From Nocardiopsis sp. TSRI0078 (lineage in GTDB: Bacteria > Actinomycetota > Actinomycetes > Streptosporangiales > Streptosporangiaceae), in contig NZ_LWLB01000033.1 in assembly GCF_001905145.1 (NCBI RefSeq), positions 248,001-312,000 of the forward strand: a stretch of DNA of 64,000 nt, written 5' to 3'. The notes under the pieces are model-generated. The model ran no database searches. It was not told the DNA's origin and was given only the letters and a program-made list of their open reading frames with translations. Numbering within the stretch: position 1 is the stretch's first letter; each line of letters starts with the position of its first letter. The translations under genes and the position numbers were made by a program. Shown here one piece after another: positions 1-64,000 of the stretch.

Positions 1-1
1 G

Positions 2-889
2 GCCTGGGTGCTCCCCGAGGGCAGCGCGGGCACCGTCACCCTCACCTACGCCCCCGACACCGCCTACCACCGGGCCCTCGCCGTGGGCGCGGGGATGGCG
101 GTGCTGCTGGTGGTGCTGGCCCTGTGGCCGAGGCGCCTGCTGCCCGGGGGAGCGCCGCCGCGGACCTTCGCGCAGCGCGGCTCGCGCGCCCTGCCCGGCG
201 CCGGGGCCGGGTGGATGGGGCGGCGTGCGGTGCTGCCGCTCGGGCTCGCCTACGGGGTGTGGGTGGCCGGCGCCGTCGGTGCGGCCCTGGTCGGGCTGAT
301 CCTGCTGTGCATGTGGTGGCTGGGCCGGCAGGCTCCCCGGGGGCTGCGGCACGCCAAGCCGGGGCGGCCGTCCATGGGCGGACGGTTGCTGCCCCACCTG
401 GCGGGTCCGTGGCCGGTGGTGGCGTCGCTCGGGCTGGCCGGGCTGGCCATGGCCGTGGGCACCCACCTGGCGCTGTACATGCCCTTCCACGACGTCACCG
501 AGGTGTTCGGTTCGGCGCTGCGCGGCTGGGTCCCGCAACTGCTGTGCCTGCCCGCGCTGGCCCGGCTCGTCCTGGCGCTGGGGCAGCGGGGCGACGGTGA
601 ACCCGCCGACGCCGACCCGCCCTCGGTCCGTGCCCGGGACCTCGCCGCCCCGGGTACGCACGCGCCGTCCGGGACCGTGGTGTCGTCCGGGACCGCCGTG
701 CCGTCCGTGGCCGACGCGAACGGTGAAGCCGTCAGGGTGCGCGCCGAAGACGGGTCCGGCGGCACGGCCGCGGCGCACGCGGCCGACGGCGCCTCCGACG
801 GCGACGCGGGAGTCCGCTCCGGCGGCGGGGAGCCGTCCCGGGGCGGGGACGACCTGCGTGAGAGCGACCCCGAGGAGGCCCGGACATGA
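2..889 (+). CDS. C-terminal part of a polytopic membrane protein, probably glycosyltransferase-like (partial)
   Basis: The gene enters from the left edge, so its start is not visible. About 295 residues remain. The first visible stretch is a short beta-rich segment (WVLPEGSAGTVTLTYAPD) followed directly by a membrane helix. That arrangement is typical of the C-terminal end of large actinobacterial membrane arabinofuranosyltransferase or YfhO-like proteins. Four hydrophobic segments lie at roughly residues 24-44, 78-108, 136-156 and 175-192, and the last 90 residues are a low-complexity acidic, Gly/Ala-rich tail, probably cytoplasmic. The stop overlaps the ATG of the next gene (ATGA), so the two are co-transcribed, which fits an envelope role. 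The exact family is an inference from the terminal motif only. Confidence 0.55.
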   Translation, partial: AWVLPEGSAGTVTLTYAPDTAYHRALAVGAGMAVLLVVLALWPRRLLPGGAPPRTFAQRGSRALPGAGAGWMGRRAVLPLGLAYGVWVAGAVGAALVGLILLCMWWLGRQAPRGLRHAKPGRPSMGGRLLPHLAGPWPVVASLGLAGLAMAVGTHLALYMPFHDVTEVFGSALRGWVPQLLCLPALARLVLALGQRGDGEPADADPPSVRARDLAAPGTHAPSGTVVSSGTAVPSVADANGEAVRVRAEDGSGGTAAAHAADGASDGDAGVRSGGGEPSRGGDDLRESDPEEART

Positions 890-1938
890 GCGTGCTGGAG
901 GCCGACGAAGCGACCCGCCACCGGAGCGGCCCCGGCGGAACGGGACCGGGCGCCGCCCCCTCCCCGGGCACCGTCCTGGTGGCCGTGGGCGCGTTCCTGC
1001 TCACCCTGGCCGCCCTCCTGCCCCTGTACGTGCACGACCGGGTGGCCCTGCTGCCCGCCGAGGCCGAGTTCGACGTCCGCATGGTCGACGACGGGGGCGC
1101 CTGGTACCTGGACACCTCCACGTGGTCGTGGGTGGAGGCCCCCGAGCTCACACGGACCACCCGGGTGGACGCCTCGGCGCACGGCGGCGACTGGTCGGCG
1201 TGGGAGGTGTCCGTGGACACCGCGGTGCCCGACCGGATGATCGACCACTGGAGCCGGCGGGTCATCGTCGACCGGGAGACCGGCCGGGCGGTCAACTGCT
1301 GCGGCGAGCACGTCGACGGCGACCGCGCGGTCCGGCAGGCGGGGCTCGTGTTCTTCTGGCCGCCCGGCGCCGAGGAGGGCGACCACCCGTTCTACGACGC
1401 CGAGGTGCGCGCGGCGCCCTCGGTGGAGTTCCGGGCGGAGGAGGAGGTGGCCGGCGTGCCGGTCCGCCGGTACGAGCAGACGATCGGGGCCACCCAGGTG
1501 CCCGACTCCGCGCGCCCGGTACCCGCCGACCTGTTCCGTCCGGGGGCCGCTGGTACGGTCACCGCCACCCGCTGGCTCGAGGTCCGCCGCACGTTCTGGG
1601 TGGAGCCGGTCAGCGGGACCGTCGTCAACGCGCACGAGACGCGCTCGGAGACCCTGCGTCCGCGGAACGACTCCGGCGAGGCGCCCCTGCTGTACGCCGA
1701 GCTGGCCATGGTGGACCACCAGGTCTCGGCCTACGCCGAGCAGGCCCGCGTCCGCTCGGTACTGCTGCTCTCCCTGGGCTCCTGGGCGCCGTGGACCCTG
1801 GCTCCCCTGGGGGCCCTGGCCGTGCTGGCCGGTGTGGTCCGGGCCTGGCGCGCCCGGAACGCGGCCGAGAAGGAGGAGGGGCGTGTGGAGCCGGGGAACA
1901 CGGGTGTTCCGGGGGAGGACGGGCCGGCCACGTCGTAG
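886..1938 (+). CDS. DUF3068 (PorA-like) membrane-anchored protein
   Basis: The 350-residue protein has an N-terminal membrane helix (about 27-50), an extracytoplasmic middle and a second helix near residues 286-312. The middle part, with its DTSTWSWVEAPELTRTTRVD segment, the Cys pair near residue 132 and the regular pattern of short strands, is characteristic of DUF3068 proteins of actinobacteria. These are often annotated as PorA-family proteins, and their function is not established. The ATG overlaps the stop of the upstream membrane gene, so it is the second gene of that operon. Both may act in envelope assembly, which is inferred from context only. Confidence 0.65.
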   Translation: MSVLEADEATRHRSGPGGTGPGAAPSPGTVLVAVGAFLLTLAALLPLYVHDRVALLPAEAEFDVRMVDDGGAWYLDTSTWSWVEAPELTRTTRVDASAHGGDWSAWEVSVDTAVPDRMIDHWSRRVIVDRETGRAVNCCGEHVDGDRAVRQAGLVFFWPPGAEEGDHPFYDAEVRAAPSVEFRAEEEVAGVPVRRYEQTIGATQVPDSARPVPADLFRPGAAGTVTATRWLEVRRTFWVEPVSGTVVNAHETRSETLRPRNDSGEAPLLYAELAMVDHQVSAYAEQARVRSVLLLSLGSWAPWTLAPLGALAVLAGVVRAWRARNAAEKEEGRVEPGNTGVPGEDGPATS

Positions 1939-1941
1939 GAT
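1936..1941 (+). promoter_or_regulatory. Candidate -10 box (TAGGAT) for a leaderless SRAP transcript
   Basis: TAGGAT fits the TANNNT consensus and ends seven bases before the ATG at 1949. Transcription would therefore start at or next to the A of the start codon, and no ribosome binding site precedes that ATG. It also overlaps the last codons of the DUF3068 gene. No convincing -35 box is visible. Confidence 0.4.
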
Positions 1942-1948
1942 CAAACAC

Positions 1949-4694
<2,746 letters not shown>

Positions 4695-4698
4695 CCCA

Positions 4699-4735
4699 GG
4701 CGTGCCCGGGAGCCTCTCCGGCTCCCGGGCACGCC
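4699..4735. terminator. Bidirectional terminator between thiC and the convergent methyltransferase-like gene
   Basis: A perfect 16-bp stem (4699-4714 with 4720-4735, core GCGTGCCCGGGAGCC) with a 5-base loop TCTCC lies just after the thiC stop and 25 bases before the stop of the convergent gene. It has no T tract, as is common for actinobacterial terminators. Confidence 0.7.
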
Positions 4736-4759
4736 CGCTCATGCCCCGCGGGCGGCGCG

Positions 4760-5575
4760 CTAGCGGGGCTTCCTCGCGCTCGCCACCAGGTGCACCCCCA
4801 CGTAGTCGTCGGACTCGGTGGCGCGCAGTTCCATCTCCACCAGGTGCCCCATCGCCCTCGGATCGCGCGCCAGCACCATCTCCACGGTGGAGGCGGACAG
4901 CACCGTGCGCGGCTTGACCCACTCCAGTTCCAGACCGGCGTCGGTGAGCGTGTCGGTGAGCTGCTCGGCCGTGAAGCACCGCGTGATGGAACCGTCCGGC
5001 CAGGGCACCAGGAGCACGTCCGCGGTGGGCGCGTGGCTCAGCTCGGGCCAGCAGTCCTGCTCTGCCAGCAGGGCCATCCCCAGCACCACCGAGTCCACGC
5101 ACAACAGCGTCCTGCCGCCGGGGCGCAGCACACGGGCGACCTCGGCCAGGGCCGCCTCGGTGGCCAGGTGCCGGGACAGGATCCGGTTGTCGGCGATGAC
5201 CCCGTCGAAGGCCCCGGAGGCGAAGTTGCGCAGGAACGCGGAGTCGCCCACCACGTGGCGCAGCCGGCCGCGCGGCGCGGGCGCGGGCACCATCGCGCGG
5301 CCGTTCACCAGGGTCAGCGGGCGGCGTACCGCCATGTCCGCGGAGGGCAGCAGCGTGACCACGTCGTGCCCGGCGGCCACCGCGCGCGGGGTGCCCTGGT
5401 AGTCGGGGCTGGACACGTCGAGCAGGCGGGAGGGGGCCTCCGGGAGCCACCGGGCGATCTGGGCCTCGGCGACCGCCCAGTAGAAGCGCCAGTAGTCCGA
5501 CAGCCGGTCGGGGGTGGCGAACTGGGCCGTCGGAGACCGGGGGCGGTCGGAGGCCGGGGTTGAGGACGGTCGCAC
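4760..5575 (-). CDS. Class I SAM-methyltransferase-fold protein with unusual motif I
   Basis: About 271 residues. The order of elements is that of a Rossmann methyltransferase: a first strand with DVSSPDYQG (Asp53 onward), a middle segment [13 protein letters not shown], then the hallmark [16 protein letters not shown]. However, the glycine-rich SAM-binding loop (DxGxGxG) is replaced by DVSSPDYQG, so activity and cofactor use are uncertain. I chose the GTG at 5575 because GGGAGAGGA lies six bases before it; the frame is open to a TTG at 5599. The gene is divergent from sigR across a 321-base region. Substrate unknown. Confidence 0.6.
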
Positions 5576-5896
5576 GTGCACTCCTCTCCCATCCTTCAAG
5601 TGGTCCTACCCGCACTCTGCCATGCCTCACCACCGATGACGGAGCCAAACGACGAAGTCGCGGGCGGCGGGAGGTCCCCGCTGGCGCCCGGCGCGGAATC
5701 AGCTCGTGGAGAGCGTTGTTGTCACCGACATCGCGCCCCGCAGGCGAAGGACATCCGGGCGCGTGACACGCGAGTATCTGGGGAGGGTCGTCAGACCATG
5801 CCGACTGCCGGGGCGTGCCTTGCGCACGAGGAAGCGGTGTCGGCGCCACGCGGCGCCGATGCGCGGGTCCGTGCCACGGGACCGTATCGTTGGGGT
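5576..5896. other. Divergent regulatory region between the methyltransferase-like gene and sigR
   Basis: This 321-base gap contains the sigma-R-type promoter (5695-5720), an in-frame upstream ATG for a longer SigR (5798) with GGGAGGG ahead of it, and TATCGT (5885-5890) six bases before the short SigR start. The sigR reading frame stays open through the whole region. Confidence 0.6.
5695..5720 (+). promoter_or_regulatory. Sigma-R-type promoter GGAAT-N18-GTT upstream of sigR
   Basis: GGAAT at 5695-5699 is followed after exactly 18 bases by GTT at 5718-5720. This is the established consensus for promoters read by the redox sigma factor SigR/SigH of actinobacteria, which autoregulates. The predicted start site, around 5727, would place the ATG at 5798 on the transcript ahead of the one at 5897. 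Confidence 0.75.
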
Positions 5897-6606
<710 letters not shown>

Positions 6607-6610
<4 letters not shown>

Positions 6611-6915
6611 GCGGTGGCCACGAAGAACACAGCGGCACCCCGTGTAGCGAGGTGCTCGACAAGCTCTACACCTACATCGACGGTGAACTCGAGGAGCCCA
6701 ACTGCGAGCAGATCCGGCGGCACCTGGACGAGTGCGGCCCCTGCCTGGAGGAGCACGGGCTCGAAGAGGCGGTGAAGAAGCTCGTGGCCAAGCACTGCGG
6801 CTGCGATCCGGTACCGATGGACCTGAGGGACAAGGTGCTCGGGCGCCTGTCGCAGGCGCGGACGGAGCAGCTGGCCCGTGAGGCCCGGGCGGAGACTCCC
6901 GGCACACGTGCCTGA
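6607..6915 (+). CDS. rsrA: Zinc-containing redox anti-sigma factor RsrA
   Basis: A 102-residue ZAS-family anti-sigma factor. The zinc/redox motif is complete: Cys13 plus His39-x3-Cys43-x2-Cys46 (HLDECGPC), with further cysteines at 33, 64 and 66. In the family, oxidation forms a disulfide, zinc is lost and SigR is released. The ATG overlaps the sigR TGA (ATGA), so the two are translationally coupled and made in matching amounts. A strong terminator follows. Confidence 0.95.
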
Positions 6916-6953
6916 GGGCACTTCCACGGGATCCCCGTAACCTGGAACGCACG

Positions 6954-6990
6954 GTGGCGGAAGCTGGAATTCCAGCTTCCGCCACTTTTT
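6954..6990 (+). terminator. Rho-independent terminator of sigR-rsrA
   Basis: A perfect 32-base palindrome, GTGGCGGAAGCTGGAA paired with its complement at 6970-6985, is followed by TTTTT (6986-6990). This is the only textbook intrinsic terminator with a T tract in the window. Confidence 0.93.
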
Positions 6991-7218
6991 AATGCCATTA
7001 GTGTCTTTCTGTCGCATTGATGGACTGTGCTGTGGTGTGCGACTTTTGTGCGGTTTTGTGTAGATGTCGTACTGGAACCCCTGTGCCTGTCGGGGTTTTG
7101 GTCACGCGCCCTTCGAACGGTCCTCCCGGTGCTTCTGTCGACACGCCCGGCGCGCCCGGGGCGTTCCCGCCCGTGACCGACTCGGAATGATTTTTCCTGC
7201 GGGTTCCGGGACGTGTTT

Positions 7219-7239
7219 ACTACAGTTACTATCTGTAGT
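7219..7239. promoter_or_regulatory. Perfect dyad ACTACAG-N7-CTGTAGT
   Basis: The arms are 7219-7225 and 7233-7239. TACAG/CTGTA arms resemble half-sites of BlaI/CopY-type repressors, although the spacing differs. A dimeric regulator site is inferred. Confidence 0.4.
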
Positions 7240-7320
7240 CATGCCTGGTGGTTCCGTCTGGAGGGGGAGTGTGCAACCGGCATTGCCGTGGAGCTTTGGT
7301 GTCTGGCGTCCGGTGTGCCA

Positions 7321-7339
7321 TGATTACGCATAGTAATCA
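7321..7339. promoter_or_regulatory. Perfect dyad TGATTAC-N5-GTAATCA
   Basis: The arms are 7321-7327 and 7333-7339, in an AT-rich patch. It is unrelated in sequence to the dyad 80 bases upstream, so a second regulator or an RNA hairpin is possible. Confidence 0.4.
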
Positions 7340-7363
7340 GGTGGCGTCACTAATTGAATTCGT

Positions 7364-7382
7364 AGTTCCATATTCCGGAACT
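7364..7382. promoter_or_regulatory. Perfect dyad AGTTCC-N7-GGAACT
   Basis: The arms are 7364-7369 and 7377-7382. It is the third dyad in 164 bases and lies about 160 bases before the tiny membrane ORF. Confidence 0.35.
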
Positions 7383-7544
7383 TGACGCCGTTCGGAGGGT
7401 CCGAACTGAGGGTGGTTCGGGTTGGTGGTAATCAGGAGGCCGTCGTTGGCCGTTAAACTGGACGCCATATCCAACGAATGGGGTAATTTACGCGGCGTGC
7501 CCGGGGAAATGTCGGTGCGCCTGCGTTCGGGAGAGGGGAGAACG

Positions 7545-7622
7545 ATGTTCGTCGGTATGCTCTACGTCGCGATGGCAACTGTTTGGGCGACAGCCGCCTT
7601 CACCGGATGGTCCTGGTGGTAG
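7545..7622 (+). CDS. Candidate 25-residue membrane peptide upstream of the HD-GYP gene
   Basis: A short ORF, MFVGMLYVAMATVWATAAFTG followed by WSWW. It is almost entirely hydrophobic with an aromatic end, long enough to span the membrane once. The run GGGAGAGGGGAGAACG immediately before the ATG is a very strong purine-rich ribosome binding site, better than that of the following gene. It sits 56 bases upstream of the HD-GYP start. The frame is open upstream to 7422 but without support. It could be a leader peptide or a small partner of the membrane HD-GYP protein; neither is shown. Confidence 0.4.
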   Translation: MFVGMLYVAMATVWATAAFTGWSWW

Positions 7623-7678
7623 AACAGAACCGGTGAAACCATGACAGTCCGGTTGTTGTCGGCGGGGGGTGAACGGGG

Positions 7679-9109
7679 GTGCGGGCTCTTCCTGGGGGCG
7701 CGCGTGTCTACGTCGGAATCATCGTTGTCAGTGCTGTCACCATCATGCTCATCGGGCCCTACGAGGGTATCGATCTGCGTACGCTGGCCCTGATCGCGAT
7801 CCTCTTCGTGGTCGCGGAGTCGATCAGCACACTCGTCCTCACGGGCGTCAAGGCGGGGATCTCCCCGAGTTCGGCGGTGTCCCTGGCCGCGGTCGTCCTG
7901 GTCGGGCCGGTGGGGGCGGCGGTGGTCGGTTTCGCCTCCTGCTTCTCCATCCGCAAGCAGAGCCTCGTCAAGAGGGCCTTCAACGGGGCACAGTTCGCAC
8001 TGGCGGCCTACGCGGCCGGACATGTCTACCTTCTGCTCGGCGGAACCGCGGGGGAGCCGGGGAGGGAGGACTTCCCGGCTCTCGTCCTCCCCTACGTCGC
8101 CGCCGTCCTGGTGCACTCGCTGGTCAACTCGGTGCTCATCGCCGTCCTGATGTGGACACTGGGCGCCGTGCGGCCCGGCGGCCCCAAGGGCAGGTTCCAC
8201 TGGCGCCCCCTGGTGGCGGTGGAGCTGTCCTCCATGGGGTACCAGATGCTCGGGCTGGCCATCGCCGCGGTCTGGGGCGGGGTCGGCCTCGTCGCACCGC
8301 TGCTGGTGCTGCTGCCCTTGTTCATCGCGCGCTGGACCTTCGCCCAGCAGCTGGACGAGACCCGCGCGCACGAGGCCACCCTGGCCACGCTCTGCCAGGC
8401 GGTCGAGACCAAGGACTACTACACCCGGGGCCACTGCATGCGCGTCGCGGAGGGCGCGGCCATGATCGCCCGGGAACTGGGTATGCCCGCCGAACGGGTG
8501 CAGAAGATCCGGTACGCCGGGATGCTGCACGACATCGGCAAGCTCGGAGTACCCACCAAGGTGTTGCAGAAGACCGGAAGGCTCACCGACGACGAGTACG
8601 CGGCCATCAAGCTGCACCCGACACGGGGCTACGAGATCGTGCGGGAGATCAGCTTCCTGGACGAGGCCCTGGCCGGAATCCGGCACCACCACGAGCGGTT
8701 GGACGGGCGCGGATACCCCATGGGGCTGGTCGGGATGGAGATCCCCGAGTCCGCGCGCGTCATCAGCGTCGCCGACGTGTTCGACTGCCTGACCTCCACG
8801 AGGTCCTACCGCAAGGCGTGGTCGGTGGACGACGCCATCGCCGAGCTGAGGGCCTGCGCCGGGACCCAGTTCGACCCCAGGATGGTCGAGGCGCTCGTGC
8901 GCGCCGTGGAGCGCGAGGGCTGGGAGACCCCGGACATCGCCGAGCCCCCGGGCGGCTGCTACGGGGCCGGGGCCGCCGACGAGTCCGACGCCCGCGCCGT
9001 GGAGGCCGCCCAGGCGGCCGAGGAGGTTCCCGCCGTGGCGGACGCGATCGCCGGCCCCGAGGACTCCGGGGCCTCCGCCGAGGCAGTGACGGGCGGGCGT
9101 GACCGATGA
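7679..9109 (+). CDS. Membrane-bound HD-GYP domain phosphodiesterase
   Basis: A 476-residue protein with six to seven hydrophobic segments in the first 220 residues (MASE-like sensory membrane region) and a complete HD-GYP domain after them. The metal-binding HD pair is His284-Asp285 (MLHDIGKLGVP), followed by HHHE at 336-339 and the GYP triplet at 345-347 (LDGRGYP). HD-GYP enzymes hydrolyse cyclic di-GMP, or in some cases other cyclic dinucleotides. The C-terminal 70 residues are an acidic low-complexity tail. The start is a GTG preceded by a G-rich run. The stop overlaps the next gene, which encodes a degenerate relative, so the two probably work together. Confidence 0.88.
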   Translation: MRALPGGARVYVGIIVVSAVTIMLIGPYEGIDLRTLALIAILFVVAESISTLVLTGVKAGISPSSAVSLAAVVLVGPVGAAVVGFASCFSIRKQSLVKRAFNGAQFALAAYAAGHVYLLLGGTAGEPGREDFPALVLPYVAAVLVHSLVNSVLIAVLMWTLGAVRPGGPKGRFHWRPLVAVELSSMGYQMLGLAIAAVWGGVGLVAPLLVLLPLFIARWTFAQQLDETRAHEATLATLCQAVETKDYYTRGHCMRVAEGAAMIARELGMPAERVQKIRYAGMLHDIGKLGVPTKVLQKTGRLTDDEYAAIKLHPTRGYEIVREISFLDEALAGIRHHHERLDGRGYPMGLVGMEIPESARVISVADVFDCLTSTRSYRKAWSVDDAIAELRACAGTQFDPRMVEALVRAVEREGWETPDIAEPPGGCYGAGAADESDARAVEAAQAAEEVPAVADAIAGPEDSGASAEAVTGGRDR

Positions 9110-10443
9110 TGACGCAGAGACAGTCGGAGGGGCCTCGCTCGTCCGGTCCCGTGCTGCACGGACCGGAGGGCGGGGCGCTGAGCCACCAGCGCCCGCGCGG
9201 GCCGATCTGGCGGACCTCCCGCCCGGTGAGCGCCGTGCTGGTGGCCGCGGTGGGCGGCGGCGCCCTGGCGGCTCTGGTCTGGACCGCCGCGACCGGGTTC
9301 GTGGAACCGTACGTGGCGCTGGCGTTCTGCCTGGTCATCGCGGTCGGTGAGCTCGCCAGGATCACCCTGCCGGGACACCGGGAGGCCGCGCCCATCGCCT
9401 CGGCCGGCGCGATCAGCTACGCGTTCCTGCTGACGCTGGGCGCCGGGCCCCTGCACCACTCCGCCTGGCAGGTGGTGGCGGTGGTCGCCCTGGGGGTGGC
9501 CCTGGGCGAGCTGCCCCACATCGCCGTGGGCCGGGGCCCGCGGGTGGAGGACGTGGCCCGCCGGGTGCTCGTCGCGGTGCTGCTCGCGGTCGCCTTCCGG
9601 CCCCTGGCCGAACAGCTCGGCCTGTCGGGCCCGTCGGTGACGGCGACCCTGCTGATGGCCGCACTGGTCATGCTCGCCTGGCTGGTGGACGCCCTGGTGG
9701 CGGCGGTGCTGCGTGCCGAGCGCCTGCGCACCCGCCTGGGGGTGGCGGTCCGCGACGAGCTGCGGGCCCAGTTCGCCATGGGCGCGGCGATCGGCTCCAG
9801 CGGTGTGCTCATCGCGCTGGCCTGTACGGTGACCGGTCTGGCGGGCCTGCTGGTGTTCACCGCTCCGCTGCTGGTCTCGCAGGCGGCCTTCCGCCGCCAC
9901 GCGGAGGTGCGGCGGACCTACCTGGAGACGGTGCGGGCGCTCTCGCGCGTCACCGAGGTGGGCGGATACGTGGAGAACGGGCACTCCCGCCGCGTCAGCC
10001 ACCTGGCGCACGGGATCGCCTGCGAGCTGGGCCTGGCCGAGGCCGAGCTGCTGGAGCTGGAGTACGCCGCCCTGATGCACGACATCGGCCAGCTGTCCCT
10101 GCGCGAGCCCATCGCGGGCGGCGCCACCGTGCTCGCCTCGCCGAGGGAGCAGCGCCGGATAGCGGAGCTCGGCTCGGCGATCATCCGCGAGACCGGTGTG
10201 CTGGACAACGTGGCCGAGATGGTCCGCCGCCAGTGCGAGCCGCTCGCCGGCGACGGGGACGAGGGCGTGCCGCCGCTGGGCAGCAGGATCATCAAGGTGG
10301 CCAACGCCTTCGACGACCTGGTCGGCGAGAACGGCGACCGGGAGCGCCGGACCGCCGTCCTGGAGCGCCTGCGGATGGACACCGGCAGCGAGTACGACCC
10401 CCGTGTGGTGGACGCCCTGGCGTCGGTGCTCTCCCGCCTCTGA
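9106..10443 (+). CDS. Membrane HD-domain protein with degenerate HD-GYP motif
   Basis: A 445-residue paralogue of the upstream protein with the same layout: about seven membrane segments in residues 40-265, then an HD domain. The first signature is kept (GHSRRVSHLAHG, then MHDIGQLSLREP with His325-Asp326). The HHE and GYP signatures are gone: where HHExxDGxGYP should be, the sequence reads RRQCEPLAGDGDEGVPPLG. It probably lost the GYP-specific activity and may regulate its neighbour or bind a nucleotide. The ATG overlaps the previous stop, giving translational coupling. Confidence 0.8.
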   Translation: MMTQRQSEGPRSSGPVLHGPEGGALSHQRPRGPIWRTSRPVSAVLVAAVGGGALAALVWTAATGFVEPYVALAFCLVIAVGELARITLPGHREAAPIASAGAISYAFLLTLGAGPLHHSAWQVVAVVALGVALGELPHIAVGRGPRVEDVARRVLVAVLLAVAFRPLAEQLGLSGPSVTATLLMAALVMLAWLVDALVAAVLRAERLRTRLGVAVRDELRAQFAMGAAIGSSGVLIALACTVTGLAGLLVFTAPLLVSQAAFRRHAEVRRTYLETVRALSRVTEVGGYVENGHSRRVSHLAHGIACELGLAEAELLELEYAALMHDIGQLSLREPIAGGATVLASPREQRRIAELGSAIIRETGVLDNVAEMVRRQCEPLAGDGDEGVPPLGSRIIKVANAFDDLVGENGDRERRTAVLERLRMDTGSEYDPRVVDALASVLSRL

Positions 10444-10553
10444 GGCCCGCTCCGCAACCGGCGGGGACCGGCCTGGGAGCGGCACGCCAGCCCCGGGAGA
10501 CGTCCACAAGCGGGCGAACCGGCCAGTCAGTCGGTTCGGGAAGGGGGCACCCC

Positions 10554-10859
10554 ACGGCGCGGATCCACGCCGAGACGGTCGCCGGCGTCTTCGAGCCCCG
10601 GGACGCCGGGGGCGACCGGGTCGAGGCGGGGGACGCCCTGCTCCTGCTGGAGTCCATGAGGATGGAGATCCCGGTCCCGGCCGGGGAGGCGGGAACCGTG
10701 TCCCGCGTCGCCGTCGCCAAGGGCGGCGTCGTGCGGAAGGGCGGCCTCCTGGCCGTCGCCGGGTGGCGGCGGGGAGCCGCGGCGCCTCGCGGGCGCTCCC
10801 CGCGCCGACCCGCCGTCCGTCAGTCCATGGGGGGACGCAGGCGTGTGACGAACTTGTAG
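10554..10859 (+). pseudogene. Decayed biotinyl-domain gene (TB7.3-type biotin carrier protein remnant)
   Basis: The frame encodes a clear biotinyl/lipoyl domain: ETVAGVFEP, RVEAGDALLLLESMRMEIPV, GTVSRVAVAKGG, LLAVAG. The biotin-accepting motif ESMKMEIPV has become ESMRMEIPV, so the modified lysine is missing. No ATG, GTG or TTG occurs in frame before the domain; the position expected for the start reads ACG (10554), seven bases or so after GGAAGGGGG, as if ATG had mutated. The frame also runs past the usual domain end into the 3' part of dasR. M. tuberculosis has the biotinylated protein TB7.3 beside pdtaS and whiB1, the same setting. A rare ACG start and a non-biotinylated function remain possible. 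Confidence 0.7.
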
Positions 10860-11560
10860 CGGTCCCCCCGGTACAGCGAGCGCACCCACTCCACCGGGTG
10901 CCCGTCACCGTCGAAGCTGTGCTGGCAGTGCAGCACCAGCGGCAGGCCCACGTCCACGCCCAGCAGGCGGGCCTCGTTGGGGGTGGCGAGGACGGTCTCG
11001 ATCGAGGCCTCCGCCTCGGCCAGGGAGACGTCGTAGGCGCTCACCAGAGCCTCGTAGAGGGAGGCGTAGCGGTCCAGCTGCCGCCGCAGGCCCGGAAAGC
11101 GCCGTGCGGCCAGGTGGGCGGTCTCCACGGCCATCGGCTCGCCGTTGGCCAGCCGCAGCCGCTCGATGCGCAGCACGCGTCCGCCGGAGCGGATGGCCAG
11201 GAGCTCGGCGAGCTGGTCGTCGGCGTTGATGTAGCTCACGTCCAGGATCCGCGTGGCGGGGTGCAGGCCGTGCGCGCGCATCTCCTGGGTGTAGCTGGTG
11301 AGCTGGAGGATCTGGGCCACCTTCGGCTTGGCCACGAAGGTGCCCTTGCCCTGGATGCGCAGCAGGCGGCCCTCGACCACCATCTCGGTGAGGGCTTGGC
11401 GCACCGTGGTCCGCGAGGTGCCGAACTGCGCCGCCAGGGCACGCTCCGGAGGGACCGGGTTGCCCGCGGCCATGGCCTCGATCAGCTCCAGGAGCTGCTT
11501 CTTCACCTGGTAGTACTTCGGCACCCGGGGGTTGCCGTCCAGTGTGCGCTGACCAGTCAT
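10820..11560 (-). CDS. dasR: GntR/HutC-family regulator DasR
   Basis: A 246-residue regulator with an N-terminal winged helix (about 14-80, [44 protein letters not shown]) and a C-terminal UTRA effector domain ending [22 protein letters not shown]. These blocks match Streptomyces DasR closely from end to end. DasR senses phosphorylated aminosugars and represses N-acetylglucosamine uptake and use, chitinases and some secondary metabolism, binding dre sites. The ATG at 11560 has GGAGGAG five bases upstream; an open frame to 11596 is not needed. It is divergent from pdtaS, and none of its usual targets is in the window. Confidence 0.9.
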
Positions 11561-11646
11561 CAGTCTCCTCCGCCGAGTTCCGCGCTTGCCACACACACCC
11601 CTCCGGTGTGGCCGGCACGGCGGGTTCGCGGCCGCCGATTGGTGTG

Positions 11647-11657
11647 GACCACTGGTC
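11647..11657. promoter_or_regulatory. Dyad GACCA-C-TGGTC in the dasR/pdtaS intergenic region
   Basis: A perfect 5-1-5 inverted repeat about 90 bases upstream of dasR and 48 upstream of pdtaS. The half-sites are those of the DasR dre element, but in the opposite relative order (dre is TGGTC-N2-GACCA), so autoregulation by DasR is only a possibility. Confidence 0.3.
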
Positions 11658-11704
11658 GAGTGCGTATCTCTTGAGTATGCACGCCTTCATGGGATGATTT
11701 GTGA

Positions 11705-13249
11705 GTGCCTCACCTCAGCGATCTCATCAGACGCCACACGTCCCTCAAGCAGGCCGACCTGGAGTGGATCCACTCCCTGGTCTCGGACTGGCAGCTCCTG
11801 GCCGACCTGTCCTTCGCGGACCTCGTGCTGTGGGTGCGTCTGCGCGAGGACGACGGCTGGGTGGCGGTCGCCCAGATGCGTCCCACCACCGGACCGACCG
11901 CCTTCCAGGACGACCTGGTCGAGACGGTCCTGCGCGACGACATGACCGATGTCACATCCCGTTCCGCACCGCGCGTGGTCGGGCGCAGGGCCCTCATCGA
12001 CCGGGCCTGGGAGGAGGGCCGCATATGCCGTGACGGCGACCCGGACTGGTCGGGCGGCGTCCCGGTGCGGGAGGAGACCATCCCGGTGCGCCGCCAGGGC
12101 AGGCTCATCGGGATCATCCAGCGCAGCACCAACCTCAGCTCGGCGCGCACGCCCAGCCGCCTGGAGCTCACCTACCTCCAGAGCGCGGGCGACCTGGCGC
12201 AGATGATCGCCGAGGGCGCCTTCCCGTTCAGCGACCAGGGGCCGCTGATGGTGCGCTCACCCCGGGTCGGCGACGGGCTGCTGCGGCTGGACCAGAACGG
12301 CGAGGTGGTCTATGCCAGCCCCAACGCGCTGTCCGCCTACCGCAGGCTCGGGCTGACCGCCGACCTCGTGGGCGCCCGCCTGGACCGCACCACGCTGGAG
12401 CTGTCCGCGCCGGGGGAGGCGCGCGACGAGGCGCTGACCTACACGGCGAGCGGCCGTGCGCCGCAGGAGGCGGAGGTGGACGCGCGCGGGGTCACCGTGC
12501 AGTTGCGCGCCATCCCGCTGGTCATCGACGGGGTGCGGATCGGCGCCCTGGTGATGGTGCGCGACGTCACCGAGCTGCGTCGCCGCGAGCGCGAGCTGAT
12601 GACCAAGGACGCCACCATCCGGGAGATCCACCACCGGGTGAAGAACAACCTGCAGACGGTGGCGGCGCTGCTGCGCCTGCAGGCGCGGCGCCTGGACGTG
12701 CCCGAGGCGCGGGCCGCGCTGGACGAGGCGGTGGGCCGGGTCGGCTCCATCGCGATCGTGCACGAGATGCTCTCGCACACCCCCGACGAGGTGGTGGACT
12801 TCGACGACATCGCCGACCGGGTGATGCAGATGGCGGCCGAGGTGTCCTCGACCGGCAGCGCGGTGGTGCCGCGCCGGATCGGCGGGTTCGGCCTGCTGAA
12901 CGCGCTGGTGGCCACACCGCTGTCGATGGTGCTGGCCGAGCTGGTGCAGAACGCGGTGGAGCACGGGCTGGGCCAGGGGCCGGGCCGGATAGAGGTGCGG
13001 GTGCGCAGGTTCGACGCCGTACCGGGCAGTTCGGGACCGAGCAGCCTGGAACTGGCCGTCTCCGACGACGGCGGGGGGCTGCCCGAGGACTTCGACCTGG
13101 AGGGGACCACGAGCCTGGGCCTGCAGATCGTACGGACCCTCATCGTGGGCGAGCTGGGGGGAACCCTGGCGATCAAGCCCAAGGAGAGCGGGGGGACCGA
13201 GGTGGCGATCACCCTGCCGCTGGAGCACGAGGAGGGGGAGGTGCCCTGA
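11705..13249 (+). CDS. pdtaS: Soluble sensor histidine kinase PdtaS
   Basis: A 514-residue cytoplasmic kinase: a GAF-like N-terminal domain (about 1-165), a PAS domain (about 180-295) and an HWE/HisKA_2-type kinase with REIHHRVKNNLQTVAALLRLQARR (phospho-His in the pair 309-310) and a C-terminal HATPase (LAELVQNAVEHG, SDDGGGLP, LGLQIVRTL). No membrane segments. This order matches M. tuberculosis PdtaS, which phosphorylates the antiterminator PdtaR; PdtaR is not in the window. The GTG at 11705 lacks a clear ribosome binding site. The whiB1-type gene downstream is convergent, as in mycobacteria. Confidence 0.9.
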   Translation: MPHLSDLIRRHTSLKQADLEWIHSLVSDWQLLADLSFADLVLWVRLREDDGWVAVAQMRPTTGPTAFQDDLVETVLRDDMTDVTSRSAPRVVGRRALIDRAWEEGRICRDGDPDWSGGVPVREETIPVRRQGRLIGIIQRSTNLSSARTPSRLELTYLQSAGDLAQMIAEGAFPFSDQGPLMVRSPRVGDGLLRLDQNGEVVYASPNALSAYRRLGLTADLVGARLDRTTLELSAPGEARDEALTYTASGRAPQEAEVDARGVTVQLRAIPLVIDGVRIGALVMVRDVTELRRRERELMTKDATIREIHHRVKNNLQTVAALLRLQARRLDVPEARAALDEAVGRVGSIAIVHEMLSHTPDEVVDFDDIADRVMQMAAEVSSTGSAVVPRRIGGFGLLNALVATPLSMVLAELVQNAVEHGLGQGPGRIEVRVRRFDAVPGSSGPSSLELAVSDDGGGLPEDFDLEGTTSLGLQIVRTLIVGELGGTLAIKPKESGGTEVAITLPLEHEEGEVP

Positions 13250-13351
13250 GGGGGTCCCGCCGGGCGGTCGGCCCCGCCGGGAGCGGACCGCCTCCGGGCG
13301 GCCCCCGTCCTCGGGGCGCGCCCGCCGCGTGTTCGGCCGGAAGGGGGTGTG

Positions 13352-13609
13352 TCAGCTGCGGACCATGGTGCGGTACGCGCTGCCGCGGCGCTTCTTGAGC
13401 ATACGGCGCTCGTCCTCGCTGGTACCGCCCCAGACCCCGCCGTCCTGGCCGCTCTCCAGGGCCCACTTCAGACATGCGGAGCTGACCGGGCAGCGCTGAC
13501 AGACCGCCTTCGCCTCCTCGATCTGGATCAGGGCAGGGCCGAAGTTTCCGATGGGGAAGAAGAGTTCGGGGTCTTCGTCACGGCAGGCTGCGTCATGGCG
13601 CCAGTCCAT
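13352..13609 (-). CDS. whiB1: WhiB1-family iron-sulfur regulator (WblE)
   Basis: An 85-residue WhiB-like protein, MDWRHDAACRDEDPELFFP onward. The four cluster-binding cysteines are Cys9, Cys37, Cys40 and Cys46, followed by the GVWGG turn (58-62) and a basic C-terminal tail that contacts DNA. The lack of extensions and the MDWRHxAxCRDEDPELFFP start are those of WhiB1/WblE, the essential, nitric-oxide-sensitive member that binds the principal sigma factor. I chose the ATG at 13609 with GAGGAG eight bases upstream over a GTG nine bases further out. A perfect CRP-type site lies upstream. Confidence 0.93.
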   Translation of the reverse strand: MDWRHDAACRDEDPELFFPIGNFGPALIQIEEAKAVCQRCPVSSACLKWALESGQDGGVWGGTSEDERRMLKKRRGSAYRTMVRS

Positions 13610-13910
13610 GCGGTCCACTCCTCACGGTGAGGCGATCGGGGGCTTGTGAAGCTTTTCACGATCGTGCGCGTGTCAGGATTGTGCGGAGGGCGCCCGATGG
13701 GTGGGGCCCATCGAGGGTGATCCAGGCCGGGGTGGTCCGGGTTTCATCCCACGGCCATGTGGGAAGCGCCCAATTAACTCGCCCGTAACTCGCGGCGATA
13801 TCTTGAGCGTGACAGGATCGAACGACCCATGCAAGAGCTCACGAGGCCGAAGGTCCTGTTCGGCGTGTCGGGTGCGTCACAGTGCCTGGGAATGGCCTCT
13901 TCCGGCGCAA
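13610..13910. other. Upstream region of whiB1
   Basis: About 300 bases without a gene, less GC-rich than the flanks. The only clear element is the CRP-type site at 13645-13660. The remainder, up to the end of the lipid kinase gene at 13911, shows no recognisable structure. Confidence 0.5.
13645..13660. promoter_or_regulatory. CRP-type binding site TGTGA-N6-TCACG upstream of whiB1
   Basis: TGTGAAGCTTTTCACG has the exact GTGA-N6-TCAC core of CRP-family sites and is centred about 44 bases upstream of the whiB1 start codon. In M. tuberculosis the CRP protein Rv3676 controls whiB1 directly through such sites. Control by a CRP/FNR protein encoded elsewhere is inferred. Confidence 0.65.
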
Positions 13911-14843
13911 TTAACAGATGATTCGTAATGCCTTCGGTACAGACTGGAAGTTGACCTGTTGACGGTCTCCCAGGTATTCACCGTCGATTTGGAACGCCCT
14001 GGGATGGGACGACGTGATCTGGAGAGAGTCCTGGTCATGCCAGGTCACGTAGCCGTCCCCCCGGCCCGGGAGGCCTTTGGGGAAGAACATTTGGGAAAGG
14101 ATCCAGCCGGTGAGCGCGGGCGAGGAGTGGGTCAGCGCGAAAGCGTCCAGTCCCAGCTCGAAACGCGAGGACGGGGTCGGTTGAAGCGGGAGCGCCCCGG
14201 CGTAGGTCCAGGGCGTGGTGTTGGTGACGATCGCGAAATACGCCCCGACAAGGGACCTTCCGCGGCTGACCACGCTTAGTGACGGGTCCCGGATATCGCC
14301 CTGGAAGAACAGCTTCACCGCCACTTCCGCGTACAGCGCCGGGGTGGCCCTGCGGCCCTGCGCGCGCTCGTTCTCCACCTGTTGGACCACGTCGGCGTCC
14401 CAGCCGAAGCCGGCACAGAAAGTGAAGTAGCGGTCGTCCTGGTCGCTGGTGATCCGCCCGAGGTTGATCTCGCGCTCGCGCCCCTCCCGGAGAGCCTCCA
14501 GGACCACGCCGGTGGCCTCCACCGGGTCGCCGGGCACGCCGAGGGAGCGGATGAAGACGTTGGCGCTGCCGCCGGGGATCACCGCGTAGCGCGGGCGCTT
14601 GAGCTCCTCCGGGGTGGCCAGGAGCCCGTTGACCACCTCGTTGACGGTGCCGTCGCCGCCGAGGCTCAGCACCAGCTCGTAGCCGTTCTCGGCGGCCTCG
14701 CGGGCGAACTCTCCCGCGTGGTCGCGGTACTCCGTCGCGGCGACGGTGACGTCCAACTCCGACGCCAGGGCGCCCAGGATCACCTCACTCGTACGCGAGG
14801 TGGTCGTGGTCGCCTGGGGATTCACGATGAAAAGGGCGCGCAC
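13911..14843 (-). CDS. Diacylglycerol kinase family lipid kinase
   Basis: A 310-residue protein with the DAGK catalytic domain: FIVNPQA at the start, the nucleotide-binding loop SLGGDGTVNEVVNG (GGDGT at 62-66) and IPGGSANVFIRSLG. The C-terminal beta-sandwich of the YegS/DgkB family follows, with FCAGFGWDADVV and a final FQIDGEYLGD segment. It is expected to phosphorylate diacylglycerol or a related lipid at the inner membrane face. It has its own transcript divergent from the small membrane protein gene, and lies upstream of whiB1 on the same strand with a 300-base gap. Confidence 0.88.
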   Translation of the reverse strand: MRALFIVNPQATTTTSRTSEVILGALASELDVTVAATEYRDHAGEFAREAAENGYELVLSLGGDGTVNEVVNGLLATPEELKRPRYAVIPGGSANVFIRSLGVPGDPVEATGVVLEALREGREREINLGRITSDQDDRYFTFCAGFGWDADVVQQVENERAQGRRATPALYAEVAVKLFFQGDIRDPSLSVVSRGRSLVGAYFAIVTNTTPWTYAGALPLQPTPSSRFELGLDAFALTHSSPALTGWILSQMFFPKGLPGRGDGYVTWHDQDSLQITSSHPRAFQIDGEYLGDRQQVNFQSVPKALRIIC

Positions 14844-14903
14844 CGGGCCAGTCTAGGTGTTCGTTCCGCCCCGGGGGGCGGGGGGAGGGCCGCCCGGAGC
14901 GCG

Positions 14904-14909
14904 TATAGG
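14904..14909 (+). promoter_or_regulatory. Candidate -10 box (TATAGG) for a leaderless small membrane protein gene
   Basis: TATAGG lies eight bases before the GTG at 14918 and no Shine-Dalgarno sequence intervenes, so the transcript would start at or within a base or two of the start codon. The match to TANNNT is imperfect at the last position (TATAGG). Confidence 0.35.
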
Positions 14910-14917
14910 CTCGTCAG

Positions 14918-15307
14918 GTGTCCTCTCGTCCCGTCACCATCGTCATCGCCGCCGCGCTGGAGGCCCTGACCGGACTGGCCGCGGCGGCCGGCGGCCTCTA
15001 CAGCCTCCTCAACGCCGTCAGCGGCCGTGCCCTCGACCTCACCAGCGCGATCCCCCTGGCCGCCCTGGGCCTGGGTGTGGGCGCGCTCCTGGTGTTCGCC
15101 GCCCGCGGGCTCTGGCAGCTGAGGAACTGGGCGCGGACGCCGGTGTTCCTCACCCAGCTCTTCCTCGCCGTGGTCGCCTACTACATGTTCACCAGCCAGC
15201 AGTACGTGTACGGCGCGGTGCTCCTGGGCGTGGCGGTGTGCGCCGCGGCGGCGGTCCTGTCACCGCCGACGACCGCGGCGCTCTTCCCCGAGGAACGGGA
15301 GAGGTAG
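14918..15307 (+). CDS. Small four-helix membrane protein of unknown function
   Basis: A 129-residue protein with four hydrophobic segments at about 7-31, 43-62, 75-92 and 97-115, and a charged end PEERER. A motif RGLWQLRNWARTPVF between helices two and three is typical of a widespread uncharacterised actinobacterial family. It is convergent with the sigma factor gene and divergent from the lipid kinase gene, and is probably a single-gene transcript. I do not recognise a function. Confidence 0.7.
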   Translation: MSSRPVTIVIAAALEALTGLAAAAGGLYSLLNAVSGRALDLTSAIPLAALGLGVGALLVFAARGLWQLRNWARTPVFLTQLFLAVVAYYMFTSQQYVYGAVLLGVAVCAAAAVLSPPTTAALFPEERER

Positions 15308-15342
15308 CGCCGCGGCCGTCCGCGGAAGGGACCGTCCGCCGG

Positions 15343-16146
15343 TCAGTCGTCGGTGGTCAGCGCCTGGCGCAGCTGCGCCAGGGTGCGGGCCAGCAGCCGG
15401 GACACGTGCATCTGGGATATCCCCAGCTCCTGGGCGATCTGTGACTGGGTCATGTTGCCGAAGAAGCGCAGCAGCAGGATGCGCTTCTCCCGGGGCGGGA
15501 GCTGCTCCAGGAGCGGTTTGAGCGACTCCCGGTACTCCACGCCCTCCAGGGACTCGTCCACGATGCCCAGGGAGTCGGCCACCGCGGGGGCGTCCTCGTC
15601 CCCGCTGTCGGGCGCGTCCAGCGACACCGTCGAGTAGGCGTTGGCGGACTCCAGGCCCTCCAGCACCTCCTCCTCGGACATCTGCAGGTGCGCGGCGAGC
15701 TCGGCGACGGTCGGGGAGCGCCCCTCCCGCTGGGACAGGTCGCTGACCGCCTTGGTGAGCGAGAGCTTCAGCTCCTGCAGGCGGCGGGGTACCCGTACCG
15801 CCCAGCCCTTGTCGCGGAAGTGCCGTTTGATCTCTCCGACGATCGTCGGGGTCGCGTAGGTGGAGAACTCCACCCCGCGGTCCAGGTCGAATCGGTCGAT
15901 GGACTTGATCAGCCCGATCGTGGCCACCTGGGTGAGATCGTCCAGCCACTCACCGCGGTTGCGGAACCGGCGGGCCAGGTACTCCACCAAGGGCAGGTGG
16001 AGCTCCACCAGTTCGTCGCGGATCCGCCGGCGCTCCTCGGAGTCCGGGTCGAGCTCGCCAAGGCGCTCGAACAACTCTCTGGCGCGGGCCCGGTCGGGCA
16101 CCGCGTGCTCGGTCTTCGCTGTCAGAGCGGGCCCCCTCTCGCTCAC
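15343..16146 (-). CDS. SigB/SigF-family stress sigma factor
   Basis: A 267-residue group 3 sigma factor with regions 2 (LVEYLARRFRNRGEWLDDLTQVATIGLIKSIDRFD, then FSTYATPTIVGEIKRHFRDK), 3 (SLTKAVSDLSQREGRSPTVAELA) and 4 (LPPREKRILLLRFFGNMTQSQIAQELGISQMHVSRLLARTL). It belongs with the SigF/SigB/SigG proteins that control stress or sporulation genes through partner switching. Its GTG start overlaps the stop of the RsbW-like gene (GTGA), so the anti-sigma and sigma factor are translationally coupled. Which streptomycete paralogue it equals cannot be told by eye. Confidence 0.9.
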   Translation of the reverse strand: MSERGPALTAKTEHAVPDRARARELFERLGELDPDSEERRRIRDELVELHLPLVEYLARRFRNRGEWLDDLTQVATIGLIKSIDRFDLDRGVEFSTYATPTIVGEIKRHFRDKGWAVRVPRRLQELKLSLTKAVSDLSQREGRSPTVAELAAHLQMSEEEVLEGLESANAYSTVSLDAPDSGDEDAPAVADSLGIVDESLEGVEYRESLKPLLEQLPPREKRILLLRFFGNMTQSQIAQELGISQMHVSRLLARTLAQLRQALTTDD

Positions 16147-16568
16147 GCCGACTCCAGGGTGCCGCGGCGTTTGTACAGGACGATGTGGACGCGGTCGTCC
16201 GGGCCGACCCCCGCGTCGACCTCCCCCGCCAGGGCGGACAGGACGGTCCAGGCGAAGGTGTCGCGTGCGGGAAGGCGCCCGTCGGCGGTGAGCACCGAGA
16301 CGGATATGCGCATCCCCTCGGGGGTGAGTTCGAACTCCGTGGTCAGTTCCGTACCGGGCAGCGCCTGGGAGAGGAGCATCGCGCAGGCCTCGTCGACACC
16401 GATCCTCAGGTCCTCGATCTCGTCGAGGGTGAAGTCGAGCCGCGCGGCCAGACCCGCCGTCGCCGTCCGCAAGACGGACAAATAGGCGCTGTCCGCGGGC
16501 ATGTTGACGGTGACAGCGTCCCGGACGCCGATGGCGTCGGCCGTGGGTACAGCGGTTTCTTCGGTCAC
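16143..16568 (-). CDS. RsbW-type anti-sigma factor (serine kinase-like ATPase)
   Basis: A 141-residue GHKL ATPase-fold protein. After a short leader, MPADSAYLSVLRTATAGLAARLDF starts the domain and FTLDEIEDLRIGVDEACAMLL is the N-box region with the expected Glu/Asp. The usual role is to hold the partner sigma factor and to phosphorylate an anti-anti-sigma protein. No RsbV-type gene is adjacent. The GTG at 16568 has GAAGGAGGGAC directly ahead. It is the first gene of the two-gene sigma operon. Confidence 0.88.
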   Translation of the reverse strand: MTEETAVPTADAIGVRDAVTVNMPADSAYLSVLRTATAGLAARLDFTLDEIEDLRIGVDEACAMLLSQALPGTELTTEFELTPEGMRISVSVLTADGRLPARDTFAWTVLSALAGEVDAGVGPDDRVHIVLYKRRGTLESA

Positions 16569-16693
16569 GTCCCTCCTTCGGGGGGCGGGGTTGCCGCTTG
16601 AGAGCAATGTATCTGGTTTCACCCTGCCACCGCCGCAGGGAGAACGGATCGTGTCCGCACGATCTGGGATGAAAGCAAGACGGATGGCATGTC

Positions 16694-17185
16694 TCAGTCC
16701 TGTCCGGTACCCAGTGCGGCCAGCGCGTCGCCGTCCAGGCGGCGGACCGTCCACCCGTCCATCGGCTGCGAGCCCAGGGACTCGTAGAACCGGATCGAGG
16801 GTTCGTTCCAGTCGAGCACGGACCACTCCAGGCGCGAGTAACCGCGTTGCACGCAGATGCGCGCCAGGGTCCGCAGCAGGGCCAGCCCGTGTCCCCGGCC
16901 GCGCGCCTCGGGGCGCACGTACAGGTCCTCCAGGTGGATCCCGTGCCTGCCGGTCCAGGTGGAGTAGCTGCGGAACCAGAGCGCGAACCCGACGACGGGG
17001 GTGTCCCCGTCGTCGCCCCCGTGCTCGGCCACGTGGGCGAACACCGCCGGTTCGGGGCCGAAAAGGGCCGTGCGCAGGTCCTGCTCGGTGGCCACGGCCG
17101 CCTCCGGCTCCTTCTCGTACTCGGCGAGCTCCCCGATCATCGCGTGGATGACGGGAACGTCGTCGGGACGGGCAGGACGGATCAT
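16694..17185 (-). CDS. GNAT family N-acetyltransferase
   Basis: A 163-residue protein starting MIRPARPDDVPVIHAMI. The acetyl-CoA pyrophosphate loop is RPEARGRGHGLALLRTL, and the family's later SVLDWNEPSIRFYESLG segment is present. The AEYEKEPEAAVATEQDLRTALF block resembles diamine/spermidine acetyltransferase-like members, so a small amine or thialysine-type substrate is plausible but unproven. The ATG has GAGGTGG ahead of it; a longer open frame to 17743 is a shadow of the neighbouring gene. Confidence 0.85.
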   Translation of the reverse strand: MIRPARPDDVPVIHAMIGELAEYEKEPEAAVATEQDLRTALFGPEPAVFAHVAEHGGDDGDTPVVGFALWFRSYSTWTGRHGIHLEDLYVRPEARGRGHGLALLRTLARICVQRGYSRLEWSVLDWNEPSIRFYESLGSQPMDGWTVRRLDGDALAALGTGQD

Positions 17186-17265
17186 CGGACCACCTCGGAG
17201 CGGGGACAGCGTCCCTTTCAGGGTATGCGCTGGACCGGAGGTGTCTCGCGGCCGGAACGGGCCGC

Positions 17266-17853
17266 TCAGGGACGGTGGGCGACCACCCGCTCGACCAGCC
17301 CGAGGAACAGGCGGTCGTGGTGGCCGACCTGGAACCCCACCTCGGCGGCCACGTCCCGGGGCAGGCGGCGCGGGTGCTCGCGGCGTTGTTCCAGGAGCCG
17401 TCCGGGGAAGCCGGCGTACTCGACGTGGTCGACCATCAGGAGCCTGCCGCCCGGCACCAGCACCCGGTACATCTCCGCCAGGGCGCGGTGCTGGTCGGGG
17501 ACGGCGCACATGGCCAGCGTGCACACGACCGTGTCGAAGCTCTGGTCGGGAAAGTCCAGCGCCTGCGCGTCGCCCTCCAGGAACCGGGCGGCCATCCCCA
17601 GCCCCTCGGCCCTGCTCCGGGCGCGGTCGAGCATCTCCGGGCTGAGGTCGATGGCGGTGAGGCGGACCTGGGGCGGGTAGTGGGGCAGGTTCCGGCCCGT
17701 TCCGACCGCCACCTCCAGGGTCCGGCCCCGGGCCCCCGCGCACAGGATCTCGCGTGTGCGGCGCATGGCGGGGCTCTGGAGGCGCTCGCCGTGCTCGCAG
17801 TAGGAGGCCATGCGGTTCCAGCGCCTGCGTGTGTGCTCCGTGCGCGCGTCCAT
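17266..17853 (-). CDS. Class I SAM-dependent methyltransferase
   Basis: A 195-residue methyltransferase of the UbiE/Methyltransf_11 type. Motif I is LEVAVGTGRNLPHYP (glycine-rich loop), followed by LTAIDLSPEMLDRARSRAE, FLEGDAQALDFPDQSFDTVVCTLAMCAVPD and the post-motif VLVPGGRLLMVDHVEY. All SAM-binding elements are intact, unlike the methyltransferase-like gene at 4760. Substrate unknown; the family methylates quinones, lipids or small molecules. It is transcribed toward the acetyltransferase gene 80 bases away, so the two may form an operon. Confidence 0.85.
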   Translation of the reverse strand: MDARTEHTRRRWNRMASYCEHGERLQSPAMRRTREILCAGARGRTLEVAVGTGRNLPHYPPQVRLTAIDLSPEMLDRARSRAEGLGMAARFLEGDAQALDFPDQSFDTVVCTLAMCAVPDQHRALAEMYRVLVPGGRLLMVDHVEYAGFPGRLLEQRREHPRRLPRDVAAEVGFQVGHHDRLFLGLVERVVAHRP

Positions 17854-17955
17854 GTCCCTCCCCGGGCGGTTCCTACCCCATGACTCTGGGCGTACGCCAC
17901 CGTGCGGTCAAGAGTTCCGGCGGCGTTTCCCGGACCGGCCGCGGGGGCCGCGCGA

Positions 17956-17999
17956 CGCCGGTGCCCCGTACCCCGCGGCGGGGGTGCGGGGCGCCGGCG
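17956..17999 (-). terminator. Terminator hairpin of the amino-acid ABC transporter operon
   Basis: Outer arms CGCCGG/CCGGCG (17956-17961 and 17994-17999) enclose CCCCGtACCCCG paired with CGGGGgTGCGGGG around a CGG loop. It lies about 20 bases beyond the ATPase stop codon on the minus strand. Confidence 0.6.
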
Positions 18000-18017
18000 G
18001 AGCAGTGCCGTGCCTGG

Positions 18018-18848
18018 TCAGAGCACCTTGGACAGGAAGGTCTGGGTGCGCTCGTGCTGTGGGTTGGAGAGCACCTCCGAGGGCGCTCCCGACTCCACCA
18101 CCATGCCGTCGTCCATGAAGACCAGGGAGTCGCCGACCTCGCGGGCGAACCCCATCTCGTGGGTGACGACCATCATCGTCATCCCGCCCTCGGCCAGGTC
18201 GCGCATGACGTCCAGGACCTCGCCGACCAGTTCCGGGTCCAGGGCGCTGGTGGGTTCGTCGAACAGCATCAGCGACGGCTCCATGGCCAGCGCGCGGGCG
18301 ATCGCCACGCGCTGCTGCTGGCCGCCGGAGAGCTGCTCGGGGTAGGCGTCGGCCTTGTCCGGCAGGCCCACCCGCTCCAGCAGGTCCATGGCCCTGGCGG
18401 CGGCCTCGGCCCTGGGCTTGCGCTTGACCTGCACGGGCGCCTCGGTGATGTTGCCGAGGACGCTCAGGTGCGGGAACAGGTTGAACCGCTGGAAGACCAT
18501 GCCGATGTCGCTGCGCTGGGCGGCGATCTCGTTGTCGCGCAGCTCGTACAGCCGTCCGCGCCTTTGCCGATAGCCCATCAGCTCGCCGTTGACCCACAGG
18601 CGGCCCGCGGTGAGCTTCTCCAGGTGGTTGACACAGCGGAGGAACGTGGACTTGCCGGATCCGGACGGGCCGACGATGCACATGACCTCACCGCGCTTGA
18701 CGTGCAGGTCGATGCCCTTGAGCACCTCCAGGCGGCCGAAGCTCTTGTGCACGTCCTCCGCCACGACCAGCGCGTCGACGGGCGGCTCGGTGCCCCCGAC
18801 CGCCTCCACGGCGGCCCCGTCCCGGCTCTGCTCGCTCAGCTCGCTCAT
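18018..18848 (-). CDS. Polar amino acid ABC transporter ATP-binding protein
   Basis: A 276-residue ATPase of the GlnQ/HisP group. Walker A is GPSGSGKST (60-68), the signature [17 protein letters not shown] and Walker [15 protein letters not shown] are complete, and the H-loop is [12 protein letters not shown]. It would energise import through the permease encoded just upstream. The ATG overlaps that gene's TGA. An acidic 28-residue leader precedes the domain. The operon order on the minus strand is binding protein, permease, ATPase. Confidence 0.93.
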
Positions 18849-19810
18849 CTGTGCGCCCCTCCGACGATGCGGTTCCGGATGCCGCCCTGCTGTTCCGGGT
18901 TGAACCTGCGCTCGATGAAGTACTGGCCGACCATCAGCACACTGGTGATGGCCAGGTACCACAGGCACGCCGCGACCAGCATCGGGAAGATCTGGTAGGT
19001 CCGGGCTCCGATGGCCTGCAGCTGGTAGAACAGCTCGATGGTCACCGGCACGTACGCCAGCAGCGCGGTGTCCTTGAGCATGGCGATGGTCTCGTTGCCC
19101 GTGGGCGGGATGACCACCCGCATCGCCTGCGGGAGGGTGATCCTGCGCAGGACCCTGCTCCGGCTCATGCCCAGCGCCTGCGCGGCCTCGGTCTGGCCCT
19201 TGTCCACCGACTGCAGGCCCGCGCGGATGATCTCGGCCATGTAGGCGCCCTCGGACAGCGACAGGGCGAGCAGGCCCGCGGTGTAGCCGCTGAGCACGGT
19301 GCGCGTGTCGATCTCGAAGAAGCGGGCGTCGCCCTCCAGGCCCAGCCACGCCATCCAGTAGTTGTCGAAGGGCAGACCGAGCTCGACGGTCTGGTACAGG
19401 ATGGCGATGTTGCCGAAGAGCACCGCCAGCACCAGGCGGGGCACGCCCCGGAAGAACCAGGTGTACAGCCAGGAGACGGACACCAGGACGGGGTTCCCCG
19501 ACAGCCGCATCACCGCCAGGACGATGCCCAGGACGATGCCGATGACCATCGACAGCACGGTGGCGCTGAGGGTGATCCACACACCGCGTACGACCGGCTC
19601 CGAGAACATGTGGTCGAGCATGAACGGCCAGTTGAACGCGTCGTTCGTGAACAGCATGTGCACGAACATGGCCGCGAGGACCAGGATGGCACCGGCGGCG
19701 ATCCACCGTTCGGGATAGCGCACGGGGACGGCGGTGACGGGATCGGACGAGCGGTCCGGGGTCGAGGTCTTCGACACCGGACCGCTCACCGGTTCGGTCG
19801 GTGAGGACAC
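18845..19810 (-). CDS. Polar amino acid ABC transporter permease
   Basis: A 321-residue inner membrane permease of the HisM/GlnP type with about eight hydrophobic segments. The EAA loop that docks the ATPase reads [24 protein letters not shown], and the [15 protein letters not shown] segment is typical of amino-acid importers. It starts with GTG 40 bases after the binding-protein stop. Only one permease gene is present, so it would act as a homodimer. Confidence 0.92.
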
Positions 19811-19850
19811 GGGTCAGTCTTTCGCTCGGTGGGTGGCGGTGGAACTCGTC

Positions 19851-20777
19851 CTACTCCGAGAGCTCGGGGTTGACCTCGGCGGTCTCCAGTCCGCCTGCGT
19901 CCACCCCCCACTGCTCCAGGACCTCGGCGTAGGTGCCGTCCTCCATCAGGGCGTTGAACGCGGCGGCGACGGCCTCGGCCAGCTCGTCGTCGTCCTTGTG
20001 GGTGAGGATGCCGTAGGGGGCGGCGTCGTACTGCTCGCCGACGAACTCCAGGACGCCCTCGCCGGTCTGGTCCAGCGCGTACGCGGAGGTCGGCATGTCG
20101 GCGAGGGAGGCGTCGTTGACACCGGAGACCACGGTCTCGGTGGCCAGCGGCTGGCTCTCGAACTTCTGGATGGTGATGGCCTCTTCGCCGGCATCGACAC
20201 AGGCCGCGCTGCGCTCCTCGATGTCGGTGTCGTGGGTGGTGTTGGACTGCACCGCGATCCGCATGCCGCAGGCGTTGTCGGGGTCGACGTCCTGGGGGTT
20301 GCCCTGCTGGGCGAACCACTGGGTGCCCGAGGAGAAGTAGCTGATCATGTTGACCTGCTCCATGCGCTCCTCGGTGACGGTGAAGGAGGAGGAGCCGAGG
20401 TCGTAGGTGCCGGTGTCCACACCGATGATGATGGAGTCGAAGGCGGTGGGCTCCCACTCCCCCTCCAGGCCGAGCTTGCCCAGGGCGGCGTTGAGGAGAT
20501 CCACGTTGAAGCCCTGGACGGTCTCGCCGTCCTCCTCCAGGAACTCGCCCGGGGGATAGGAGGCCTCGACGCCGATCGTGACGGTCCCGGCCTCGGCGAT
20601 GTCGGCGGGGACGAGGGCGGCGAGCTCCTCGTCGGCCTCGACGGCGGGCGCCTCGGGCGCGGCGGTCTCCTCGGTGCTCCCGCCGTCGCCGCCACCGCAG
20701 GCGGACAGCGCCAGGACGCCGGCGAGGGAGAGGGCGCTGAGGGAGAGCGGCGCGGACAAGGGCTTGTGCAGGACCAT
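19851..20777 (-). CDS. Amino acid ABC transporter substrate-binding lipoprotein
   Basis: A 308-residue family 3 binding protein. The lipoprotein signal ends LSACGGG with the modified cysteine at residue 27, followed by a short Gly/Glu linker. The mature protein begins GTVTIGVEASYPPGEF and contains VQGFNVDLLNAALGKLGL, DSIIIGVDTGTYDL and AVQSNTTHD, all typical of polar amino-acid binders. Glutamate or a related amino acid is the likely ligand, but specificity cannot be read from the sequence. It heads the operon and would be the most highly expressed gene. Confidence 0.92.
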   Translation of the reverse strand: MVLHKPLSAPLSLSALSLAGVLALSACGGGDGGSTEETAAPEAPAVEADEELAALVPADIAEAGTVTIGVEASYPPGEFLEEDGETVQGFNVDLLNAALGKLGLEGEWEPTAFDSIIIGVDTGTYDLGSSSFTVTEERMEQVNMISYFSSGTQWFAQQGNPQDVDPDNACGMRIAVQSNTTHDTDIEERSAACVDAGEEAITIQKFESQPLATETVVSGVNDASLADMPTSAYALDQTGEGVLEFVGEQYDAAPYGILTHKDDDELAEAVAAAFNALMEDGTYAEVLEQWGVDAGGLETAEVNPELSE

Positions 20778-21172
20778 CGTGGTTGTCTCCTTCGGGGGCG
20801 CGTAGCGCCTGGTCGGAGGCGGGTTCGTGACCTCACCGCCCGAGCCATAACGACATTCAGGACATTATGCTTCAAAAGCTGATAAGTCGGTGCTGTCTCA
20901 TCGTGCCGACCCGCGATTTTCCTGTGGTCACCGTTGTGAGAGGATTGCGTAACGGGTCATCCCCGTGAGAGCGACCGCGCAGTAACTCGCATAGGAGTCC
21001 AGCGAAGAACGACTCTCCCCGGCGACACCACCGGTCATGGCCGACCGGCGCCGAGGAGGAGTCCCCCTAGCACCTTCACGTCTTCGCGCGCGGTTCGCAC
21101 CACTGCCGGTCCGTCCCGCCGTCATGGCCGATGGCAGGGTGGAACACGCAAGACCTTGAGGGGTTTGAAGTA
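20778..21172. other. Divergent promoter region between the amino-acid transporter operon and the malic enzyme gene
   Basis: About 395 bases. On the minus strand, CATAAT (complement of 20862-20867) and a TTGAAG followed after 17 bases by CGTTAT are candidate promoter elements for the transporter operon. GACATT occurs twice, at 20852 and 20861, as a 9-base-spaced direct repeat overlapping them. On the plus strand I see no clear promoter for the malic enzyme gene. Confidence 0.4.
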
Positions 21173-22354
21173 GTGACCACCGTTTCGCGTTCCCAGAACC
21201 TGGATGAGGACCCCGCCTTCGCGCTGCACCGCGGGGGCAAGCTCCACGTGACCTCGTCCGTCGACGTCCACGACCACGAGGGGCTGTCCCTCGCCTACAC
21301 CCCCGGTGTCGCCCGCGTCTGCGACGCCATCGCCGAGTCCCCCGAACTCGTCGGGACCTACACCTGGAAGAACAACCTGGTCGCCGTCGTCACCGACGGC
21401 ACCGCGGTCCTGGGCCTGGGCGACATCGGCCCCGAGGCCTCCCTTCCGGTCATGGAGGGCAAGTCGCTGCTGTTCAAGCAGTTCGGCGGCGTCGACTCCG
21501 TGCCGATCGCGCTGGGCTGCACCGAGGTCGACGAGATCGTCGAGACCGTCGTGCGCATGGCCCCCTCCTTCGGCGGGATCAACCTGGAGGACATCTCCGC
21601 TCCCCGCTGCTTCGAGATCGAGCGCCGGCTGCGCGAGCGCCTGGACATCCCCGTCTTCCACGACGACCAGCACGGCACCGCGATCGTCACCGTGGCCGCC
21701 CTGCACAACGCCGCCCGGTTGACCGGGCGCACCCTGGGCGACCTGCGCGTCGTGGTCTCCGGCGCGGGTGCCGCGGGCGTGGCCGTCACCAAGATGCTCA
21801 TCGACGGCGGGATCGGCGACATCGCCGTGGCCGACTCCAAGGGCATGATCCACGACGGCCGCGAGGGCCTGACCCCGGTCAAGCAGGAGCTGGCCTCCAT
21901 CAGCAACAAGGCGGGGCTGAGCGGGTCCATCGAGAGCGCGCTCGCGGGCGCCGACGTGTTCGTCGGCCTGTCCTCCGGGGAGGTCCCCGAGTCCGTGGTC
22001 GCCACCATGGCCGAGGACGCGATCATCTTCGCGATGGCCAACCCCAGCCCGGAGGTGCACCCCGACGTCGCCCGCAGGTACGCGAGCGTCGTCGCCACCG
22101 GGCGCAGCGACTTCCCGAACCAGATCAACAACGTGCTGGCCTTCCCCGGCGTGTTCCGGGGCGCCTTCGACGCGGGTGCGACGGACATCACCGAGAACAT
22201 GAAGCTGGCCGCCGCCACGGCGCTGGCGGACCTGGTCGGGGACGATCTGTCCGCCGACTACATCCTCCCCAGCTCCTTCGACGAGCGGGTGGTCCCGGCC
22301 GTGTCCGCCGCGGTCGCCGCCCAGGCCCGTGAGGACGGCGTCGTCCGCCGCTAG
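21173..22354 (+). CDS. NAD(P)-dependent malic enzyme
   Basis: A 393-residue short-form malic enzyme that decarboxylates malate to pyruvate. The N-terminal domain carries [19 protein letters not shown], the Lys-bearing [18 protein letters not shown] and [18 protein letters not shown]; the metal site [10 protein letters not shown] follows. The nucleotide fold is [35 protein letters not shown] is diagnostic. I chose the GTG at 21173 with GAGGGG nine bases upstream; an ATG at 21131 would add 14 residues without a ribosome binding site. A hairpin follows. Confidence 0.92.
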
Positions 22355-22366
22355 AGGCGCGCGAAG

Positions 22367-22396
22367 GGGGCCCGGCACCACTCGGTGCCGGGCCCC
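22367..22396. terminator. Terminator between malic enzyme and the convergent PadR gene
   Basis: GGGGCCCGGCACC (22367-22379) pairs perfectly with GGTGCCGGGCCCC (22384-22396) around the loop ACTC, 12 bases after the malic enzyme stop. No T tract. Confidence 0.7.
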
Positions 22397-22460
22397 TCGC
22401 CTTCCGCCGGGCGGTGTCCGGGGACGCGCCCCTGCGGCGTCCTCCGGGCACATCGCCGGA

Positions 22461-23480
22461 CTACCTGTCGTCGCCGGTGTCGTCGACCGCCTGGCTCCAC
22501 GGGTCGCCGCCGGAGGGCGGCGCCGACCGCGGCCCGGGCTTCTCCCCGGGACCGTCGGCGGCGGGCTTGCCACCGGCTCCCTCCGCGGGCCGCTCGGCGG
22601 CGGGCTCCTCGGCGGAGGGCCCGGCCCCGGTGCCTCCCTCTCCGGAGGCGGCGGGCCCGCCGGCGGTCTCCGGGCTCTCCTCCGGGCGGTCGGAGGGCGG
22701 ACCCCAGTGCCTCAGGTCCCGGCGGATCACCTCGACCGTGTCGTCCAGGATGCGCCGCAGGTCGTTGGCTGCGGCCTCGCCCACGTGGCCCGCCTCGCGG
22801 AACGTGTCGCGCACCCGGTCGCCGAAGTCGCGCAGCGCCCGCTCGAACTCCGGGGCCTGCGACGCGCGCTCGGAGTCGCCCCGGCCCCAGGCGGCGCCGA
22901 AGGAGCCGAGGCCCTGGGAGAAGCGCTCCCACTCGCGGGCCCACCGCGAGCCCTCCTCGCAGCCCTGCTTCCCGTGCTGGTCACGGTGCTCCCCGGACGG
23001 CTCCCCGGCCTCCCTGGCCTCCCCGGCCTCCTCGGAGGCCCGGGAGCCCTCGGAGTCCCCGGGGTCGCGCGGGGCCTCCCCGGACTCGGGGCGGCGCGTC
23101 CCACCGGAGGAGAACTTCAGCTCCTCGCGCAGCGAGCTGATGGTCGCGCGCACGTCCTGCTTGACCGCGCGGGCGATGTCGCGCACCGAGTCGGTGATCT
23201 CCCGCTCCAGGTCGTCCAGGTCGCCGCTGCGCTCACGCAGTTCCTGGCGGCCCTTGTCGGTGAGGCGGTAGACCTTGCGGCCTCCCTCCTCGGTGTGGGT
23301 GACCAGCCCCTCCTCCTCCAGCCGCGCGAGCCGGGGGTAGATGGTCCCGGGAGAGGGCGAGTACACCCCGAGGAAACGGTCGCGGAGCAGGCTGATGATC
23401 TCGTAACCGTGCCGCGGGCTCTCGTCCAGCAGCTTGAGCAGGTAGAGCCGGAGTCTTCCGTGGCCGAAGATGGTGCTCAT
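22461..23480 (-). CDS. PadR-family regulator with a long disordered C-terminal extension
   Basis: A 339-residue protein. The first 110 residues are a PadR winged helix: LLKLLDESPRHGYEIISLLRDRF, YSPSPGTIYPRLARLEEEGLV, GGRKVYRLTDKGRQEL. The remainder, three times the usual PadR length, is Glu/Gly/Pro-rich with one amphipathic block (about 230-275, WGRGDSERASQAPEFERALRDF region) and otherwise no visible domain. The ATG immediately follows the stop of the DUF4097 gene, so the pair is one operon. It probably represses that operon from the ATATGTC repeats upstream of it. Confidence 0.85.
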   Translation of the reverse strand: MSTIFGHGRLRLYLLKLLDESPRHGYEIISLLRDRFLGVYSPSPGTIYPRLARLEEEGLVTHTEEGGRKVYRLTDKGRQELRERSGDLDDLEREITDSVRDIARAVKQDVRATISSLREELKFSSGGTRRPESGEAPRDPGDSEGSRASEEAGEAREAGEPSGEHRDQHGKQGCEEGSRWAREWERFSQGLGSFGAAWGRGDSERASQAPEFERALRDFGDRVRDTFREAGHVGEAAANDLRRILDDTVEVIRRDLRHWGPPSDRPEESPETAGGPAASGEGGTGAGPSAEEPAAERPAEGAGGKPAADGPGEKPGPRSAPPSGGDPWSQAVDDTGDDR

Positions 23481-24332
23481 TCAGGCCCCCTCGGGAATCG
23501 CGGCCGGCGACTCGGGCGCGCGCCGCAGCAGCGCGGCCCGGCCGGACGCGGAGTTGATGGTGATGGACGCGGGATCGACACCGCTGCCGATCTTCCCGCT
23601 CAGGACCGTCCTGGCCGGGGCGCTGCGGCGGTCCAGACCGAAGTCGGACTCCACCGGTGCCTTCGCGGTGCGCAGCTCCACGGCCGCCGAGGTCTCGGAG
23701 GGCACCCGCAGGGCGATCTCGCCGGAGACCGAGTTGAGCCGGACCCGCCCCGCCGGGGCGATGTCGGTGTCGGCCAGCAGCTGCCCGGAGACGGTCTTGG
23801 CCTTCAGCGCGGAGAGCCGCCCGCCCGCCACCGCCAGTTGGCCGCTGACGCTGTTGAACCGGAGGGCGCCGTGGGGGTTGCGCACGGCGGTGCTGCCCGA
23901 GACGGTGCCGATCTCGGTCTCACCCGCGGTGTCGTCGAGGGTGATCTCCCCGGTGGCGGTCCGCAGGTGGCTGCGGGCGCTGAGCCCTGCGGCCACGATC
24001 GACGCGCCGACCGTGCTGACCTCGACCGGGCAGTCCTTGGGCAGCCGCAGGTTCACGGTGGCCTTGCGGTTCTGCACGCCCTTGTAGCCGCCGAGCTGGG
24101 CGGGGCGCAGCCGCTCCAGGAGCCCCTGGCTGGTGAGGTCCTCGTAGTGGATGGTGAGGATGCCCGCCTCCTGCGTGACCAGGAGGGGTTCGCCGACGAT
24201 GTCGGTGACCTCGAAGGTGACCGGGTCGTCGGTGGGAAGGATGTTGACGTGGCCCCCGATGATCCGGACCCGCAACGCGACGATGCCGTCCAGTGTCTGG
24301 GTCATCGGCCTGTCGATGGTCCAACGTGCCAT
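23481..24332 (-). CDS. DUF4097 (adhesin-like beta-helix) protein
   Basis: A 283-residue protein made of repeated short beta strands of the pattern T-x-S-G-x-I/L, for instance FNSVSGQLAVAGG, KTVSGQLLADTDI and LNSVSGEIALRVP. These repeats define DUF4097, a family predicted to form a right-handed beta helix and often paired with PadR regulators. It has no signal peptide or membrane segment, so it is predicted cytoplasmic. Function unknown. It is the first gene of the PadR operon, with the candidate operators 34-73 bases before its ATG. Confidence 0.8.
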   Translation of the reverse strand: MARWTIDRPMTQTLDGIVALRVRIIGGHVNILPTDDPVTFEVTDIVGEPLLVTQEAGILTIHYEDLTSQGLLERLRPAQLGGYKGVQNRKATVNLRLPKDCPVEVSTVGASIVAAGLSARSHLRTATGEITLDDTAGETEIGTVSGSTAVRNPHGALRFNSVSGQLAVAGGRLSALKAKTVSGQLLADTDIAPAGRVRLNSVSGEIALRVPSETSAAVELRTAKAPVESDFGLDRRSAPARTVLSGKIGSGVDPASITINSASGRAALLRRAPESPAAIPEGA

Positions 24333-24365
24333 CGTGTGACCCCTTTCGCTCGCTCCGTGTTCTCA

Positions 24366-24405
24366 CGATATGTCGCGTATCGGGGGAACTCAAGATATGT
24401 CGTGG
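24366..24405. promoter_or_regulatory. Candidate PadR operators upstream of the DUF4097-padR operon
   Basis: GATATGTCG occurs twice in direct orientation (24367 and 24394, spaced 27 bases), followed by CG or TG. The first copy is also part of a dyad, CGATA-N7-TATCG (24366-24382). ATATGTC/GACATAT-like half-sites are known for PadR proteins, so autoregulation is likely. Confidence 0.55.
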
Positions 24406-24553
24406 ATTTGCGGGTCGGTTCAGGGGGACCTCCGGGCGAACCCCGAGGCGTTCCTCCACCACGCTCAGGGCCGGGGAGAAGGTCTTCGCAGGTCCGTGCT
24501 TGAATGGCTGGTCGGCCCGACCGGGCCGACCGTACGACCTGGAGAAACCGAGA

Positions 24554-25096
24554 ATGCACCATCCCCCGGAGCCCTCCCTCCTCTCAGAGGAGCCGATCCC
24601 CCTCGGAGCACCACCGCCGGCCCGCCCCCCGATGCCCCGCTCCCTCAGGTTCCTGCGCGTCATGTTCAGCCTCTGGGGCACCATCTCCGCGCTGGCCGCC
24701 CTCCTCTACGTGTTCCTGCTGCTGAGCCTGTACGTGTACACCCCGCCGAACTTCGAGGAGTGGCTCAGCGCCAAGGGCTTCTTCGTGGCCGAGCTCTGGG
24801 TCATGCCGTTCGTGCACGGTCTCAGGGCGGTCTTCTACGCCGTCGGCGCGGTCCGGCTCGGCAGGGGAGGGCGTACCGGTCACAGGTGGGCGCTCGTCGC
24901 CGTGTACGTGGAGGCGGGAGCGGTCGTGTCCGGCACGCTCCTGAGCGTGCTCGTGCTCGGCGTCGTCTCGGTACTCGACCTCATCGCCGTGCTGCTCGTC
25001 ACCGAGGTGTCGCTGGTCTTTCCCGGGCTCCTCCTCCTGCTGCTACCGCTTTCCCTGCACTCCAGCCGGGAGTGGTTCCGCGCGACCGGCGGCTGA
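24554..25096 (+). CDS. Four-helix membrane protein of unknown function
   Basis: A 180-residue protein with a Pro-rich cytoplasmic start (about 1-30) and hydrophobic segments at about 36-61, 75-100, 109-132 and 135-163. No catalytic or binding motif is visible. The ATG at 24554 has GGAGA nine bases ahead; in-frame sequence upstream is shadow. It is divergent from the DUF4097-padR operon, so the operators there could serve it as well, and is closed by a bidirectional terminator. Confidence 0.65.
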   Translation: MHHPPEPSLLSEEPIPLGAPPPARPPMPRSLRFLRVMFSLWGTISALAALLYVFLLLSLYVYTPPNFEEWLSAKGFFVAELWVMPFVHGLRAVFYAVGAVRLGRGGRTGHRWALVAVYVEAGAVVSGTLLSVLVLGVVSVLDLIAVLLVTEVSLVFPGLLLLLLPLSLHSSREWFRATGG

Positions 25097-25115
25097 CCCG
25101 GCCCCGGACACGCGG

Positions 25116-25148
25116 GAGGGGCCCGGGTCGTGGTGACCCGGGCCCCTC
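25116..25148. terminator. Bidirectional terminator between the membrane protein gene and the DUF6104-type gene
   Basis: GAGGGGCCCGGGTC (25116-25129) pairs perfectly with GACCCGGGCCCCTC (25135-25148) around GTGGT. It lies between two convergent genes. Confidence 0.7.
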
Positions 25149-25220
25149 CTCGCCTCCCGCCACGGCCTCGCACACCCGGCTCGGGGCGGTGCCCCTCACC
25201 GTCCGTGCCGTGAACGGTCC

Positions 25221-25400
25221 CTACTCGTCGTCCTCGTCGTCCAGCCGGGCCAGCCAGGTGGCCAGCCGGTCGACCGGGGTCTCGAACTCGGGGTTGATGT
25301 CGGTGAACGCCCGCAGCTGCTCGGCGAGCCAGGCGAAGCTGACCTCCTCGTCGCCGCGGCGGTTCTCCAACTCCTCGATTCCGCGATCGGTGTAGTACAC
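25221..25400 (-). CDS. Small acidic DUF6104-type protein
   Basis: A 59-residue protein on the minus strand: (M)YYTDRGIEELENRRGDEEV, then SFAWLAEQLRAFTDINPEFE, then TPVDRLATWLARLDDEDDE. The sequence matches a small family found widely in actinobacteria, annotated DUF6104 and without known function. The GTG start at 25400 has AGGAGGAG four bases ahead, a strong ribosome binding site. It lies downstream of kgd on the same strand, as I recall it does in streptomycetes. The end is very acidic (DDEDDE). Confidence 0.8.
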   Translation of the reverse strand: MYYTDRGIEELENRRGDEEVSFAWLAEQLRAFTDINPEFETPVDRLATWLARLDDEDDE

Positions 25401-25452
25401 GCTGCTCCTCCTACGTGCTCACGAGCTCGCACCGGGGCTCGGAGCGCGAAGA

Positions 25453-25504
25453 ACCGGGCCCTTCGGCGTCGCCGGCGGTGCCGACTCCTCCCGCAGGGCC
25501 CGGT
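25453..25504 (-). terminator. Possible terminator downstream of kgd
   Basis: ACCGGGCCCT (25453-25462) pairs with AGGGCCCGGT (25495-25504). The 32-base interval can itself fold (GCGTCGCCGGC region). It sits 24 bases beyond the kgd stop on the minus strand and before the DUF6104-type gene. Confidence 0.45.
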
Positions 25505-25527
25505 ACGCTCCTCGCTTCCCGCCTGCG

Positions 25528-28500
25528 TCAGTCGGCGGGCGGGAACACCGTGTCCACCAGGGCACGCTGCTCGGCCTCGTGGCGCTTGGCCGAACCGGCC
25601 GCGGGCGCGGAGGAGGCCGGACGCGAGATCCGGGTGAACGGCCGGTCGAGCTGCTCGGAGAAGACCAGCGCGACGAAGGGCCACGGGCCCATGTTCGCCG
25701 GCTCCTCCTGCACCCACAGGACCTCGCCCGCGTTCGGGTAGGCCCTGAGCTGCTCCCGGATCTCCTCGATCGGCAGCGGGTAGAGCCGCTCCGTCCGGAT
25801 GATCGCGGTGTGCTTGTCACCGCTCTTGCGGCGAGCCGCGTCCAGCTCGTAGTAGACCTTGCCCGTGCACAGCACCACGCGGCGCACCTTGTCCGGCGCG
25901 ATCGAGTCGTCCGTGATCAGCGGCTGGAAGTGGCCCGTGGTGAAGTCCTCGGCGGCCGAGGTGGCGGCCTTCAGGCGCAGCAGCGACTTGGGCGTGAACA
26001 CCACCAGCGGACGCTGGAACGGCGACTTGGCCTGCCAGCGCAGCAGGTGGAAGTAGCTCGCCGGGGTGCTCGGGTAGGCCACCGTCATGTTCTCCTGCGC
26101 GCACAGCTGCAGGAAGCGCTCGATGCGCGCGGAGGAGTGGTCCGGCCCCTGGCCCTCGTAGCCGTGCGGCAGCAGCAGGGTCACGCTGGAGCGCTGGCCC
26201 CACTTCTGCTCTCCCGCGCTGATGTACTCGTCGATGACGGTCTGGGCGCCGTTGACGAAGTCGCCGAACTGGGCCTCCCACATCACCAGCGCGTCGGGGC
26301 GGGTGAGCGAGTAGCCGTACTCGAAGCCCAGCGCCGCGTACTCGCTCAGCAGTGAGTCGTGCACGTGGAACCGGGTGATGCCGTCGTCGAACTGCTTGAG
26401 CGGCGTGTGGGTCGCGCCGGTCTCGCGGTCCATCAGCGTGGCGTGGCGCTGGCCGAAGGTGCCGCGCCGGGTGTCCTGGCCGATCAGGCGGACCGGGTGC
26501 CCGTCCAGCAGCAGGCCGCCGAAGGCCAGCAGCTCGCCGGTCGCCCAGTCGATGGCGTCGTTCTCGACCATCGTCGCGCGGCGTGACAGCTGGGGCGCCA
26601 GCCGCGGGTGCGGGGTGAAGCCCTCGGGCAGCGACACCTGGGTGTCCACGATCCGCTTGACCGCCTCGGTGCTGATCGCGGTCTCGACCGCGGTGTGGTC
26701 CAGGCGGCTCTCGGTGAACACCTCGGGCTTGACCACGGCGCCCGGCTCGATCGGCTTCTTCTCGACCTCGCGGGTCTCGGTGAAGGCCCGTTCCAGCTCG
26801 GACTGGTAGTCGCGCAGCGCCGACTCCGCGTCCTCCACCGTGATGTCGCCGCGGCCGATGAGGGCCTCGGTGAACAGCTTGCGGGTGGAGCGCTTGGCGT
26901 CGATGACGTCGTACATCAGGGGCTGGGTGAACGCCGGGTTGTCGCCCTCGTTGTGACCGCGGCGGCGGTAGCAGACCAGGTCGATCACGACGTCCTTGTT
27001 GAACGTCTGCCGGTAGGCGAAGGCCAGGTGCGCGACCCGGACCACGGCCTCGGGGTCGTCCCCGTTGACGTGGAAGATCGGCGCCTGCACCATCCGGGCC
27101 ACGTCCGTGGCGTAGACGCTGGAGCGGCTGTCGTCCGGCGAGGTGGTGAAGCCCACCTGGTTGTTCACGATGACGTGCACCGTGCCACCGGTCCGGTAGC
27201 CGCGCAGCTGCGACAGGTTCAGCGTCTCGGCGACCACGCCCTGCCCGGCGAACGCGGCGTCGCCGTGGATCAGGATCGGCAGCACCGTGAAGCCCTGCGG
27301 GCCCTTGTTGAGCACGTCCTGCTTGGCGCGCACGATGCCCTCGGCGATCGGGTCGACCGTCTCCAGGTGGGAGGGGTTGGCCGCCAGCGAGATGCGGATC
27401 CTGTCGCCCTCGCGGGTCTCGAAGGTGCCCTCGGTGCCCAGGTGGTACTTGACGTCGCCCGAGCCGTGGGCGCTGCGGGGGTCGAGGTTGCCCTCGAACT
27501 CACCGAAGATCTGCCCGTAGGACTTGCCGCAGATGTTGGCCAGCACGTTCAGGCGGCCGCGGTGGGCCATACCGATGACGGCCTCGTCCAGCTCGGCCCT
27601 GGCGGCCTTGGAGATCACGCCGTCCAGCAGCGGGATCAGCGACTCGCCGCCCTCCAGGGAGAAGCGCTTCTGACCCACGTACTTGGTCTGCAGGAAGGTC
27701 TCGAAGGCCTCGGCGCTGTTGAGCCGGTGCAGGATGTGCAGCTGCTCGTCGCGGTCGAGCTTCTCGTGGTCACGCTCGACGTGCTTTTGGATCCACTCCC
27801 GCTCCTCCGGGCTCTGGATGTGCATGTACTCGATACCCACCGTGCGGCAGTAGGTATTGCGGAGCACGCCCAGAACGTCGCGGAGCTTCATGACCTGCTT
27901 GCCGCCGAAGCCCCCGGTCGGGAACTCGCGGTCCAGGTCCCACAGGGTCAGGCCGTGTTCGAGCACGTCCAGGTCGGGGTGCTTGCGCTGCTCGTGGTCG
28001 AGGGGGTTGGTGTCGGCCATCAGGTGGCCGCGCACGCGGTAGGCGTGGATCAGCTCCTGGACCCGGGTGGCCTTGTCGAGCTGGGTGGCCTTGTTGACGT
28101 GGATGTCCTGCACCCAGCGCACCGGCTCGTAGGGGATGCGCAGCGAGTTGAAGATCTCGTCGTAGAAACCGTCCTCGCCCAGCAGCAGCTGGTGGATCCG
28201 GCGCAGGAACTCGCCGGACTGCGCACCCTGGATGATGCGGTGGTCGTAGGTGGAGGTCAGCGTCATGACCTTGCTGATGCCCAGCTCGGCCAGGGTGTCG
28301 GAGGAGGCGCCCTGGAACTCGGCCGGGTACTCCATCGCGCCCACGCCCAGGATGGTGCCCTGGCCCGGCATCAGGCGCGGGACCGAGTGCACGGTGCCGA
28401 TGCCGCCGGGGTTGGTGAGGCTGATGGTGGTGCCCTGGAAGTCCGGCACGCCCAGCTTGTTGTTGCGGGCCTTGCGGACCAGGTCCTCGTAGCCGCTCCA

Positions 28501-29184
28501 GAACTCCTTGAAGTCCATCTCGTCGGACTTCTTGATGGAGGGGACGACGAGCTGGCGCGAGCCGTCGGGCTTTTGCAGGTCGATCGCCAGTCCGAAGTTC
28601 ACGTGCTCGGGCTTGGCGACGCCGGGCTTGCCGTCGACCTCCACGTAGGAGTGGTTCATCTCCGGCAGGGACTCGAGGGCCTTGACCATCGCGTAGCCGA
28701 TGAGGTGGGTGAAGGAGACCTTCCCGCCACGGCCGCGCCGGAGGTGGTTGTTGATGACGATCCGGTTGTCGAAGAGCAGCTTGACCGGCACCGCGCGCAC
28801 ACTCGTCGCGGTGGGCAGCTCCAGGCTCGACTCCATGTTGGTCGCGGTCCGCGCGGACGCTCCGCGCAGGCGCTCCTGCTTGACCTGGAGAGCCTCGTCC
28901 TTGCTCTCCTCTTCGTCCTTCTTGCCGCTCTGCTTGGAGGCAGGGGCGCTGGGGGCACTCGGCTTCTTCTTGGGTGAGGAGGCCGTGGGGGCCTTCTCAG
29001 CCTGCGCCTTCGCGCCGCCCCCACCCTTCACACCAGCAGTCTCCGCGGGCTTGTAGTCCGCGAAGAAGTTCCACCAGGCCTTGTCAACGGAGTTCGGGTC
29101 GTTCAAGTACTTCTGATAAAGCTCCTCGACCAACCACTCGTTGGGACCGAAATCTGTCAGGGGTTGAGACGCCTCAGACGACAC
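25528..29184 (-). CDS. kgd: Multifunctional 2-oxoglutarate dehydrogenase/decarboxylase Kgd (E1 with E2-type domain)
   Basis: About 1218 residues, the size of actinobacterial Kgd/OdhA. An N-terminal [22 protein letters not shown] segment and a Lys/Ala/Pro linker precede an E2-type acyltransferase domain ending [13 protein letters not shown], with its catalytic His. The E1 part follows: [18 protein letters not shown], the TPP-binding [20 protein letters not shown] with [11 protein letters not shown], and the transketolase-like C-terminus [23 protein letters not shown]. No lipoyl domain is present, as in the family. It feeds the TCA cycle. I chose the GTG at 29184; the ribosome binding site is weak and a TTG at 29259 is an alternative. 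Confidence 0.95.
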
Positions 29185-29715
29185 GGCGGAGATCGCCCAC
29201 TTCCGCAGCTCGCTTGTGAATGTGTAGGAAGACGGGTGGCTGCTGGCAAGGCGGCTCAAAGGAACGTGGGAGCTGTCCCGCGCATGCGGGAAGCATCTGC
29301 CCTGGCCAGCACTCGTCGGTTACCAGGCTACTTGTAGCGGCCTGCCCGCGGGGAACGCGTGCGTTGACGAAACTAGGAGATAGGTAACAATCTTTCACAT
29401 CTACGTTGCCTCTACGTGTGGGTAACCAATCCCAGAGTAGCAGCAGTGTCAGTTTTGTGGTGATTTAAGGCGATTTGAAGGTGTGAAGACACTGGCCGCC
29501 ACCGGCCATGCGGAGTGTGGCGTGTAACACGGCGTGCCGACGGAAACCCGCCCGCCGCCTCTTTCCCGTGTGTCCTGGGGCCGTTCGCAGGCGAAACGCC
29601 GGTGACCGATGCCGAGGATGTACGGATCTGTGCGCTCTTCGGCGTTCGCCCACGCCGGAGGCCCCGCCCTGCCTACGATCTCCGGGACGAGCACAACCGA
29701 GGGCGGGGGATACCC
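29185..29715. other. Divergent region between kgd and the BlaI-type regulator gene
   Basis: 531 bases without a supported gene. TCTACGT is repeated in tandem near 29399-29417, and GGTTACC near 29318 and GGTAACC near 29422 form a widely spaced inverted pair. These may be binding sites controlling kgd, but no promoter could be assigned with confidence. Open frames here, including an upstream extension of the BlaI frame, look like shadows. Confidence 0.35.
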
Positions 29716-30090
29716 ATGAAGGGGCTGGGGGAACTGGAGGCGGCCATCATGGACGCGCTGTGGCGGTCCGACGAGCCGCTTTCGGTGCGCCGGGTCCGCG
29801 AGACCATGGTCTACGACCGGGAGGTCGCCTACACGACCGTCATGACGGTCGCCAACATCCTCTTCCACAAGGGACTGCTGGACCGGGAGAAGAGCGGACG
29901 CGCCTGGATGTACTGGCCGCGCGAGTCACACGCCGAGTACACGGCCCGGATGATGGACGAGGTGCTCAACACCGGCCCGGACCCCGGTGCGACCCTGCTG
30001 AGCTTCGTGGAGCGCTTCAGCGACGAGGACATGGCGCATTTCCACCGCCTCCTGAGCCAGGCCCGGGGCCGCCGGGGCGTCCCGAGCTAG
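29716..30090 (+). CDS. BlaI/MecI/CopY-family transcriptional regulator
   Basis: A 124-residue regulator with the family's winged helix: LGELEAAIMDALWRSDEPLSVRRV, VAYTTVMTVANILFHKGLLDREKSGRAWMYWP, then a short dimerisation domain (LLSFVERFSDEDMAHFHRLL). In other bacteria such proteins repress beta-lactamase or copper genes and are cleaved by a BlaR1-type protease; no blaR1 gene is adjacent, so the signal here is unknown. The ATG has GGGGGA six bases upstream. Confidence 0.88.
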   Translation: MKGLGELEAAIMDALWRSDEPLSVRRVRETMVYDREVAYTTVMTVANILFHKGLLDREKSGRAWMYWPRESHAEYTARMMDEVLNTGPDPGATLLSFVERFSDEDMAHFHRLLSQARGRRGVPS

Positions 30091-30138
30091 GCGCCCGCCC
30101 CCAGGGGTGTGGACGGAGCCTCCCGGGTCGGTGCGCAC

Positions 30139-31224
30139 CTATCCCAGGACCCAGCTGCGCCCCTCGGCGGCCAGTTTCTCCACCAGGGTGGCGCTGTCGT
30201 GCTCCTTGGCGAACAGGTGCTCGGGGCGGGTGATCGGCACGATCCACAGCCACCGCACGGGATCGCCGTGGAAGGAGAGGCCGGAGGTGTCCGGAGGCCG
30301 GTGGTCGGGGCGGGTGACCAGGGGAGAGGGGTCCTCCAGCAGCAGGACCGCGCCCGCGTCGCCGCGCATGGCCCGGTCCTCGGGGTTGTCCAGCCACTTG
30401 ACGGTGTGCCCGGTGCCGAACCAGGTCACCGCCCGCCAGGGGAAGGCGCCGATCCACCGGAAGACGCGGGCGGCGTGGTGCGCGGGCATGGTCGTGGCCA
30501 GGGCCAGCTCCACCCGGGCGTACCGCGAGGTGTCGGCCATGTAGCGGTCCAGGGTCGGCATCCGCTGGCCGCACATGCCGACGGTGGACAGCACCGTGAA
30601 CGGGCGCTCCGCGGTGGGCGGGCGCTCCGAGAGGCGCAGCAGCGGCGGGTGGCCGTCGGACACGTCCCAGTAGTGGCCGGGCTCTCCCACGTGCCGGTTC
30701 AGGTGGCTGAGCACGGTGCGCTGCACGCTGCGCCAGGCGCCCGAGGCGCGCCGCCAGTCCCAGTAGGCCTCGGCGTGGACCACGCGAGGCCACAGCTGGT
30801 CGCGGACCGGGTCCAGCTCCCAGGCGTAGGCGCTGCGGCCGATCGCCTCACGTGCGTACCCGAGCAGGCCGCTGTCGGCCTCGGCCCAGCCGGGGATGAC
30901 GGCGAGCAGCCCCTCCCCGTCCACGAGGGCGACCCCGTCGCCCTCCTCGAACCACACGGCGCGCAGGCGGTCGGGGTCGAGCCGGGGCAGGCCCTGGGGG
31001 TGCTTGGTGTAGGCCTCGGGCATGAGCGGGGCCCGGCCCTCGTACAGCCCGCCGGACTCGCTGGTGCGGGGGGCGATCTCGTGGTTGGCCAGCCACACCG
31101 GGACGCGGATGCGGCCGCGCGCGTCCAGCAGGTAGGCGGCCGTGGTGTGGGAGTCGCACTCGACGACGACCCTGCGGCTCTGGTACGGGCTGATCTCGTC
31201 GAGAAGGACGTCGATCCCTGTCAC
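30139..31224 (-). CDS. Suppressor-of-fused (SUFU) domain protein
   Basis: A 361-residue soluble protein. The C-terminal half (about 190-360) reads as a bacterial SUFU domain: FTVLSTVGMCGQRMP, YARVELALATTMP, WIGAFPWRAVTWFGTGHTV, AVLLLEDPSPL and the closing VRWLWIVPITRPEHLFAKEHDSATLVEKL. The N-terminal half contains ECDSHTTAAYLLDARGRIRVPVWLANHE and is unassigned. Bacterial SUFU proteins are uncharacterised and sometimes act as immunity proteins; no toxin is next to it. The second GTG (31224) follows GGGAGG closely, the first (31236) precedes it. It is convergent with the BlaI-type gene and divergent from rlmN. Confidence 0.7.
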   Translation of the reverse strand: MTGIDVLLDEISPYQSRRVVVECDSHTTAAYLLDARGRIRVPVWLANHEIAPRTSESGGLYEGRAPLMPEAYTKHPQGLPRLDPDRLRAVWFEEGDGVALVDGEGLLAVIPGWAEADSGLLGYAREAIGRSAYAWELDPVRDQLWPRVVHAEAYWDWRRASGAWRSVQRTVLSHLNRHVGEPGHYWDVSDGHPPLLRLSERPPTAERPFTVLSTVGMCGQRMPTLDRYMADTSRYARVELALATTMPAHHAARVFRWIGAFPWRAVTWFGTGHTVKWLDNPEDRAMRGDAGAVLLLEDPSPLVTRPDHRPPDTSGLSFHGDPVRWLWIVPITRPEHLFAKEHDSATLVEKLAAEGRSWVLG

Positions 31225-31421
31225 CGGCCCTCCCACACGCCGATCCCGGTCGTCGCGATCCGGCGGACCCGTCCGGTCCGTCCACGCAGTGCGTAGAATC
31301 GACGGTAGTGCCCTGACAGGCGGAGCTGCAGCGCGGCGGCGTATAGGTCGTATAACGACCCGGGTCGCCGCGGTCCCGCGCCGGGCGCAAGACCACCGAC
31401 TCCACTTCCTACGGACTGTCT

Positions 31422-32519
31422 ATGCCCGCCGAGCTCACCTTCGTCGCGCCCCGCCGCGCCAAACCGCCCCGGCACCTGGCCGACCTCAGCCCCGAGGAGC
31501 GGGCCGAGGTCGTCAGCGAGCTGGGGGAGAAGCCCTTCCGAGCCAAACAGCTCGCCCAGCACTACTTCGGCGCCCTGGAGTCGGACACCGCGGCGATGAC
31601 CGACCTGCCCGCCTCCTCCCGGGAGCGGCTGGGCGAGGCGCTGCTGCCCACCCTGCTCACCCCGGTACGCCACATCACCTGCGACAACGGGATGACCCGC
31701 AAGACCCTGTGGAAGGCCTTCGACGGGGTGCTGTTCGAGTCGGTGCTCATGCGCTACCCCGACCGCGTCACCCTGTGCATCTCCTCACAGGCCGGGTGCG
31801 GCATGAACTGCCCGTTCTGCGCCACCGGCCAGGCGGGCCTGACCCGCAACCTGTCCACCGGAGAGATCGTCGAGCAGGTGGTCGCCAGTGCCCGCGACCT
31901 GGCGCGCGGCGAGGTCGCCGGCGGCCCGGGCCGGATCAGCAACATCGTGTTCATGGGCATGGGCGAGCCCATGGCCAACTACAAGCGCGTGCTGCAGACC
32001 GTGCGCCGCATCACCGACCCCGTCCCGAACGGCCTCGGCATCTCCCAGCGCGGCGTGACCGTGTCCACGGTCGGCCTGGTGCCCGCGATCAACAAGCTCA
32101 TCGACGAGAGGATGCAGGTCCGCCTCGCGATCTCCCTGCACGCCCCCGACGACGAGCTGCGCGACGAGCTGGTGCCGATCAACACCCGCTGGAAGGTGGA
32201 GGAGGTCCTGGACGCGGCCTGGCGCTACGCCGGAACCACCGGCCGCAGGGTCTCCATCGAGTACGCGCTGATCAAGGACATCAACGACCAGGCGTGGCGG
32301 GCGGACCTGCTCGGCGAGCTCCTCAAGGGGCACCTGGTGCACGTCAACCTCATCCCGCTCAACCCCACCCCCGGGTCCAAGTGGACGGCCTCGCGCCCGG
32401 AGGACGAGCGCGAGTTCGTCCGCCGGCTGCAGGCGCACGGGGTGTCGGTCACCATCCGCGACACCCGCGGGCAGGAGATCGACGGGGCGTGCGGGCAGCT
32501 CGCGGCGGCCGAGAACTGA
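31422..32519 (+). CDS. rlmN: 23S rRNA/tRNA (adenine-C2) methyltransferase RlmN
   Basis: A 365-residue radical SAM enzyme that methylates A2503 of 23S rRNA and A37 of some tRNAs. The cluster motif CX3CX2C is Cys126, Cys130 and Cys133 ([16 protein letters not shown]). [30 protein letters not shown] and [12 protein letters not shown] are the family blocks. The methyl-carrying cysteine is Cys357 in DGACGQL at the C-terminus. A TAGAAT at about 31295 may be the -10 box. Its stop is 31 bases before the VTT protein gene, so those may be co-transcribed. Confidence 0.96.
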
Positions 32520-32550
32520 CCGGCGGCCGGACGCGGCCCGGGGGAGCGGC

Positions 32551-33024
32551 GTGACCGAGACCGTGCTGGCCTTCGCGGTCGCCCTCGTCTCCGGGGCCGT
32601 GCCGGTCGTCAACATCGAGGTCTACCTGGTGGGCGCCGTCCTCGCGGTGGACGACGGCGCCCTGGCCGCGATGGCGGTCGCGGCGGGGGCGGGGCAGACG
32701 CTCGGCAAAGTGCCCTACTACTACGCTGGCCGCGGGTCGCTCTCGGTTCCGTGGATCCGGCGCCGGGCGCGGACCCCGGGCAAGTGGGCCGTGCGTGCCG
32801 AGGGCTGGCGGCGCAGGGCCGAGGAGCAGCCGGTGTGGGGCGCGGGCCTGCTGGCGCTGAGCTCCTTCGCGAGCGTTCCGCCGTTCATGGTGGTGTCCGT
32901 ACTGGCCGGGGTGGTGCGGATGAACGTCGGGCTGTTCTGCGCGGTCACCTTCCTCACCCGCACGGCGCGCTTCCTCGTCGTGGTGTTCGCCCCCGCGTGG
33001 GGGCTGTCCTTCCTGCCGGGCTGA
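32551..33024 (+). CDS. SNARE-associated (VTT/DedA-like) membrane protein
   Basis: A 157-residue membrane protein with hydrophobic segments at about 5-20, 25-48, 95-118 and 125-152. The AAGAGQTLGKVPYYYAGRG segment before a basic loop and the later SVPPFMVVSVLAGVVRMN segment are the VTT-domain signature of YqaA-like proteins. Relatives act in lipid flipping or membrane homeostasis. Starts with GTG after GGGGGAGCGGC. It ends convergent with the hydrolase gene. Confidence 0.72.
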   Translation: MTETVLAFAVALVSGAVPVVNIEVYLVGAVLAVDDGALAAMAVAAGAGQTLGKVPYYYAGRGSLSVPWIRRRARTPGKWAVRAEGWRRRAEEQPVWGAGLLALSSFASVPPFMVVSVLAGVVRMNVGLFCAVTFLTRTARFLVVVFAPAWGLSFLPG

Positions 33025-33050
33025 CGGCGGTCCGGCCTGGCGGCACGGGC

Positions 33051-33899
33051 TCACCGGACGCGGTCGGCCAGGCGGGTGAACGCCGCCACCACCTCCGGCC
33101 CGTACACCATCTCCGCGTCGTTGTGCCCGGCGCCCTCCACGACGACCTCCTCGACCAGGTCCGGGCTGGCCCCGGCCACCTCCCTGCTCTGCTCCACGGG
33201 CACGATCGTGTCGGCCTCACCCATCGCGACGGAGGTGGGCACGTCGACCTCCCCGATGGTCTCGGCCACCGGGTAGGTGTCGCGCAGGAGCGCACCCGGC
33301 ACGAACGGGTAGTGCACCCGGGCCATGTCGGCCAGTGAGCTGAACGGCGAGCGCAGGAACAGCCCGGCGGGCGGGCGCTCGGCGGCCAGGCCGACCACGA
33401 CGGCGGCGCCGAGGCTCTCGCCGAAGTAGAGGGTCTCTTCCGGGCCGTGGCCGCGCTCGGCCAGGGCGTCGGCGGCCGCCCGCGCGTCCGATGCCAGGCC
33501 CTCCTCGGAGGGGGCGCCGGGATTGCCGCCGTAGCCCCGGTAGTCGAACAGCAGCACCGAGAAGCCCTGCCCGGACAGCGCGCGGGCCAGCGGCGCCCGC
33601 GTCCGGCGGTTTCCCGCGTTGCCGTTGGCGACCAGGACCGCCGTCCCGCGGTCCCCGTCACGGGCGGGGACGTACCACGCGCCGAGTCCCAGCCCGTCGT
33701 CCGTGTGCAGGCGTACGTCCTCCGCGCCCTCGACCACCTCCCCGGCGGAGGGCGGTTCACCGCCCGTCGGAAGGTAGATGAGTGAGCGCTGCAGGCCCCA
33801 CACGAGTCCTCCCAGCAGTACGAGCACGACGACGGCGGCGGCCGCGGCGACGGCGCGGCGGAGGGGCCGCCGGGGACGCTCCCCGTCCGTCACGGTCAT
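33051..33899 (-). CDS. Membrane-anchored alpha/beta hydrolase (BEM46/ABHD13-like)
   Basis: A 282-residue protein with one N-terminal membrane anchor (about 15-36) and an extracytoplasmic hydrolase. The catalytic triad is visible: Ser162 in FGESLGAA, Asp230 in GEADTIVP and His259 in EGAGHND. NGNAGNRRTRAPLA and FDYRGYGGNPGAPSE supply the oxyanion region. Substrate unknown. Transcribed on its own, convergent with the VTT protein gene. Confidence 0.87.
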   Translation of the reverse strand: MTVTDGERPRRPLRRAVAAAAAVVVLVLLGGLVWGLQRSLIYLPTGGEPPSAGEVVEGAEDVRLHTDDGLGLGAWYVPARDGDRGTAVLVANGNAGNRRTRAPLARALSGQGFSVLLFDYRGYGGNPGAPSEEGLASDARAAADALAERGHGPEETLYFGESLGAAVVVGLAAERPPAGLFLRSPFSSLADMARVHYPFVPGALLRDTYPVAETIGEVDVPTSVAMGEADTIVPVEQSREVAGASPDLVEEVVVEGAGHNDAEMVYGPEVVAAFTRLADRVR

Positions 33900-33978
33900 G
33901 ACGCGGCCCCCTCCCGAAAGCGGTCCGCCGTGTGGATACCCGCCTCTCCCGGCCGTTCACCCGACTTTCCCGGGGCGG

Positions 33979-34022
33979 TCCGGTCAGGCGTCCGGCGGCT
34001 CCGGCGGCGGGGCCTGACCGGA
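33979..34022 (-). terminator. Terminator of the ABC exporter operon
   Basis: TCCGGTCAGGC (33979-33989) pairs perfectly with GCCTGACCGGA (34012-34022). The loop of 22 bases contains repeated TCCGGCGG. It lies 78 bases beyond the permease stop on the minus strand. Confidence 0.5.
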
Positions 34023-34099
34023 GGGATCCGTCACACACGAACGGACGCGCCGCCGGTCCCGGAGGGGCCGACGGCGCGCCCGTACGGGGCCGTGCCCGG

Positions 34100-35698
34100 T
34101 CAGACGGTGGCCAGGTCCCGGCGGCGGAAGCCCGCCAGGGCGACCGCGCCGACCACGAGCACGGCCCCCAGCGCGACGGTCACCGAAGCGGCGTCGAACT
34201 CCTCGTTCGGCAGCTTGGGCAGCAGTTCGAACGCGCTCATGTTCAGCAGCCACTCGTCCAGGCCGAGCAGGGCGCCGAACATGGAGACCAGGAGGCTGTA
34301 GCCCAGCCACGCCCACACGAGCGGGACCAGGCGCGGCGCCGCTCCCACCAGCAGTGCGGTCAGCGCCGCGAACAGCAGGGCCACCGGCAGCTGGGCCAGC
34401 GCGGCCCCGAGCATCGTCCAGGTCCAGGAGGAGTCCTCCAGGGCCGCGGCCGCGCTCAGTCCCATGCCGAGGCCGCCCATCGCCACGATCAGGGCCGAGG
34501 AGAGCGCGCTGACCAGCAGGGCGCTGCCGAACCAGCGGACCCTGCCGACGGCCGTGGACAGGGTGAGCTCGGCGCGTCCGGAGGTCTCCTCGGTCCGCGT
34601 CCGCAGCACCGAGATGGCGGCGTAGGCCGACGCGGCCATCAGTACGTAGCCGCCCATGACCCCCAGGAAGCCCTTCGTGGCGTCCTCGGCGGAGCCGCCC
34701 ACGATGGCCACCAGGTCGGGGTTCTGCTCCAGCATCGCCTCCACCTCGGTGGCCAGCGAGCCGAACGAGAGGGCGAAGAGGAAGGTGGCGGCCGTCCAGG
34801 CCAGGACGGCCCCGCGCTGCTGGTGCAGGTGCAGGGCGAACGCGCTGTTGAGCAGCCCGCCCGCGCCGGCCGGGCCGGGCCGGGAGGCGACCAGGCCCGC
34901 GCCGAGGTCGCGCCGCCTCGCCAGGGCGTAGGTCAGCGCGAAGAGCACCGCGATGAAGGCCGCGTACAGCGCCAGCGGCCACCAGCGCAGGTCGTCGAAC
35001 ACGCGGGTCTGCTGGGCCCAGGCGAACGGCGACAGCCAGGACAGGGCGTTGCCGCCGTCCTCGGCCATGTCGCCCACGACCCGGGACATGAACAGCACGC
35101 CGATGACCAGGAAGGCCAGTCCCGCGGCGCTGCGACCGTGCTCCACGATCTGGGCGCACACGGCGGCGATGGCGCCGAAGGAGATGCCCGCCAGGGCCAG
35201 GCCCAGGCCGTAGGCGACCGAGTCGGCGGTCTCCAGGCCGTTGCCGACCAGGGTCAGGGTGGTCAGGCCGCCGATGAGCAGGTTGACGAGCGAGACGGTG
35301 ACCAGGGCGGCCGTCATCTGGGCGCTCGCCCCGAGCACGTTGGCGCGCAGCAGTTCGGCGCGGACGCTCTCCTCCTCGGCGCGGGTGTGCCGGACCACGT
35401 GCAGGATGCTCATGACCGCCAGGGCGATGAGCATGCTCATGGTCAGCTCGTTGACGACCATCGGACCGAGCTGGTAGTCGTCCAGCCCGTATCCGGGGCC
35501 GCCGAAGACGACTCCGGTCGGGGTGTCCATGATCGCGGCCCGGGCCTGGCGCTGGGCGTCGGTGGAGAACATGTCGTTGAGCGCCGGGATGGTCCCGACG
35601 ACGGTGCCGACCAGGGCGAGGGTCCAGACCGTCAGCCGGACGCGGTCGCGGCGCAGGACGAACCGGACGAGGGTGCCGGTGCCGGTGAGCGCGCTCAT
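34100..35698 (-). CDS. ABC exporter permease (about 12 membrane helices)
   Basis: A 532-residue polytopic protein made of two related six-helix halves, each beginning with a polar loop region followed by helices ([15 protein letters not shown] in the first, [21 protein letters not shown] in the second). This is the layout of actinobacterial two-domain permeases partnered with a single DrrA-like ATPase, often annotated as multidrug or antibiotic exporters. The start overlaps the ATPase stop. Probable export of a drug-like compound; the substrate is unknown. Confidence 0.85.
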
Positions 35699-36618
35699 GC
35701 CGCCGCGCTCCCGTCGCCGCCCCGAGCGGCCGGCTCGTCGCCGTAGTGGCGCATGAACAGCTCCTCCAGGGAGGGCGGGTTGCTCACCAGGGAGCGGATC
35801 CCGAGGCCGGTGAGCGCGCGCATGACGGTGTCCATGCGGGTGTTGTCGACGTCGAGGGTGACGGTCTCACCGTCGATCCGCAGGTTGTGCACCCCGTCAG
35901 CGCCCTCCAGGGCCCGTGCGTCCCCGGCGACCGTGGCGCGCACGGAGGAGCGGGTCAGGTGGCGCAGGTCGTCCAGGGTCCCGGACTCGACCGACCGCCC
36001 CTTGCGGATGATGGTGACGGTGTCGCACAGCTTCTCGACCTCGGACAGGATGTGGCTGGAGAGCAGCACGGTGCGGCCCTGGGCCTTGGCCTCCAGGACG
36101 CACTCGGTGAAGACGGCCTCCATGAGCGGGTCCAGGCCGGAGGTGGGCTCGTCCAGGATGAGCAGCTCGGCGTCGGAGGCCAGGGCGGCCACCAGGGCGA
36201 CCTTTTGCCGGTTGCCCTTGGAGTAGGTGCGTGCCTTCTTGGTCGGGTCCAGCTCGAAGCGGGAGAGCAGCTCCCTCCTGCGCCCGGAGTCGAGCCCGCC
36301 GCGCAGCCGGCCGAGCAGGTCGATCGCCTGCCCCCCGGTCAGGCCCGGCCACAGGGTGACGTCGCCGGGCACGTAGGCCAGGCGGCGGTGCAGGGTGACG
36401 GCGTCCCTCCAGGGGTCGCCGCCGAGCAGGCCGACCGATCCGGCGTCGGCCCTGAGCAGGCCGAGCAGGACGCGGATGGTGGTGGACTTCCCGGAGCCGT
36501 TGGGCCCGAGGAAGCCCGCGACCTGGCCCGTGCGGACGGTCAGGTCCAGCTTGTCCAGGGCCTGGAAACGGCCGAAGTACTTGTCGACGCCGCGGACTTC
36601 GATGGCGGTGGATGGCAT
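35695..36618 (-). CDS. ABC exporter ATP-binding protein (DrrA-like)
   Basis: A 307-residue ATPase. Walker [10 protein letters not shown] (38-46), signature [16 protein letters not shown] (variant of LSGGQ), Walker [14 protein letters not shown] and H-loop [13 protein letters not shown] are all present; a C-terminal regulatory domain (about 215-295) follows as in DrrA-type exporters. The signature deviates from SGGQ to SKGNRQ, which is common in this exporter subfamily. Encoded between a TetR regulator and its permease, so drug or metabolite export under TetR control is the natural reading. Confidence 0.9.
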
Positions 36619-36648
36619 GGTCGGGGTTCCTCTGTACGTGGTCGGGGG

Positions 36649-37323
36649 TCAGGTCCGGTCAGCGGGGTCCTCCGGCGGATCGCTGACGTACAGGAGATAG
36701 GCGTCGAGCATGGTGCGCTCGGTGAGCAGGCCCTCGGTGTACACCTCCAGGGCCGGGAGCATGTACTCCTCCGCCCACTCGCGGATGACGCGGGCGAAGT
36801 CGACCTGCCGGCCGGGCTGCTGGAGGGTGACGAGCACGAGCATCGCCCCGAAGGAGTTGGCGGCCATCCAGCGGGCCCGCTTGGCCGGATCCCGGCTGGG
36901 ACAGATCGTGCCCTCGGCCTCGCCCGCGGCGAGGTAGCGCTCGACGTCGGCGACCATGCGCTCGTAGAGCGCGGCCGCGAACGGCCCCCCGGCCTGGACC
37001 GCCCGGAAGAGGTAGGCGATGTAGGGGGTGTACTCCTCCATCGTCGCGAACTGGTGGAGGAAGGTCTGGCTGTCGTGGCTGGTGACCGACTCCGTCTTGA
37101 TCTCGTTGACGAGGTTGACGATGTAGTCGTCGCAGGCCCGCCTGAGCTTGTCCTTGGACCCGAAGTGGTGGATCACCAGACCGGGGGAGACCCCGGCCTG
37201 CTCGGCGATCGCCCGCACGGTCACGTCGAACCCGCGCTGCCCGAAGCACTCGATGGCCGCGTCGCGGATACGGGCGCGCGCCGTCAGGTCCGGCTCCCGG
37301 TCCGGAGGCGTGGCTGAACTCAT
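36649..37323 (-). CDS. TetR-family regulator of the ABC exporter
   Basis: A 224-residue TetR protein. The helix-turn-helix is [44 protein letters not shown]; the C-terminal ligand domain is helical, and its [21 protein letters not shown] region belongs to a common actinobacterial subfamily that neighbours DrrAB-type exporters. The ATG at 37323 is preceded by the operator-like TGTTCA repeats, and an open frame beyond it lacks a ribosome binding site. It lies 30 bases before the ATPase gene and is probably the first gene of the operon it represses. Confidence 0.88.
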
Positions 37324-37348
37324 GTTCAATAGATTAAACGCTTGTTCA
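37324..37348. promoter_or_regulatory. Candidate TetR operator with repeated TGTTCA
   Basis: TGTTCA occurs at 37324-37329 and again at 37343-37348, and TTAAACG-C-TTGTTCA (37334-37348) forms an imperfect dyad. The element overlaps the position where the regulator's promoter should lie, immediately upstream of its ATG. Confidence 0.45.
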
Positions 37349-37499
37349 GTCCCCTGGCAAGGGGTGGGGCGCCGGGAGGCGGACACCGGGGAGGCCGTTG
37401 CGCGCCCTGCTCCTCGGGTGCGGACGCGGCTCCGGGAGCCGGCCGTACACTCGGGACACGGCGCACGCCGGAACGCCCACACCGACGAGGAGAGGTCTG

Positions 37500-38309
37500 A
37501 TGGTGCAGGTCGCGGTCGCCCAGTTCGCCCCCGGGCAGGACAAGGCGGAGAACCAGCGCTCGGTGGCGGAACTGACCGCCCGCGCGGCGGCCGGGGGTGC
37601 CGACGTGGTCCTGCTGCCCGAGTACACGATGTTCACCGCCTCGCGCGTGGACCGCCGCTACGTGGCGGCGGCCGAGCCGCTGGACGGGCCCTTCGTCGCC
37701 GCGGCGGCCGACACCGCCCGCCGGGAGGGCGTGCACCTGGTGCTGGGGGTCGGCGAGGCCCAGGGCGAGGACACCCACTTCACGAACACGCTCGTGGCGC
37801 TGTCGCCGGAGGGCGAGCGGGTCGCGCACTACCGCAAGATCCACCTGTACGACGCGTTCGGGGCCAGGGAGTCGGACGTGCTGCGGCCCGGTCCGATCGC
37901 CGAGCCGGAGACCTTCACCGTGGACGGCGTGGTGTTCGGCCTGCAGACCTGCTACGACCTGCGCTTCCCGGAGGTGACGCGGCGCATCGCCGAAGCCGGC
38001 GCGCACGCGGTGCTGCTGGCCGCGCAGTGGGTCCCGGGGCCGCTGAAGGAGGAGCACTGGCGGACGCTGCTGCGGGCGCGCGCCATCGAGAACACCGTGT
38101 ACGTGGCGGCCTCCGGGCAGGCCGCGCCCACGGGCGCGGGCAACAGCATGGTGGTCGACCCCATGGGGACGCCGCTCGCGGCGCTGGGGGAGCAGGCCTT
38201 CGCCGTCACCTCGGCCGGGGTTTCGGCCGCTCGGGTGGACGAGGTGCGCAACATTAATCCGGCGCTGGCGCTGCGCCGTTTTTCGGTCTCTGAGCGGGCG
38301 GAGAGCTAA
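37500..38309 (+). CDS. Carbon-nitrogen hydrolase (nitrilase superfamily amidase)
   Basis: A 269-residue enzyme with the Glu-Lys-Cys triad of the superfamily: Glu41 in LLPEYTMF, Lys113 in YRKIHLYD and Cys151 in [11 protein letters not shown]. The KIHLYDAFG and CYDLRFPE blocks are those of the Nit1/Nit2-like branch, whose members hydrolyse deaminated glutathione or omega-amides. Deaminated glutathione amidase is therefore possible but the organism may use mycothiol instead. GAGGAGAGG precedes the ATG. Divergent from the TetR gene. Confidence 0.87.
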
Positions 38310-38532
38310 GGACCGACGCGCTTCTGCTTGGTAGATACTCGGGCAAAACGGATGAAAATCTTCCTAGTGGGCAGGGCCTTCCCAGGCTTCGTCACATACG
38401 GTTATGATTCACCTGCATGATGTGATGTAAATCGGTCCGGAACCTTCCAGGCGCTCAAAGCTTCTGATTCAATAAAGAGCCGGTAACTATCGGCCCGCCA
38501 GACTGTCCTAAACCACGGGGGGAGCAAGGACA

Positions 38533-38790
38533 TTGCGCGGAACGAGCATGATGTGCGAACCAGACACGCGGCCCGCAATCGACGCCTACGTCTACGACCC
38601 GAGCCTGCTCAGCTGGGCGCAGTGCATGGGGGATGCCTGCGTCGTCTGCCACGCCAAGTGGCCCAGGCCCCGCCGGCTCCTCGGTGAGCTGCCGGACGGG
38701 AGCCACGTGTTCGGTTGTGAGGAGTGCGCGGGCATCATCGGCGCGGAGCCGCGGCTCTCCGCCGGTGAGCGGCTGTTCGCGGCCCGCTAG
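38533..38790 (+). CDS. Small zinc-ribbon-like protein of unknown function
   Basis: Up to 85 residues. The core is CVVCHAKWPRPRRLLGELPD, then GSHVFGCEECAGII; the two CxxC pairs probably bind zinc. Similar small CxxC proteins are common in streptomycetes and have no known role. The start is uncertain: a TTG at 38533 has GGGGAG ten bases upstream, and ATGs at 38548 and 38551 are alternatives with weaker sites. A 220-base AT-richer stretch without visible genes separates it from the amidase gene. Confidence 0.6.
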   Translation: MRGTSMMCEPDTRPAIDAYVYDPSLLSWAQCMGDACVVCHAKWPRPRRLLGELPDGSHVFGCEECAGIIGAEPRLSAGERLFAAR

Positions 38791-38803
38791 GAGGAGTACG
38801 GTC

Positions 38804-38841
38804 GCGCTCCGGGTCCAGGGGGAGAGGCGGACCCGGAGCGC
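38804..38841 (+). terminator. Hairpin after the zinc-ribbon protein gene
   Basis: GCGCTCCGGGTCC (38804-38816) pairs perfectly with GGACCCGGAGCGC (38829-38841) around 12 purine-rich bases, 14 bases after the stop codon. Confidence 0.65.
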
Positions 38842-39028
38842 TTCCGTTGACGCGCCCGCTTCCATCGGGGAGGAGGGGAAATGAGCGCGTCCTTCCCAGG
38901 ATGGTTCGTGTGTCGTCGGCAGCGCCGACCACGCCCCGTGAGGGGCGCCTGACGACAACGATACTCCCTGTCGTCCGTGGCCGACCGACAGTGAGGCAGA
39001 TCCATCCGCTATTTCCGTGAAATCCCGT

Positions 39029-40537
39029 TCACCCGTTGGTGGGGAAGCCCAGGTCGACACCTCCCTCGGGCCGTCGGCCCGGGTCCGTCCAGCGCGCGGT
39101 GACCGCCTTCGTACGGGTGTAGAAGTGGACACCCTCCGTGCCGTGCGCGTGCGAGTCGCCGAACAGCGACTGCTTCCATCCGCCGAAGGAGTAGTAGGCC
39201 ATCGGCACCGGGATGGGGACGTTGATCCCCACCATGCCGACCTCGATCTCGTTCTGGAAGCGCCGTGCGGCGCCGCCGTCGTTGGTGAAGATCGCCGTCC
39301 CGTTGCCGTAGGGGTTGCCGTTGACGAGCTTCACGGCCTCGTCGTAGTCGCCCACGCGCACCATGCTCAGCACCGGACCGAAGATCTCGTCCCTGTAGCA
39401 GGACATCTCGGGGCCGACGTGGTCCAGCAGCGAGGGGCCCAGCCAGAAACCGTCCGGGTCCCCGCCCAGCACCGGGTGCACCCGTCCGTCGATCGCCAGG
39501 GTCGCGCCCTCGCGCACCCCCGACTCCAGGTAGGAGGCGACCTTGTCGCGGTGCTCGCGGGTGACCAGCGGGCCCATCTCGCTGCGGTCGTCGTCGCCGG
39601 GGCCCACGCGCAGGCGCGCGACCCGCTCGCGGATGCGCTCCAGCAGCTCGTCGGCGACCGAGTCCACCACGGCCACCGCCGAGATGGCCATGCACCGCTC
39701 GCCCGCCGAGCCGAACCCGGCCGAGACCGCCGAGTCCGCGGCCAGGTCCAGGTCGGCGTCGGGCAGCACCACCATGTGGTTCTTCGCCCCGCCCAGGGCC
39801 TGTACGCGCTTGCCGTGCTCGGCGGCGGTCCGGTAGATGTACCGGGCGATCGGGGTCGAGCCCACGAAGCTGACCGCCGCCACGTCCGGGTGCTCCAGGA
39901 GGGCGTCGACCGCGGCCTTGTCACCGTGCACGACGTTGAACACCCCGTCGGGCAGCCCCGCCTCGGCCCACAGCTCGGCCAGCACGACGGCCGCGGACGG
40001 GTCCTTCTCGCTGGGCTTGAGCACGAACGTGTTGCCGCAGGCGATGGCCACCGGGAACATCCACATCGGCACCATCGCGGGGAAGTTGAACGGCGTGATG
40101 CCGGTGACCACGCCGAGCGGCTGCAGGATCGAGTAGGAGTCCACGCCCGTGGACACGTTCTCGGAGTAGCCGCCCTTGAGCAGGTGCGGGACGCCGCAGG
40201 CGAAGTCGACGACCTCCAGGCCGCGGGACACCTCGCCCAGGGCGTCGGAGAAGACCTTGCCGTGCTCGGCGCTGATCAGCTCCGCCAGCCGCTCCTTGTT
40301 GCCGTTGAGCAGCTCGCGGAAGCGGAACAGGACCTGGACCCGCTTGGAGAGCGAGGTGTCGCGCCACCCCGGGAAGGCCTCCCGTGCCGCGGTCACCGCC
40401 GCGTCGACCTCCTGAGGTCCCGCGAGGTCGACCGTGCCGGTGACCCGGCCGGACGCGGGATTGTGGATGTCCCCCCGGCGCTGGGCGGGCCCCTCGTGGG
40501 CGGCCCCGCCGATCCAGTGGGTGACGTGCTTGCTCAT
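39029..40537 (-). CDS. mmsA: CoA-acylating methylmalonate/malonate-semialdehyde dehydrogenase
   Basis: A 502-residue aldehyde dehydrogenase superfamily enzyme. The catalytic cysteine is Cys282 in FGSAGERCMAIS. PFNFPAMVPMWMFPVAIACGN, SFVGSTPIARYIY and LGGAKNHMVV distinguish MMSDH from other aldehyde dehydrogenases. It converts methylmalonate or malonate semialdehyde to propionyl- or acetyl-CoA in valine, inositol and beta-alanine catabolism. GAGGACAG precedes the ATG. It lies downstream of a class III aminotransferase gene on the same strand, suggesting beta-alanine use, although 229 bases with hairpins separate them. Confidence 0.93.
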   Translation of the reverse strand: MSKHVTHWIGGAAHEGPAQRRGDIHNPASGRVTGTVDLAGPQEVDAAVTAAREAFPGWRDTSLSKRVQVLFRFRELLNGNKERLAELISAEHGKVFSDALGEVSRGLEVVDFACGVPHLLKGGYSENVSTGVDSYSILQPLGVVTGITPFNFPAMVPMWMFPVAIACGNTFVLKPSEKDPSAAVVLAELWAEAGLPDGVFNVVHGDKAAVDALLEHPDVAAVSFVGSTPIARYIYRTAAEHGKRVQALGGAKNHMVVLPDADLDLAADSAVSAGFGSAGERCMAISAVAVVDSVADELLERIRERVARLRVGPGDDDRSEMGPLVTREHRDKVASYLESGVREGATLAIDGRVHPVLGGDPDGFWLGPSLLDHVGPEMSCYRDEIFGPVLSMVRVGDYDEAVKLVNGNPYGNGTAIFTNDGGAARRFQNEIEVGMVGINVPIPVPMAYYSFGGWKQSLFGDSHAHGTEGVHFYTRTKAVTARWTDPGRRPEGGVDLGFPTNG

Positions 40538-40747
40538 ATCTGTCCTCTTCCTTGTCCACAGGCGGGGGCGCCCGCTTGTACGGGCGGGGGTCGGGGAATC
40601 CCCTGTGATGGGGGACTCCGGTTCACATCGGCCCCAGGAGCCCAGGGGGCCGAGAAGGCCCGGACCGGGGGGCCGGGGCCCGGCAGTTCCAGGGCCCCAC
40701 AAGCCCCAGGAGTTCCAGGTGCCTTGGGCACGCCAGGGGCCCTGGGG

Positions 40748-40766
40748 CCGGGCCGCAAAGGCCCGG
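40748..40766 (-). terminator. Hairpin at the 3' end of the aminotransferase gene
   Basis: CCGGGCC/GGCCCGG with a GCAAA loop abuts the stop codon. The rest of the 40538-40766 gap holds further short GC-rich palindromes such as GTGCCTTGGGCAC and CCAGGGGCCCTGG but no gene. Confidence 0.45.
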
Positions 40767-42053
40767 TCAGGCCTCGGCGTCCACCGAGCGCACCGCGTCC
40801 AGCAGTGCGTCGCGGCCCTCCGCGGCCTCCTCCTGGGACAGCGTCAGCGGCGGTGCCATCCGCAGCACGTTGCCGTGCACGCCGCCCTTGCCCACCAGCA
40901 GCCCGCGCTCGCGCGCGGCCTCCAGCACCTTCCCCGCGAGCGGCGACGAGGGCGCGCCCGTGGCGGGGTCGGCCATCTCCACGGCGAACATCAAGCCCTT
41001 GCCGCGCACGTCCCGCACGCTCGGCAGTGCGGTCAGCGCCTTGAGGCCCTCCAGGATCAGGGACCCCTGCCGCCGCGCGTTGCCCTGGAGGTCGTGCTCC
41101 AGGACGTAGTCCAGGGTCGCCCCGGCCGCCGCCATCGACACCGGGTTGCCGCCGAAGGTGGCCACGCCCAGCGCGCCCAGCCGGTCCATCAGGTCGCCGC
41201 GCGCCACGACGCCGCCCACGGCGAAGCCGTTGCCCAGCCCCTTGGCGAAGGTCATGGCGTCCGGGGTCACGCCGTGGTTGCCGATGCCGAAGAAGCTCGT
41301 GCCGGTGCGGCCCCACCCGGTCTGCACCTCGTCGGACACGAACAGGATGCCGTGCTCGTCCAGCACCTCCTTGTAGGCGGCGTACAGCCCGTCCGGCGGC
41401 ATCGCGAACCCGCCCACGCCCTGGACCGGCTCGGCGATCAGGCACGCCACGTTCGGCGCGGTGGTGTCCAGCACGTCGCGCAGGTCGGCGACGCACGCCT
41501 CGATGTACTCCTGGTCGGTCATCCCGCGAAAGGCCGGGGACGCGTGGTCGGTGCCGTGCAGGTAGTGCACGTTCAGCGGCGACAGCGAGGAGTTCTTCCA
41601 CGCCCGGTTGCCGGTCACCGCCACGGTGCCGAACGAGCGCCCGTGGTAGCTGCCGCGCATCGCGAGCACCTCGTCGCTGCCGCGCGCGTACGTGGCCAGC
41701 AGCAGGGCGGTCTCGTTGGCCTCGGTGCCGGAGTTGGTGAAGAAGACCTTGGCGTCCGGGATCCCCGACAGGCGGGCGATCTTCTCCGCCAGCTCGACCT
41801 GGTTGCGGATGAGGTACAGGGTGGAGGTGTGCACGACCCCCTTGGCGATCTGGCGCTCCACGGCCTCACGCACCTCGGCCACGTCGTAGCCGAGCATGTT
41901 GGTCACGATGCCGGTGAAGAAGTCCAGGTAGGTGTTGCCGTCGGCGTCCGTGACACGGGCGCCCTTGCCGCTGGTGATCTCCAGCGGGGACTCGTAGTAC
42001 AGGGGCAGCCAGGAGGGCATGACCGCGCGGTGGCGCGAGAGAAGTTCCGACAT
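40767..42053 (-). CDS. Class III aminotransferase, probably omega-amino-acid:pyruvate or beta-alanine type
   Basis: A 428-residue PLP enzyme. The Schiff-base lysine is Lys271 in TFAKGLGNGFAVGG; FFTNSGTEANETALLLA, GSYHGRSFGTVAVT, EPVQGVGGF and VSDEVQTGWGRTGTSFFG are the fold II blocks. It is more like AGXT2/beta-alanine-type than GabT-type enzymes, and its nearest gene partner MmsA would take malonate semialdehyde. The substrate is therefore inferred from context. The start at 42053 is divergent from a pucR gene 187 bases away, with a perfect palindrome between them. Confidence 0.85.
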   Translation of the reverse strand: MSELLSRHRAVMPSWLPLYYESPLEITSGKGARVTDADGNTYLDFFTGIVTNMLGYDVAEVREAVERQIAKGVVHTSTLYLIRNQVELAEKIARLSGIPDAKVFFTNSGTEANETALLLATYARGSDEVLAMRGSYHGRSFGTVAVTGNRAWKNSSLSPLNVHYLHGTDHASPAFRGMTDQEYIEACVADLRDVLDTTAPNVACLIAEPVQGVGGFAMPPDGLYAAYKEVLDEHGILFVSDEVQTGWGRTGTSFFGIGNHGVTPDAMTFAKGLGNGFAVGGVVARGDLMDRLGALGVATFGGNPVSMAAAGATLDYVLEHDLQGNARRQGSLILEGLKALTALPSVRDVRGKGLMFAVEMADPATGAPSSPLAGKVLEAARERGLLVGKGGVHGNVLRMAPPLTLSQEEAAEGRDALLDAVRSVDAEA

Positions 42054-42095
42054 GCCCCCAGTCTCGCCCCGCCCTCCGCGCTTGGCCAGGATCAG

Positions 42096-42110
42096 CATGT
42101 TGACAACATG
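42096..42110. promoter_or_regulatory. Perfect palindrome CATGTTG-A-CAACATG between the aminotransferase and pucR genes
   Basis: The 15-base palindrome lies 43 bases upstream of the aminotransferase ATG and 131 bases upstream of the pucR ATG. Its position in a divergent regulator/target region makes it the natural operator for the PucR protein. Confidence 0.55.
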
Positions 42111-42240
42111 GCGGCCGGGATTACGACATGTAAGGATCCCCGGGTGGCTCCGCGACCTGGGGTCGGGGCGCGTGCCGACGTACACACTGTAAGTGGAGAA
42201 GTCCGGTACCTGACACTACGTTCGGTGCGGCCTCCCTAGA

Positions 42241-43854
42241 ATGGAAGCCGTGCTTCCCACCCTTGCCGAGGTCCTCCAGCTGCCCGCCCTCCAACGCGCC
42301 CGCCCCCGGGTCGTGGTGGGCTCCGAACACCTGGACGTGGCCGTGCGCTGGGTCCACATCGCCGAGGTCACCGACCTCGCCCACCTGCTGCGGGGCGGTG
42401 AGCTGGTGCTCAGCACCGGTATCGCCATGCCCGACGACCCCGACGCGCTGCGCCGCTACATCGACGACCTCGCCGCGGCCGGGGTCAGCGGTATCGCGGT
42501 CGAGCTCGGCCGCAAGTACCACGCCGAGCTCCCGCACGCCTTCCTCGCCGCCGCCCGCGACGCGGGCGTGCCGGTCGTCCTGCTCGACCGCGAGGCCCGC
42601 TTCGTGGAGATCACCGAGGCCGTGCACATCCGGGTGGTCAACGAGCAGCTGGAGGAGCTGCGCGAGTCCGAGAAGCTGCACTCGGTCTTCACCCAGCTGT
42701 CGGTGGAGGGCGCCGACGCCGGGCGCATCCTGCACGAGGTCGCCCAGCTCTCGGGCTGCCCCGTGGTCCTGGAGAACCTCACCCACCAGGTGCTGGCCTG
42801 CGACCTCAACGGTGAGGACCCCGGCACCCTGCTCACCTCGTGGGAGAGCCGCTCGCGCGCGGCCCGCTCGGGTTCCCGCACCGTCCACACGCCCGCCACC
42901 GGATGGCTGGTCACCACGGTCGGCGCGCGCGGCCAGGACTGGGGGCGGCTGATCCTCATCGTCGGGGCCAACCCCACCCCCCGCCAGAGCATGCTCATCG
43001 AGCGAGCCGCCACCACCCTGGCCCTGGGCAGGCTGCTGGAGCGCCACCAGGAGAGCCTGGAGCGGCAGACCCACCGCACGATCATCGCGGGCATCATCGA
43101 CCGCGCCTACTCCGACCCGGAGGAGGCCCTGGTCCGGGCCCGGGCGGTGGGCGTGCCGCTCAAGGGCCGCGAACTGGTGGGGCTGGTGCTGCGCCTGCGC
43201 GAGAGCGGCACCGGCCTGGCCGCCCAGGCGCGCCTGTCCGACACGGCCGAGGGCGCCGCGCGCGCCTGCCGAGAGCTGCGCCTGCCCGCCCTGGTGGGCT
43301 CGCTCGACGACCTCCGTGTGGGCATCCTGCTGGCCCTGCCCGGGCGCCAGAGCCTGGACACGACCCTGCACATGCTCGCCGACCGCATCCGGGCGGCCGT
43401 GGGCGACGCCGCGGTCCTGGCCGTGGGCTCCTCCGCGGACGGCGTCCGCGAGGTACGGCGCTCCTTCCTGGAGGCCCGCCAGGTCGGCGACGTGGCCATC
43501 CGGCAGAGCGACCGGCGCCCCTTCTACAGGCTGCCCGACCTGCACCTGCGCGGCCTGCTGCACCTGTTCCGCGACGACGAGCGGCTGCAGACCTACGTCG
43601 AGCGCGAGCTGGGGCCGCTGCTGGACCACGACGCACGGCACGGCGGCGACCTGACCGACATGCTCCGCCACTACCTGGGCGCGGGACGCAACAAGGCGCT
43701 GGCGGCCGGACGCGCCCACCTCTCCCGGCCCGCGTTCTACGACCGGCTGCGGCGGATCTCCCACGTGCTGGACGCGGACCTGGAGTCGGTGGAGACCTGC
43801 CTGTCCCTGCACGTGGCGCTGCTGTCGCTGGACTCGGTCCGCGACGAGCGGTGA
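42241..43854 (+). CDS. PucR-family regulator (first copy)
   Basis: A 537-residue regulator: the N-terminal PucR domain (about 5-125, TLAEVLQLPALQRARPRVVVG, WVHIAEVTDLAHLLRGGELVLSTG), a central GGDEF-like CdaR region, and a C-terminal PucR helix-turn-helix (LGAGRNKALAAGRAHLSRPAFYDRLRRISHVL). Such proteins activate purine, polyamine or omega-amino-acid catabolic genes. It is divergent from the aminotransferase gene, its probable target. No ribosome binding site precedes the ATG; a short or absent leader is possible. Confidence 0.9.
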   Translation: MEAVLPTLAEVLQLPALQRARPRVVVGSEHLDVAVRWVHIAEVTDLAHLLRGGELVLSTGIAMPDDPDALRRYIDDLAAAGVSGIAVELGRKYHAELPHAFLAAARDAGVPVVLLDREARFVEITEAVHIRVVNEQLEELRESEKLHSVFTQLSVEGADAGRILHEVAQLSGCPVVLENLTHQVLACDLNGEDPGTLLTSWESRSRAARSGSRTVHTPATGWLVTTVGARGQDWGRLILIVGANPTPRQSMLIERAATTLALGRLLERHQESLERQTHRTIIAGIIDRAYSDPEEALVRARAVGVPLKGRELVGLVLRLRESGTGLAAQARLSDTAEGAARACRELRLPALVGSLDDLRVGILLALPGRQSLDTTLHMLADRIRAAVGDAAVLAVGSSADGVREVRRSFLEARQVGDVAIRQSDRRPFYRLPDLHLRGLLHLFRDDERLQTYVERELGPLLDHDARHGGDLTDMLRHYLGAGRNKALAAGRAHLSRPAFYDRLRRISHVLDADLESVETCLSLHVALLSLDSVRDER

Positions 43855-44050
43855 ACCGGCGGCTCCCGGGGCGGCGCCCGGGCGAAACGCCCCCGAACAG
43901 GGCAAACCCCGGTTTCACGCACGCGCCCCGACCCCGTTACACGCGTGCAGTACCTTGGAATCCGTTGCCCGGTGCGCAGGCAACAATGAAATCCGCTGGT
44001 CAGCGCACTGGCAGAAACTGGATTCCATGTACCGAAAGCCGAGGGACCCC

Positions 44051-44539
44051 GTGACCGAGCAGCCGGACCCCAGCCCCACGCGCAGAGCCAACGGCGTTGT
44101 CCTCGACGACACCGCCAAGCGCATCATCGAGGTGCTGCAGGAGGACGGGCGACGGTCCTACGCGGCCATCGGCAAGGCCGTCGGCCTGTCGGAGGCGGCG
44201 GTGCGCCAGCGTGTGCAGCGCCTGCTGGAGGCCGGGGTGGTCCAGGTGGTGGGCGTCACCGACCCCATGATGCTGGGCTTCAGCCGCCAGGCCATGATCG
44301 GGGTGCGCACCACCGGCGACCTCAACGCCGCCGCCGACGCCGTCTCGGAGGTCGAGGGCGTGGAGTACGTGGTGATCACGGCGGGCTCCTTCGACCTCCT
44401 GGTCGAGGTGGTCGCCGAGGACGATCCCAAACTGCTGGACATCCTGGCGAACATCCGCGCCATCGACACCGTGGCCGCCACGGAGACGTTCCTCTACCTC
44501 AAGCTGCGCAAGCAGACCTACGCCTGGGGCACCCGGTAG
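44051..44539 (+). CDS. Lrp/AsnC-family regulator
   Basis: A 162-residue protein: the winged helix IIEVLQEDGRRSYAAIGKAVGLSEAAVRQRVQRLLEAGVVQVVGV, followed by the RAM domain (DAVSEVEGVEYVVITAGSFDLLVEVVAEDD and the ATETFLYLKL strand). The family forms octamers that sense amino acids. It is convergent with gabT and probably controls the surrounding aminotransferase genes. I chose the GTG at 44051, which has GAGGGA five bases ahead; an in-frame ATG at 44027 has a weaker site. Confidence 0.9.
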   Translation: MTEQPDPSPTRRANGVVLDDTAKRIIEVLQEDGRRSYAAIGKAVGLSEAAVRQRVQRLLEAGVVQVVGVTDPMMLGFSRQAMIGVRTTGDLNAAADAVSEVEGVEYVVITAGSFDLLVEVVAEDDPKLLDILANIRAIDTVAATETFLYLKLRKQTYAWGTR

Positions 44540-44551
44540 GCCGGTCCGGCG

Positions 44552-44589
44552 GGGGCCGGGGCCGGGGAGGACCCGCCGGCCCCGGCCCC
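44552..44589. terminator. Bidirectional terminator between the AsnC and gabT genes
   Basis: GGGGCCGGGGCCGG (44552-44565) pairs perfectly with CCGGCCCCGGCCCC (44576-44589) around 10 bases, filling the gap between the two stop codons. Confidence 0.7.
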
Positions 44590-44594
44590 GGACC

Positions 44595-45932
44595 TCACAG
44601 CCGGGCGAAGGCCTCCTCCAGGATGTCCAGGCCCTCGTGCAGCAGCTCGTCGCCGATCACCAGCGGCGGCAGCATGCGGATCACGTTGCCGTAGGTACCC
44701 GCGCTCAGCAGCACCAGGCCACGGGAGTGGCAGTAGGACAGCACCTTGGCCAGCGCCTCGGGGGCGGGCGTCCTGTCCTCGTCCCCGACCAGCTCGATCG
44801 CGATCATCGCGCCGCGTCCGCGCACGTCGCCGACGACCTCGTACCTGGCGGCCAGCTCGCGCAGGCGTCCCAGCATCAGGTCGCCGATCTCGCGGGCCCG
44901 CTCCACCAGGCCGTCGGACTCGATGGCCTCCAGCGCGGCCAGCGCGGCGGCGCACGCCGCCGGGTTGCCGCCGTAGGTGCCGCCCAGGCCGCCGCCGTGC
45001 ACGGCGTCCATCAGCTCGGCGCGGCCGGTCACGGCGGCCAGCGGCAGGCCGCCCGCGATGCCCTTGGCGGTCGTGATCAGGTCCGGGACCACGCCCTCGT
45101 GCTCGGAGGCGAACATGTGGCCGGTGCGCGCGAAGCCGGTCTGCACCTCGTCGGCGACGAACACGACGCCGTTGGCGCGGCAGAACTCCGCCACGGCGGG
45201 CAGGAAGCCCGGCGCGGGCTCGATGAAGCCGCCCTCGCCCTGGATCGGCTCGACCACCACGGCCGCGACGTTCGAGGCGCCGATCTGCTTGGTGATCTGG
45301 TCGACCACCATGGCCGCGGCCTCGGGCCCGCAGTTCTCCGGGCCGGTCGGCCAGCGGTACGGGTAGGCCATCGGCATCCGGTGGATCTCGCCGGCGAACG
45401 GGCCGAAGCCCTGCTTGTAGGGCATGTTCTTCGCGGTCAGCCCCATGGTGAGGTTGGTGCGGCCGTGGTAGGCGTGGTCGAACACCACCACCGCCTGGCG
45501 GCCGGTCGCGCTGCGGGCGATCTTCACCGCGTTCTCGACCGCCTCGGCGCCCGAGTTGAGCAGGATCGACCGCTTCTCGTGGTCGCCGGGCGTGATCCGG
45601 TTCAGTGCCTCGCACACGTCCACGTACGCCTCGTACGGGTTGACCATGAAGCAGGTGTGCGTGAACCGGCCGAGCTGCTCGGCCGCGCGCTCCACCACGC
45701 GTGGGTCGGCGTTGCCGACGTTGGTCACGGCGATGCCGGAGCCGAAGTCGATCAGGGCGTTGCCGTCGACGTCCTCGACGATGCCGCCGCCCGCGCGCTC
45801 GACGTAGACGGGCAGGACGCTGCCGACGCCCTGGGCGACGGCCGAACGGCGGCGCTCCTGGATCGCGCGGGACTTGGGGCCGGGGATCTCGGTGACGACC
45901 CGGCGGGACTGGGCGACCTCGGTCGCTGCCAT
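44595..45932 (-). CDS. gabT: 4-aminobutyrate aminotransferase GabT
   Basis: A 445-residue class III aminotransferase that turns GABA and 2-oxoglutarate into succinic semialdehyde and glutamate. The PLP lysine is Lys290 in LITTAKGIAGGLPLAAV. The family blocks LLNSGAEAVENAVKIAR, FDHAYHGRTNLTMGLTAK, EPIQGEGGFIEPAPGFL and ADEVQTGFARTGHMFA are all typical of GabT. AAGGAGG precedes the ATG. Divergent from a second pucR gene, mirroring the arrangement 3 kb upstream. No succinate-semialdehyde dehydrogenase gene is adjacent. Confidence 0.93.
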   Translation of the reverse strand: MAATEVAQSRRVVTEIPGPKSRAIQERRRSAVAQGVGSVLPVYVERAGGGIVEDVDGNALIDFGSGIAVTNVGNADPRVVERAAEQLGRFTHTCFMVNPYEAYVDVCEALNRITPGDHEKRSILLNSGAEAVENAVKIARSATGRQAVVVFDHAYHGRTNLTMGLTAKNMPYKQGFGPFAGEIHRMPMAYPYRWPTGPENCGPEAAAMVVDQITKQIGASNVAAVVVEPIQGEGGFIEPAPGFLPAVAEFCRANGVVFVADEVQTGFARTGHMFASEHEGVVPDLITTAKGIAGGLPLAAVTGRAELMDAVHGGGLGGTYGGNPAACAAALAALEAIESDGLVERAREIGDLMLGRLRELAARYEVVGDVRGRGAMIAIELVGDEDRTPAPEALAKVLSYCHSRGLVLLSAGTYGNVIRMLPPLVIGDELLHEGLDILEEAFARL

Positions 45933-46183
45933 GCGGCTGCCTCCTTCTGCGGTGGACGGGGAGCGGGAGAGTCGGGGGTGGGCTCCCCGACCCGCATGAC
46001 ACTAGGGCGCTCCGCGTTCCCCACACATGGACACAGTGGATAATCGATACAGGGCCTTGCGCCAACGCGTCAGGGTCCGTAAGGGCGCACGTCCCAGAAC
46101 GGAGGCGGGCGGCCCGCCCGCGTCCGGCCCCGCCCGCCGGACGGGAGACGTCCCGACCGCCGGGCGGAGTAGGGGGGAGAGCG

Positions 46184-47644
46184 ATGCCACCGACCCTGGG
46201 CGCCCTGGTGCGGGCGCCGCGCCTGCGGCTCAACCCGCTCACCGGACAGGAGGGCCTGGACCGGCAGGTGGAGTGGGTCGCCGTCAGCGAACTGGAGGAC
46301 CCCACCCCCTACCTGGCGGGCGGCGAACTCCTCCTCACCACCGGTGTGCGCTGGGCGACCGGTGTCCCCGACCTGCGCGACTACACCCGCCGCCTGGCCG
46401 AGCGCCGGATCGCCGGACTGGGCTTCGCCGTCGGCGTGGTCCTGGACGAGACCCCCGCCGAGCTCCGCGAGGCCGCCGCCGAGTTCGGCCTCGCCCTGCT
46501 GGAGGTCCCCCGGGACACCCCCTTCATCGCGATCGGCAAGGAGGTGTCCCGCCTCCTGGCCAAGGAGGAGTACGAGGGCCTGAGCCGGGCCTTCGCCGCG
46601 CAGCGCGACCTCACCCGCGCCGCGCTCACCGGGGCCCCGGCGGTCGTGGACCGGCTCGCCCGCGAACTCGGCGCCTGGGTGCTGCTGCTCTCCGCCGACG
46701 GCACGGTCCAGCACGCCGCTCCCGCCGGGGCCGCCGCGCGCGCCGCGGGACTGGTCGACGAGCTCGACCGGCTGCGCGGGGCGGGCGTGCGCTCCAGCGC
46801 CTCCCTGACCTCCGGGGACGAGAACGTCTCCGTGCAGCCCCTCGCCGTCGGCCGACGTGCCCGCGGGTTCCTCGCCGTGGGCACCGGCGGCCGGCTCGGC
46901 TCGGACGAGCGCACCCTGGTCAACGCCGCGGTCTCCCTGCTCTCCCTCGAACTGGAGCGCACCGTCCACAACGTCACGGCCCGGGTACGGGAGGGGGTGC
47001 TCGCGGCGCTGCTCACCGGGGCCCTGGACCCCCTCCACCCGGGGGCGGAGCGGCTGCGGGAGATCCTGCCCGCCGAACCCGTCGTGGTGGCGGCGGCCGA
47101 CGGGACCGGGGCCGCACCGCCGCCCGAGGGCGTCCTGGTCACCGAGCACGGCGGGCGCGCGCTGCTGCTGGCTCCCGCGGGCACGGCCACGGGAGTGCTC
47201 GGCGAGGTGTTGGAGGGGCCGGTCGGCGTGAGCGATCCCTGCCCCTACGCGGAGCTGTCCGCGGCGCTGTCCCAGGCCGAGCGCGCGCTGGAGGCCGCGC
47301 GCGGCGCGGGGGAGGACCTGCTCCGGGTCGGCGACCTGCCGGGAGGCCTGCTCGGCCTGGCGGACACCCCCGCCGGGGCCCGTATGGCCGGGGACCTGCT
47401 CGCTCCGCTCATGCGGCAGCGGACCTCGGCCGAACTGCTCGCCTCGCTGCGCGCCTACCTCGCGGCCTCGGGGCGGTGGGACGCGGCCGCGGAGGCCCTG
47501 GGCGTCCACCGGCACACGCTCCGCTACCGCATGCGGCGCATCCGCGACCTCCTCCCCGGGGACCTCGACGACCCCGACTACCGGGCCGAGCTCTGGATCG
47601 CCCTGCGCGTCCACGGCGCCGGGGGAGCCTCCGCGAACCGCTAG
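46184..47644 (+). CDS. PucR-family regulator (second copy)
   Basis: A 486-residue PucR protein with the same domain order as the first copy: N-terminal PucR domain (TLGALVRAPRLRLNPLTGQE, WVAVSELEDPTPYLAGGELLLTTG), CdaR-like centre, and helix-turn-helix (LAASGRWDAAAEALGVHRHTLRYRMRRIRDLL). The two copies differ through most of their length, so this is not a recent duplication. The divergent position makes gabT its likely target. GGGGGGAGAGCG precedes the ATG. No clear dyad was found in the 251-base gap before it. Confidence 0.9.
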   Translation: MPPTLGALVRAPRLRLNPLTGQEGLDRQVEWVAVSELEDPTPYLAGGELLLTTGVRWATGVPDLRDYTRRLAERRIAGLGFAVGVVLDETPAELREAAAEFGLALLEVPRDTPFIAIGKEVSRLLAKEEYEGLSRAFAAQRDLTRAALTGAPAVVDRLARELGAWVLLLSADGTVQHAAPAGAAARAAGLVDELDRLRGAGVRSSASLTSGDENVSVQPLAVGRRARGFLAVGTGGRLGSDERTLVNAAVSLLSLELERTVHNVTARVREGVLAALLTGALDPLHPGAERLREILPAEPVVVAAADGTGAAPPPEGVLVTEHGGRALLLAPAGTATGVLGEVLEGPVGVSDPCPYAELSAALSQAERALEAARGAGEDLLRVGDLPGGLLGLADTPAGARMAGDLLAPLMRQRTSAELLASLRAYLAASGRWDAAAEALGVHRHTLRYRMRRIRDLLPGDLDDPDYRAELWIALRVHGAGGASANR

Positions 47645-48119
47645 CGGGCCGGCCGTAAGCGTCGCGGGCGTGGAGCAGGAGGTTCCACGCTCGTCGGTCT
47701 TGCACCTGGAGCGAGGTCGGGCGCCCGACCTCGCTCCAGGTACAAGACCACGCCGGACAGGACCGGCCCGGCGAATCCTCGCGGTCATCGCACCAGAGAC
47801 CGTTCTCTGAACCGGGTCCTGTGCCCATGGAGGTTGCCGGGGCGTCCGCGGGGCTTCGGAGGCGGCGCGTGCGGGTGCGCGAGGAACGGGCGGGCCCGCC
47901 GTGGGCGCCGGGGTTCCCGCTCCTCGGGCGCCCGGACACGGGCCGAGGCGAAGCGGAAGGCCCTGAGGAGCGCCGCCTGGCCGCACCTGGCCGTCACGCA
48001 GGGTGAAAGTGGGGGCGGTTTCCGGTATTCCGCGGGTCCGGTGCGGGCCCATCCACCACAATGGGCGTTGCTAGCGGAGGGTAGCCGCCCGGTCACGAGA
48101 CCGGGGTCCGGGGGGATAC
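47645..48119. other. Gene-free region with long palindromes before the helicase-like gene
   Basis: About 475 bases. It begins with a small hairpin (GCGTGGA/TCCACGC, about 47669-47690) and a 52-base palindrome (47697-47748). The remainder contains only Arg-rich open frames (for example 47821-48006) without ribosome binding sites or family features. Confidence 0.5.
47697..47748. repeat. 52-base near-perfect palindrome after pucR
   Basis: Two 26-base arms meet at the centre with no spacer and differ at a single position (GTCTTGC versus GTCTTGT). The core of the arm is ACCTGGAGCGAGGTCGGGC. It could be a terminator for pucR, but it is longer and more symmetrical than any other terminator in the window, and no T tract follows. 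Confidence 0.75.
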
Positions 48120-51100
48120 GTGAGGTCACTACGCGACGACGGGCACGCGGTCGGACACGGGTACGTGCCGGGAGCGGAACAGGGGGTCCTCGGGGGCCCG
48201 CCCGCCGCCGGCCAGGTCAGCCGGTCGGGGGTCGGTAGCGCCTCCCTGCGCTGGAAGCCGCCGATCGACCGCGACGAGGTCCGGTCCCTCCTGGCCTACC
48301 TGCGCGCCTGCCTGCGCCGCGAGGCCGTGCACACCCACCCCGTCCGCGCCGACGAGCTCGGCTCCGACAGCTGCGCCTGCCTGCCCGCGGGGCCCGAGGC
48401 CCTGTTCAGCGGAGCCCGGGAGACCCTCATGCTCTCCCCCGAGGCCGCGCGGGTCCTGCGCCTGGCGCGGAGCCGGGGCCAGGCGCCGCGCTACGGCTAC
48501 CCGCTGGTGCTGCTGGGAGAGGGCGAGGACCGCCTCGCCCTGCCCCTGCTCGTCGTCGACGTGCTGGCCGTGGAGGACGGCGGCGACCCCCGCGCCGAAC
48601 CCGGGGGCACACTGGTCCGCGCGGTCGGCCCGCCCGACGTCAACCCCGCCCTGCTGGAGCGGCTCGGCGTCACCGACCCCGAGGACCTGTTCGAGCTGCG
48701 CACCCGGCTGCGCTCGGGGGCGCCCGACCCCCTGCGCCGCCCCGCCGCCGTCGCCGACCTCGCGGCCAAGGTCCGCGCCCTGCTCGCCCGGCTGGAGGTC
48801 GAGAGGGTGGACGACATCGCCCCCCTGGGCACCCGGAGCACCCCGCGCACCGACACCGACGGCGCCCACAACGTCGCCGTGTTCCTCCGCGCCGGTCCCG
48901 GAGGCCGGCACGGGGCCGACGGGTACGGCCCCGGCGGCGTCGAGGGCGTCCTCGCGGATCTGGACCCCTCCGAACGGGACGGCCTCGATCCCGAGGCCAT
49001 CGGCGGGACGGCGCTGGAGCCCCTTCTCGGGCGGACCACGACGGCCCGACGGGCCGACACCACCGCACCGGCTCCCCCCGGACGGCTCTTCGGCGGCCGG
49101 GGGAGCCCCCGGCGCACCGCCCGGGCCGTCCCCCCGTCCGCCGACACCGACGGCTCCACCGTCCCGGTCTGCGCGCTCCCCCTCCGCCAGTCCCAGTACG
49201 CCGTGCTGGACTCCGCCATGCGCGAGCGGCTCACCGTGGCCGCGGCTCCCCCCGGAAGCGGTGTGCACGACCTGGTGGACACCCTCGTCCGCACCGCCGT
49301 CAGCAACGGCCGGCGCGTCCTGGTCTGCGGGCGCACCGAGACCGACATCGCCGAGATCGGCGCCCGCGCGGACATCCCGCCCGCGCACTCCCTCGTCCGT
49401 GCGGGCGGAAGCGAGCACCGCGCCGCCGAGGTGCTGCTGCTCACCCGGCTCCTCACCGAGCACGCCCGGAGCATGTCCGCGGCCCGGGCCGACTCCGGCG
49501 GGGAGGACCTTCCCGCCCACCGGGCCGACCCGGCCGAGGACTGGGCGCGGGTCCGCGAGGCCTGGCGGACGATGGACACCATGGCCTCCGGCGGGCACGC
49601 GCTCGCCTACCTGGCGGAGGAACGCGGCCGCGCCATCGCCCGGGGGTGGGACCCCGACTCCCTCTTCACCCCGGAGCGCGGCGGTCCCGAGTACTGGCTG
49701 CGGCGGGCCGAACGCGCCCGGGCGGGCGTCCTCTCGGGGCTGCGCCACCGTGGCGCCGTCCGCCGTGAGCTGGGGGTGGACACCGACCCCGACAGCCTCG
49801 ACCGACTGTGCGCGGTCGCCCGTCTGGAGAGCGAGTGGCGGTCGGCGGTGGACCGGCGCACCCGCTGTGCGCCGCTGGGCGAGCTGACCGCCGAGCTGGC
49901 CGACGCCCTGGACCGGCACCGCGGCTCCAGCGCCGCCCGCCTGCGCTCGGTCGCCGAGCCCCGGCTGTGGCGGGGCCGCGCCGCCATCGAGAACCGGCTG
50001 GAGACCCTCAACTGGTACCACGGCAACGGCTGGCCCGGACTGGACAGCCTGCTCGACACCCTGCCCGCGTGGATGTGCCGCACCGACCAGGTCAGGGCGC
50101 TGCCGCCGCAGGCGGGCCTGTTCGACCTGGTCGTCGTGGTCGGTGCGGAGCGCACCCGGGTGGCCGAGCTGCTGCCCGCGCTCTATCGCGCCCACCGCGC
50201 CGTGGTCCTCGGCGACCCGGCGCACCCGGGGCCGGCGAGTTCGCTGGAACCGGAGGAGGAACGCCGTGCGCTGGCCACCGCGGGGCTGGCCGTGGACCAG
50301 TTGGACGACCGGGGACTGCGCCACGGCATGGGTTCGGCGATACGGGCCCTGTACCGGGCGGCGCCGCCCCTGATGTGGCTGGACGAGCACGACGGGGCAC
50401 CGCCCCGGCTCGCCGAGGCCGCCTCACGGCACTGCTACGGGGGCAGGGTCACGGTGCGCACCACCCCCGACCCCGCCGGGGGCCCGGCGTTCGAGTGGCG
50501 CGACGTCGCCGGTGTCTGCGAGACGGCCCCCGGCGCGTCCTACGTCAACCGGGACGAGGCCTACCGGGTGGCGGTGGTGGTGGACGAGATCGACGAGCAC
50601 CTGCCGCGCGGACGGGTGGTGGCGGTCGTCGCGCCGGCCCAGCCCCAGGTCGCCCTGATCCGCCGCCTGCTGCGCACGCGCGTCCTGCGGCATGAGGTGC
50701 GGGTCGGCGGCCCCGACCTCCTGGCGTGCGACCGCGACGCGGTGGACGTCACCGTGCTCTCGCCGATGCTCACCTTCGGCGCGCCCACCATCGCCGAGCG
50801 CCGGATCCGCCGGATGGGCCACCTGTGGTCGTCGGTGCTGACCCGTACCCGCCAGCGGCTGGTGGTGGTGGGCGACCGCGGGTACTGGTCGGGTGACGGA
50901 GGGCCGCTGGGCGACCTGGACGCGGTGGCCTCGGGCGCCTGCGCGGTGCGGGCCGACCCGGCCGCCTCCGCTCTGGTGGCGGAGCTGCGCCGGGTGGGTA
51001 CGGAGGTGACCCTCCAGCAGACGGCCGAGGGCTGGACCGCCGACATGGTGGTCCGGTTCGGGTCCCGCCGCCTGCTGCTCCTGCTCGACCGCGAACCCGA

Positions 51101-51239
51101 CGGCCGGTCCCTGCGCCACCTGCTCGCCCGGGGGGAGTCGCTCAACCGCGTCACCGGGGATCCCGTGGTGCTGGTGCCCGCATGGCGCTGCCTGGCCGAC
51201 CCGCGCACCCTCGTGGAGGAGATCCTCACCGCCCGCTGA
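48120..51239 (+). CDS. Large SF1-helicase-fold protein with degenerate Walker motifs and a Vsr-like C-terminus
   Basis: A 1039-residue soluble protein. From residue 360 it follows the order of an Upf1/Dna2-type helicase: LPLRQSQYAVLDSAM (Q motif), a Walker A position reading APPGSGVHDL (376-385), motif Ia RRVLVCGRTETDIAEI, a Walker B position FDLVVVVGAERTR (668-680), RAVVLGDPAHPGP, RGRVVAVVAPAQPQVALIRRLL and LTRTRQRLVVVGDR. The Walker A lysine is Val382, the next residue is His383, and the Walker B Asp-Glu is Val674-Gly675, so ATP hydrolysis is unlikely. The last 75 residues, ending DPVVLVPAWRCLADPRTLVEEIL, resemble the end of a Vsr/DUF559 nuclease without its acidic residues. The N-terminal 340 residues are unassigned. 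The frame is fully intact, which argues for a retained function. Neighbours are pucR and a DNA glycosylase gene. Confidence 0.6.
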   Translation: MRSLRDDGHAVGHGYVPGAEQGVLGGPPAAGQVSRSGVGSASLRWKPPIDRDEVRSLLAYLRACLRREAVHTHPVRADELGSDSCACLPAGPEALFSGARETLMLSPEAARVLRLARSRGQAPRYGYPLVLLGEGEDRLALPLLVVDVLAVEDGGDPRAEPGGTLVRAVGPPDVNPALLERLGVTDPEDLFELRTRLRSGAPDPLRRPAAVADLAAKVRALLARLEVERVDDIAPLGTRSTPRTDTDGAHNVAVFLRAGPGGRHGADGYGPGGVEGVLADLDPSERDGLDPEAIGGTALEPLLGRTTTARRADTTAPAPPGRLFGGRGSPRRTARAVPPSADTDGSTVPVCALPLRQSQYAVLDSAMRERLTVAAAPPGSGVHDLVDTLVRTAVSNGRRVLVCGRTETDIAEIGARADIPPAHSLVRAGGSEHRAAEVLLLTRLLTEHARSMSAARADSGGEDLPAHRADPAEDWARVREAWRTMDTMASGGHALAYLAEERGRAIARGWDPDSLFTPERGGPEYWLRRAERARAGVLSGLRHRGAVRRELGVDTDPDSLDRLCAVARLESEWRSAVDRRTRCAPLGELTAELADALDRHRGSSAARLRSVAEPRLWRGRAAIENRLETLNWYHGNGWPGLDSLLDTLPAWMCRTDQVRALPPQAGLFDLVVVVGAERTRVAELLPALYRAHRAVVLGDPAHPGPASSLEPEEERRALATAGLAVDQLDDRGLRHGMGSAIRALYRAAPPLMWLDEHDGAPPRLAEAASRHCYGGRVTVRTTPDPAGGPAFEWRDVAGVCETAPGASYVNRDEAYRVAVVVDEIDEHLPRGRVVAVVAPAQPQVALIRRLLRTRVLRHEVRVGGPDLLACDRDAVDVTVLSPMLTFGAPTIAERRIRRMGHLWSSVLTRTRQRLVVVGDRGYWSGDGGPLGDLDAVASGACAVRADPAASALVAELRRVGTEVTLQQTAEGWTADMVVRFGSRRLLLLLDREPDGRSLRHLLARGESLNRVTGDPVVLVPAWRCLADPRTLVEEILTAR

Positions 51240-51362
51240 CGCACCGTCCGGGCGGCCCGCGGACCGGCCGGACGGGCCGCGCGGGAGCACTACCCTGGGG
51301 CCGAACGCCCGGAACGCGGTGGTTCGTCCACTGCTTCGGGCTGAGGGGAGAGGGGAACACGG

Positions 51363-52253
51363 GTGCCTGAGGGCCACACGCTGCACCGGCTGGCGGCGCA
51401 CTTCGACAAGACCTTCGGCGGCGGCACGGTGCGTGCGAGCAGCCCGCAGGGCCGTTTCGCCGACGGCGCCGCCCGCGTGGACGGCCGGGTCCTCACCGAG
51501 AGCGAGGCGCACGGCAAGCACCTCTTCCTCGGGTTCGACTCGGGGGAGTGGCTGCGGGTCCACCTGGGCCTGTACGGCGCCTGGTCCTTCGGCGACGCCG
51601 ACGGCGAACGCCATCTGGGCGCGCCGCGGGCCGGGGGCGGCGCCCGACGGGAACTGGCCCGCGACGACGAGGGCTTCGTCCTGCCGCCCGCACCGGTCGG
51701 CGCGGTACGCGCCCGGCTGGTCAACTCCTCCGGCTGGGCCGACCTGCGCGGCCCCTCGGCCTGCGAGGTCCTCACCGAGGAGGAGAAGCGGGCCGTCCAG
51801 GACCGGCTGGGCCCCGATCCCCTGCGTGCCGACGCCGATCCCGAGCGGGCCTGGCGCGTGGTCGGCCGCTCCCGGACCAGCATCGCCGCGCTGCTCATGC
51901 GCCAGGACGTCGTGGCGGGGATCGGCAACATCTACCGGGCCGAGTCGCTGTTCCGGGCGGGCCTGGACCCCACGACCCCGGGCCGCGACCTCACGTTCGA
52001 CCAGTGGACACGGCTGTGGGACGACCTCGCCGGGCTGCTCCGCGACGGCGTGCGCGACGGCTACATCATCACCACCCTGCCCGAGCACCGCCCCGACCCC
52101 GAAGCCCGTCCCGTGCCCCGACCGGACACCCTCTACGTCTGCTACCGCACGGGCGACCCCTGCCGCGTGTGCTCCTCGCCGATCGCCTCCTCCGCACTGG
52201 CCGGGCGCACCCTCTACTGGTGCCCCGGGTGCCAGGGAGGCTCACGGGATTGA
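51363..52253 (+). CDS. nei: Fpg/Nei family DNA glycosylase/AP lyase
   Basis: A 296-residue base-excision repair enzyme. The catalytic Pro2-Glu3 follows the initiator (PEGHTLHRLA), Lys52 is in AHGKHLFL, and the helix-two-turn-helix is LLMRQDVVAGIGNIYRAESLF. The C-terminal zinc finger keeps both cysteine pairs, CRVC and CPGC. The PEGHT start and the finger sequence fit the actinobacterial Nei2 group rather than MutM, so oxidised pyrimidines are the likely substrates. The start is GTG with a GGGGAGAGGGGAA ribosome binding site. Confidence 0.93.
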   Translation: MPEGHTLHRLAAHFDKTFGGGTVRASSPQGRFADGAARVDGRVLTESEAHGKHLFLGFDSGEWLRVHLGLYGAWSFGDADGERHLGAPRAGGGARRELARDDEGFVLPPAPVGAVRARLVNSSGWADLRGPSACEVLTEEEKRAVQDRLGPDPLRADADPERAWRVVGRSRTSIAALLMRQDVVAGIGNIYRAESLFRAGLDPTTPGRDLTFDQWTRLWDDLAGLLRDGVRDGYIITTLPEHRPDPEARPVPRPDTLYVCYRTGDPCRVCSSPIASSALAGRTLYWCPGCQGGSRD

Positions 52254-52266
52254 CGGGAGGCTTTGT

Positions 52267-52280
52267 TCGGAGAGCTCCCC
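52267..52280. promoter_or_regulatory. Degenerate CelR-like operator upstream of the lacI-type gene
   Basis: TCGGAGAGCTCCCC matches 11 of 14 positions of the CelR/CebR operator TGGGAGCGCTCCCA. It lies just before the candidate -10 box (TACAAT, 52293-52298). Low weight alone, but a perfect copy occurs upstream of the transporter. Confidence 0.3.
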
Positions 52281-52292
52281 GAGCCCATGCAG

Positions 52293-52325
52293 TACAATCC
52301 CTAGCCGTCTGCTTAACCGGTTCAG
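52293..52325 (+). promoter_or_regulatory. Promoter (-10 TACAAT) with overlapping operator TTAACCGGTTCAG for the lacI-type gene
   Basis: TACAAT at 52293-52298 is a good -10 box, which would place the start site near 52305. The operator-like TTAACCGGTTCAG at 52313-52325 lies just downstream of it and contains the perfect palindrome AACCGGTT. The same CCGGTTCAG core recurs twice before the transporter genes, which suggests autoregulation by the LacI-type protein. Confidence 0.55.
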
Positions 52326-52347
52326 TTTTCTGTGATCAGGGGGACGA

Positions 52348-53379
52348 ATGGGGGGACTGATGCGGCGTCCGACCATCATGGACATCGCCAAGGCCGCCGG
52401 GGTGTCCAAGGGTGCCGTGTCGTACGCCCTCAACGGGCGCCCGGGGGTCTCGGAGGAGACCCGCGGGCGCATCCTGGCGATCGCGCGCGACCTGGGATGG
52501 GCGCCCAGCAGCCCGGCGCGGGCGCTCTCGCCCGGCGGCCGGGTCGGGGCGATCGGCCTGGTGGTCGACCGCCCCGCCCACTCGCTCGGCCTGGAACCCT
52601 TCTTCATGCAGTTGGTCTCGGGTATCGAGACGGAACTGGCCTCCTCGGGGGTGGACCTCCTGCTGCAGGTCACTGAGGACATGGGCGCCGAGATCGCGGC
52701 CTACCGGCGCTGGTCGGCCGAGCGCCGCGTCGACGGCGTGATCATGGTGGACCTGCGCGTGGACGACCCCCGCGTCCGGGTGGTGGAGGAGCTCTCCCTG
52801 CCCGCCGTGCTCCTGGGCGGCCCCGAGGGCACGGGCTCCCTGCCCTGCCTGTACACCGACGACGCCGGAGCCATGCGCGAGGTCGTCCACTACCTGGCCG
52901 CGCTCGGCCACCGTCGCATCGTCCAGGTGGCGGGCCCCGAGGAGTTCATGCACACCCGGGCGCGGGTGAGGGCCTTCCTGGACGCGGCGGAGCAGGCCGG
53001 GCTGGGCGAGGCCCGCTCGGTGTACGCCGACTACACGGGCGAGGCGGGCACGAGGACCACGCGCAGGCTGCTGGCCGCCACGGACCGGCCGACCGCCCTG
53101 GTCTACGACAACGACCTGATGGCCGTGGCCGGACTGGGCGTGGCCCACGAGATGGGCGTCGACGTGCCCTCCCAGCTGTCCATCGTGGCCTGGGACGACT
53201 CCGTGCTGTGCCGATTGGTCCGCCCGTCGCTGACCGCGATCGTCCGCGACGTGGTCTCCTACGGCCGCCAGGCCGCCCTGATGCTGGGCGCGGCGATCGG
53301 TGGCGGGGCGGTGGAGACCCGGGAGGCCCCCCGGGGCGAGCTGTACCCGCGGGCGAGCACGGGCCCCCTGGGGGCGTGA
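52348..53379 (+). CDS. LacI-family regulator
   Basis: A 343-residue protein. The helix-turn-helix with hinge is PTIMDIAKAAGVSKGAVSYALNGRPGVSEETRGRILAIARDLGW; the periplasmic-binding-like effector domain follows (VGAIGLVVDRP, DGVIMVDLRVDD, HRRIVQVAGPEEF, ALVYDNDLMAVAGLGVAHEMG, VAWDDSVLCRLVRPSLTAI). It is not an obvious CelR/CebR orthologue. GGGGGACGA precedes the ATG. The downstream Opp-type transporter is its probable target, and a sugar or glycoside its probable ligand. Confidence 0.9.
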   Translation: MGGLMRRPTIMDIAKAAGVSKGAVSYALNGRPGVSEETRGRILAIARDLGWAPSSPARALSPGGRVGAIGLVVDRPAHSLGLEPFFMQLVSGIETELASSGVDLLLQVTEDMGAEIAAYRRWSAERRVDGVIMVDLRVDDPRVRVVEELSLPAVLLGGPEGTGSLPCLYTDDAGAMREVVHYLAALGHRRIVQVAGPEEFMHTRARVRAFLDAAEQAGLGEARSVYADYTGEAGTRTTRRLLAATDRPTALVYDNDLMAVAGLGVAHEMGVDVPSQLSIVAWDDSVLCRLVRPSLTAIVRDVVSYGRQAALMLGAAIGGGAVETREAPRGELYPRASTGPLGA

Positions 53380-53476
53380 CACGGCGGGCTCCGGTCCCGC
53401 TCCGCCCTCCCCGTCGGAGGAGCCGGGAGCGCGGGCTCCCGTCCGCCCTGCCCGGAGGGGGCACGGGAAGGTGTCC

Positions 53477-53489
53477 GGAACCGGTTCAG
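53477..53489. promoter_or_regulatory. Operator-like GGAACCGGTTCAG
   Basis: Contains the perfect 10-base palindrome GAACCGGTTC. It shares AACCGGTTCAG with the site inside the lacI-type promoter and is probably bound by that regulator. Confidence 0.6.
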
Positions 53490-53596
53490 TAGGGGCGAAC
53501 TTACTGACATACCCGCATCTGTGCTGTTACAAGCGAATAACAGCGAAGTGTCGGGCATTGACGGGCTTCCGGCGGACGTGTTGTTGTTAACGTCAC

Positions 53597-53609
53597 TTAC
53601 CCGGTTCAG
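53597..53609. promoter_or_regulatory. Operator-like TTACCCGGTTCAG
   Basis: Third copy of the CCGGTTCAG core, 98 bases before the binding-protein ATG; the left half is less symmetric than in the other two. Confidence 0.5.
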
Positions 53610-53632
53610 CAACGACCCTGCGCGCTCACTAC

Positions 53633-53646
53633 TGGGAGCGCTCCCA
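53633..53646. promoter_or_regulatory. Perfect CelR/CebR operator TGGGAGCGCTCCCA
   Basis: This exact 14-base palindrome is the established target of CelR in Thermobifida fusca and of CebR in Streptomyces, which repress cellulase and cellobiose-uptake genes and are released by cellobiose or cello-oligosaccharides. It lies 60 bases before the binding-protein start codon. Confidence 0.8.
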
Positions 53647-53706
53647 CCCCTCCGGGTCATGGAGGGGGTCCCCCCACGGGTCGGCCGGGTGGAAGGAGGA
53701 GTCGAG

Positions 53707-55416
53707 ATGAAATCTCTGCGGCTTCCGGCGGCACTCGCGGCACTGGCCATCACGGCCACTGCGTGCTCGGGTGGCGGCGGGGACGACGGCGGCACTTCGG
53801 GGCAGTACCCCCGGAGCGAGACCCTGTACACCACGGGTACCGCATGGGGTCCGCCCACCAGCTGGAACCCCATGATGAGGGGTCAGTACGCGGTCGGCAC
53901 CATCGGCCTGGTCTACGAACCGCTCTTCCTCTTCGACACGGAGGCGGGCGAGTACATCCACTGGCTCGCCGAGAGCGACGAGTGGACCTCGGAGGACGTC
54001 CACGAGATCACCCTGCGCGAGGGCGTGACGTGGACCGACGGCGAGCCCCTGGTCGCCGAGGACGTGGTCACCACACTGGAGCTCGGCCAGCTCGACGGGG
54101 TCCCCTACGGCAACGTCTGGGACTACGTCGAGAGCGTCGAGGCCACCGACGAACGCACGGTCACCGTCACCTTCTCGGAGAGCCGTCCGCAGGAGTGGAT
54201 GAACTGGGCCTACTCCAACCCCATCGTCCCCGCGCACATCTGGGGCGACATGGCCGAGACCGACATCACGGACAGCGCCAACGAGAACCCGGTCGGCACC
54301 GGCTCCTACGTCTACGAGTCGCACACCGACGACCGCATGGTCTGGGAGCGCAACGACGACTGGTGGGCCGTCGACGCCCTCGACATGGACATGGACGCCC
54401 GGTACATCATCGACATCGTCAACGCCTCCAACGAGGTGACGATGGGCATGCTGAACCAGGACGAGGTCGACCTCTCGAACAACTTCCTTCCGGGGATCGA
54501 CCAGGTCCTCAACAGCAACGAGAACGTCACCAGCTTCTACGACGGTCCTCCGTACATGAAGAGCGCCAACACGGCGTGGCTGATCCCCAACCTCACCCGC
54601 GCGCCGCTCGACGACACGGCCTTCCGCCAGGCCCTGGCCCACGCCATCAACATCACCGAGATCGTCGAGGGCCCCTACGCCAACCTCGTCCAGCCGGCCA
54701 GCCCCACCGGCCTGCTGCCCGAGTGGGACGCCTACATCGACCAGGAGCTGGTCGCCGAGGAGGGCTTCAGGTACGACGCGGACCACGCGGTGGGCCTCCT
54801 GGAGGAGGCCGGCTACCTCGACGAGGACGGCGACGGCTTCGTCGAGACGCCCGACGGCGAGCCCATCGAGCTGACCCTGGAGGTCCCCTCCGGATGGACC
54901 GACTGGATGGAGGCGGCCCGCCTGATCGAGTCGCACGCCCAGGCCGTCGGTATCAACGTCACGGCCGAGTTCCCCGAGTTCGACCTGCTGGTGGACAACC
55001 GCAACGCCGGTGAGTTCGACCTGCTCATCAACAACGAGCGGCAGCTGAGCAACACGCCGTGGACCTACTACGACTACCTCTTCCAGCTGCCCGTCCAGGA
55101 CCAGCAGAGCACGGTGAACTTCCACCGCTACGAGAACGAGGAGGCGTGGGACCTCACCGAGCAGCTCGCGGCGGTTCCCGTGGGCGACACCGAGGCCGCG
55201 GCCGCGATCACCTCGCAGCTGCAGGAGATCCAGCTGCAGGAACTCCCGGCCATCCCGCTTTGGTACAACGGCCTCTGGGCTCAGTCCACCAACTCGAGCT
55301 GGACCAACTGGCCCAGTGAGCACGAGGACACGCCCAACACTCCGGCCACGCTCTGGAACGGCTGGTTCGAGCTGGGCGCCATCACCACCCTCGCGGAGAT
55401 CGAACCGGTCGAGTAG
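53707..55416 (+). CDS. Opp/Dpp-type ABC transporter substrate-binding lipoprotein
   Basis: A 569-residue family 5 (SBP_bac_5) binding protein. The signal peptide ends ITATAC with the lipid-modified Cys20, followed by a Gly/Asp linker. Family segments include VYEPLFLFDTEAGEY, LREGVTWTDGEPLVAEDVVTTL, FRQALAHAINITEIVEGPY and LLEEAGYLDEDGDGFVETPDG. This family carries peptides but also cello- and xylo-oligosaccharides in some bacteria; the CelR operator upstream favours a beta-glucoside or cello-oligosaccharide. GGAAGGAGGAG precedes the ATG. First of five transporter genes on the plus strand. Confidence 0.9.
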   Translation: MKSLRLPAALAALAITATACSGGGGDDGGTSGQYPRSETLYTTGTAWGPPTSWNPMMRGQYAVGTIGLVYEPLFLFDTEAGEYIHWLAESDEWTSEDVHEITLREGVTWTDGEPLVAEDVVTTLELGQLDGVPYGNVWDYVESVEATDERTVTVTFSESRPQEWMNWAYSNPIVPAHIWGDMAETDITDSANENPVGTGSYVYESHTDDRMVWERNDDWWAVDALDMDMDARYIIDIVNASNEVTMGMLNQDEVDLSNNFLPGIDQVLNSNENVTSFYDGPPYMKSANTAWLIPNLTRAPLDDTAFRQALAHAINITEIVEGPYANLVQPASPTGLLPEWDAYIDQELVAEEGFRYDADHAVGLLEEAGYLDEDGDGFVETPDGEPIELTLEVPSGWTDWMEAARLIESHAQAVGINVTAEFPEFDLLVDNRNAGEFDLLINNERQLSNTPWTYYDYLFQLPVQDQQSTVNFHRYENEEAWDLTEQLAAVPVGDTEAAAAITSQLQEIQLQELPAIPLWYNGLWAQSTNSSWTNWPSEHEDTPNTPATLWNGWFELGAITTLAEIEPVE

Positions 55417-55602
55417 GGGGCGGGGAGGAGAGCCTCCCCTTCCCACCGCTTGCCACTCCCCATTCCCGGCCGGGCCACGGCGCGAGAAACGCCCGGCCGG
55501 GGAAGCCCCGGGCGAGCGGGCACGGTGCGGCCCCCCACGGGATCCGCACCGTGCCCCCGCCGGGGCCACTCGACTGTCCGCCGCCATCACCTGGAGGAAC
55601 GT
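55417..55602 (+). other. Intercistronic hairpins between binding-protein and permease genes
   Basis: Three stem-loops in series: GGGGAGG-AGAG-CCTCCCC (55422-55439), CCCGGCCGGG repeated as an inverted pair (about 55466-55501), and GGGCACGGTGCGG paired perfectly with CCGCACCGTGCCC (55518-55530, 55544-55556). They may partly terminate transcription or protect the upstream message, giving excess binding protein over permease. Confidence 0.6.
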
Positions 55603-56598
55603 GTGTGGCGCTACATCGGTCGTAAGCTCTTCGTCTACCTGCTTACGTTCATCGTCGCGGTCACCATCAACTGGATGATCCCGCGCTTCATGCCGGGCGA
55701 CCCCGTCCGGAGCATGCTCTCCCGTGCCCAGGTCAGCGACCCCGAGGCCCTGGAGCGCATGACCAACTACTACAACGACGTCTTCGGACTCGACACCCCG
55801 CTGCACCAGCAGTACCTGAGCTTCTGGTCGGGACTGTTCCGCGGCGACCTCGGCATCAGCACGATGCTCTACCCCGAACCGGTCCTCGACATCATCCTGC
55901 GGTCGGTTCCCTACACCCTGGGGCTGCTGCTCCCCGCGATCATCCTCAGCTGGATCGTCGGCAACCGCTTCGGCGCCTTCGCCGCGCGGAGCAAGGTCCT
56001 GGACAACACGGTCCTGCCGGTCGGGTACGTCCTCACCGCCACCCCGTACATGTGGCTGGCCCTGCTGCTGGCCTGGAGCCTGGGCATCATCGCCGGGATC
56101 TTCCCCGTCGCGGGCGGTTACAGCTTCTCCCTGCGCCCCGAGTTCAGCTGGCTGTTCATCTCCGACCTGCTCGCCCACTGGTTCCTGCCATTCCTGTCCC
56201 TGTTCATCGTGGCGCTCGGCGGCTGGGCGATCGGTATGCGCAACATGATCATCTACGAGCTGGAGGCGGACTACGCCAACTACCTCCAGGCCCTCGGCGC
56301 CCCGCGCAAGCTGATCCGCCGCTACGCGTTCCGCAACGCGATGCTGCCGCAGATCACCGGTCTGGCGGTGCAGCTGGGCACGCTCATCGCGGGTGCCCTG
56401 CTCACCGAGATCGTGTTCAACTACCCCGGCCTCGGCACCCTCATCCTCAGCTCCCTGAACAGCCGCGACTTCTTCCTCCTCCAGGGGATCTTCCTGTTCG
56501 TGGTCGTCGGGGTGCTGGTCGCCAACTTCATCATCGACATCGTCTACGTGCTGATCGACCCGCGCACCCGGGTCCAGATGACGGGAGGCTCCTCATGA
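55603..56598 (+). CDS. Opp/Dpp-type ABC transporter permease 1
   Basis: A 331-residue permease of the DppB/OppB class: VWRYIGRKLFVYLLTFIVAVTINWMIPRFMPGDPV at the start, six hydrophobic segments, and the docking loop ELEADYANYLQALGAPRKLIRRYAFRNAMLPQITGLAVQLG. The GTG at 55603 has GGAGG six bases ahead; the frame is open to 55450 but only through the hairpins. The stop overlaps permease 2. Confidence 0.93.
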   Translation: MWRYIGRKLFVYLLTFIVAVTINWMIPRFMPGDPVRSMLSRAQVSDPEALERMTNYYNDVFGLDTPLHQQYLSFWSGLFRGDLGISTMLYPEPVLDIILRSVPYTLGLLLPAIILSWIVGNRFGAFAARSKVLDNTVLPVGYVLTATPYMWLALLLAWSLGIIAGIFPVAGGYSFSLRPEFSWLFISDLLAHWFLPFLSLFIVALGGWAIGMRNMIIYELEADYANYLQALGAPRKLIRRYAFRNAMLPQITGLAVQLGTLIAGALLTEIVFNYPGLGTLILSSLNSRDFFLLQGIFLFVVVGVLVANFIIDIVYVLIDPRTRVQMTGGSS

Positions 56599-57506
56599 CG
56601 AACGTCGCTGGAGCACCGGGAGCCGCGGACAAGGCCGGCTCCGCGGAGCCGGCCGGCGAGCGCAAGGTCTCCGAGACCCTGCACTTCGCCCGGCGCAACC
56701 CCAAGCTGCTCATCGGCCTGGGCATCGTCCTGGTCTTCCTGCTGATCGGGATCATCGGCCCGTTCTTCGTCGACCACGACCCCAACGAGTACGTCGGCCC
56801 CAAGAGCCAGCCGCCCAACGGCGAGTACTGGTTCGGCACCACCACGTTCGGCCAGGACATCTGGGCCCAGTTCGTGATCGGTGTGCGCTCCACGTTCCTC
56901 ATCGGCGTGTTCGGCGGCGGCGTCGCCTTCCTCATCGGCACGGCGGTCGGCTTCGTCGCCGGATACAAGGGCGGGATCGTCGACGAGATCCTCAACATGA
57001 TCACGAACGTGGTCCTGGTCCTGCCCGCCCTGGTCGTCCTCATCGTCGCGATCGCCTACCTGGACGTGCGCGGCCTCTTCGTGCAGGGCGTGTTCATCGG
57101 CCTGACCACGTGGCCGTGGGCGGCGCGCGCGGTCCGCTCGCAGGCGCTGTCGCTGGCCACCCGCGACTACGTGGACCTGGCCCGGCTCAGCGGGCGGCGC
57201 ACGTGGAGGATCATCACCGCCGAGATCGCGCCCAACATGAGCTCCTACCTGGTGATGTCCTTCATCCTGCTCTTCGGCGGGGCCGTTCTCACCGCGGCGG
57301 GCCTGGACTTCATCGGCCTCGGTCCCTCGAACGGCGTGTCCCTCGGACTGATGCTGGAGAGCGCCGTCGCCTGGAGCGCCCTGCAGCTCGGCATGTGGTG
57401 GTGGTTCATCCCGCCGGGGCTCGGCATCACGGTGATCGTGGGCTCGCTGTACATCCTCAACGTCGGGTTGGACGAAGTGTTCAACCCCAAGCTGCGGGAG
57501 CTGTAA
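56595..57506 (+). CDS. Opp/Dpp-type ABC transporter permease 2
   Basis: A 303-residue permease of the DppC/OppC class. Typical segments are PNGEYWFGTTTFGQDIWAQFVIGVRSTFLIG, the docking loop ALSLATRDYVDLARLSGRRTWRIITAEIAPN and the C-terminal PGLGITVIVGSLYILNVGLDEVFNP. Its ATG overlaps the TGA of permease 1, and its TAA overlaps the ATG of the first ATPase gene. Confidence 0.93.
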   Translation: MTNVAGAPGAADKAGSAEPAGERKVSETLHFARRNPKLLIGLGIVLVFLLIGIIGPFFVDHDPNEYVGPKSQPPNGEYWFGTTTFGQDIWAQFVIGVRSTFLIGVFGGGVAFLIGTAVGFVAGYKGGIVDEILNMITNVVLVLPALVVLIVAIAYLDVRGLFVQGVFIGLTTWPWAARAVRSQALSLATRDYVDLARLSGRRTWRIITAEIAPNMSSYLVMSFILLFGGAVLTAAGLDFIGLGPSNGVSLGLMLESAVAWSALQLGMWWWFIPPGLGITVIVGSLYILNVGLDEVFNPKLREL

Positions 57507-58456
57507 TGACCCTGCGCGTCAACGACCTGAAGGTCTACTACCAGACCCTGCGCGGGGACGTCCACGCCCTCGACGGCGTCACGTTCGACCTCGCGGACGG
57601 GGAGATCATGGGCCTGGCCGGCGAGTCCGGCTGCGGCAAGACCACCCTGGGCAAGAGCCTGATCCGCCTGGACTCGCGGATGCGCCACGTCGGCGGCACC
57701 ATCGAGCTGGACGGCAAGGACGTGCCCATCGCGGACGACAACGCGATGGTTCCCCTCCGGTACCACGAGATCTCGCTCATCCCGCAGTACGCGATGAGCG
57801 CCCTCAACCCCACCCGCAAGATCGGGCGGATGGTCGACGAGCTGCTGCGCGCACGCGGTGTGCGGCCCGCCGACGTCGCCGACGAGCTCCGGCGCCGCCT
57901 GGAGCTGGTCGGCCTGGACCCGGACGTGCTCAACCGGTTCCCGATCGAGCTGTCCGGCGGCATGAAGCAGCGCGTGGTCATGGTGATCTCGACCCTGCTC
58001 GACCCGTCGCTGCTGATCGCGGACGAGGTCACCTCGGCCCTGGACGTGTCCACGCAGCGGGCCGTCGCCGAGTCGATGGTGGAGTTCCGCGACCGCGGAT
58101 ACGTCAAGAGCATGATCTTCGTGACCCACGACATCTCGCTCGTGTACCAGATGGCGGACACGATCATGGTGATGTACGCGGGCCACGTCGTGGAGAAGGC
58201 GCCGGCCGGGACCGTCATCAACGAGCCCAGGCATCCCTACACCCAGATGCTCATCGGCGCCCTGCCCGAGGTCGGCACCACCACGGTGCAGGGCCGCCTG
58301 GAGGGCATCCCCGGTACCCCGCCGGGCCTGCTCGACCCGCCCACCGGCTGCCGGTTCAAGGACCGCTGCCCGATGGCGTTCTCCAAGTGCTCCGAACAGC
58401 CGCCGCTGGTGGAGATCGAACCCGGCCACTGGGCCGCATGCTGGAAGACGGGGTGA
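57506..58456 (+). CDS. Opp/Dpp-type ABC transporter ATP-binding protein 1 (DppD-like)
   Basis: A 316-residue ATPase. Walker A GESGCGKTT (39-47), signature ELSGGMKQRVVMV, Walker B LLIADEVTSALDVS and H-loop FVTHDISLVYQM are present. The C-terminal oligopeptide-transporter extension has four cysteines around CRFKDRCPMAFSKC and CW, as in DppD/OppD proteins that carry an iron-sulfur cluster. The start overlaps the preceding stop (TAATG). Confidence 0.93.
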   Translation: MTLRVNDLKVYYQTLRGDVHALDGVTFDLADGEIMGLAGESGCGKTTLGKSLIRLDSRMRHVGGTIELDGKDVPIADDNAMVPLRYHEISLIPQYAMSALNPTRKIGRMVDELLRARGVRPADVADELRRRLELVGLDPDVLNRFPIELSGGMKQRVVMVISTLLDPSLLIADEVTSALDVSTQRAVAESMVEFRDRGYVKSMIFVTHDISLVYQMADTIMVMYAGHVVEKAPAGTVINEPRHPYTQMLIGALPEVGTTTVQGRLEGIPGTPPGLLDPPTGCRFKDRCPMAFSKCSEQPPLVEIEPGHWAACWKTG

Positions 58457-58464
58457 GGTAGACC

Positions 58465-59373
58465 GTGCTGGAACTCAGCCACGTGCACAAGGTGTACAGG
58501 GTGGGCGCGTTCGGCGGTGGCCGCCTGCGCGCCGTACGCGACGTCAGCCTGACGGTGGAGCCGGGCGAGGTCGTCTCGCTGATCGGTGAGAGCGGCAGCG
58601 GCAAGAGCACCATCGGCAAGATGGTGCTGGGCCTGTTCAGGCCCTCCGCCGGACGGATCACCTTCGAGGGCACCGACATCACCACGATCCGGGGCCACGC
58701 CGCGCGCAAGGAGTACTACCGAAGGGTGCAGGGGGTCTTCCAGGACCCGTTCAGCTGCTTCAACCCGATCTTCAAGGCCGACCGGGTCTTCGAGATGGTC
58801 CGCAGCTCCTACTTCCCGCGGACGTCGGACGCGGTCTGGAAGGACAAGGTGCTGGACGCGCTGGCCACGGTGCGCCTGGACCCGGGCAACGTCCTCGGCA
58901 AGTACCCGCACCAGCTCAGCGGCGGCCAGCTGCAGCGGCTGCTGATCGCGCGGGCGCTGCTGCTGGACATCAAGCTGCTGGTGGCCGACGAGATCATCAG
59001 CATGTTGGACGCCTCCACGCGTATCGACGTGCTGAACCTGCTCGCCGACCTCAAGGAGCGCGGGCTCGGCATCCTGTTCGTCACCCACGACCTGTCGCTG
59101 GGCAACTACGTCAGCGACAAGTCGGTGATCCTGCGCAAGGGCGCCATCGCGGAGATGGGGCCGACGGCCAGGGTGTTCGACAACCCGCTGCACCCCTACA
59201 GCCGTCACCTGCTCTCCTGCGTGCCGCAGCTGCACCGCACCTGGGCCGAGGTCGACGCCGAACTGGAGGCGAACCCGCCCGAGGACGTCACGCTGCCGAC
59301 GGCGGACGACGGGGAGTCGGCACCGCTCATCGAGGCCGAGGAGAACCACTTCGTGGGGATCGACCAGGGCTGA
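58465..59373 (+). CDS. Opp/Dpp-type ABC transporter ATP-binding protein 2 (DppF-like)
   Basis: A 302-residue ATPase. Walker A GESGSGKST (41-49) and signature QLSGGQLQRLLIARALL are normal. The Walker B/D-loop region reads LLVADEIISMLDAST where most family members have ADEPVSALDVS: the catalytic Glu is kept, but Pro and the following residues differ. H-loop is FVTHDLSLGNYV. The C-terminal zinc/iron cysteine motif of DppF is absent; a single Cys sits in LLSCVPQL. GTG start, eight bases after the previous stop. Last gene of the operon. Confidence 0.92.
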   Translation: MLELSHVHKVYRVGAFGGGRLRAVRDVSLTVEPGEVVSLIGESGSGKSTIGKMVLGLFRPSAGRITFEGTDITTIRGHAARKEYYRRVQGVFQDPFSCFNPIFKADRVFEMVRSSYFPRTSDAVWKDKVLDALATVRLDPGNVLGKYPHQLSGGQLQRLLIARALLLDIKLLVADEIISMLDASTRIDVLNLLADLKERGLGILFVTHDLSLGNYVSDKSVILRKGAIAEMGPTARVFDNPLHPYSRHLLSCVPQLHRTWAEVDAELEANPPEDVTLPTADDGESAPLIEAEENHFVGIDQG

Positions 59374-59394
59374 GGTCCCTGCCTTCCCCCGCCC

Positions 59395-59430
59395 GGCGCC
59401 CGTCCACCCCCCGCGGGCGCCTCGGCTTTT
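59395..59430 (+). terminator. Terminator of the Opp-type transporter operon
   Basis: GGCGCCCG (59395-59402) pairs with CGGGCGCC (59414-59421), followed by TCGGCTTTT. It lies 22 bases after the stop codon. Confidence 0.65.
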
Positions 59431-59830
59431 CCGCGATCCTCTCCGTGAGCGCGGTAGCGGCCGCCGAAAGGCGGAAATTCGACGCCCGAACCCGGGAGTA
59501 TGGTCCGGATTCGCGGGCGGGTGTGCGGGTTCGGGTGCTCTTGCGGGCGCTGTCCCGAACGCCGCCGGACCCGGCCCGCGTCCCGGCCGCCGGACGCCGC
59601 CCCGGCGGCACTCCGCCCGGGGGCCGCGCGCCCTTTCGATCACGGCCGGTGCGCGCCCGCCCCGGGGGAGGACGCGGGCGTACGCGTCCTGACGTGCGCG
59701 AACGGCACGCCGGTACCCGCGGTGTGAACAGAGGGTGACATCGGCGTGGCCATCACGTGCGTCACACGCGTACCCCGTTCGCTCCGCGAGTATTCCTCGG
59801 CGTGACGTGCGTGTTGCCACACCGAGATCC

Positions 59831-59859
59831 TTCGCCGGGGCGTCCGGCTGTGGTAAGTT
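59831..59859 (+). promoter_or_regulatory. Candidate cspA promoter (TTCGCC-N17-TAAGTT)
   Basis: TAAGTT (59854-59859) fits TANNNT and is preceded at 17-base spacing by a weak -35, TTCGCC. A start near 59867 would give a leader of about 138 bases, which is typical for temperature-regulated csp genes. Confidence 0.35.
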
Positions 59860-60004
59860 CGAAGAAGATTGTTAGTCGTTGAATTTCGCAGTTGGTGTCT
59901 TGCCCGCGGAGTTTGTGACCGGCGGGCGGTTTCTCTTGGAGTCGGCTCGCGGCAATTTTCGGACGTGAGTATGCGTCCGTGTACACCGAGCTGAAGGAGA
60001 AAAC

Positions 60005-60208
60005 ATGGCTCAGGGAACTGTGAAGTGGTTCAACGGCGAGAAGGGCTTCGGCTTCATCTCCCCCGACGACGGTGGCCCCGACGCCTTCGTTCACTACAGC
60101 GCGATCCAGGGTAGCGGCTTCCGCAACCTCGAGGAGAACCAGCGCGTGGAGTTCGACGTCGTCGCCGGCACGCGCGGCCCGCAGGCCGAGAACGTCGTCG
60201 CCATCTAG
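60005..60208 (+). CDS. cspA: Cold-shock domain protein CspA
   Basis: A 67-residue single cold-shock domain. RNP1 is [10 protein letters not shown] and RNP2 is DAFVHYSAI, with the conserved [11 protein letters not shown] start. It binds single-stranded RNA and DNA and is usually an abundant RNA chaperone. GAAGGAG lies six bases before the ATG. It is a single-gene unit with its own terminator. Confidence 0.96.
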
Positions 60209-60223
60209 GACGTAGACGTCGCA

Positions 60224-60258
60224 GAACGCCCCGGAAGGCAGAGCCTCCCGGGGCGTTC
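60224..60258 (+). terminator. Terminator of cspA
   Basis: GAACGCCCCGG (60224-60234) pairs perfectly with CCGGGGCGTTC (60248-60258); the interior AGGC-AGA-GCCT extends the stem. No T tract. Confidence 0.75.
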
Positions 60259-60300
60259 GCGTGTGCCGGGGCCTCCGGGGCCGCGGCGCCCCGCGGGGGC

Positions 60301-61869
60301 TCACACCCCCAGCAGGGCCTCGGTACGCCGGCGCACCTCCGGGGTGTCCAGGCCGCGCACGGTCACGGTGGTGCGGCGGCGCAGCACGTCGTCCGCGGTC
60401 ACCGCCCACTCGTGGTCCCGGGCGAACACCACCTGCGCCCAGATGTCGGGGCCGTCGGGGTGGATGCGCTCGCCCAGCTCCGGCTCCTCGCGCACCAGCG
60501 CCGCGATGTCCATCGCCAGGCTGCCGTAGTGCGACGCCAGGTGCCGGGACACCAGCGGGTCCATCCGGGCGCCGGGAGCACGGTCGATGATCAGCCGCTG
60601 GGTCACCGCGTCCGGGCTGGCCAGGCCGGGCAGCGGTACCGTCCGCAGAGGGTCGGCCATGTCCTCGGCCAGCGGTACCGCGCTCACCCGGCGCAGCTCC
60701 TCCAGGACGGTCCGGCCGATGTGCCGGTAGGTCGTCCACTTGCCGCCCGCCACAGAGAGCATTCCGCCCCGGCCCTGGCTGACCACGGTCTCCCGCTTGG
60801 CCGCGCTGGTGCCGCCGGGTCCTCCGGGCAGGACGCGCAGGCCCGCGAACGAGTAGTCGACGTGGGAGGCGTCCAGGTAGGGGGCGTCGATGCCCAGCTC
60901 CGCCTCGCCCAGGATCTGGTCGACGTCCGAGGGCAGCACCGACACATCGGCCGGGTCGCCGGTGTACTCCTCGTCGGTGGTGCCCAGGAGCAGCCTGCCC
61001 TCCCACGGGATGGCGAACGACACCCGGTACTTGTCCACGGGGATGGTCAGCGCGGCACGCCACGGCTCCGGGGTGCGCAGCACCAGGTGGGCGCCCTTGG
61101 ACAGCCGGACGCTGGGTGAGGCGGACGGGTCCTCCATGCGGCGCAGCCGGTCCACCCACGGGCCGGTGGCGTTGAGGACCACCCGCGCGTCGATCCCGAA
61201 CTCGCCGCCGTCGACGCGGTCGCGCAGGTCGGCGCCGCTGACCCGGCCCCGGGTGGTGCGCAGGCCCGCGACCTCGGCGTGGTTGAGGACCACGGCCCCG
61301 GCGTCCACGGCGGCGCGCACGGTCATGACGGCCATCCGGCTGTCGTTCATCTGGTGGTCGCTGTAGGCGGCCACCGACCGGAGGCCGTCGGTGCGCAGGC
61401 CGGGGGCGAGCCGCCGCGCCTGGGCGGGCGAGAGCAGGCGGCCCACGCCGTCGCCGAAGGCCGACAGGGCCGAGTACAGGAAGACCCCGGCGCCCATCTT
61501 CGCCGCGCCGTGCGGACCGCCGGAGTAGACGGGGACCAGGAACGGCATGTGGTTGACCAGGTGCGGCGCCACGTCCGAGGCCAGGGAGCGGCGCTCGCGG
61601 TGGTTCTCCGCGACCAGGCGCACCTGGCCGCTCTGGAGGTAGCGCAGGCCGCCGTGCACCAGCTTGGAGGAGGCGCTGGAGGTGGCGCCGGCGAAGTCCC
61701 CGGCGTCGACCATGGCCACGCGCAGACCCGCCTGGGTGGCGGTCCAGGCGACGGAGGTGCCGAGGATGCCGCCGCCGATGACCAGGAGGTCGAAGGTCCC
61801 CCGGGTGAGCTCGTCCCGGGTGCGGGAGCGCGCGGAGGCGGTGCGGTTCGGGGTGGCGTGGGTGGTCAT
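60301..61869 (-). CDS. glpD: FAD-dependent glycerol-3-phosphate dehydrogenase GlpD
   Basis: A 522-residue flavoprotein that oxidises glycerol 3-phosphate to dihydroxyacetone phosphate at the membrane, passing electrons to quinone. The dinucleotide fold is FDLLVIGGGILGTSVAWTA, followed by SSASSKLVHGGLRYLQ, GPWVDRLRRM, KGAHLVL and GGKWTTYRHIG, all GlpD signatures. It belongs to the glycerol block but is separated from glpF by 374 bases with its own regulatory sequences. The start is ATG with GGAG nine bases ahead. Confidence 0.95.
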   Translation of the reverse strand: MTTHATPNRTASARSRTRDELTRGTFDLLVIGGGILGTSVAWTATQAGLRVAMVDAGDFAGATSSASSKLVHGGLRYLQSGQVRLVAENHRERRSLASDVAPHLVNHMPFLVPVYSGGPHGAAKMGAGVFLYSALSAFGDGVGRLLSPAQARRLAPGLRTDGLRSVAAYSDHQMNDSRMAVMTVRAAVDAGAVVLNHAEVAGLRTTRGRVSGADLRDRVDGGEFGIDARVVLNATGPWVDRLRRMEDPSASPSVRLSKGAHLVLRTPEPWRAALTIPVDKYRVSFAIPWEGRLLLGTTDEEYTGDPADVSVLPSDVDQILGEAELGIDAPYLDASHVDYSFAGLRVLPGGPGGTSAAKRETVVSQGRGGMLSVAGGKWTTYRHIGRTVLEELRRVSAVPLAEDMADPLRTVPLPGLASPDAVTQRLIIDRAPGARMDPLVSRHLASHYGSLAMDIAALVREEPELGERIHPDGPDIWAQVVFARDHEWAVTADDVLRRRTTVTVRGLDTPEVRRRTEALLGV

Positions 61870-61960
61870 GGCTGGTGCTCCGTCCGTTCGGAGGGATGGC
61901 GGGGGTCTCGCGTGCAGCTGAACGGGCTCCGCGTTTCAGGCGAGTACCGGTCACATAATA

Positions 61961-62125
61961 CGACAATGCCGAACGCTAGTGAAGAAGGAGGGGTGGTCTG
62001 GCTCCGCTGGGGGTCCCATGTCGAGATTCTGGTGGAGGAACGAGCGCTCTAGAGTTGCTGAGGGGATGCATGTGAACACATGGTGCGTAAGAGGTGCGGC
62101 ATTGTCGAACGTCATGTGTTCATGA
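61961..62125. promoter_or_regulatory. Candidate operators of a glycerol regulator upstream of glpD
   Basis: The 11-base inverted pair CGACAATGCCG...CGGCATTGTCG brackets the two TGTGAACA/TGTTCA-containing palindromes. GAAC/GTTC half-sites recall GlpR-type operators, and in actinobacteria an IclR-type GylR also controls these genes. Neither regulator is in the window. Confidence 0.45.
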
Positions 62126-62194
62126 GCCGAAGCGGTCGCCCGCCGGTCTCCCCGCGCCACGGGGGACGGCGGGGAGGGGTACCCGACAGGGTGA

Positions 62195-62222
62195 GGGCGC
62201 CCGGCGAACACGCCGGGCGCCC
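62195..62222 (-). terminator. Terminator of glpF
   Basis: GGGCGCCCGGCG pairs perfectly with CGCCGGGCGCCC (62211-62222) around AACA, 22 bases beyond the glpF stop on the minus strand. Confidence 0.75.
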
Positions 62223-62243
62223 TGGGTGGCGCGGGGGGACGGA

Positions 62244-62993
62244 TCAGGCTCCGAAGCCGGTCAGCCGCCAGATCCACGCGCCGATCACACCGCCCACCAG
62301 CGGTGCCACCACGGGGAGCCAGGCGTAGCCCCAGCCGGACGGGCCCTTGCCCGGGATGGGCAGCAGCGCGTGCGCGATGCGCGGACCCAGGTCGCGGGCC
62401 GGGTTGATGGCGTATCCCGTCGGACCGCCCAGCGACAGTCCGATCGCCAGCACCAGCAGACCGATCAGCAGTGGTGCGAGGCCGTTGGTGAACAGGCCGC
62501 TCAGGTCGACGCCGTCGACGGAGACGTACCCCGAGTTCGAGCCGATGCCCAGCACACCCAGGAGCAGCATCGCGGTACCGATGACCTCGGTGACGAAGTT
62601 GGCGACCGTGCTGCGGATGGCCGGGCCGGTGCTGAACACGCCCAGCTTCGTCTCCGGATCCTCGGTCACCTTCCAGTGCGGGAGGTAGGCCAGGTAGACG
62701 AGGACGGCGCCGGTGAAGGCGCCGGCCATCTGGGCCAGCACGTAGCCGGGCACCTGGGTCCAGTCGAACTCGCCGATGCTGGCCAGGCCGAGTGTGACCG
62801 CCGGGTTGATGTGGGCGCCGCTGGTGGCGCCGACGACGTAGACGGCTATCGCGACCGCCATGCCCCAGCCGAAGGTGACGACGATCCAGCCGCCGTCGAG
62901 GGCCTTGGACCGTGCGAGTGAGACACCGGCGACGACGCCGCAGCCGAGCAGTGTCAGGATCGCCGTGCCGATGAACTCTGCCAGATACACCAT
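62244..62993 (-). CDS. glpF: Glycerol facilitator GlpF (aquaglyceroporin)
   Basis: A 249-residue MIP-family channel with six membrane helices and two re-entrant loops. The two selectivity motifs are NPA at 63-65 (SGAHINPAVTLG) and NPARD at 197-201 (GYAINPARDLGPR). Asp201 after the second NPA marks glycerol-conducting members. It lets glycerol diffuse in for trapping by GlpK. GGAGGTCCCC precedes the ATG at 62993; a longer frame to 63092 is not used. Confidence 0.94.
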   Translation of the reverse strand: MVYLAEFIGTAILTLLGCGVVAGVSLARSKALDGGWIVVTFGWGMAVAIAVYVVGATSGAHINPAVTLGLASIGEFDWTQVPGYVLAQMAGAFTGAVLVYLAYLPHWKVTEDPETKLGVFSTGPAIRSTVANFVTEVIGTAMLLLGVLGIGSNSGYVSVDGVDLSGLFTNGLAPLLIGLLVLAIGLSLGGPTGYAINPARDLGPRIAHALLPIPGKGPSGWGYAWLPVVAPLVGGVIGAWIWRLTGFGA

Positions 62994-63142
62994 GGGGACC
63001 TCCGCCCCGTGAGGGGGAAACAGGGTCACGGGGGGTCTCATCCTCCGGTGCGGACCGAGGGGTCGGGGCACAGGAGGGATAATCAGACACACCCGTCACA
63101 GGGATGGGATGGGGCGGGGCGCGTTCGGCGCCCCGCGGGCCG

Positions 63143-63181
63143 CTCCCAGGGGCCGAAGGTGGCAGCCGGGGCCCCTGGGAG
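63143..63181 (-). terminator. Terminator of glpK
   Basis: CTCCCAGGGGCC (63143-63154) pairs perfectly with GGCCCCTGGGAG (63170-63181) 32 bases beyond the glpK stop. glpF therefore probably needs read-through or its own promoter in the 219-base gap. Confidence 0.65.
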
Positions 63182-63212
63182 TCGGTCGTTCGGTGGGGGT
63201 GTGCGCCCCGCG

Positions 63213-64000
63213 CTACTCGCCGTCCTCGTGCTCGACCCAGTCCAGGGTGCGGCGCACGGCCTTGTTCCAGTTGTGGTACTCGCGCTCGCGGACGGCGGGA
63301 TCCATCTTCGGGGTCCACTCGGCCGCCTTGTGCCAGTTGACGCGCAGGGTCTCCACGTCGGGCCAGTAGCCCACCGCCAGGCCGGCGGCGTAGGCGGCGC
63401 CCAGGCAGGTGGTCTCGGCGACCATCGGCCGGACGACCTCGGTGTCGAGCACGTCGGAGAGGATCTGCATGAGCAGGTTGTCGGCGGTCATGCCGCCGTC
63501 CACCTTCAGCGTGGTCGTCTCCGTCGGCGCGTCGGCGTTCATCGCGTCGACGACCTCGCGGGTCTGCCAGGCGGTCGCCTCCAGGACCGCGCGCGCGATG
63601 TGGCCCTTGTTGACGTAGCCGGTCAGGCCCGCCATGACGCCGCGCGCGTCGCTGCGCCAGTGCGGGGCGAACAGGCCGGAGAAGGCGGGCACGATGTAGC
63701 AGCCGCCGTTGTCCTCCACGGTGCGGGCGAGCGTCTCGATCTCCGGCGCGGTGGAGATCAGGCCCAGGTTGTCGCGCAGCCACTGCACCAGGGACCCGGT
63801 GACGGCGATGGAGCCCTCCAGGGCGTACACGGCCGGCTCGTCGCCGAGCTTGTAGCCCAGGGTGGTGAGCAGGCCGTTCTCGGAGGTCACCGGCTCGGTG
63901 CCGGTGTTCATGACCAGGAAGGTCCCGGTGCCGTAGGTGCCCTTGACGTCGCCGGGGTCGAAGCAGGTCTGGCCGAACAGGGCGGCGTGCTGGTCGCCGA
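63213..64000 (-). CDS. glpK: Glycerol kinase GlpK (partial, C-terminal half)
   Basis: The gene runs off the right edge; 262 residues of about 500 are visible. The FGGY kinase segments are [29 protein letters not shown], the sugar-kinase signature [24 protein letters not shown] and [18 protein letters not shown]. It phosphorylates glycerol to glycerol 3-phosphate, the substrate of GlpD encoded downstream. The C-terminus WVEHEDGE is complete. Confidence 0.96.

Follow-up and report, generated by a model that had tools for sequence, protein, structure and literature searches.

A pseudo-helicase conserved across Nocardiopsis is probably an exapted effector of an EACC1-caspase conflict system

The analysed window is a stretch of 64,000 nucleotides from Nocardiopsis sp. 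TSRI0078, which contains the gene of a pseudo-helicase (PH). The predicted domains, the degraded motifs and the two flanking genes are located as follows.

46184-47644, + strand: PucR-type regulator gene, the upstream neighbour, which helps to mark the PH locus (named from its translation)
48120-51239, + strand: PH gene, 1039 amino acids, GTG start
48252-49034, + strand: N domain, residues about 45-305, common to active caspase-helicases, dN/dS 0.29
49245-49271, + strand: what is left of Walker A, APPGSGVHD (residues 376-384), without its Lys and Ser/Thr
50121-50150, + strand: degraded Walker B, FDLVVVVGAE (residues 668-677), in which Asp-Glu is replaced and the genus rows have Gly675 and Glu677 without exception
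50382-50399, + strand: degraded motif IV, DEHDGA (residues 755-760), which reads DEHYRC in active relatives
50952-51230, + strand: C-terminal restriction-endonuclease-like domain, residues about 945-1037, assigned by eye and from secondary structure
51363-52253, + strand: Nei/Fpg-type glycosylase gene, 123 bp downstream of PH (named from the earlier note and its translation)

The open reading frames of the window confirm the intact 1039-residue frame described in the earlier note, which runs uninterrupted across 48120-51239 on the + strand and is supported as a gene by its start and by its GC content at the three codon positions (0.81/0.56/0.95, the pattern of a real gene). The start is backed by 30 of 33 aligned genus rows, which open with (V/L/M)RSL (two exceptions lack the region and L025 is in another frame there), and GTG or TTG is the start codon in all 20 coding sequences checked. 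A PH match was found in all 37 Nocardiopsis genomes searched, and 30 copies are whole in one frame; five others are cut by contig ends and two have frame changes (G013, and G021 near residue 160), where either decay or an error in the sequence may be the cause. PH occupies a conserved chromosomal place across the genus, and its neighbours appear, going by their translations, to be non-defence genes. A scan for promoters and terminators around PH, uninformative at such GC content, gave no candidate.

The core of PH is predicted to be a UPF1/IGHMBP2-type SF1 helicase fold without ATPase residues, as the earlier note had proposed. Its readings of Walker A (APPGSGVHD) and Walker B (FDLVVVVGAE) match the sequence, and the active signature of Walker A GKS/T plus Walker B DE was sought in PH and is absent. 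The Walker A Lys occurs in none of the 33 Nocardiopsis rows (the window included; G013, G017, G026 and G036 unaligned), and the 12 rows that represent eight sister genera all lack it too, so the inactivation appears to be old and not a recent decay. The losses are universal, but of four replacement residues that the earlier note had singled out only Gly675 is fixed (33/33); Val382 is found in 13 rows, His383 in 24 (Thr in one, Ser never) and Val674 in 17, with no Lys at site 382 and no Asp at site 674 in any row. Glu677 is likewise present in 33/33 rows, at a site where nine active rows have Ser or Thr. The genus rows have also lost the Asn-Asn of motif Ia, the Gln of motif III, the Thr and Gln of motif V and the Tyr-Arg of motif IV, the Arg site being Gly in 32 rows and Asp in one. 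The GDP and LTRTRQRLVVVGD motifs are kept, together with the loop G-x-G and the Thr-Arg of motif VI. Of the 111 columns that do not vary among 11 active relatives, 47 are kept in all eight PH rows compared and 37 in none. The losses seem to have been stepwise, since the motif IV Arg remains in 8 of the 12 sister-genus rows and the Walker B DEA in one. Close orthologues with a normal GKT/DE pair were not found; the intact GKS/DE pair sits in a separate, caspase-bearing paralogue.

A structure model of PH, for which 20 sequences from one genus served as predictor input, had a mediocre mean pLDDT of 59.6, with a poor N domain, a confident first lobe and a second lobe partly of low pLDDT. The SF1 two-lobe core was found in this model. 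VIA-align gave Z 19.6 to 2wjy and 4b3g at an rmsd of 23.5 over 273-282 residues, and Foldseek TM-scores were low (at most 0.26 among the matches listed). Profile matches to AAA_12 (E 1.1e-4) and TIGR00376 (E 4.8e-6) were below cut-off. PH has its core fold in common with the UPF1/IGHMBP2-type helicases (TIGR00376, AAA_11/AAA_12), but lacks key residues in motifs I, Ia, II, III, IV and V. The N-terminal domain, left unplaced in the earlier note, is also present in the intact relatives. A Vsr/DUF559-type C-terminus is plausible by eye and from secondary structure, although a Pfam search of this domain returned no model match; in the restriction-endonuclease-like end, Asp975 and Asp990 are invariant, and the Glu of an ExK-type site is absent from both PH and the caspase-helicases.

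PH is under purifying selection, with a dN/dS of about 0.32 over seven pairs. The suggestion of the earlier note that selection acts on something besides ATP-driven unwinding is supported, and the orthologues have the same losses. In the P-loop region, dN/dS is 0.54 (0.35-0.84) in PH against 0.10 (0.05-0.17) in active relatives, and constraint on the P-loop is relaxed in PH relative to the intact relatives; the restriction-endonuclease-like end has a dN/dS of 0.22. When divergence to the nearest orthologue was simulated under neutrality, 3.8% of runs were stop-free.

The nearest intact relatives of PH are fusions of a caspase, the N domain, an SF1 helicase and the restriction-endonuclease-like end, encoded directly behind an EACC1 or EACC1-like gene. 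The caspase domain PF00656 was detected in L033, and NF047832 (caspase_w_EACC1, NCBIfam) scored above cut-off in L033, L125, L126 and L128. Four dead, early-branching members from sister genera still have a caspase domain (g104, g106, g107 and g117) and match NF047832 below cut-off, and the caspase-keeping members of the PH clade lack the catalytic His and Cys. Searches of the PH protein itself (P0001) with Pfam and NCBIfam revealed no caspase domain. Of 40 genus genomes covered, 12 have a caspase-helicase paralogue, while the window's own genome has none; the partner gene lies upstream in 11 of these 12 (the twelfth copy is a fragment without its 5' part). The partner was found at 16/16 caspase-helicase loci with the upstream side covered; the L126 partner alone passed Pfam EACC1, the others being tied to EACC1 by a purpose-built profile. 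No EACC1-like frame was found in the window or in the flanks of dead loci (many of 1.5 kb only), nor was EACC1 detected in the window's own genome by Pfam EACC1 or profile A2, an absence that applies to the available flanks and selected genomes. Plasmid carriage of the caspase-helicase was rejected: partial matches came from 712 plasmid records, but not one of them spans 80% of it.

"System 4" of Kaur et al. 2020 (PMC7159879) is an EACC1-caspase two-gene conflict system, with a small gene on the 5' side and the gene of the caspase effector on the 3' side. The active relatives of PH have this layout of an EACC1-type caspase and an upstream partner gene, whereas PH lacks both the caspase domain and an adjoining EACC1-like gene, has a dead effector part and keeps one conserved locus throughout the genus. 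The fusion of caspase and helicase is in itself not a novelty, because PMC3501461 counts 12 caspase homologues of prokaryotes in which a helicase-activity domain is present. Titles and abstract openings in the literature searched contained no description of the PH family; of 13 papers that mention EACC1, PMC7159879 and PMC8195603 are relevant going by their titles.

In a midpoint-rooted tree, the dead PH clade comprises nine genera (support 100/100) and adjoins seven intact relatives of its own family (support 94/87). A second actinobacterial family (f21) inactivated its own caspase-helicase separately. A shared single origin of the two dead groups was rejected under the model used (p-AU 3.6e-7, from 35 rows with the long rows L041 and L078 left out), a test subject to long branches and to groups named after the first tree. 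In the flanks covered, neither dead group showed an adjoining EACC1-like gene, and an EACC1 test in the f21 genomes gave a signal in no genome, nor in any control. One dead f21 protein has Exo_endo_phos, Uma2 and alcohol dehydrogenase genes beside it, with no common theme.

Like PH, D. radiodurans PriA (PMC4504706) and Utp25 (PMC9539457) are described as helicase folds without working ATPase motifs. RecC is another such pseudohelicase. None of the three is known to derive from an immune caspase fusion, the origin proposed for PH. The MkoC model of Mokosh (PADLOC MkoC/MkoA) matches PH residues 665-863 (E 1.2e-11), but PH has just the common helicase stretch, with dead motifs; no full-length MkoC or MkoA match was found, the best stretch reaching from position 668 to 891 of the 1136 in the MkoC profile. 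As identities of PH, Mokosh, PLuB, Hhe and ProA were all rejected, since they have no more than a helicase stretch in common with it and the NCBIfam ones score far below cut-off.

The origin and inactivation of PH are well supported, and we consider it probable that PH arose by exaptation from an effector of an EACC1-caspase two-gene conflict system, has no catalytic activity left and acts through binding, in the role of a constitutive scaffold, decoy or dominant-negative. The tree suggests that the nine genera descend from an ancestor in which the ATPase and caspase sites had already gone, and that the caspase domain disappeared later, in Nocardiopsis and other genera. PH would then perform neither ATP hydrolysis nor cleavage, and may occupy a target or partner of its active ancestor, the candidates being nucleic acids, phage proteins and other helicase or caspase components. 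The earlier idea of a defence component fits this ancestry, but sits less well with a genus-wide gene at a conserved place among apparently non-defence neighbours.

That PH is instead a DNA-repair scaffold acting with the adjacent Nei, binding but not unwinding DNA in the manner of the pseudohelicases RecC and PriA, appears unlikely. The Nei-type gene does lie at 51363-52253, as previously noted, and it follows PH in 22 of 23 named Nocardiopsis loci (the remaining one ends at a contig edge), with a gap of 68-230 bp in the unbroken loci, and is on the same side of PH in 9 of 10 sister-genus loci. The pairing holds throughout Nocardiopsis but is dispensable: the sister-genus genome G165 has PH and no close Nei relative, G140 and G094, from two genera of the family, have Nei at 52-55% identity without PH, and the gap widens to 0.13-5.8 kb in sister genera, all of which weakens a dedicated partnership. 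Residues of motifs Ia and V contact nucleic acid, and because they are also lost in PH, the DNA-binding scaffold of the earlier note is weakened as well. D. radiodurans PriA is reported to be a pseudohelicase that retains DNA binding (PMC4504706). We also regard it as improbable that PH is dedicated to inhibiting active caspase-helicase systems or to giving immunity against them, for example by pairing with the active paralogue. The two proteins have domains in common, and PMC7159879 proposes inactive enzyme versions as decoys or dominant negatives in related systems. However, PH is in 37/37 genus genomes and the paralogue in 12/40, the window's own genome being without it, a pattern that weakens the role of an antidote to an own system; a guard against incoming caspase-helicase copies is possible. 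A dedicated tie of PH to the active paralogue or to Nei is not supported.

It is very unlikely that PH is a slowly decaying, functionless relic, even though its dN/dS exceeds that of its neighbours PucR, Nei and LacI in 4/4 pairs tested, its dead-site residues vary and two genus copies have frame changes, since the frame is whole in 30/37 genomes with five other copies cut at contig ends, dN/dS is about 0.3, and Gly675 and Glu677 are fixed. The idea that PH is still driven by ATP, through a non-canonical P-loop, can be given hardly any credence: the retained loop G-x-G and motif VI Thr-Arg would suit it, but the genus rows lack the Lys of Walker A, the Asp-Glu of Walker B, the Gln of motif III, the Arg of motif IV and both the Thr and the Gln of motif V.

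The exapted-effector reading may tentatively be extended, at a clearly lower level of confidence, to the proposal that EACC1-caspase-helicase effectors repeatedly become constitutive, non-enzymatic core proteins. This would have occurred at least twice in Actinomycetes, without a detectable adjoining EACC1 and with parallel degradation of caspase and helicase sites (including motif IV YR to xG in both Nocardiopsis and f21), the pseudo-effector being kept genus-wide to act permanently as a decoy or dominant-negative directed at phage or at rival systems.

PH looks like an immune weapon turned into a non-enzymatic housekeeping protein, because the closest relatives that still work are fusions of caspase and helicase from a predicted immune system. 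Bacterial caspase systems are discussed for their kinship with apoptosis and immunity, but their fate as pseudoenzymes has hardly been described. Here the active two-gene system, the dead caspase-helicase and the bare pseudo-helicase form a readable series, with a parallel case in another family, so that the function of a dead immune effector becomes testable by ordinary knock-outs in soil actinomycetes.

The pseudo-helicase gene (PH) and its two neighbours occupy the following positions in the window:

46184-47644, forward strand, PucR-type gene
48120-51239, forward strand, PH, 1039 residues
51363-52253, forward strand, Nei/Fpg-type glycosylase gene (Nei)

The PH frame is open, and the degenerate motifs quoted in the earlier note are present in its sequence. 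Its start placement is supported by orthologues, with (V/L/M)RSL opening 30 of 33 aligned rows and a GTG or TTG start with zero stops in 20 of 20 CDSs (L065, L067, L068 and L070 were omitted from the 23 named loci of the genus, which include two under other names, Glycomyces fuscus and Streptomonospora nanhaiensis). The GC contents of the three codon positions (0.81, 0.56 and 0.95) are typical for a high-GC gene. An antisense open frame of 753 codons beneath PH (48129-50390, reverse strand) is an expected by-product of high GC3.

PH has the fold of the SF1 helicases. The Pfam scan returned only AAA_12 (E 1.1e-4) and AAA_11, and the NCBIfam scan an IGHMBP2-type match (E 4.8e-6), all sub-threshold; a profile of PH orthologues matched IGHMBP2/UPF1 among PDB sequences (best E 5.7e-8). 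The best PDB matches of an AlphaFold model built from 20 sequences (mean pLDDT 59.6, pTM 0.43) include UPF1, IGHMBP2, Sen1, Dna2 and spliceosomal Aquarius chains. Foldseek E-values reached 1e-10 with low TM-scores (≤0.26 among the ranks shown), and VIA-align against 2wjy and 4b3g gave Z 19.6 with an rmsd of 23.5 over 273-282 residues; the first RecA lobe therefore makes up the bulk of the structural match.

A PH match was present in all 37 genus genomes searched (own plus 36), with 30 copies whole in one frame, five cut at contig ends (G009, G017, G025, G026 and G036) and two frame-changed. In the 33-row alignment, which excludes G013, G017, G026 and G036, the catalytic residues are lost. Residue 382, the Walker A Lys site, is V13, A11, L3, D3, I2 and M1 and never Lys; residue 674 is never Asp; residues 675 and 677 are Gly and Glu in every row; motif IV has Gly (32 rows) or Asp (one row) in place of Arg; and the motif Ia Asn-Asn, motif III Gln and motif V Thr and Gln are all gone. 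The earlier note had asked whether the substituted residues are fixed, which holds for Gly675 and fails for residue 382 (Val in only 13 of 33). It had also named normal ATPase residues in orthologues as the sign of recent decay; none of the 33 rows has Lys382 or Asp674, and the losses are not recent. Among interrupted copies, L025 (G021:C75) has a frame change near residue 160, with error and true decay indistinguishable. Frame changes also interrupt L047 (G013) and L070 (Nocardiopsis eucommiae CP074402), where neighbours match only partly; given a listed completeness of 84%, sequence quality is the probable cause.

Searching the family (120 genomes from 68 genera) gave some match in 32 genomes, and PH is kin to the caspase-helicases. 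One clade (100/100) unites eight Nocardiopsis PH rows with 12 rows of eight sister genera (g72, g85, g94, g104, g106, g107, g117 and g119). None of the 12 sister-genus rows retains the Walker A Lys, and the remaining losses vary (Walker B Glu retained in 4/12, motif IV Arg in 8/12, DEA in one); the sites therefore decayed stepwise, with loss of the Walker A Lys throughout. Members from g104, g106, g107 and g117 retain an N-terminal caspase domain, with catalytic His and Cys both lost in 5/5 rows, and the four tested matched NCBIfam caspase_w_EACC1 below its cut-off. No caspase domain was seen in the aligned PH rows of Nocardiopsis, g72 and g85; the N-terminal stretches of g94 and g119 are unalignable, with nothing else seen there.

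Active caspase-helicases occur in 12 of 40 Nocardiopsis genomes covered and in other genera. Most are open frames of 1235-1418 residues, and they carry GAPGTGKS or GAPGTGKT, DEAS or DEAT, and DEHYRC; of the G025 copy, a 3.9-kb contig carries just a C-terminal fragment. The L040 (G006:C11) paralogue is spread over several frames and so looks broken or badly assembled. By Pfam search the N-terminal caspase passes in nine of the 12 (PF00656 at E 6.7e-15 in L033) and fails in G020, G033 and G025; the G033 row retains SGHG and DCC in the alignment. NF047832 (caspase, EACC1-associated type) scored above cut-off in L033, L125, L126 and L128. The ExK Glu of the REase-like C-terminus appears by eye to be absent in L031-L039 (five shown) despite intact Walker motifs, so this domain may already have lacked catalysis before the origin of PH.

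The caspase-helicase is directly preceded by a small gene, some 120-200 codons long; at L123, L125 and L132 the two genes share 4 bp. Profile A2, built from ten such genes, matched at all 16 caspase-helicase loci with the upstream side covered (L031-L040, L123-L126, L128 and L132) and at no dead locus covered. Within the genus the partner accompanies 11 of 12 caspase-helicases, the G025 fragment being the exception; weaker matches in seven further genomes each adjoin another caspase gene. Pfam EACC1 passed its cut-off at L126 (G243; 30.7 bits), and ten partners scanned singly gave no convincing Pfam model; EACC1 is thus shown for L126 alone, and the other partners are termed EACC1-like. The layout is that of the two-gene EACC1-caspase conflict system, as set out by Kaur et al. 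(2020, PMC7159879). The pairs at L132 and L123 lie ≤0.2 kb from a GmrSD_N-type restriction gene and a Schlafen-group-3 helicase gene, respectively, as expected of defence neighbourhoods. The window's own genome gave no EACC1-like match; it has a caspase-domain match (G000:C33:316339-316734, 35 bits, 286-residue frame) about 4.3 kb past the window end and about 17 kb downstream of PH, and in G028 a caspase-domain match (C1:1274063) lies some 20 kb from PH.

In f21, another actinomycete family, some match was found in 16 of 22 genomes and a close caspase-helicase in 14. The caspase His is Tyr in 13/13 rows covering the site, the residue after the Walker A Lys (Ser/Thr) is replaced in 14/14, Walker B reads DD or HD in 13/14, and the motif IV Arg is Gly in 14/14. 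Twelve of 14 rows still have the Walker A Lys and one still has DE, so by sequence this group is less completely dead than PH; one tested member still exceeds the caspase_w_EACC1 cut-off (140.5 vs 140). The group joins the intact relative L126 (100/99) apart from PH, which points to a second, separate inactivation. A single dead clade was rejected (delta lnL 57.6, p-AU 3.6e-7), with long branches and groups named after the first tree. An EACC1 search matched in 0/14 f21 caspase-helicase genomes and nowhere else, so absence is unproven.

PH is under purifying selection, with an overall dN/dS of 0.32 (from seven orthologue pairs, some of them not fully independent) against 0.26 for the active paralogue (four pairs); in both sets the GC3 of 0.95 biases NG86 dS. 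PH exceeds the active set in the P-loop (0.54, 0.35-0.84, vs 0.10, 0.05-0.17), motifs II-III (0.16 vs 0.07), N domain (0.29 vs 0.21) and lobe 2 (0.25 vs 0.17), and is lower in the helical insert (0.32 vs 0.47) and REase-like end (0.22 vs 0.27). It also exceeds PucR, Nei and LacI in 4/4 pairs tested. Of 111 alignment columns that do not vary among 11 active relatives, PH retains 47 in 8/8 rows and 37 in 0/8; ATP-site and nucleic-acid-contact motifs are among the lost columns.

The earlier note had asked whether PH always stands beside a glycosylase gene. Within Nocardiopsis, Nei is 3' of PH in 22 of 23 named loci (the exception is a contig end); beyond the genus this does not always hold. Among the sister genera, 9/10 loci have Nei on that side too, at 0.13-5.8 kb, and the PucR-type gene is upstream in 5/10, and beyond Nei in L118. 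G165 has PH and lacks a close relative of Nei (32% identity at best), and G140 and G094 have Nei at 52-55% identity over the gene with PH absent. The tie is one of position and is not obligatory.

EACC1-caspase systems have already been described, and an earlier survey (PMC3501461) tallied 12 caspase homologues that carry helicase domains. Our literature searches found no description of a domesticated dead derivative, stepwise decay or a parallel case. We infer that PH is a non-catalytic binding protein. It would act as a decoy or dominant-negative, the reading we favour; Kaur et al. proposed this role for inactive enzymes of related systems (PMC7159879), and PH is present in genomes with or without the active paralogue.
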